The notes beneath the pieces are model-generated. The model saw only the letters and a list, made by a program, of their open reading frames with translations, searched no databases and was not told where the DNA came from. From the NCBI GenBank assembly GCA_021846605.1, contig JAJZWQ010000022.1, positions 1 to 27,594 on the forward strand: a stretch of DNA of 27,594 nucleotides, given 5' to 3'. The position numbers and the translations under genes are program-made. Source of the stretch: Bacillota bacterium. GTDB lineage: Bacteria > Bacillota_E > RBS10-35 > JAJYVN01. Shown here piece by piece: positions 1 through 27,594 of the stretch; within the stretch, counting starts at the first letter, position 1, and every line of letters begins with the position of its first letter.

Positions 1-30
1 GCAGCGGTACTTGTATGCCTCGCGCTCCAT
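1..30 (-). CDS. tnpB: TnpB (IS605/IS1341 type), N-terminal fragment running off the window
   Basis: Only the first ten codons are present, reading leftwards off the window: M-E-R-E-A-Y-K-Y-R-C. The AYKYR pattern is typical of the start of TnpB proteins, which usually open with a short basic strand followed by a YPT..Q motif. About 46 bp upstream in the reading direction lies a GC-rich palindrome (76-97) almost identical to the palindromes at the other tnpB loci here, as expected for the left end of an IS200/IS605-type element. TnpB is an RNA-guided RuvC-like endonuclease of transposons. Ten residues alone would be weak evidence; the adjacent palindrome makes the call reasonable. Confidence 0.5.
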   Translation of the reverse strand, partial: MEREAYKYRC

Positions 31-75
31 GCGTTGCAATCAGATACAACGCCAAGAGGCAATGGGTCGGCTTGT

Positions 76-97
76 CCCCACGGCTGAAGCCGGGGGC
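76..97 (-). repeat. Subterminal palindrome of an IS605/IS1341-type element (left end)
   Basis: Read on the minus strand this is GCCCCCGGC-TTCA-GCCGTGGGG, a hairpin with a short loop. It matches the hairpin of the solo relic at 15753-15774 and, with a few changes, those at 1064-1085 and 27201-27222. Here it precedes a tnpB start codon, so it marks a left end; the other three mark right ends. Foldable imperfect palindromes near both ends are characteristic of IS200/IS605 elements. Confidence 0.6.
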
Positions 98-266
98 TTG
101 CTCCGCGTCTCTCTGGTCAAGGCAAGCGACCGGTGCGGGGGAGCCCTGAGGGGCCGGGGCGGGGGTCGCGGCAGGCACCACATGCCCCCAACCGGTTCCA
201 GACCCACCCCCCGCCGGCCGTCATGCCCAGGACATCGGCGCATAGGAGTCGCCCGGGGGATGCATC

Positions 267-1028
267 GTGGTCCTGGTCCTGCGCTCCCGGCTCCTCCTTG
301 GGCTGGCCGCCGGCCTGCTGGCCGTGGGCCTGATCGCCGCGGCGGGCGACGCCCTGGCGGCGCGGCCCCAGGCCCCGGTGCTCTGGCGGGTGGACACCGC
401 GGCGCCCGAGGTCGCCCTGACCTTTGACGACGGACCCAACCCCACATACACGCCGCAGGTGCTGGAGACGCTCACCGCCAACGGCGCCGTCGCCACCTTC
501 TTCGTGCTGGGGACGCAGGTCCAGCGCTACCCCGCCCTAGTGCGGGAGGAGGCCGCCACCGGCTCGCAGGTCTGTCCCCATGGATGGCAGCACGTGACGC
601 TGCGCGGCCGTAGCGCGGCGTTCGTCCGGACGACGGTGATCCGCACCGCCAACTCCCTCTCGGCCCTGGGGGTGGCCCCCTGCCACCTCTTCCGCTTCCC
701 GTACTTCGCCTCGGACGCGGCCAGCCGGCGGGCGGTCAGCGATCTGGGCTACCGCATCGTCGCCGCCGACATCGATACCCAGGACTGGCAGCGGCCGGGC
801 GCCGGGAGCATGGCGCAACAGGTCCTGTCACAGCTGCGGGCCGGAGACATCATCCTGTTCCACGACGGGGGCGGCAACCGCAGCCAGACGGTCCGCGCCC
901 TGCAGATGGTGCTGGCCGGCCTGGCCGCCAAGGGCCTCAAGCCGGTGACCGTGAGCGCCCTACTGGCCAGCGCCCAGCGGGCGCCGGCGGCCGGCGACGG
1001 CACCGGGGCCTCGCCGACGGCAGGATAG
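267..1028 (+). CDS. Polysaccharide deacetylase (NodB/CE4 family), membrane-anchored or secreted
   Basis: This 253-residue protein has all the family-4 carbohydrate esterase motifs: T-F-D-D-G-P at residues 52-57 (catalytic base and metal Asp), H-G-W-Q-H at 105-109 (the two metal-binding His), R-F-P-Y at 143-146, D-W-Q-R-P-G at 173-178 and L-F-H-D at 197-200 (catalytic His). The N-terminus (residues 8-26) is a hydrophobic segment that serves as a signal peptide or membrane anchor, so the enzyme acts outside the membrane. The family removes N- or O-acetyl groups from peptidoglycan, chitin-like polymers or exopolysaccharide; the substrate cannot be told from sequence. The GTG start follows a GGGGGA stretch. 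It is flanked by IS-derived sequence on both sides and has no operon partner. Confidence 0.9.
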   Translation: MVLVLRSRLLLGLAAGLLAVGLIAAAGDALAARPQAPVLWRVDTAAPEVALTFDDGPNPTYTPQVLETLTANGAVATFFVLGTQVQRYPALVREEAATGSQVCPHGWQHVTLRGRSAAFVRTTVIRTANSLSALGVAPCHLFRFPYFASDAASRRAVSDLGYRIVAADIDTQDWQRPGAGSMAQQVLSQLRAGDIILFHDGGGNRSQTVRALQMVLAGLAAKGLKPVTVSALLASAQRAPAAGDGTGASPTAG

Positions 1029-1059
1029 CCGCTGGCGCCCGCGAAGGCCCGGCAGGTCA

Positions 1060-1146
1060 ACCACCCCACAGCTAAAGCCGGGGGCTGGCAGCTACCGGAT
1101 CGTGCGGCGATCGGCCGGTTGACGACGGCCCGCCAGTCCCACGTAT
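1060..1146 (-). ncRNA. IS605/IS1341 right end, probable omega-RNA (TnpB guide RNA) scaffold, left locus
   Basis: The last ~85 bp of the tnpB pseudogene and its right end are shared, in the same order, with 27196-27286 and with the solo relic at 15691-15777. The shared parts are a TACGTGGGACTGGCGGGCC segment, a CGATCCGGTAGCTGC segment and a terminal hairpin at 1064-1085; similarity stops shortly after GTGGGG with a common TGAC. In characterised TnpB systems the right-end transcript, overlapping the 3' end of tnpB, forms the guide RNA, and the flanking ~16-20 nt act as guide. That an RNA is made here is inferred from conservation and position only. The boundaries are approximate. Confidence 0.5.
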
Positions 1147-2232
1147 GGCGAGACTGGCCAGGTGGTTGGCTCCGATGTTCCTGGCCGCATTCAGGTCCGC
1201 AGGGAGGGAGCAGCCGCATTGCTGGCAGCGGAAGTCGCCCCGCCTCGGACGGTTGGCCTTCTCCCGGTGCCCACAACAGCTGCACTTCTGGCTGGTGTAG
1301 CGGGGGTCTACCGTGGCCACGGTCACACCCGCCAACGCCGCCTTGTAGCGCGAGAAGCCGAGCAGGCGCGAGAAGGACCACGCGTGCCGGCGCCGACGCT
1401 GCCGTTTGCGCCCCTTCAGGCGTGTGCGGATGTCGGTCAGGTCCTCGCCGCCCAGGTTTGTGCCGGGCTCCACGGACTGGACCAGGCGCTAGGCCAGCAC
1501 GTGGTCGCAGTCCCGGCGGAAACGTTCCTGGCGGCCGAACACCGTGCGCCGGTGCCGCTTGGCCGACCGTGGGCCTTTCGCCTGAAGAGCACGGCGCCAG
1601 CGGAACGAACGGGCCTCGACTTCCCGCCCAGGGCGCTGGCCGAGGAAATGGGGCTGGAAAGTTACGGCGGAGCACACAACGCCGAGCTCAACACCGACCA
1701 CCGCTCCTGTGGGGCGCACGTGCGGCTCCGGGGCTTGGACCACGACGTGCAGCCCAAGCGTACCCCCGCGGTCCACGCAGAGCTCGGACGAACGAGCCGG
1801 GAGATTGACGCGCGAGGCAGGGCAGAGTGGGATGCCCAGCGATACCCGCTGCCGATCAGCAACACTCGCCCGGAGGGCACAGCCTTCGGTAAGCTGGACC
1901 TTGGCCGAGCGAGCGTCGTCGCGGCTGGCGGTGCGAGGCGCATGTGGGCCGGACACCTTCCGGCCCTTGCGCCAGCGGGTACAGCAGGACGCAACGGCTT
2001 CAGTGGCTCTTACACGGCCGGAGCAGACCAGTTGCGCAGGCGGCGCTGCTCCCGCACGTTCATCTGTGTAGGTCTCGTGGTGGAGTTCCACTCCGTTGAG
2101 GCGCGGCATCTCCCAACCCACAGAGCAGACGTGGTTGAACACCGCGGTGTACTGCGCGCTGCTCTCACGCCGTATCGCCACGCTCGCCGCCAGCGCCTTC
2201 ACGCGCCGCCGAAGAGTCAGGTTCAGGATCAT
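1072..2232 (-). pseudogene. tnpB: TnpB pseudogene: internal amber codon and altered RuvC-I residue
   Basis: One reading frame of 386 codons is interrupted by a single in-frame TAG at 1489-1491 (codon 248). Downstream lie a RuvC-II-like G-G-E-D-L-T-D-I (Glu about residue 263), a zinc ribbon C-x2-C...C-x2-C (about 317-339) and D-L-N-A-A-R-N-I (RuvC-III Asp about 346), all diagnostic of OrfB/TnpB. Upstream, the RuvC-I strand reads V-V-G-V-E-L-G-V, with Glu182 where the catalytic Asp is expected. A rescue start exists at a GTG near 1473 but would yield only the C-terminal third. The protein is therefore probably inactive as encoded, while the right-end scaffold is preserved. No tnpA lies beside it. 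The ATG at 2232 fits TnpB family N-termini. Confidence 0.8.
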
Positions 2233-2281
2233 ATACTCCCAGCGCTAGCCGGTTCCCATAAGGGAGAGAACGCGCGGCCCG

Positions 2282-2302
2282 GCCCCCGGCTAATACCGGG
2301 GC
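2282..2302 (-). repeat. Left-end palindrome of the tnpB pseudogene element
   Basis: About 50 bp upstream of the tnpB start, the minus strand reads GCCCCGG-TATTAG-CCGGGGGC. This is a 7-bp stem with one unpaired C, similar in sequence to the right-end hairpins (AGCCCCCGGC..). It fits the left-end palindrome of an IS605-type element, placing the element's left boundary near 2305, just before the glycosyltransferase start. Confidence 0.4.
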
Positions 2303-2327
2303 TCTCAGACGGCCGCGCGGAGACTTG

Positions 2328-3491
2328 ATGAGCGGAACGATGGCGGCCACCGGGAATCCGCCCGGCGCCTCCTGGACTCGCCTGCGAACCGCCTGCCTGG
2401 CGCTCTGGATCCTGGAGGGAGCATATTTCCTCCTCCTGGCCCCCGCCGGCCCCCTGCAGTCTGACGCCGCAAACTACTGGGTCGCCGGGCACCAGTTCCT
2501 GGCCGGCGCTCCCCTGACCACCATCTTCCCGCCCCTGTATCCCCTGATCTGCGCGCTCTTTCAGGCCACGCTCGGCCAGCGCGGCCTGCTCGCCGTGCAG
2601 ACGCTGCTGGTGGCCGGCGTGGGGCTCTGGTTTCAGGGCTGGCTGGCGCGGCGCCATGGCGTGCGGCCGGCCGCCGTCTTCGTGGCCGGCATGGTCCTCT
2701 TCCCCGTGCTGTACGTTTATGCCCGCTTCGTCCTCACCGACGTCTGGCTGGCACTGGCCCTCCTGCTGTTCTCGGCGTGGACCGCCGACGCGCTCGACGG
2801 GCTCCGCGGCTTTGGGTGGGGCGCCGGCGCCCTGGTGGTCGCCACGGCGTTGCGACCGGAGGGTCTGGTGGTCGCGATCCTGGCCGCGGCCCTGGTCCTG
2901 CGGACCGGCCGGTCGCGCGGGGCACTGCAACTGCTGGCCCCGGTCCTTGTGGAGACGCTCCTCTGGGGGACATACAACCACCTGGTGCGCGGCCAGTGGG
3001 TGTTCACGGAAGAGGGGTTCTGGATCAACCTCTGGGCGGGCAACCAGCCCGGGGCCTACGGCGTGATGGTGGTCCCCGCGCAGGGGTTGGGGGCCGGAGT
3101 GTACCGGCACCTCGTGCTGGGCTGGATGGAGTCCCATCCGCTGGCCCTGGCGCGGCTGGTGGCCGAAAAGGCGTGGTACTTCTGGATGAGCGCGCCCCAG
3201 TTCATCCAGGTCCTGGCGGTCCAGGCGGGCATCGTTCCGCACCTCTGGCTGGACGTGTCGCGTGGGGCGCGCGACATACTGGACGCCGCGCTGGTCTGGG
3301 GCCTCTGGCGCCTGCGCGGCGCCTGGGCGGGGGTCTGGCCGCCGCTGGTGGCGATCGCCGCCCTCTGGGCGTTCACCCTGGTCTTCTTCGCCATGGGGCG
3401 CTTCTGGGTGGACCTGACGCCGCTGCTGCTGATGCTCGTGGCCTGTGCGGCGGCCCGGCCCGCCAGGGCGGGACCGCCGCGCAACGCCTGA
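2328..3491 (+). CDS. GT-C fold membrane glycosyltransferase (ArnT/PMT-like)
   Basis: The 387-residue integral membrane protein has about nine to ten hydrophobic segments. After the first transmembrane helix (about residues 20-40) comes P-L-Q-S-D-A-A-N-Y, then A-G-H-Q-F-L-A-G and F-P-P-L-Y-P-L. An acidic residue in the first outer loop (Asp46) followed by a PPLYP segment is the usual signature of GT-C enzymes, which take sugar from a polyprenyl-phosphate donor on the outer membrane face. Acceptor and sugar are unknown. The ATG at 2328 is preceded by GGAGA; a TTG one codon earlier is also possible. It starts directly after the left end of the tnpB element, so its original promoter region may have been displaced. 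No other surface-glycan genes are adjacent. Confidence 0.7.
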   Translation: MSGTMAATGNPPGASWTRLRTACLALWILEGAYFLLLAPAGPLQSDAANYWVAGHQFLAGAPLTTIFPPLYPLICALFQATLGQRGLLAVQTLLVAGVGLWFQGWLARRHGVRPAAVFVAGMVLFPVLYVYARFVLTDVWLALALLLFSAWTADALDGLRGFGWGAGALVVATALRPEGLVVAILAAALVLRTGRSRGALQLLAPVLVETLLWGTYNHLVRGQWVFTEEGFWINLWAGNQPGAYGVMVVPAQGLGAGVYRHLVLGWMESHPLALARLVAEKAWYFWMSAPQFIQVLAVQAGIVPHLWLDVSRGARDILDAALVWGLWRLRGAWAGVWPPLVAIAALWAFTLVFFAMGRFWVDLTPLLLMLVACAAARPARAGPPRNA

Positions 3492-3503
3492 GGGGCACAG
3501 AGC

Positions 3504-4082
3504 TCAGGCGGGCTTGTCGCCGTGCTTCTGCAGCGCGGAGCGGACCAGTTCCTTGGACTCGGACACCCCCGTCTCCAGCGCGCCGGAGACGGTCTTGACA
3601 GCCTCCTCGCTGATCCCGCGGGCGCCCTCCAGCACGCCGCGCACGGCCTGCTCGGCCGCCGCCGAGACGTCCCCCGAGACGTGCGCCGTGGCCGCGATGG
3701 TGCCGCGGACGACGCCGACCGCCGTCTGCCCCAAATCGCTGCCCACCTCGTTGGCCCCCTGGATGGCACCGCGCGCCGCCGCGCGGGCCGTGCCGCCGAT
3801 ATCCCCGCCGACGTCGTTGGCCGCGTGGATCACCCCACGCGTCGTGCTGCTCACCGCACCGGTCACGTCGGCACCCACCTGGGCGGCCGTCTGCACGGCC
3901 GTCCCCGCCACCTCGCCCGCCGAGCGGGTCAACTCCTCCGTGACGTCGGCCGCCCCGTGGATGGCCGTCACCAGCACCTTGCGCACCGCGTCGACCGCGG
4001 CGCTCCCCACCTCACCCGTCCCCGTCAGTGTGCCGATCAGCGCACCCTTGACCATGGCCCCAACGCTATGCTTGCTCTCCAT
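3504..4082 (-). CDS. Ala/Gly/Val-rich protein with 22-residue amphipathic repeats (unknown function)
   Basis: A 192-residue protein with almost no aromatic residues. After M-E-S-K-H-S-V-G-A and a short Gly-rich hydrophobic stretch, the middle to C-terminal part contains at least four tandem 22-residue units of pattern x5-R-G-x-I/L-x2-A-x2-V/I-x2-D/E-x-x-x-x. Examples of the core are T-R-G-V-I-H-A-A-N-D-V and V-R-G-V-L-E-G-A-R-G-I. An 11/22-residue periodicity is seen in amphipathic helices of LEA-like, apolipoprotein-like and phasin-like proteins that coat membranes, granules or protect proteins; which applies here is not known. The start was chosen at 4082, where GGGAGGGG lies 6 nt upstream of ATG; the reading frame runs further upstream, but that extension lacks the protein's composition. 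It converges with the glycosyltransferase gene, 12 bp away. Confidence 0.75.
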   Translation of the reverse strand: MESKHSVGAMVKGALIGTLTGTGEVGSAAVDAVRKVLVTAIHGAADVTEELTRSAGEVAGTAVQTAAQVGADVTGAVSSTTRGVIHAANDVGGDIGGTARAAARGAIQGANEVGSDLGQTAVGVVRGTIAATAHVSGDVSAAAEQAVRGVLEGARGISEEAVKTVSGALETGVSESKELVRSALQKHGDKPA

Positions 4083-4206
4083 CGTACCCCTCCCACCGTG
4101 GAGATTGGACTCCCCATCGGATGATCCCGTATGGAGTGTACGCCTAGTGGGGACCCCTGAACAGGACGCATAGGACGTTGATCCGAATTCCCGCGCCTTG
4201 GGGCAC

Positions 4207-4244
4207 GGTCCCCGCAGAACGTGCGCGGCGCGCGGCCGGGGACC
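4207..4244 (-). terminator. Possible hairpin downstream of the pyr operon
   Basis: GGTCCCCG (4207-4214) and CGGGGACC (4237-4244) form an 8-bp perfect stem around a GC-rich loop, 12 bp past the pyrF stop codon. There is no T-run after it in the operon direction, so a classical intrinsic terminator is not shown. The rest of 4083-4255 holds no gene and presumably the promoter of the repeat-protein gene. Confidence 0.25.
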
Positions 4245-4255
4245 AGATCTCCCGC

Positions 4256-4978
4256 TCAGGCGCCCGCCGAACCCTCCCCGCGCAACTCCCACAGGATCCG
4301 CGCCAAGGCGGCGCCGCGGTCGGGCGCCTGGGTGACCGGCCGGCCGACGACCAGGAAGTCCGCGCCAGCACGGGCCACATCCGCTGGCGTCGCCGCCCGC
4401 GCCTGGTCCCCCGGCGCGCTTCCCTGGGGACGCACGCCAGGGGTGACGATCAGGAAGGCAGGCGAGGTCGCCGCCCGCACCAGCCCGACCTCGTGGGGCG
4501 AAGCCACCACGCCCGCGCAGCCGGCATCCGCGGCCACCTGGGCCAGGACCACCACCTGCTCGGCCAGGGGCAGGCGCGCGCCCATGGTCTGCAGGGTCGC
4601 GGCATCCAGGCTGGTCAGCACCGTAACCCCCAGGCAGCGGAAGGGGCGTGGGGCGGCGGACGCCGCCCCGACGGCCGCGCGCAGCATCTCCGGGCCGCCC
4701 GCGGCGTGGAGCGTCACACCCCAGATCTCCAGGTCCCCCAGCGCGGCGGCGGCGCGTTCCACGGTGTGGGGGATGTCGTGGAGCTTGAGGTCAAGCAGGA
4801 CCGGACCAGCCTCCTGCTGCAGCCGGCGCACGCCCTCCGGGCCGAAGCGGCAGAAGAGCTCCAAGCCCACCTTGAAGCGGACGCCCGCCGGGCGCAGGAC
4901 GCGGGCCACCCCCTCCGCCTCCTCGAGGTCGGCGAAGTCCAGCGCCACGAAGACCCGGTCCGGTGCCAGGCCCGCCAC
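4256..4978 (-). CDS. pyrF: Orotidine-5'-phosphate decarboxylase
   Basis: This enzyme decarboxylates OMP to UMP, the last step of de novo pyrimidine synthesis, in the cytoplasm. The 240-residue protein has the family signature L-D-L-K-L-H-D-I-P with the catalytic Asp63-Lys65-Asp68 set, substrate-binding Asp14 and Lys36 near the N-terminus, and the phosphate-binding C-terminal block V-T-P-G-V-R-P...D-Q-x-R...G-A-D-F-L-V-V-G-R-P-V-T. Its length is normal for the bacterial type-1 enzyme. The GTG start lies 4 bp after the carB stop, and its Shine-Dalgarno GGGGAGGAG is formed by the last carB codons, so translation is probably coupled to carB. It is the last gene of the pyr operon; pyrD, pyrE and pyrK are not in the window. 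Confidence 0.95.
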   Translation of the reverse strand: MAGLAPDRVFVALDFADLEEAEGVARVLRPAGVRFKVGLELFCRFGPEGVRRLQQEAGPVLLDLKLHDIPHTVERAAAALGDLEIWGVTLHAAGGPEMLRAAVGAASAAPRPFRCLGVTVLTSLDAATLQTMGARLPLAEQVVVLAQVAADAGCAGVVASPHEVGLVRAATSPAFLIVTPGVRPQGSAPGDQARAATPADVARAGADFLVVGRPVTQAPDRGAALARILWELRGEGSAGA

Positions 4979-4982
4979 GGAC

Positions 4983-7900
4983 TCACTCCTCCCCGTATTC
5001 CCCCAGGGCCCAGGCGCCCAGCGCCCCCGCCGGACGGCTCCGCTCGGCGCCGATGGCCTGGATCAGGGCCGCCAAGGTGTCCAGGGACGTCAGGCAGGGG
5101 ACCCCGAGTTCGGCGGCGACCCGACGGACGCGGAAGCCGTCCCGTTCGGCCCGGCGCCCGCGGGTGAGCGTGTTGACCACCAACTGCACCCGGCCCCGGC
5201 GGATGTCGTCCAGACAGTTGGGCGACCCCTCGTCCAGCTTGAGGGAGAGGTCGGCCACGATTCCGGCCGTGGCCAACAGGGTCTGCGTGCCCCGCGTCGC
5301 CACCATGCCGATCCCCAGTTCGGCCAGCCGCACCAGCAGGGGCAGGGCCTCGGGTTTGTCGCGGTCGGCGATCATGATCAGCGCGCGGTCGCCCGCCCGC
5401 GGCAGCCCGGTGCCACACGCCGCGAACCCCTTGGCCAGGGCGGCATCCAGGGTCGGCCCCACCCCCATGACCTCGCCGGTAGACTTCATCTCCGGCCCCA
5501 GGGCGGTGTCCACGCCGTGCAGCTTGCTCCAGGAGAAGACCGGCATCTTCACGGCCACGTACCGGGGGTCGGGCGGGCGGTTCACCGGGCCGGCGTATCC
5601 CTGCGCGGCCAGGTCCCGGCCCAGGATCACGCCGGTGGCGATCCGCGTCAGCGGCACCCCCGTGACCTTCGTCAAAAAGGGCACCGTACGCGACGAGCGC
5701 GGGTTGACCTCCAGCACGTGCACCCCGGCGTCCGAACGGTCGGCGCCAGCGGGGTCCAGCACGTACTGCACGTTCATCAGTCCCGCAATCTTCAGGGCCC
5801 GCGCCATCTCCAGGGTGTGGCGCTCGATGGTGGCCACGGCCCGTGGCGAGAGGTGCTGCGGCGGATACACGGCGATGGAGTCCCCACTGTGGACGCCGGC
5901 CCGCTCCACGTGTTCCAGGATGCCGGCAATCAGCACCGACGTGCCGTCGCTCACCGCGTCCACCTCCACCTCCCGGCCGCCCAGGTAGCGGTCCACGAGG
6001 ATGGGATGGGCCGAACTCACCAGCACCGCGCTGCGCACATACTCCTCCAGGTCCGTGGCGTTGTAGCAGATCTCCATCGCGCGACCGCCCAGCACGTAGG
6101 AGGGGCGGACCAACACCGGATAGCCGGTGCGCGCGGCGACGGCCTGGGCCTCCCCCAGTGAACTCGCGCTGCCGCCCATCGGGCGTGGGATCCCCAGGTG
6201 CTCCAGCAGGTTGTCGAACTGCCCCCGGTCCTCGGCGGCGTCCACCCCGGCGGGCGACGTGCCCAGGATCCGGACACCGGCCGCGTGCAGCGGCCCGACC
6301 AGGTTGATCGCGGTCTGGCCGCCGAACTGGGCGATCACCCCCAGGGGACGCTCCCGCCGGATCACCGCCATGGTGTCTTCAAAGGTCAGCGGTTCGAAAT
6401 ACAGCCGGTCGGCGGTGCTCCAGTCGGTGCTGACCGTCTCGGGGTTGTTGTTCACGATGATGGCCTCATAGCCCGCCTCGCGCAGGGCCCAGACCGCGTG
6501 CACCGACCCGTAGTCGAACTCGATGCCCTGCCCGATGCGAATCGGCCCGGACCCCAGCACCAGCACCTTGGGCCGGTCGCTGGGCCGCGATTCGTCCTCG
6601 ACGTCGTAGCAGGAGTAGAAGTACGGGGTGGCCGCCTCGAACTCGGCGGCGCAGGTGTCCACCATCTTGTACACGGGGTGGATGTCCAGCGCGAGGCGCG
6701 CCGCAGCGACCTCCCCCTCCTCCCGCCCGATCAGCAGCCCCAGGCGCCGGTCCGAGAGGCCGGCCTCCTTCATGCGCCGCAGGCCGGCCGCGTCCCCCAG
6801 GAGCGCCGGTCCCGCGGCACCGGCCGCCGCCTCCAACTGGACCAACCGCTCCAACTGCCGCAGGAACCAGGGGTCGATCGCCGTGCGCTCCTGCAACGCG
6901 CGGACGGTTTCCCCGCGGCGGAGCGCCTCGCACAAGAGGAACAGCCGGCGGTCGTCGCCCGGCACCAACTGCGCCAGGAGGTCGGCCAGGGACATCTGTT
7001 CGACGCCGGGCAGCGCGCAGCCGTCCAGACCGGAGTCCAGCGAGCGGATGGCCTTGTGCAGAGCCCCGGTGAACGTGCGGTCGATGGCCATGACCTCGCC
7101 GGTAGCCTTCATCTGCGTGCCCAGGGCGCGGTCCGCTGTGCGGAACTTGTCGAAGGGCCAGCGGGGGATCTTGAGCACGACGTAGTCCAGCGACGGCTCG
7201 AAAAACGCGAAGGTCGAGCCGGTCACCGGGTTGCGGATCTCGTCCAGGGAGAGGCCCACGGCGATCTTGGCCGCCACCTTGGCGATCGGGTAGCCGGTGG
7301 CCTTGCTGGCCAGGGCCGAGGAGCGGGAGACGCGCGGGTTGACCTCGATCACGTGGTAGGCGTCGCTCTGAGGGTCGGCCGCCAGTTGCACGTTGCACCC
7401 GCCCCGGACCCCCAGGGCGCCGATGATGCGCAGGGAGGCGGCGCGCAGCCGCTGGTAGTCGCGGTCGCTCAGCGTCTGGGAGGGCGCCACCACGATGGAG
7501 TCGCCGGTGTGCACACCCACCGGGTCCAGGTTCTCCATGTTGCAGACGGTGATGGCGTTGCCGCGCCCGTCCCGCATGACCTCGTACTCGACCTCTTTCC
7601 ATCCGTAGATCGAGCGCTCCACCAAGCACTGGCCGATGGGGCTGTGGCGCAGCCCGCGCTCCAGCACGGCCGCCAACTCCTCGCTGGTGCGCGCGAACCC
7701 GCCGCCCGTGCCCCCCAGGGTGTATGCCGGGCGCACGATCAGCGGGAACCCGATGCGCCCGGCGAACGCCTCCCCCTCGGCCAGGCTGTGCACGACCGCC
7801 GAGTCGGGGACCGGCTCGCCCATGGCGCGCATCGCCTCCCGGAACAGCTCGCGGTCCTCGGCCTTGCGGATGCCCTCCAAGGGGGTGCCGAGCACCTCCA

Positions 7901-8237
7901 CCCCGTAGCGCTCCAGCACGCCGGCCTCGGCCAAGGCCACGGTCAGGTTCAGCCCCACCTGCCCGCCCAGGCCGGCCAGCACCCCCTGGGGGCGCTCCTT
8001 GGCGATCACCGCCTCCAGTTGCGGCACCGTCAGGGGTTCGATATACACCCGGTCGGCGATCTCGGCGTCGGTCATGATCGTGGCGGGGTTCGAGTTGACC
8101 AGCACCACCTTGAGCCCCTCTTCGCGCAGCGCCTGGCACGCCTGCGTACCGGCGTAGTCGAACTCCGCCGCCTGGCCGATGACGATGGGACCCGAGCCGA
8201 TGACCATCACCTTGTGCAGATCGGGGCGGCGCGGCAA
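4983..8237 (-). CDS. carB: Carbamoyl-phosphate synthase, large subunit
   Basis: The large subunit makes carbamoyl phosphate from bicarbonate, two ATP and the ammonia delivered by CarA. The 1084-residue protein shows the internal duplication of the family: an N-terminal half starting with [10 protein letters not shown] (from residue 14) and a second half starting [12 protein letters not shown] near residue 560. Each half has an ATP-grasp domain with E-V-N-P-R-x-S-R-S/T, separated by the oligomerisation domain. The C-terminal ~140 residues form the MGS-like allosteric domain. The start is a TTG with a strong GGAAGGAGG ten bases upstream; a codon overlap with carA is absent, and the intergenic gap is 41 bp. 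It shares the pyr operon and presumably the PyrR control of the leader. Confidence 0.97.
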
Positions 8238-8278
8238 GGCGAGGGGCCTCCTTCCGTGTGCGGGCCGGGACGCACCGG

Positions 8279-9397
8279 TCAGCGAGCGGCCAGCGCGCTA
8301 CGCCGGCCGCAGAGGTCCAGGAACTCGGTGAACAGTTGTCGCGAATCCTCCGGACCGGGACAGGCCTCGGGGTGGTACTGCACGGAGAAGGCGGGGAGCG
8401 TCCGGTGGCGCAACCCCTCCACCGTGCCATCGTTGAGGTTGCGGTGGGTGATCTCGACGGTGTCCGGATCCAGGGACTCCGCGACCAGGGCGTAGCCGTG
8501 GTTCTGCGTCGTGATGGCGCCCAGACCGCTGCGCAGGTCCATCACCGGGTGGTTGACCCCGTGGTGGCCGAACAGCATCTTCTCGGTGCGCCCGCCCAGG
8601 GCCAGCCCCAGCAGTTGGTGGCCCAGGCAGATGCCGAAGAGGGGCAGGCCGGCGGCCAACAGGGCGCGGATCGTCTCCGGCGCCCCGCGCACCCAGCGCG
8701 GATCGCCGGGGCCGTTGCTCAGCAGCACGCCGTCCGGCCCCAGGGCCAGGATCTGCTCGGGCGTGTATCCGGCGGGGGCCACCGTGACCCCCGCCCCCAG
8801 CGCCATCAGGCTGCGGGCGATGTTCGCCTTGTGGCCGTAGTCCACGAGCACGACGTGCGGCGTGCCTCGGCCCAGGACATACGGCTCGGCGCACGTCACC
8901 TTTCCCACCAGGTCGCCGGCGTCCCAGGCCTGGGCCCGCACGGCCAACTCCGCCACATGCTCCGGCGTCGCGCCCCCAGGCGCCAGCACGCCGCGCACCA
9001 CCCCGAAGCGCCGCAGGTGACGCGTGAGCGAGCGGGTGTCCACACCGCTGAGCCCTGGGATGCCGTGCGCGCGCAGGTAGGCGTCCAGATGCCCCCGCTC
9101 CCCCCAGTGGCTGGGGTCGCCGCACACCTCGCGCACCACAAAGCCCCCCACCCAGGGGCGGTGCGACTCCGCCTCGTCGTGGAGCGTGCCGTAGTTGCCC
9201 ATCAGGGGATAGGTCATCACGACCAGCTGGCCGGCGTAGGAGGGGTCGGTCAGGACCTCCTGGTACCCGGTCATCCCCGTGTTGAAGACGACCTCCCCGA
9301 TCGCCCCCTCCGCCTCCAGGGAGCCGAACGCCTCCCCCGCATACACGGTGCCGTCCTCGAGGACCAGCACGCCCTGCACCGCCCGCACCCCTTCCAT
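8279..9397 (-). CDS. carA: Carbamoyl-phosphate synthase, small (glutaminase) subunit
   Basis: The subunit hydrolyses glutamine and channels ammonia to CarB. The 372-residue protein has the N-terminal CPSase small-chain domain ([23 protein letters not shown]) and a class I glutamine amidotransferase domain with the full triad: Cys257 in G-I-C-L-G-H-Q, and His342 and Glu344 in Y-H-P-E-A. The ATG at 9397 has no clear ribosome-binding site; the next GTG codons (residues 4 and 7) follow GAAGGGG, so the true start may be about six codons later. It lies 19 bp after pyrC and 41 bp before carB in the pyr operon. Confidence 0.96.
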
Positions 9398-9416
9398 GCC
9401 GGGATCCCACGCTATG

Positions 9417-10625
9417 CTAACGCATTTTTATGCACTCGTCATCCAGAGAGAAGACCACCCGCCCCGCCACCACGGTCAGCAGCGCGCGGCCGGTGAGCCG
9501 GCGGCCGGCCGCCGGGCTCACCGGGCCCGCCGTCCAGGCGCACGCCGGGTCGAACACCGTGGCGTCCGCCGGCGCCCCGGGGGCAAGCGTCCCGCCCGGG
9601 AGGCCGAAGCGGCGGGCGGGGCCGGCGCTCGCCGCCTGCGCCAGACCCAGGGGCCCCAGGACCTCCAGACCCAGGGAGAGCGCGCCCTCCAGCGCGGGCC
9701 CCCCGTAGGACGCATAATCATACTCACACGCCTTCTCCTCCGGCGGGCAAGAGGCGTGTCCGGAGGCCAGGAGGAGCCTGCCCTCCCGCGCAGCCGCCAC
9801 CAGGGCTAGGCGGTCGGCCTCGGAGCGGAGCGGCGGGGAGAGCTTCGCCTCGGTGCGGTAGCCCCGGATCGCCTGCTCGGTCAGCGCCAGATGGTGGGCC
9901 GTGACCCCCGCGCTGGCACCCCCCAGCACCCCCAGGCTGCTCGCCGCCGACAGCGCCGCGAAGTGCGGTGGAGGGCCGGCGCCCGCCGCCGCGGCGACGT
10001 CCCGCGCGACGGCCGCCACCTCGGCCGCGGCCGGGATGCCTCGCAGCCCCATCGCGAAGGACAGCGGGCCCTCGTGCGCCACCCCGCCGCCCACCAGGTC
10101 GGCCAACTCGGCATGCAGCACGAGCGGCCGCCCCAGGGCGCCGGCGTAGGCCACGGCCTGGCGGACCCGGCCCGCGTCCCCCAGGGCCGCCGGCCAGTCG
10201 CTGAAGGCCACGGCTCCGGCCCGCGCCAAGAGGCCCATGTCCGCCAGGCCACCCCCGTCGGTGGCCGCCGCCACGGGGTGGAAGCGCACCGGATGGCCGC
10301 CAGCGGCCAGGGCCGCGACGCGCCGGGGATCGGTGCTGCGAGTGTGGGCCAGGACGGCCGTGTATCCGGCGGCGGCCGCCGCCACGGCCAGGGCCTCGGG
10401 CCCCTCGCGCCAGGGGTCGGGGTCCAGGTCCAGGCGGCAGAGGGTGTCAATGGGGCCCGGCAGCACGAGCAGGCCGCGGCAGTCGCGCGCCTCCCACTCG
10501 CCCGTCGGCGCCGCCTCCCCGGGCCGCCGTACGGCCACGACCCCGTCCAGACCCAGATAGACGTCCGCCGGCCCATCCCACCCCAGTAGCGGATCGGCCA
10601 GGTGCCCGCCCACAAGGGCGATCAC
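9417..10625 (-). CDS. pyrC: Dihydroorotase-like protein lacking metal ligands (probable non-catalytic PyrC')
   Basis: The 402-residue protein aligns along its length with class I dihydroorotases: V-L-P-G-P-I-D, G-L-R-G-I-P-A-A-A-E, A-H-H-L-A-L-T-E and S-P-P-L-R-S-E-A-D-R are all present. The metal site is gone. The expected D-x-H-x-H reads D60-T-L-C-R64; the carbamylated-Lys position falls in A-F-S-D-W (142-143); and T-D-H-A-P-H reads S-G-H-A-S-C (288-293), losing the catalytic Asp. His171 and His221 remain. Such inactive PyrC' proteins are known from Pseudomonas, where they are required to assemble aspartate transcarbamoylase; the same role is inferred here from its place right after pyrB. 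The GTG start overlaps the pyrB TGA, indicating coupled translation. An active dihydroorotase should lie elsewhere in the genome. Confidence 0.88.
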   Translation of the reverse strand: MIALVGGHLADPLLGWDGPADVYLGLDGVVAVRRPGEAAPTGEWEARDCRGLLVLPGPIDTLCRLDLDPDPWREGPEALAVAAAAAGYTAVLAHTRSTDPRRVAALAAGGHPVRFHPVAAATDGGGLADMGLLARAGAVAFSDWPAALGDAGRVRQAVAYAGALGRPLVLHAELADLVGGGVAHEGPLSFAMGLRGIPAAAEVAAVARDVAAAAGAGPPPHFAALSAASSLGVLGGASAGVTAHHLALTEQAIRGYRTEAKLSPPLRSEADRLALVAAAREGRLLLASGHASCPPEEKACEYDYASYGGPALEGALSLGLEVLGPLGLAQAASAGPARRFGLPGGTLAPGAPADATVFDPACAWTAGPVSPAAGRRLTGRALLTVVAGRVVFSLDDECIKMR

Positions 10626-11545
10626 GACGCCAGTCCCCCCTCTTCGAGCAACTGGTAGAGGACCGCCATGCGCACCGCCACCCCGGCGGAGACCTGGGCC
10701 TCCATCTGGGCGGTGGGCAGCGCCATGGCCTCCGGGCTCAGCTCGACGCCGCGATTGACCGGGCCGGGGTGCAGGAGCAGCGCCCCGGGGCACAGGCGCG
10801 CCAGCCGGTCGGGGTCCAAGCCCCAGAGGGCGCGGTACTCGGCCGACGCCGGCACGATCCCCGCCTCCTGGCGTTCGCGCTGGATGCGCAGGGCCATCAC
10901 GGCGTCGGCCCCGAGCAGGGCATCCTCCAGGTCATGGGACACGCGCGCGCCCAGGGCGGGGCCGGCCTCGGGCGGGACCAGCGTGGGCGGCCCCGCCAGG
11001 CAGACGCGGGTCCCCATCGCGGCAAAGGCGCGGGCGGCCGAACGCGCGACCCGGCTGTGCAACACATCGCCGACGATGGTCAGCGCCAGGCCCTCCACGC
11101 CGCCTCGGGCCCGTCGCACGGCGAACAGATCGGCCAGGGCCTGCGTGGGGTGGGCGTGCGTCCCGTCCCCGGCGTTGACCACCGGCACGTCCAGGTGGCG
11201 CGCGGCGAACTCGGCCGCGCCGCTGGCCGGGTGGCGCACGACGATGCAGTCGGCGCCCAGGGCCTGGCTGGTGCGCAGCGTGTCCAGCAAGGACTCGCCC
11301 TTGACGACCGAACTCGACTGCGCCGCCAGCGAGAGGGCGTCGGCGCCCAGAGACTTGCACGCCAACTCGAACGAATGCCGGGTGCGCGTGCTGGCCTCGT
11401 AAAACAGCAGGACCACCGTGCGCCCGCGGAGGGCGGGCACCCGCGGGATCGGTCGCTGCAGGATCTCGGCCATCGACTCCGCCGCGTCCAGGATCTGCGT
11501 GAGCGCGGCGGCGCCCAGCCCTTCCACATCGCAGAGGTGCCGCAA
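10622..11545 (-). CDS. pyrB: Aspartate carbamoyltransferase catalytic subunit
   Basis: It joins carbamoyl phosphate to aspartate, the committed step of pyrimidine synthesis. The 307-residue protein has the carbamoyl-phosphate loop S-T-R-T-R (52-56) in F-Y-E-A-S-T-R-T-R-H-S-F-E, Lys82 in V-V-K-G-E-S for the neighbouring active site, H-P-T-Q-A-L (132-137), and the late loop L-H-P-G-P-V-N-R-G. All are conserved in active enzymes. No pyrI regulatory subunit is present; the adjoining PyrC'-like protein may take the structural role. The TTG at 11545 begins at the usual family N-terminus, but a CTG at 11554, six bases after GGGGAGGGG, is an alternative start. The gene lies 23 bp after pyrR and its stop overlaps the pyrC start. 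Confidence 0.95.
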   Translation of the reverse strand: MRHLCDVEGLGAAALTQILDAAESMAEILQRPIPRVPALRGRTVVLLFYEASTRTRHSFELACKSLGADALSLAAQSSSVVKGESLLDTLRTSQALGADCIVVRHPASGAAEFAARHLDVPVVNAGDGTHAHPTQALADLFAVRRARGGVEGLALTIVGDVLHSRVARSAARAFAAMGTRVCLAGPPTLVPPEAGPALGARVSHDLEDALLGADAVMALRIQRERQEAGIVPASAEYRALWGLDPDRLARLCPGALLLHPGPVNRGVELSPEAMALPTAQMEAQVSAGVAVRMAVLYQLLEEGGLAS

Positions 11546-11568
11546 CCGCTCCAGGCCACTCCCCTCCC

Positions 11569-12234
<666 letters not shown>

Positions 12235-12257
12235 TTAAAGGTGCCAGAACCACTCGA

Positions 12258-12288
12258 AGTATATCAGAGCCCATCGACCAAGAGTCAA
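12258..12288 (-). promoter_or_regulatory. Sigma-A type promoter of the pyr operon
   Basis: The minus strand has TTGACT (12283-12288) and an extended -10, TG-A-TATACT (hexamer 12258-12263), separated by 19 bp, a slightly long spacer. Transcription would start near 12250, just before the PyrR element. The -35 overlaps the stop codon of the upstream MFS gene and lies in the loop of an 8-bp perfect inverted repeat, CGACCAAG/CTTGGTCG (12275-12300). Confidence 0.7.
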
Positions 12289-13751
12289 GCGGCTTGGTCG
12301 GCGGGGCGGCGGGTCCAGACGCGCGAGGCCGAGAGCAGGGCCGCCACCACCAGGAAGCCCATCGACACGTAGAAGGCCGAGTGCAGCCCGGTCGTGAAGG
12401 CCGTGGCCAGGGCGCCGTGAAGGTTGGCCGTCCCCACAAAGATCGCGAAGGCCAGGTCGCGCGGGATCGAGCGCGACGCCACCAGGATCGCCATGGAGAA
12501 GGAGAAGACCATGCCGACGTTGGCGAACGTGCGCAACATGCCCGAGGAGATGCCGAACACCTCGCGCGGAGACGCCTTCATCACCGCCGCGTTGTTGGAC
12601 GGGAAGAAGCAACTCGACCCGATGCCGTTGACCGTGCTGGCCAGCACGACGAACCACAGGCCGGTGGTCAGCGACAGCTGCGCAAACAGGAAGAGGGCGA
12701 CGACCTGGATGGCCAGGCCGGCCGTGGCGGGGATGACGGCGCCCACGCGGTCGGCCAGACGGCCGGCGAACGGGCCCATCAAGCCCCCGATCACGTAGCC
12801 GGGCACCAGCAGCAGCGAGGCGTGCAAGGGCGAGAGGCCGCGCGGGCCCTGGAGGTACATGATGACCAGGAAGAGCACCGCGTAGTTGGCGAGGCCCTGG
12901 AAGAGCGACGCCAGGAGCGAGGGGGTCATGGTGGGCAGGCGGAAGAGCGAGAGGTGGACCATGGGCTCCGCCTGTCGGCGCTCGATGAGGATGAAGGCCC
13001 CCAGCAGCAGCACGCCGCCCGCCAGGAAGACGATGATCGAGGCGTTCAGGGAGTGGGTCGCCAGCTGGGTCACGCCCCAGAGGATCCCGAAGAGGCCCGC
13101 GCCTCCCACCAGCATCCCCAGCACATCCACGTTCCGCTGGCGGCGCTCGCCGTGGTCGCGCAGGACGCGGACGGCCAGGGCCACGGCGATCAGGCCGATG
13201 GGCACGTTGATCCAGAAGATCCAGCGCCACGAGATGTATGTCACGATCAGGCCGCCGAGCACGATGCCCAGAACCGCCCCGATGCTCCACCCCACCGCGT
13301 TGTATCCATAGGCCCGGCCGCGGCGCTCCGGCGGGAAGATGTCGGCCAGGACCGCCCCGCTGTTGGCTGTGACCAGGGCGCCCCCAATGCCCTGGAGCAG
13401 GCGGAAGCCGATGATCGACAACTCGTTCCAGGAGAGGGCGCACAGCGCCGACCCCAGGATGAAGATGAGGAAGCCCGCCTCATACATGCGCACCCGCCCG
13501 TACATGTCTCCCAGGCGCCCGACCTGGGTGGCCAGCAGGGTGATGATCAGCAGGTAGCCGATGATGATCCAGATCACCGAGGACAGCGCCACGTGCAGGG
13601 CGCGCTCGATGGCCGGCAGCGCCAGCACCACGATCGTCGTGTCCACGGCGGTGATGAGCACCCCGGTCATGATCACGGCCAGCGCCAGGCCGGCGTTGGC
13701 CCCGGTATCGCTCGCCCCCTGGGATCCCATCGCCCTGGCCTGTGCCGCCAT
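12285..13751 (-). CDS. MFS drug exporter, DHA2 family (EmrB/QacA-like)
   Basis: The 488-residue protein has about 14 transmembrane helices, the DHA2 drug:H+ antiporter topology. Family motifs include A-V-D-T-T-I-V-V-L-A-L-P in helix 1 (about 35-46), the loop 2-3 motif G-R-L-G-D-M-Y-G-R, and R-L-L-Q-G-I-G-G-A with a following P-P-E-R-R-G-R-A-Y-G. It presumably exports toxic organic compounds; the substrate is unknown. The chosen ATG (13751) starts a short polar tail before helix 1; an ATG seven codons later is possible. Neither start has a strong ribosome-binding site. It lies 50 bp after marR on the same strand and is probably cotranscribed with it under MarR control. Its stop codon overlaps the -35 of the pyr promoter. 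Confidence 0.92.
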   Translation of the reverse strand: MAAQARAMGSQGASDTGANAGLALAVIMTGVLITAVDTTIVVLALPAIERALHVALSSVIWIIIGYLLIITLLATQVGRLGDMYGRVRMYEAGFLIFILGSALCALSWNELSIIGFRLLQGIGGALVTANSGAVLADIFPPERRGRAYGYNAVGWSIGAVLGIVLGGLIVTYISWRWIFWINVPIGLIAVALAVRVLRDHGERRQRNVDVLGMLVGGAGLFGILWGVTQLATHSLNASIIVFLAGGVLLLGAFILIERRQAEPMVHLSLFRLPTMTPSLLASLFQGLANYAVLFLVIMYLQGPRGLSPLHASLLLVPGYVIGGLMGPFAGRLADRVGAVIPATAGLAIQVVALFLFAQLSLTTGLWFVVLASTVNGIGSSCFFPSNNAAVMKASPREVFGISSGMLRTFANVGMVFSFSMAILVASRSIPRDLAFAIFVGTANLHGALATAFTTGLHSAFYVSMGFLVVAALLSASRVWTRRPADQAA

Positions 13752-13801
13752 CCTGTCCGGCGCCCCTTCCGTCGTCGCCCCGTCCGCCGCGCGCCAGGGA
13801 C

Positions 13802-14245
13802 TCAGTCGGCCGTGTGCCGCAGGGGCGCCAGGTGGCGCCGCAGCAGTTCCCGGAAGCGCGCGTGGTCGTCCGCACCGATATCGTTCCAGAGTTGCGCCTC
13901 GATCGCGCGCATCGCCTGCCAGGCCCGTCCGAGCACCTGGGCCCCGTCCCGGGTCAGGTGCAGTTCCAGGACGTGTCCGCGGCCCTCGCCATGGCGCCGG
14001 CGGATCAGCCCGGCGCTCTCCAGACCGGCCACCTGCTCGGCCATGCTCTGAGGCGTGACCGCCTTCTCCTGCGCGAGCTGGGCGATGCAGGCGCCCGGCG
14101 CACGCGCGATGGCCGCCATGACCCCCACCTGGGGCACCGTCAACTGCAGCGGCCCAAGCACCTCGTCGTAGGCCGCGCGCAACGCCACCCGCAGGTCGTT
14201 GATCAGGGAGCCCAAGGGCGGCGCCCCATCCTCCTCGCCTGGCAT
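13802..14245 (-). CDS. MarR family transcriptional regulator
   Basis: The 147-residue protein carries a winged helix-turn-helix of MarR type: L-T-V-P-Q-V-G-V-M-A-A-I (about 35-46), the recognition region I-A-Q-L-A-Q-E-K-A-V-T-P-Q-S-M-A-E (54-70), L-E-S-A-G-L-I-R-R-R (75-84) and a wing ending L-E-L-H-L-T-R-D-G. Helices at both ends form the dimer interface. MarR proteins commonly repress an adjacent exporter and themselves, releasing DNA on binding a toxic ligand. Here the exporter lies directly downstream, and two palindromes sit over its promoter. The ATG lies six bases after a good -10, so the mRNA may be leaderless; no Shine-Dalgarno is seen. Confidence 0.9.
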   Translation of the reverse strand: MPGEEDGAPPLGSLINDLRVALRAAYDEVLGPLQLTVPQVGVMAAIARAPGACIAQLAQEKAVTPQSMAEQVAGLESAGLIRRRHGEGRGHVLELHLTRDGAQVLGRAWQAMRAIEAQLWNDIGADDHARFRELLRRHLAPLRHTAD

Positions 14246-14251
14246 GCGGGC

Positions 14252-14260
14252 ATTGTAACA
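14252..14260 (-). promoter_or_regulatory. Extended -10 promoter of marR, probably giving a leaderless transcript
   Basis: On the minus strand TG-T-TACAAT is followed by six bases and then the marR ATG. With the usual 6-7 nt from -10 to start point, transcription would begin at or next to the ATG. No recognisable -35 is present, as is common with extended -10 promoters. Confidence 0.5.
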
Positions 14261-14265
14261 GGGAC

Positions 14266-14292
14266 CCTGATATCAGGCTACCTGTATCCAGG
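14266..14292. promoter_or_regulatory. Tandem palindromes, probable MarR operators
   Basis: CCTGATATCAGG (14266-14277) is a perfect 12-bp palindrome. CCTGTATCCAGG (14281-14292) keeps both half-sites, CCTG and CAGG. Their centres are 15 bp apart. The first covers the spacer just upstream of the marR -10, so a bound MarR dimer would block the promoter. Binding is inferred, not shown. Confidence 0.6.
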
Positions 14293-14439
14293 CGCAAGTG
14301 GAGAAGTTGGGGGGTACGGTCGGCGGACGGGACGCGAGGTCCGGGAGGGCGCCCCCCGGTCTGCCAGCGGCGGGTATGGACGGACGGCGGTTGCCCTTGG
14401 CGACGCGGCGGAACACTATGGGACTTGGGGGGTGCTTGC

Positions 14440-15006
14440 TTGGCGGTCCAAATCGACCTGCTGCACCGCGTCACGGACGATGAACTGCTGGCGCTCTCGG
14501 TGCGTAACCCGGGCTATCAGATCGAACGCACCCCGGATGGGAGGCTTGCCGTGTCACCCACCAGGACAGAGGGCGGGCACAGGAGCATGGAGGTGGCCGG
14601 GCAACTTTACGCGTGGAACCGCGGGTCCAAGTTGGGGATCACCTTCGACTCGTCGACGGGGTTCAACCTGCCCGACGGCTCGTGCCGTTCCCCGGACGCG
14701 TCCTGGGTCCGGCGCGACCGCTGGACGGCACTGTCTGCCGATCAGCGCAAGGGTTTTGCACCGCTGTGTCCCGATGCCGTTTTTGAAGTCCGGTCCGAGT
14801 CCGACGGGCTGGCCGAACTGGAGGCCAAGATGACGGCGTACATGGACAATGGTGCCCGCATCGGGGTCCTCGTCGACCCACTGCGCCGGTCGGCCTCGGT
14901 CTACCGGCCCGGCTCGGAGGTCGAGATCCACACCGGCAACGTGCCGCTGGGCCCCGAGTTGCCCGGCTTTGTCCTGGAACTGGGTCCGGTCTTCGACGGC
15001 GCATAA
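14440..15006 (+). CDS. Uma2 family (DUF820) PD-(D/E)xK endonuclease-like protein
   Basis: The 188-residue protein matches the Uma2 fold: an N-terminal L-S-V-R-N-P-G-Y-Q-I-E-R-T-P-D-G-R-L segment, G-F-N-L-P-D-G-S-x-R-S-P-D-A-S-W-V (metal Asp), C-P-D-A-V-F-E-V-R-S-E-S-D and E-A-K-M-T-A-Y (catalytic Glu and Lys), then G-V-L-V-D-P-L-R-R-S-A-S-V-Y. The core residues are intact. Uma2 proteins are very common in Cyanobacteria, Chloroflexi and some Bacillota, often in many copies; their biological role is largely unsettled. A TTG at 14440 lies six bases after a GGGGGGTG; another TTG at 14425 is possible. It is transcribed away from marR and has no operon partner. Confidence 0.85.
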   Translation: MAVQIDLLHRVTDDELLALSVRNPGYQIERTPDGRLAVSPTRTEGGHRSMEVAGQLYAWNRGSKLGITFDSSTGFNLPDGSCRSPDASWVRRDRWTALSADQRKGFAPLCPDAVFEVRSESDGLAELEAKMTAYMDNGARIGVLVDPLRRSASVYRPGSEVEIHTGNVPLGPELPGFVLELGPVFDGA

Positions 15007-15274
15007 GACAGCCGGGCCGGCCCGCCTCGGGGCACGGGCCAGCGGCCGGCATGGACACCCCCCTGGCGTGCCGACCACCCTGTCTGGGCTGAAGCCTCCC
15101 ACGGCCAAGCCTCTCCTCCCACCCCGCCGCCGGGGCCCCCACCGGGACCGGCCGGTAGGTCCGTATCGCCGACCACATTCTGTTCTCGACTTCCCGGCCT
15201 CTCGCGACGAAGACCATCTTCTGAGGAGGCCCTCGGGGAGTGCCCTCCCTGGATCCCCTGGTGGGCGTTCTAGA
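15007..15274. other. Non-coding stretch between Uma2 gene and CRISPR remnant
   Basis: No convincing gene, RNA gene or clear terminator was seen. A lone GCGAC at 15204-15208 resembles the repeat terminus, but its distance to the first array repeat (66 bp) does not fit one spacer. Confidence 0.5.
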
Positions 15275-15657
15275 GTTTCAACCCTACTCGCAGAGTTCGG
15301 CTCATTCACTGCACAATCTGACGCAGCCCTGGTGCCACAAGAGGATGGAAATATCAGGTGGATTGTGCAGCGCGGTAGGCGCTGCCGCACCGTGAGCACA
15401 ACATGTTGTACGAGGTATTGACCGCAGTCACTGCATATTGTCGGCGCAGGCGTTTCGGCTGCACAATGCCGCCGCAGGTCTTTGGCGCAAATGAGCCGAA
15501 CTCTGACTCGGCATTCCTGTTGTTGCGACAGGGCACGATGCGGCGATTGGACGCCGCATATCAGTTTCAATGCCCTACTCGGCATTCCTGTTGTTGCGAC
15601 GGCCGGGGGCGGCGCTCCGGACGGTCTGGTCCCGCTGTTTCAATGCCCTACTCGGCA
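15275..15657 (-). CRISPR. Degenerate CRISPR array: three repeat copies, two spacers, no cas genes
   Basis: The intact repeat is 37 nt (15564-15600); on the plus strand it begins GTTTCAATGCCC and ends TTGTTGCGAC. A second copy (15275-15290 plus 15511-15529) is split by an inserted element and lacks two bases. A third (15637-15657) keeps only 21 nt. The spacers are 15530-15563 (34 nt) and 15601-15636 (36 nt). The complement of the repeat ends ATTGAAAC, the usual 5' handle of type I-B/I-D/III crRNAs, so transcription would be on the minus strand. The leader would have lain to the right, where the truncated repeat now meets a tnpB relic. No leader and no cas gene are visible; the array is probably dead. 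Confidence 0.85.
15291..15505. mobile_element. MITE-like non-autonomous element inserted in a CRISPR repeat
   Basis: The element is 215 bp. Its ends are 16-bp perfect inverted repeats, CAGAGTTCGGCTCATT (15291-15306) and its complement (15490-15505). ACTCG flanks it on both sides (15286-15290 and 15506-15510), a 5-bp target duplication. Removing the element and one ACTCG restores the CRISPR repeat through the junction. It has no transposase-size frame. Inside are repeated CTGCACAAT motifs (15309-15317, 15459-15467, and inverted at 15362-15370), a related copy at 15431, and a perfect ACAACATGTTGT palindrome (15398-15409). The parent IS family could not be named. Confidence 0.85.
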
Positions 15658-15777
15658 ACATAAGCGTCACATCCCTTGCCGGCCCCGCTCTACGTGGGAC
15701 TGGCGGGCCGCATCGTCAGACGGCCTATCGCAGCACGATCCGGTAGCTGCAAGCCCCCGGCTTCAGCCGTGGGGCTC
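15657..15777 (+). mobile_element. Relic of a tnpB 3' end with solo omega-RNA scaffold
   Basis: From 15691 the plus strand nearly matches the right end of the tnpB locus at 27196-27286, differing by a 2-nt indel and a few bases: TACGTGGGACTGGCGGGCC, GACGGCCTATCGCAGCACG, and the hairpin at 15753-15774, ending in TGAC. From 15657 to 15690 similarity is weaker (about 26 of 38 bases by eye) and starts at the codons for the R-N-I-G motif of TnpB. The rest of the element is absent. The left edge coincides with truncation of the CRISPR repeat. Confidence 0.75.
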
Positions 15778-15860
15778 TGACCGAAGCGTACGGGGCGAAA
15801 TCCACAAACACCTCAACGGACGCTACGCCGATCGGGGCCCGCCCCTGCGGACCCCGCCGC

Positions 15861-17252
15861 TCAGCGCCGCCGCTCGACCTCGTCCACAAAGCGGCGCAGT
15901 TCCAACTCCATGGCGGCCACCCGGTCCGGCTCGATCCCGGCCAGGTTGGCGTGCTCCCCCGGATCCCGCCGCCGATCATAGAGTTCGGGTCCACCGCTAC
16001 CGTCGATGGGGAGCAGGAAGCTCCAGTCTGCGGTGCGCAGGCTCCACTGGCGCCCGTGGTGGGCCGTCACGGCGAACTCCCGCACCCCCTCGGCCTCCCC
16101 CCGCAACAGCGGCATCAGGCTCTTGCCCGTCAGTTCCACCCGGCGGCGGTCCACCACCACGTCCTGGGGGAACATCGTGCGGGTGGGCGCCAGAAAGGGC
16201 AGCGTCAGGGGACCGCCGATGCCCAGGGCGTCCAGCACGGTGGGCATCAGGTCCACCGTCTGCACCAGGGCGGGGACGCGGCGGCCCGCGCCCTGGCCCC
16301 CCGGGTGGCGCAGGATCCAGGGGATGTGCACCAGTTCCTCGTAGTTCCAGGGCATCGCCTTGCGGATGATCCCGTGTTCCCCGAAGGGCTCCCCGTGATC
16401 AGACACATGCATCACCAGCGTGTCGTCCCACAGGCCCAGCGCGCGCACGGCGTCCAGGACCACCCCGGCCCAGCGGTCCACCATGGTGACCTCTCCGGCA
16501 TAGAGCGCCATCGTGCGCCGGATCTCGGCCTCGGTCATGTACCCGGCGACCGGGCCGGCCACCGGGTCGATGATCTCGGCCCCGCCATCCCCGGCGCCAT
16601 ACAACGACCGGTAGGGCTCGGGCGGGTCCCAAGGCTCGTGCGGGTCGAAGAAGTCCGCCCAGAGGAACAGCTTGTCTTTGCGCCCCTGCACCCGCACCTG
16701 CTCCTCCAGCCAGGCCACCGCCCCCTTGGCGACCTGGGCGGTCGGCATGCGTTCCTCATCCCCGGCCCAGGCCGTGCGGTTGCGCAGGTACTGTTCGAAG
16801 CGGGGCCGCCAGAGGGCGTCGGACTGGTCCCCCTTCAGGCGGTGCCACGGCCCGACCTCGACCCGGATCGCCGGATCGACGATCCACGGGTCATATTCCT
16901 GGCCGCGCACCCAGCGGACGGTGTCGAAGCCGCGGCCGCAGTTGTAGACGGGCTTGTGCATATGGTACGTGTCCGTGATCAGCGCGGAGGTGTATCCGCG
17001 GTCCCAGAGGACCTCGGCGAGCAGGTAGTCGGAGTGCTCGAACTGCTGCCACCCCCGCCAGGGGAACTGGTAGCGCCCGGTCCACCAGGCCGTGCGCGTG
17101 GGCATGGTCGGGAGGTTCTCGCTGTAGCAGTGCTCGAAGAGGGTGCCCTCTCGGGCCAGGGCGTCCAGGTTGGGGGTCTGGATCCACGGGTTGCCGTAGC
17201 AGCCCAGATGATCGGCGCGCAGGCTGTCGGTGCACAGGACCACGACGTTCAC
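15861..17252 (-). CDS. Sulfatase-superfamily hydrolase with Thr at the nucleophile position
   Basis: This 463-residue protein has the alkaline-phosphatase/sulfatase fold: an N-terminal [18 protein letters not shown] with metal Asp9, [17 protein letters not shown], and [12 protein letters not shown]. The C-terminal part ends in the usual E-L-Y-D...D-P-G-E-H-A-N-L-A. In ordinary sulfatases the nucleophile is Cys or Ser of C/S-x-P-x-R, matured to formylglycine; here it is T49-M-P-T-R53, so formylglycine cannot form. Thr serves as nucleophile in some phosphodiesterases of this superfamily, so a phosphoester substrate is possible. There is no signal peptide. The GTG at 17252 follows GGGGAGG; the longer frame upstream lacks family similarity. 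Confidence 0.85.
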
Positions 17253-17448
17253 GCGGACCAGCCTCCCCGCGGGCCGGATGGGGGTCCCCCACCGTCCCGC
17301 CAACGGGGCGGGGTTCTCGCCGCCGAGGTGGGTGTCCTGCGGCCGGCGGTGTGGCGATTCCCTGAAATGGGTCCGTCCCTGCCAGTCGCGTCCAGGGCCC
17401 AGCTGTGCTAGAAATGAAGTGACTGCCATACATTATGGAGGGATGGCC

Positions 17449-18384
17449 ATGCCCGGCATCGCTGCCGACGTCACCGCCCTGATCGGCCACACGCCCATGG
17501 TCGCGCTGCGCTCCTTCGGGGACCAGGCCCGCCTGGTCGCCAAGCTGGAAAGCTTCAACCCCGGGGGGAGTGTCAAAGATCGCATCGGCCTGGCGATGAT
17601 CGCCGCGGGCGAGCGCGAGGGGCACATCCAGGCCGGGACGACCATCATCGAGCCGACCAGCGGGAACACGGGCATCGGCTTGGCGATGGTCGCGGCCGTC
17701 CGCGGCTATCACCTGGTCCTGGTGATGCCGGAATCGGCCAGCATGGAACGCCGGCAGTTGCTGGCGGCCTACGGCGCCGAGCTCGTGCTGACCCCCGCCG
17801 CCGGCGGCATGCGCGGCGCCGTGGCGCGCGCCGCGGAGTTGGCCGCGGCCACCCCCGGAGCCTTCATGCCCCAGCAGTTCCGTAACCCGGCCAACCCGGC
17901 CGTCCACGCTCAGACCACGGCCGAGGAGATCTGGGAGGCGTGTGGCGGTGAGATCGACGCGCTGGTGGTCGGCGTCGGTACCGGCGGAACGCTGACCGGC
18001 GTCGGGCACGTGCTCAAGGAGCGGCGGCCCGGCGTGCTGGTGGCCGCAGTGGAACCGGCGGCCTCGCCGGTGCTCTCGGGCGGCGCGCCCGGCGGGCACC
18101 CCCTGCAGGGCATCGGCGCCGGCTTCGTGCCGGAGATCCTGGACCGTGCGCTGATCGACGAGGTGATCACAGTGGAGGCGGCCGACGCCTTCGTCGCGGC
18201 CCGCCAACTGGCCCGGCGCGAGGGCATCGTCGCCGGCCCCTCCTCGGGCGCCGCCGTCCACGCCGCGGCCCAGGTAGCCAACCGTCCGGCGTTCCGCGGC
18301 AAGACGGTCGTCACCGTCCTGCCCGATACCGGAGAGCGCTACCTGTCCACGACGCTGTTTGCGGCCCCCGAAGGCCAGGCCTGA
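17449..18384 (+). CDS. cysK: Cysteine synthase (O-acetylserine sulfhydrylase)
   Basis: It makes cysteine from O-acetylserine and sulfide, using PLP. The 311-residue protein has PLP-Lys43 in N-P-G-G-S-V-K-D-R, the substrate loop T-S-G-N-T-G (70-75), the phosphate loop G-T-G-G-T-L-T-G and the late G-P-S-S-G-A-A. The length is that of CysK. The ATG at 17449 lies six bases after GGAGGG; an in-frame ATG two codons earlier overlaps that site. The AT-rich TACATTAT just upstream (17429-17436) may hold the -10. It diverges from the sulfatase gene with a 196-bp gap. With CysH and Sat 8 kb away it provides the last step of sulfate assimilation, although CysM-type or O-phosphoserine specificity cannot be excluded. 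Confidence 0.93.
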
Positions 18385-18539
18385 GGGCCGGCCGACCCCA
18401 TGGGGCCGAGCGGGCCGGGATGCGCGTGGCAGGGCTTCCCACCATCGGTCACGGCGAGGCGGAGAGCGGTTCCGCGTTCCCCGCCTCGTCCAGGCCCGTG
18501 TCCAAGGTGGTCTGTCCAGGAAGGCGGGGAAGACTTCCG

Positions 18540-19199
18540 TCAGATGGCACGATGCCCGGGCGGCGTGGCGTCCCCACCGATGTCCACCTGCCGCGCGCGG
18601 GTGCGGAGAGCGGGATGGTGCAGGACGCGCTTCACGAGTGCAGAGGGCCCGCCCAGGCAGGTCCAATCATCGTCCCACAACGTGGAGACCAGCTAGGCGC
18701 GATCATGGGGGAAGAGCAGGTCCGGCAGCGCGCACCGCGGGGATGGCCACTTGGCCCCTCGCCACGTGGCCGCCTGGGCCGGACCCGCCTGCACCAGCAC
18801 GTAGGGCCATGCCGCATACAGGCTGACCCGCGGCGCCTGGGGGAACGCGACGTCGGCGGCGCCGGTCTCCAGATAGCCGAGCCACCACGGCTCTCCCGCC
18901 GACTGGTCGCTCAAAACCTCCAGCAGGGCGCGCGCGTGGCCGGCCCGCTCGTCGGCCCCATCCGGCACCACGACGGTCGCATACGCGGAGAAGATCGGCG
19001 GGATGGCCGCCGTGATGCTCAGGCCTGGGGTCGTGCCCGCGTTGATCCACTCAACCTCCGCATCGGTTCCGACCAGCCACCACACGCCGTCCCGGAAGAC
19101 CCGCCCCGGCGGGTCGAGGGGTGCCCTGGCGGCGGCACCTGACCGGTGCCGCGCGGTGGGCTGTGGGCCGGGCTCCACAGATGGGTGATCCTTGGCCAT
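18540..19199 (-). pseudogene. Hypothetical protein gene interrupted by an amber codon
   Basis: A 219-codon frame is split by TAG at 18693-18695. The first part (168 residues) contains G-V-W-W-L-V-G-T-D-A-E-V-E-W-I, A-I-P-P-I-F-S-A-Y-A-T-V-V and P-W-W-L-G-Y-L-E-T-G. Right after the stop the frame continues L-V-S-T-L-W-D-D-D-W-T-C-L-G-G. I recall this Trp-rich ending (..W-L-V-S-T-L-W-D-D..) from uncharacterised proteins where a Trp codon occupies the TAG position, so TGG to TAG is the likely change. I do not recognise a function. The ATG follows a TATCCT by six bases and has no ribosome-binding site. It could still make a shortened protein. Confidence 0.6.
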
Positions 19200-19205
19200 G
19201 AGGCC

Positions 19206-19211
19206 AGGATA
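19206..19211 (-). promoter_or_regulatory. Possible -10 of a leaderless transcript
   Basis: TATCCT lies six bases before the ATG at 19199, the same geometry as the marR promoter. No -35 match is seen. Confidence 0.3.
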
Positions 19212-19325
19212 GCACCGCCACCGCTGGGGTTGCTTGCTGGCAACGTCGTGGAAGCCGGGGCGGGGGGCCCCCTGCCGAACGTCGCTCTGGTCTCCGGGTC
19301 GGGGACGGCAACCGGCGCACCGCCG

Positions 19326-21587
19326 CTAGCTGGAGGGCGCCGGCCCGGCCCCGGGCTCCAGGCGCCACACCTGGAGGAATCCCGGGGGGATCGACAGGGA
19401 CACGGTGACCCCCTGGGGCCCGGTCGTGGCCGGGATGCTCTTCCCCGTGCCCACGTTGACCAGGTGGTCGGTCCCCTGCGGCAATCCCAGCCCCGCCAGG
19501 TTCAGCGTGAGGCTCCCGCTCCAGGACGAGGTGGGGTTGACCCCGGCGACGGTCATCCACGCCGTGCGCGCGGACCCGTCCACCGTGGGCACGACCTCCA
19601 CGTCGGTCGTGACCGGAGACAGGGTGGCGAACGCCGGCGCGTACGGTTGCAACTCCACGGGGCTGGTCACGACGTGGCCCCCCTGCCCGATGTAGTTGGC
19701 GATGGCCGTGCCCCCGGCGCCGTTGATCGGGAGCACCGCCTTGAACTGGGAGAGGTGCACCACGCCCGCCGCCAACTCGGCGCTGGTGACGACGGTGAAG
19801 CCGGTGGGGTCCTCCCGCCACAGTGTGGCGAGTTCGTGCTGCGTCCCGGCCAGGGCCGTGGGGTCGGTGAAGATGCTGGAGTACGAGAGATACAGGGCGA
19901 CCGGCATCTGCGGGTAGCTCCCCCGCATCTGGCTCAGCAGGGGGATGGCCTGGCTATACACCGGGAAGCCGATCTGGTACTCCGGGCCGCCCGACGCGTA
20001 GAGGAAGAAGTCCATGCCGGCGGCGTGGGGGAACTCGAAGCCGAAGTGGCCCATGAACTCGGCGATCTCGGCGTGCAGCCCGCTGGGCCGCGGGGTCCAC
20101 TCCTCCAGCAGCGGCACGCCGTAGGCCTTGGACAGGCTGGTGAAGAGCAGGGGCAGGCCGGTGTGGTCGGCGTCATCCAGCACGACCGTGCCGTGGTACT
20201 GTTTGGCCACCTGGAAAAAGACGTCCGGGACGTTGAAGGCGGTGCCGAACCCGCCGAAGCCCCCGCCCCAGTAGTAATACAGCGGGGCGTTGGTCTCCTG
20301 GCGGTAGATGGCGCTCATGCGGCTGTATGTCTCCTGGACGCTCCACTCCCGGAAGTGCTGATACACGCTGAACAGCGGTTGCCCATCGGTGGCGGCGGGC
20401 ACCTGGTCCCAGGCCGTGTATGCGGCGGAGTACTGCTTGTTGAAGGCGGCCAGCGAGGCGTACTGCGTCGGCAGCCACTGATGGAAGCGCGCCACGTCCT
20501 GCGGCGCGTAGCCGTTGACGTCCTGGCTGGCCCCGCTGGGCGACGGCCCCCACATGTAGTCGAGCCAGCCATAGTCCAGGAAGGCCCCGCCGAAGCCCGG
20601 GCTGCTCTTGATGTGCGCCACCGTGTCCTTGATGTATGTGAAGTACGCCTGGCGGTTGGTCTGGCTCCACCAGACCGGCACCACAGAGCTATGGCCGCCG
20701 CTGCCCACGTCGTACTGGGTGATCCACGACGGCGGGTTGCCGGTCCACAGCGAGTACCAGAAGATCGGGATGACCTTCACACCCGCCTTGGCCGCGTTCG
20801 CCAGGTCCCCGTCGAGCAGGGTGAAGTCGAACTTGCCGGCAGAGGGCTCGACGGCCGCCCACTCCATGTTGATCTCGGCCCGGTGGATGCCCTTGGCCGC
20901 CAGTGCCGCGAAGGTCGCCTCCGACCAGGGTTGGGCGGGGTGCAGGGCGGTGTAGGTGACGGTGGCGTAGACGACGGTGTGACTGGTCGTGTACAGGGGC
21001 GAGGTCGGGTCCACCTGCAGGTAGAGGTAGGCCACGCCGCCGGCGGTGCCGGGCGCCAGGACCTCCGCGCTCTTGCCGTCCACCGTCTGCACCTTGTACA
21101 GGCTGTCGCCCTGGCTCCCCCCGACGGCCACCTGCGTGACCCCCTGGCTCTCGTTGCTCGTCCCCAGTTCGCCGATCGTCTCGTTGGCAAAGGTGATGCT
21201 CGCCGTCTGACCGCCCTTTCCGGGGGCCGCGGTGCCGAGCACCAGCTTGTGCACGGCGATGCCGTTCCCGCCCGAGATGCGCAGGTCCGCTCCCCAGTTC
21301 TCCTTGCCGTCCCACTGGACTTGGGTCAGCCGCCAGGTCTGCGTCTGCCAACCGGCCGTGGGAAAGGCCGAGCTGGTCGAGTCGTAGGCGCCGTCGAGGG
21401 CGGCGGCCGCGTCCGACGAGGTGTACTGGATGCCGATGGAGGTGGCGGAGGGGGCCCAGGCCAGCTGGGCGGCCCAGATGGGCGCGGAGGACGCGTTCCC
21501 CGTCGCGCCCAGGGCGCTGCAGCCCACCAGGACCGCCGCCAGAGCGACCGCCACGAACCCCGACCAGACCGTCCGCGCTCCGCGCAT
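19326..21587 (-). CDS. Secreted lipoprotein, glycoside hydrolase-like (GH42-related TIM barrel)
   Basis: The 753-residue protein starts with a lipoprotein signal peptide (L-V-G-C lipobox, Cys23). Residues 40-215 look like a beta-rich domain of unknown role. From about 235 a TIM barrel of the beta-galactosidase type follows: I-N-M-E-W-A-A-V-E-P-S-A-G-K-F-D-F (239-255), then A-K-A-G-V-K-V-I-P-I-F-W. The C-terminal part (from about 560) resembles the trimerisation-like and beta domains of GH42. Where GH42 has its acid/base Asn-Glu, the strand reads G-A-F-L-D-Y-G-W-L-D-Y, so catalysis by the classical pair is uncertain; P-L-L-E-E-W later could supply a nucleophile. GGAGGTGG precedes the ATG. It follows the GxGYxYP gene by 40 bp and is probably cotranscribed. 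It likely acts on an external glycan. Confidence 0.75.
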   Translation of the reverse strand: MRGARTVWSGFVAVALAAVLVGCSALGATGNASSAPIWAAQLAWAPSATSIGIQYTSSDAAAALDGAYDSTSSAFPTAGWQTQTWRLTQVQWDGKENWGADLRISGGNGIAVHKLVLGTAAPGKGGQTASITFANETIGELGTSNESQGVTQVAVGGSQGDSLYKVQTVDGKSAEVLAPGTAGGVAYLYLQVDPTSPLYTTSHTVVYATVTYTALHPAQPWSEATFAALAAKGIHRAEINMEWAAVEPSAGKFDFTLLDGDLANAAKAGVKVIPIFWYSLWTGNPPSWITQYDVGSGGHSSVVPVWWSQTNRQAYFTYIKDTVAHIKSSPGFGGAFLDYGWLDYMWGPSPSGASQDVNGYAPQDVARFHQWLPTQYASLAAFNKQYSAAYTAWDQVPAATDGQPLFSVYQHFREWSVQETYSRMSAIYRQETNAPLYYYWGGGFGGFGTAFNVPDVFFQVAKQYHGTVVLDDADHTGLPLLFTSLSKAYGVPLLEEWTPRPSGLHAEIAEFMGHFGFEFPHAAGMDFFLYASGGPEYQIGFPVYSQAIPLLSQMRGSYPQMPVALYLSYSSIFTDPTALAGTQHELATLWREDPTGFTVVTSAELAAGVVHLSQFKAVLPINGAGGTAIANYIGQGGHVVTSPVELQPYAPAFATLSPVTTDVEVVPTVDGSARTAWMTVAGVNPTSSWSGSLTLNLAGLGLPQGTDHLVNVGTGKSIPATTGPQGVTVSLSIPPGFLQVWRLEPGAGPAPSS

Positions 21588-21627
21588 GCCGCCACCTCCA
21601 CACCGTACCCCCTCCCGCGGCCCCGGG

Positions 21628-23244
21628 TCAGGCGCCCGTGCTGCCGCTACGCGTCAGGCGCATGAGTTCGAAGAGCACCTCGGGCAGGACCAGCGTCGTT
21701 CCGCCGGTCGCTTCCAGGCTCAGTCCCAGATCCGCGATCTGCTTGGTGGTGTTGTTCCAGAGCACGATCTCGTGTGCCCCGAACATGTACCCGCCGGTGG
21801 GCGGCGGGAACGTCGGGTTGGTACCCCCGCTCAGCCAGATGCACGGCGTGTCGCCCACCCACTGGATCCGGGGGGACGACCCGCTGCCCAGGAACATCCC
21901 GCGCGGCTGGATCTGCTTGACGTACTCCGCCAGGACCGTGTCGGACAGGGTGGCCGGGCCGGCCGGGTTGGGCCATACCCAGGGGATGGGGATGCCGGCG
22001 GCCCGCATGGTCTGCGCCGTGCGGGACGTGTAGGCCGGCAACTGGGCGGCCGGCCACATGTTGGCATACATGTACCCGGCGCCCGAGGGCCCCGTGGAGA
22101 ACGCGTCGTTGGGGGTGGCCGTGCGGCGGAAGTACGCGAGGATCGCCGGTGCCATGTCCGCCAGGATGGGGTCCAGTGACCAGGAGATCGGCACCTTGCC
22201 GCGCGAGGTCTCCTGCCAGCGGTCGAAGATTGTGGACTCATCGGCGGCGGCGTTGTCCCCGTCGCTGACCTGCAGGGACATGAAGACCTTCTTCCCGGCG
22301 GCCAACAGGCGCTTGGCCTCGGCCGTCGCGTTCAGCTTGGAGGGCGCCGCCACCGGCGCCGACACGCCTCCCCACACGGTCGCGTTGGTGAAGAAGTTGG
22401 CGGCCACGACCGCCACCGAATTGGGAGAGGTGATCTGCACCGACGACCACTCGTACTGGCCCGAGGAGCCGTTGGACCACCAGCCCAGCAGGATCCCGTT
22501 GGGGACCATCCCCTTGTACAGTTGCTCCGCCATCGCCTTCTGCGTTGCGCGGAAGGGGTTGAAGGTGAAGCAGAAGGCGCGGCTGGCCACGGCGAAATCA
22601 TACAGGTAGCCCCCGACGACGGGTTCCTCGCTGACCACGAACTCGCGGCTGCAGGCCGGCCACAGGTTCTTCAGCGCCCAGGCGTAGGCGGCGTCCTCGT
22701 CCGTGAACTTCCCGGTCAGATCCAGTTGCACGTCCAAACCCAGCGCAGACGCCTGGGAGCGGGTGGCCAGGAGCAGGTCGTGGAGCCCCGCGTAGGTGGC
22801 GGCGACGTTCTTGGTATACGGCAGGCCGTTCTCGCGGCTGGTCTGGGAGGGATCCCACACCACCGCCCCTTTATAGGCGCTGGCAAACCCGGCGAGGAAC
22901 TGCTGCAGGTTGGCCGTCGACACCGTCTCCTGCGGGATGTGGGCCAGGGCGGTGCCGAGCCAGCCGGTGTCGAAGTTGCGCTGCACCAGGTAGAGGGACG
23001 GTCCCCGGCCGGAGCGGTTCACCAGCCCCTGGAGGCTGCACAGCAAGGCCAGGTCGTCGGGGGTCATCCCGGCGGTCTCCACCACCAAGAGCTTGGTGGG
23101 GATGCGCATGCGGGGCAGAAAGCGGGGGCCGGCCACGCCCCCGGTGAGGCCGCAGCCGGCGAGCAGCGGGGCGGACAGCGCGGCCGCAAGCCCGCCGCCT
23201 GCCAGCCGGATCGCGTCGCGCCGCGAGATGTCGATGGTGATCAC
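21628..23244 (-). CDS. GxGYxYP family protein, Tat/lipoprotein signal
   Basis: The 538-residue protein carries a twin-arginine signal (S-R-R-D-A-I-R-L-A, Arg8-Arg9) that ends in a lipobox L-L-A-G-C (Cys31), so it is probably exported folded and lipid-anchored. The body matches the GxGYxYP family: L-V-V-E-T-A, L-V-N-R-S-G-R-G-P-S-L-Y-L, S-D-G-D-N, and the name motif as G-A-G-Y-M-Y-A, with Ala in place of the final Pro. The family is uncharacterised biochemically but often found with carbohydrate-active genes, matching the glycosidase-like gene just downstream. The start is uncertain: the GTG at 23244 has AAGGGG directly abutting, and the frame remains open upstream to 23352. It diverges from the methyltransferase gene. 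Confidence 0.8.
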   Translation of the reverse strand: MITIDISRRDAIRLAGGGLAAALSAPLLAGCGLTGGVAGPRFLPRMRIPTKLLVVETAGMTPDDLALLCSLQGLVNRSGRGPSLYLVQRNFDTGWLGTALAHIPQETVSTANLQQFLAGFASAYKGAVVWDPSQTSRENGLPYTKNVAATYAGLHDLLLATRSQASALGLDVQLDLTGKFTDEDAAYAWALKNLWPACSREFVVSEEPVVGGYLYDFAVASRAFCFTFNPFRATQKAMAEQLYKGMVPNGILLGWWSNGSSGQYEWSSVQITSPNSVAVVAANFFTNATVWGGVSAPVAAPSKLNATAEAKRLLAAGKKVFMSLQVSDGDNAAADESTIFDRWQETSRGKVPISWSLDPILADMAPAILAYFRRTATPNDAFSTGPSGAGYMYANMWPAAQLPAYTSRTAQTMRAAGIPIPWVWPNPAGPATLSDTVLAEYVKQIQPRGMFLGSGSSPRIQWVGDTPCIWLSGGTNPTFPPPTGGYMFGAHEIVLWNNTTKQIADLGLSLEATGGTTLVLPEVLFELMRLTRSGSTGA

Positions 23245-23405
23245 CCCTTCGCAGCGGTAGAGGCTTCGGGTTGGCCCGGCCCGATTCCTCGCCCGGACCG
23301 CGCCGATCACCCGCCAGGGGGTGGCAGCGTGCCCGGGCACACTGCAGGGCACCGCCGCGCGTACGCGAACCAGCGACAGGAAGTCGTCGCGAAAGGCGGT
23401 CGGGC

Positions 23406-24248
23406 GTGGACGTTTGGGAGCGCTGGCTCAGCGTGGATCGCTTCACGGGTTCGGGCCCGCAGGAGGTCGAAGCGGGCCTGGCCCTGATCGACCAGATCCG
23501 GGGCTGGCTGCTGCAGGAATCACGTCTGGGTCCCGGGCAGACCGTGCTGGAGTTGGGGTGCGGCGCGGGGGAACTCCTGCCGCGCCTTTTGGACGTGGTC
23601 GGCCCGGAGGGTCGGGTCCTGGCGCTGGAGCACTCCGCGGGGCTCTGCGCCCGGGCCCGCGCCGGAGTGGCGGGCCACCCGGGCGCCGACCGCTGCACCG
23701 TGACCGAGGGCGATATGCGCCAGATCCCCTTTGCCCCGGCCAGCGTGGATGTCGTGGTCTGCCGGGCGGTGCTCCAGTATGCCGAGCGGGACCTGCCGCG
23801 AGTCGCGGCGGAGGTGGCGCGGGTGCTGCGTCCCGGGGGGCGGATCGTGGCCTTCGAGGTCCTTCCCGCGGACAGCACGCCACTGCTGCCGGTCCCGGCC
23901 GGGGATGCGGAACGGCACGCCCACGCCGCCGCGACGGCCCGCTGGCAGGCCCTCCCCTACGCGCTGGGCCGCGCCGACCTGGTGCGGGCCTTCGGGCCCC
24001 CGGCCTTCCTGCCCGCCGCCGTCACCGTCAACCTGACGGAGTGGCGGCAGCCATTCAGCGCCGAGGCCTTCGGGGAAACCCTGCTCCAGGTGCCGCGCCC
24101 GGGCTGTCCCCCGCTCCACGCCGTATACACCGAGGGGTTGGCGCCCGACCTCCGCGCGGCTTGGGACCGCCTTTTGGGCAGCGCGACCATCGCGGCCCAG
24201 CGCGGCGCCGTGGGCTACCTGAGCGCCCAGCGCGCGGCGACGGCCTGA
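23406..24248 (+). CDS. Class I SAM-dependent methyltransferase
   Basis: The 280-residue protein has a Rossmann methyltransferase core: motif I V-L-E-L-G-C-G-A-G (47-55), acidic Glu75 ending strand 2, E-G-D-M-R-Q-I-P-F (101-109), V-D-V-V-V-C-R-A-V-L-Q-Y and the post-motif L-R-P-G-G-R (141-146). It belongs to the type-11/ubiE-like group; the acceptor is unknown. The GTG at 23406 is chosen because AAAGGCGG lies six bases upstream and because the frame before it has shadow-like composition. It diverges from the GxGYxYP gene and converges with the fliS-like gene with a 17-bp gap. No biosynthetic neighbour indicates its substrate. Confidence 0.85.
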   Translation: MDVWERWLSVDRFTGSGPQEVEAGLALIDQIRGWLLQESRLGPGQTVLELGCGAGELLPRLLDVVGPEGRVLALEHSAGLCARARAGVAGHPGADRCTVTEGDMRQIPFAPASVDVVVCRAVLQYAERDLPRVAAEVARVLRPGGRIVAFEVLPADSTPLLPVPAGDAERHAHAAATARWQALPYALGRADLVRAFGPPAFLPAAVTVNLTEWRQPFSAEAFGETLLQVPRPGCPPLHAVYTEGLAPDLRAAWDRLLGSATIAAQRGAVGYLSAQRAATA

Positions 24249-24265
24249 TCAGGAGGGAAGAGGGA

Positions 24266-24661
24266 CTAGCCACCACCGCTCAGGGCGCGGTCGGCGGCCT
24301 CGTCCCACGTCTCGCGGAGCGAGGCCACCACCGGCGCGATGGCGAGGAGGGGGGCGTCGCTCTTTTCGAGATTGGCCCGGGCCAGGTTTTCCTGCACGAA
24401 GGCGTACAGCCCCTCCAGCCGCTCGACCAGTGCGGGGTCGGCCTGCCGCGCCAGGCTCCCGCGCAGGACGGCCACGATCTGCTGGGCGGCGATCAGGGAC
24501 GTGTGGGCCCGCTGGATGTCGCCGGCGGCGATCGCCCGGCGCGCCCACCCCATGTAGGTGAGGACCCCTGCCAGCCCGGCCGAGGGGTACCGTTCCCGGG
24601 GCATGCTGTCGGCAGCCATCGCGGCATAGCTGAACACCGTCGGATGGGGGCTGGAGGACAC
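24266..24661 (-). CDS. fliS: FliS-like flagellar export chaperone (orphan)
   Basis: A 131-residue all-helical protein that resembles FliS, which binds the C-terminus of flagellin and keeps it unpolymerised before export. Matching features are a Tyr-rich N-terminal part (F-S-Y-A-A-M), the helix A-R-R-A-I-A-A-G-D-I-Q-R-A-H-T-S-L-I-A-A, then L-E-G-L-Y-A-F-V-Q-E-N-L-A-R-A-N and the closing L-R-E-T-W-D-E-A. No flagellin, fliD or other flagellar gene lies nearby, whereas fliS usually follows fliD. The GTG at 24661 lies six bases after GGAGGTG; a GTG three codons earlier overlaps that site. It may be a second FliS copy or a chaperone for another secreted protein. Confidence 0.7.
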   Translation of the reverse strand: MSSSPHPTVFSYAAMAADSMPRERYPSAGLAGVLTYMGWARRAIAAGDIQRAHTSLIAAQQIVAVLRGSLARQADPALVERLEGLYAFVQENLARANLEKSDAPLLAIAPVVASLRETWDEAADRALSGGG

Positions 24662-24828
24662 CTTGGGCACCTCCGCTCGCGCTCCGCTTGGCCGCGCGGT
24701 TCCGGCACCGGGGTTGGAAGGTGGGGCCCGCCAAGCCCTCCCTGGCCCGGCGGTCCCAAGGGACGGCGGACATCCCTGTCCTTGGCCAGCCCCCGTAGCG
24801 AGGGTGGCTCCACCATGGTTATCGGTAA

Positions 24829-24852
24829 GGGGGCCCCCGGCGTTTAGCCCCC
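24829..24852. terminator. Possible bidirectional hairpin between sat and fliS
   Basis: GGGGGC (24829-24834) and GCCCCC (24847-24852) form a 6-bp stem. On the plus side it is followed after six bases by TTTTCTT; on the minus side, the direction of sat, there is no T-run. A second small hairpin, GCCCTG-AGG-CAGGGC, overlaps the sat stop codon. Both are weak candidates. The rest of 24662-24876 shows no gene. Confidence 0.3.
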
Positions 24853-24876
24853 GGACAATTTTCTTCCCGCCCTGCC

Positions 24877-26103
24877 TCAGGGCTGCCCCAGCGCGTCGGC
24901 CAGGAGGCGGGCGACCTCGGGCCGGCTGAACTCGGGCGGGGGCGTCTCCCCGCGCCGCAACATGGCGCGGACCGCGGTGCCGGACAGGGTGACATGCTCC
25001 TCGTCGGGGTGCGGGCAGGTCTTGGCGGTGGCCATCCCGCCGCAGCGCCGGCAGTAGAAGGCGTTCTCGAAGGCCAGCGGGGTCACGCCGAGCTCGACGG
25101 CGTACTCGCTCACCAGCCGCTGCGCGTCAAACGGCCCGTAGAAGCCCCCGACCCCGGCGTGGTCGCGCCCCACGATAAAGTGCGTGCACCCGTAGTTCTT
25201 GCGGCAGATGGCATGGAAGACGGCCTCCCGCGGACCGGCGTAGCGCATGGCCGCCGGGAACACGGCCAGCAGCACGCGGTCCCGCGGATAGTACTGTTCA
25301 AAGAGCACCTCATAGGAGCGCATGCGGGTCGGGGCGGGGATGTCGTCGTCCTTGGTCTGGCCGACCAGCGGGTGCAGCAGCAGGCCGTCGACGATCTCCA
25401 GGGCACACTTCTGGATGTATTCGTGGGCGCGGTGCACCGGATTGCGGGTCTGGAAACCGGCCACCGTCCGCCACCCCCGGGCCATGCAGGCGGCCCGCGT
25501 CTGGCGGGGGGTCAGATGGTAGGCCGGAAAGGTCGGCTCCGGCAGGCGGAAGACGCGGACCGGACCGGCCACGGCGGCGCGGGGCTGGGCGAGGGTGGCG
25601 GCCACCCCGGGATGGGAGGGATCCAGCGTGCCGTAGACCGTCCGCGCCTCCCGCTCAAGGTCGCGCGAAAAGACTTCCTCCACGGTTAGGATGCCCAGGC
25701 GCGTACCGTCGGGGGCCTGCAGGGCCACCGCCTGCCCGTCGCGCAGTGCCCTGGCCCGCTCGGGATCTGCGGGGAGCACGATCGGCAGCGGCCAGATCAC
25801 CCCGCCGTACCCGGACCCCAGGTGCAGCCCTTCGAGGACCGCCGTGTAGTCCGAGCGCCCCAGGAACCCCGCAAGGGGGCTCATGGCCCCGGTGGCGATC
25901 ATCTCCAGGTCGGACACGGCCCGCGCGTCCAGCGGCAGAGCCGCCAGTTCCACGGCCCGCGCGCCGGCGTCACGCGCCTGCTCACCGTCGAGCAGGCAGT
26001 CCACCAACAGACCGCCATGAGGCCGGCTGGGTCCCTCCACGGGCGGGGTCTGGGGCACGGCGGCCGGTATCCCGACCGCGGGTTCCTGGGGCTGCGTCGG
26101 CAA
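24877..26103 (-). CDS. sat: Sulfate adenylyltransferase (ATP sulfurylase)
   Basis: It activates sulfate with ATP to APS and pyrophosphate, the entry to sulfate assimilation. The 408-residue monofunctional protein has the nucleotide-binding Q-T-R-N-P-V-H-R-A-H (218-227), T-R-M-R-Y-like P-T-R-M-R-S-Y, and G-R-D-H-A-G (312-317), plus the zinc site C-R-R-C...C-P-H (351-365) found in bacterial and archaeal Sat. There is no fused APS kinase domain. The TTG at 26103 lies eight bases after GGGAGGG; another TTG two codons earlier is too close to it. The first ~25 residues are a Pro/Gln-rich tail unusual for the family. It follows cysH by 40 bp and is almost certainly cotranscribed. Confidence 0.95.
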   Translation of the reverse strand: MPTQPQEPAVGIPAAVPQTPPVEGPSRPHGGLLVDCLLDGEQARDAGARAVELAALPLDARAVSDLEMIATGAMSPLAGFLGRSDYTAVLEGLHLGSGYGGVIWPLPIVLPADPERARALRDGQAVALQAPDGTRLGILTVEEVFSRDLEREARTVYGTLDPSHPGVAATLAQPRAAVAGPVRVFRLPEPTFPAYHLTPRQTRAACMARGWRTVAGFQTRNPVHRAHEYIQKCALEIVDGLLLHPLVGQTKDDDIPAPTRMRSYEVLFEQYYPRDRVLLAVFPAAMRYAGPREAVFHAICRKNYGCTHFIVGRDHAGVGGFYGPFDAQRLVSEYAVELGVTPLAFENAFYCRRCGGMATAKTCPHPDEEHVTLSGTAVRAMLRRGETPPPEFSRPEVARLLADALGQP

Positions 26104-26143
26104 CGTCAATCCCTCCCTGGGCCACGAGGACCCGTTTTCCCGG

Positions 26144-26920
26144 TTACTGGTGCAGGCCGCACTCCGTCTTCTCCTGGCCTGCCCATCGGCCCGCGCGCGG
26201 ATCCTCGCCGGGCCGGACGGCGCGGGTGCAGGGCCAGCAGCCGATGCTGGGAAAGCCCTGGTCGTGCAACGGGTTATATGGCACGTCGTGCGCGTGCACA
26301 TACCGCCAAACGTCCTCCGTGGTCCAGGTCGCCAGGGGGTTGGCCTTCGCCAGGCCGAACCGATCGTCCCAGGTGACGAACGGGGAGTTGGCGCGGGTGG
26401 GGGCCTGCTCCCGGCGGATCCCGGTGACCCAGGCACGCCGTCCCGCCAGCGCCCGCCGCAGCGGTTGCACCTTGCGCAACTGGCAGCAGAGGTCCGGTTG
26501 GCGGCTCCACAGCGCCGGACCGTATGCCTCCGCCTGCGCCTCCACGTTCAGGTGCGGCTGCACGCGCACCGGGCGGATGCCGTATCGCCGTTCCAACCCG
26601 CGCAGCGTCGCGTAGGTCTCCGGGAAGAGTAGTTCGGTGTCCAGGTAGAAGACACCCACGGCCGGAGCCACCCGGCTGATCATGTCGACGAGCAGGCAAT
26701 CCTCCACTCCGAAGGAACAGGCCAGCACCACCTCCGGAGCGTACCGCTGGGCCACCCAGGCGAGGACGTCCTCCGCCGGACCACCCCGCCGTTCGAAGAC
26801 CTCGTTGCGGGCGGCCAGTTCCGCCGTCTCCCAGGCCGCCGCCCCTGGCTCGGCGGCCTGCACCGGCGCTTCCGCCGGCACCGTCCGCCCCTCCACCCCG
26901 CTGGGCACCTCTCCGCGCAT
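26144..26920 (-). CDS. cysH: Assimilatory APS reductase (iron-sulfur type CysH)
   Basis: It reduces adenylylsulfate to sulfite and AMP with thioredoxin-type electrons. The 258-residue protein has the PP-loop-like nucleotide domain (L-A-C-S-F-G-V-E-D, 66-74), the [4Fe-4S] ligands C145-C146 in C-C-Q-L-R-K and C228/C231 in G-C-W-P-C-T, and the C-terminal catalytic E-C254-G-L-H. The four cluster Cys mark an APS rather than PAPS reductase, consistent with no APS kinase next to Sat. A ~30-residue Ala/Pro-rich N-terminal tail precedes the domain. GGAAGGGG lies eight bases before the ATG. It is the first gene of a cysH-sat unit; sulfite reductase and sulfate transporter genes are not in the window. 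Confidence 0.94.
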   Translation of the reverse strand: MRGEVPSGVEGRTVPAEAPVQAAEPGAAAWETAELAARNEVFERRGGPAEDVLAWVAQRYAPEVVLACSFGVEDCLLVDMISRVAPAVGVFYLDTELLFPETYATLRGLERRYGIRPVRVQPHLNVEAQAEAYGPALWSRQPDLCCQLRKVQPLRRALAGRRAWVTGIRREQAPTRANSPFVTWDDRFGLAKANPLATWTTEDVWRYVHAHDVPYNPLHDQGFPSIGCWPCTRAVRPGEDPRAGRWAGQEKTECGLHQ

Positions 26921-27020
26921 ACCCCGACCCCTTCCCGCCGCCGATGCCCCGGGGGGCCGCCCGACAGCGGTCCACGGTATGTTCGGGGGCAGGCATTGGC
27001 GATGGGGCGGACAGGGCCCC

Positions 27021-27046
27021 CCGCAGAATCGATCCGATTCCTGCGG
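27021..27046. repeat. Inverted repeat upstream of cysH
   Basis: CCGCAGAATCG (27021-27031) and CGATTCCTGCGG (27035-27046) are complementary apart from one bulged base, with a 3-nt centre. It lies about 100 bp upstream of the cysH start, where an operator or leader hairpin for sulfur control could sit. No T-run follows on either strand, so it is not a standard terminator. Confidence 0.4.
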
Positions 27047-27127
27047 AAAATACCGATATCCCCCACCATGCTAGGGGGGGGGCCCAGGGGTGTCAAGGCG
27101 GGGCCGCCGCGCGGGGACCCTCCCTGG

Positions 27128-27594
27128 TCATGCGCCGCCCGCCGTCGCATAATGGGCGGGGTCCGGGACCCTCCGCCGGAAAGGGGCGAGCCCGTCAGGA
27201 CCCCACGGCGAAAGCCGGGGGCTTGCAGCTACCGGATCGTGCTGCGATAGGCCGTCTGACAGCGGCCCGCCAGTCCCACGTATAGCGAGGCTGGCCAGGT
27301 GGTTGGCTCCGATGTTCCTGGCCGCATTCAGGTCCGCGTGGAGGGAGAAGCCGCATTGCTGGCAGCGGAAGTCGCCCCGCCTCCGACGGTTGGCCTTCTC
27401 CCGGTGCCCGCAGCGGCTGCACTTCTGGCTGGTGTAGCGGGGATCTATCGTGGCCACGGCCACGCCCGCCAGGGCAGCCTTGTAGCGCCAGAAGCCGAGC
27501 AGGCGCGAGCAAGAATGCAGGCGGCGGCGCTGCTTGTTGCGTCCCGGCACGCGGTCACGGATGTCGGTCAGGTCCTCGCAGACCAGTGTTGTGC
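27128..27594 (-). CDS. tnpB: TnpB (IS605/IS1341 type), C-terminal part, truncated by the window edge
   Basis: The 155 codons present start at the RuvC-II motif T-T-L-V-C-E-D-L-T-D-I, continue with S-R-L-L-G-F-W-R-Y-K-A-A-L-A-G-V, the zinc ribbon T-S-Q-K-C-S-R-C-G-H...F-R-C-Q-Q-C-G, and the RuvC-III D-L-N-A-A-R-N-I-G. No disruption is visible in this part, so unlike the left copy it could be active; the RuvC-I region lies outside. The homologous stop codon inside the right-end hairpin is changed from TAG to TCG, which adds about 26 residues up to a stop at 27128. It belongs to the same subfamily as the pseudogene at 1072-2232. Confidence 0.85.
   Translation of the reverse strand, partial: TTLVCEDLTDIRDRVPGRNKQRRRLHSCSRLLGFWRYKAALAGVAVATIDPRYTSQKCSRCGHREKANRRRRGDFRCQQCGFSLHADLNAARNIGANHLASLAIRGTGGPLSDGLSQHDPVAASPRLSPWGPDGLAPFRRRVPDPAHYATAGGA
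27196..27286 (-). ncRNA. Right end / probable omega-RNA scaffold of the right tnpB copy
   Basis: The block overlaps the 3' end of tnpB and ends with hairpin 27201-27222 followed by TCCTGAC. It nearly matches the solo relic at 15691-15777 and is similar to 1060-1146. By analogy with studied TnpB systems it would be processed from the tnpB mRNA, and the bases just past the element (from about 27195 downwards) would be the guide. Expression is inferred. Confidence 0.5.

Follow-up and report, generated by a model that had tools for sequence, protein, structure and literature searches.

A 215-bp MITE-like element, bounded by perfect terminal inverted repeats (TIRs), has with practical certainty inserted into one repeat of a small CRISPR array, duplicating 5 bp of its target. 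The array lies near the middle of the window, between a Uma2 gene and a sulfatase gene; the window is the whole analyzed stretch of 27,594 nucleotides from a Bacillota bacterium (contig JAJZWQ010000022.1). The best explanation, to which a probability of about 0.9 is given, is that of a non-autonomous MITE-like element inserted into the CRISPR repeat in trans by a DDE-type IS transposase, with a 5-bp duplication. At this locus, the arrival of a small element in a CRISPR repeat is cleanly recorded, base by base. Its relevance lies chiefly in annotation, since array finders miss repeats and spacers where such a split occurs, and no general view is changed by it.

Borders of the Element and Target-Site Duplication

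The first 16 and the last 16 bases of the stretch 15291-15505 are exact reverse complements of each other, and ACTCG stands on both of its sides, at 15286-15290 and at 15506-15510. These five bases occur only once in the intact 37-nt CRISPR repeat (15564-15600). When position 15290 is joined to 15511, the resulting 35 nt are those of the intact repeat minus a TG after GTTTCAA. It is the conjunction of the TIRs, the ACTCG flanks, the single ACTCG of the intact repeat and the rejoined repeat that makes the insertion with target duplication so secure. The original prediction had described a 215-bp element with 16-bp perfect TIRs and ACTCG on either side, which is borne out to the base; its two further statements, that ACTCG is found once in the intact repeat and that the join restores the repeat save for 2 nt, are confirmed as well. 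The features of the locus are the following.

15275..15290, left piece of the interrupted repeat R1, GTTTCAA--CCCTACTCG, without the TG present in R2
15286..15290, left copy of the 5-bp duplication, ACTCG
15291..15505, MITE-like element, 215 bp
15291..15306, plus strand, left TIR, CAGAGTTCGGCTCATT
15309..15477, stretch of repeated motifs, with CTGCACAAT in three exact copies (two forward, one reverse) and one variant, CTGCATATT
15490..15505, minus strand, right TIR, a perfect match to the left one
15506..15529, right piece of the interrupted repeat R1, starting with the right ACTCG (15506-15510)
15530..15563, CRISPR spacer, 34 nt
15564..15600, intact CRISPR repeat R2, 37 nt
15601..15636, CRISPR spacer, 36 nt
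15637..15657, repeat R3, cut short to the first 21 of its 37 nt, with the breakpoint placed to within a base or two
15658..15775, plus strand, tnpB 3' remnant fused to R3, end approximate, its tail also present at the tnpB pieces close to 1072 and 27128

The TIRs form the sole perfect 16-bp inverted repeat of the window with arms at most 400 bp apart, and such a repeat arose in 3 of 100 first-order Markov sequences. With up to 3 mismatches, the TIR 16-mer has two sites in the window (0.16 expected), and no copy of the element was found there by this search beyond 15291-15505. For flanks at fixed positions, a 5-bp match would occur by chance with a probability of about 0.001.

Repeats and Spacers of the Array

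The array is made of 37-nt repeats, one intact (R2), one interrupted (R1) and one truncated (R3). The repeats are nearly identical, and the unique spacers between them are of similar length (34 and 36 nt), as is characteristic of a CRISPR array. Neither spacer has an exact match in IMG/VR, and their best matches in the phage collection are unconvincing (E 4 for the 34-nt spacer and 0.1 for the 36-nt one). The 37-nt repeat gave no match among plasmids, nor did a 28-nt part of it in IMG/VR.

Repeats of types I and III typically carry ATTGAAAC at their 3' end, and the reverse complement of the present repeat ends in ATTGAAAC. On the basis of this repeat end, the array probably reads on the minus strand. 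R3, with its lost leader, would thus be the start of the array and R1 its last repeat, so that the two bases missing from R1 would lie in the 3' part of the terminal repeat, where decay is common. This 2-nt gap may have arisen before the insertion or after it.

On the minus strand, R2 can form a 6-bp hairpin of -8.5 kcal/mol (AATGCC, a loop of 6 nt, GGCATT), an energy equalled by 12 of 200 shuffles. The equivalent of ACTCG covers most of the loop. The hairpin is not formed on the minus strand of R1, from which the TG is missing, and it may therefore have been absent at the time of insertion, since two of its stem bases are lacking.

Interior of the Element

The GC content of the element is 57.2%, against 71% for the window, and only 0.35% of the 215-bp windows (step of 5, those covering the element included) are as low. 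No ORF of at least 20 aa lies wholly inside it, while seven such ORFs overlap it. At 215 bp, the element is too short for transposase coding. The precise insertion, with a 5-bp duplication, of a short, TIR-bounded and non-coding element is upheld.

The copies of CTGCACAAT may be transposase-binding sites. When the interior was simulated 2000 times under a first-order Markov model, three copies of a 9-mer arose once, of an 8-mer 20 times and of a 7-mer 188 times, and two copies of a 10-mer 123 times, the word length having been chosen without prior fixing.

Folded as single-stranded DNA, the complete element is more stable than every one of 200 shuffles (z -4.1). The foldback is owed to the TIRs, because the interior displays no excess folding (z -0.18). 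Likewise, the strong folding of the interrupted repeat as RNA (z -3.5) is explained by the TIRs. A structured RNA was also considered for the element and is ruled out by the lack of any Rfam match together with the lack of excess folding inside the TIRs.

Search for Further Copies and for a Parent IS

Neither a second copy, nor a parent IS, nor an empty orthologous site was found in the genomes and viral contigs sampled. This includes the full-length IS with the same ends, which the original prediction had suggested looking for. The genomes included the relatives of G202, beside which the window sits on a long branch in a tree of CarB. Among 29 genomes of the class of G202, the TIR with 2 mismatches gave 23 matches in 12 genomes, and a reversed-pattern control gave 24 in 14; an inverted partner within 3 mismatches is missing from every one of these 23 loci. 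In the phylum of G202, presumably Bacillota, 398 genomes gave 11 matches in 11 genomes with 1 mismatch (control, 7 in 5). TIR matches in the sampled genomes are at control level.

The TIR 16-mer has four single matches in IMG/VR, none of them with an exact partner. A relaxed 14-base pattern picked out 84 stretches there, including one with a weak partner (4 mismatches) and unlike flanks. By blastn among plasmids, the element has two matches, of 23 and 25 bases. The only plasmid matches of the region 15250-15800 fall on part of its tnpB tail, with short stretches of an Ammonifex and an Allochromatium plasmid (E 3e-3 and 4e-2); among phages, a stretch of 29 bases is matched (E 5e-2). The array region reaches E 0.02 at best against 29 genomes.

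Possible Transposase Family

The ends of the element weakly resemble those of some members of the IS1634 family, loci of which (NF033559) were found in 48 of 149 sampled genomes. Thirty loci were fetched, and the ends of eight elements (nine entries), picked by eye from them, were compared with the element end; the other 22 loci lacked a pair of ends that could be read, were truncated, or had legible ends left unscored (for example L180, L184, L186 and L189). The closest element, L168, agrees at 10 of 16 positions, and at 8 of the 9 outer ones. L163 and L188 agree at 9 of 16 and L167 at 8 of 16, and the remaining four elements at 3 to 6. Half of the eight begin with C-C-(T)-GAGTT or CCGAGTT. 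Agreement at 10 of 16 positions would arise by chance with a probability of 0.03, or of 0.07 if the matching rate is set to 0.28, and agreement at 8 of 9 with one of about 0.002, figures which assume 18 comparisons, whereas 27 were tried, and the register and the IS1634 resemblance itself were chosen after seeing the data.

Family members and the present element share ends beginning with C, some of which read C-N-GAGTT, and the few family members showing a flank duplication have one of 4 to 7 bp. In contrast, agreement is limited to 10 of 16 end positions at best and 3 to 9 otherwise, and the present element has no transposase gene. The internal motif CTGCACAA is absent from all five IS1634 loci checked. 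From these end sequences, an IS1634-like parent may be proposed as a lead, not as an assignment.

IS1380 was examined as a contrast through 7 of 16 loci, which come from 4 of the 149 genomes. Its readable ends, CCTGAATCCGTGA and CCTGAAATATTCAT, are less alike to the element end, as judged by eye without a score. A Tn7/Tn402-type origin, which the 5-bp duplication and the repeated internal motif could have evoked, was set aside because ends of that type read TG...CA, whereas those of the element read CA...TG.

State of the Array and Fusion to tnpB

The array looks like a relic, since it has two spacers, no cas operon was seen, and its end repeat is cut and fused to a tnpB remnant. The window holds 118 ORFs of at least 90 aa in the ORF list, 28 of which were scanned (23 against Pfam and 20 against PADLOC), and no cas operon was detected among these 28. 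Cas12 and Csx1 models match the tnpB pieces at 1075-1473 and 27131-27550, and a Cas12f model matches the frame 1492-2232, adjoining the first of these pieces (E 6e-6). In the Pfam scan, both pieces (as 1072-1473 and 27128-27550) bear a Cas12f1-like TNB domain. A weak Cas5a match (E 0.0034) on the product of 3507-4292, where no Pfam family is found at 1e-5, is taken as chance.

R3 leads directly into the final codons of a tnpB gene and its 3' tail, which are homologous to the ends of the other two tnpB pieces. This second break in the array is no part of the original prediction. A deletion has therefore most likely removed one end of the array together with most of tnpB. Different mobile elements have damaged the two ends of what appears to be a small CRISPR relic.

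Some observations were also made on the tnpB copies themselves. Their three 3' ends (960-1473, 15658-15775 and 27010-27550) have in common a tail that extends through AAGCCCCCGGCTT. When the left copy is compared with the middle one, this tail is better conserved than the stretch directly before it, as would be expected if it also encodes a guide-RNA end. The left tnpB seems split over two minus-strand frames, with the TNB end in 1072-1473 and a Cas12f-like middle in 1492-2232.

Origin of the Insertion and Competing Explanations

According to the preferred explanation, a DDE-type IS transposase acting in trans would have moved the non-autonomous element, which counts as MITE-like irrespective of any further copies. 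A staggered cut of 5 bp would have been made at ACTCG inside the CRISPR repeat, and gap repair would then have left these 5 bp duplicated on both sides. The array could already have been a relic or could have become one later, its other end being deleted and fused to the tnpB remnant. Because the array looks like a relic, the insertion was most likely kept as a neutral one, and the likeliest history is that a MITE-like element inserted once, without effect on fitness. A narrower question within this explanation is whether the element could be the internally deleted remnant of one full IS, with no multi-copy MITE family behind it. The single copy in the window, and the lack of any other in the sampled genomes or viral contigs, agree with such a remnant; however, further copies could sit elsewhere in the genome, and no trace of a transposase frame was seen, although 215 bp is short for one to show. 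We regard this variant as possible and somewhat doubtful.

The insertion might instead have been targeted or adaptive, either because the transposase favors CRISPR repeats, for instance through a hairpin loop, or because disabling of the array was selected. ACTCG does overlap the loop of the possible repeat hairpin, and IS6110 is called a user of CRISPR repeats as a hot spot in the available text of PMC7820667. Yet the case consists of one insertion, the array has two spacers and no cas operon was detected near it, and the hairpin is weak by the shuffle comparison and deprived of two stem bases in R1, so that targeting or selection looks improbable. A bolder version, in which the transposase of an IS, perhaps one of the IS1634 group, would recognize the palindromic CRISPR-repeat hairpin and repeatedly place miniature derivatives in its loop, is a more distant prospect still; if true, CRISPR arrays would be a natural landing site. 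Finally, the 215 bp could be ancestral to the array or its flank, and the flank match a coincidence. No empty-site relative was reached that would speak against it, but the 5-bp match falls at the exact TIR borders within an otherwise intact repeat, and hardly any credence is left for this last explanation.

Relation to Known Insertions

Insertions of mobile elements into a CRISPR repeat or remnant have been reported from other microbes before. In Mycobacterium tuberculosis, IS6110 splits a CRISPR direct repeat with duplication of GGG, and the region is called a hot spot (PMC7820667, in the text available). As here, the repeat is halved, a short target duplication is present and the intact repeat can be recovered by overlapping the halves; in contrast, IS6110 belongs to the IS3 family as a full element and makes 3-bp duplications (PMC7820667), whereas the present element is a 215-bp non-coding one with a 5-bp duplication, seen once. 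In the archaeon Haloquadratum walsbyi HBSQ001, the accessible part of PMC3119063 places the MITE HqIRS37 in a CRISPR remnant with no cas genes. The two cases share a MITE in a short, cas-less CRISPR remnant, but HqIRS37 sits in a spacer, not a repeat, and its host is archaeal (PMC3119063, same part).

IS elements and MITEs are reported in cas genes in the available portion of PMC10359306, which also cites prophages integrating into CRISPR repeats. Mobile elements thus break CRISPR-Cas loci there as they do here, although those cases concern cas genes (PMC10359306), and the present one a repeat whose array has no cas genes in sight. The accessible portion of PMC9862357 contains no case of a MITE within a CRISPR array, and no case of a MITE inside the CRISPR repeat itself was found in the open-licence literature searched, to the extent that its text was available.

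Host Lineage and Other Genes of the Window

The host is Bacillota-like, with 71% GC in the window, and no close relative of it was reached. Among the matches listed in sampled genomes, identity does not exceed 65% for CarB, which suggests a deep-branching lineage, and 60% for CarA. Both belong to a pyrimidine operon at 4256-12171 that comprises pyrR, pyrB, a pyrC-like ORF, carA, carB and pyrF; the pyrC-like ORF has no Pfam match at 1e-10.

A GxGYxYP-type putative glycoside hydrolase is encoded at 21628-23352. No relative of it was found in a class of four genomes. A wider search scored 7998 candidates from about 5.8 billion proteins and returned four further relatives above 60% identity (64-71%). 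Since only these four stand out among so many scored candidates, the host lineage seems to be sparsely sampled.
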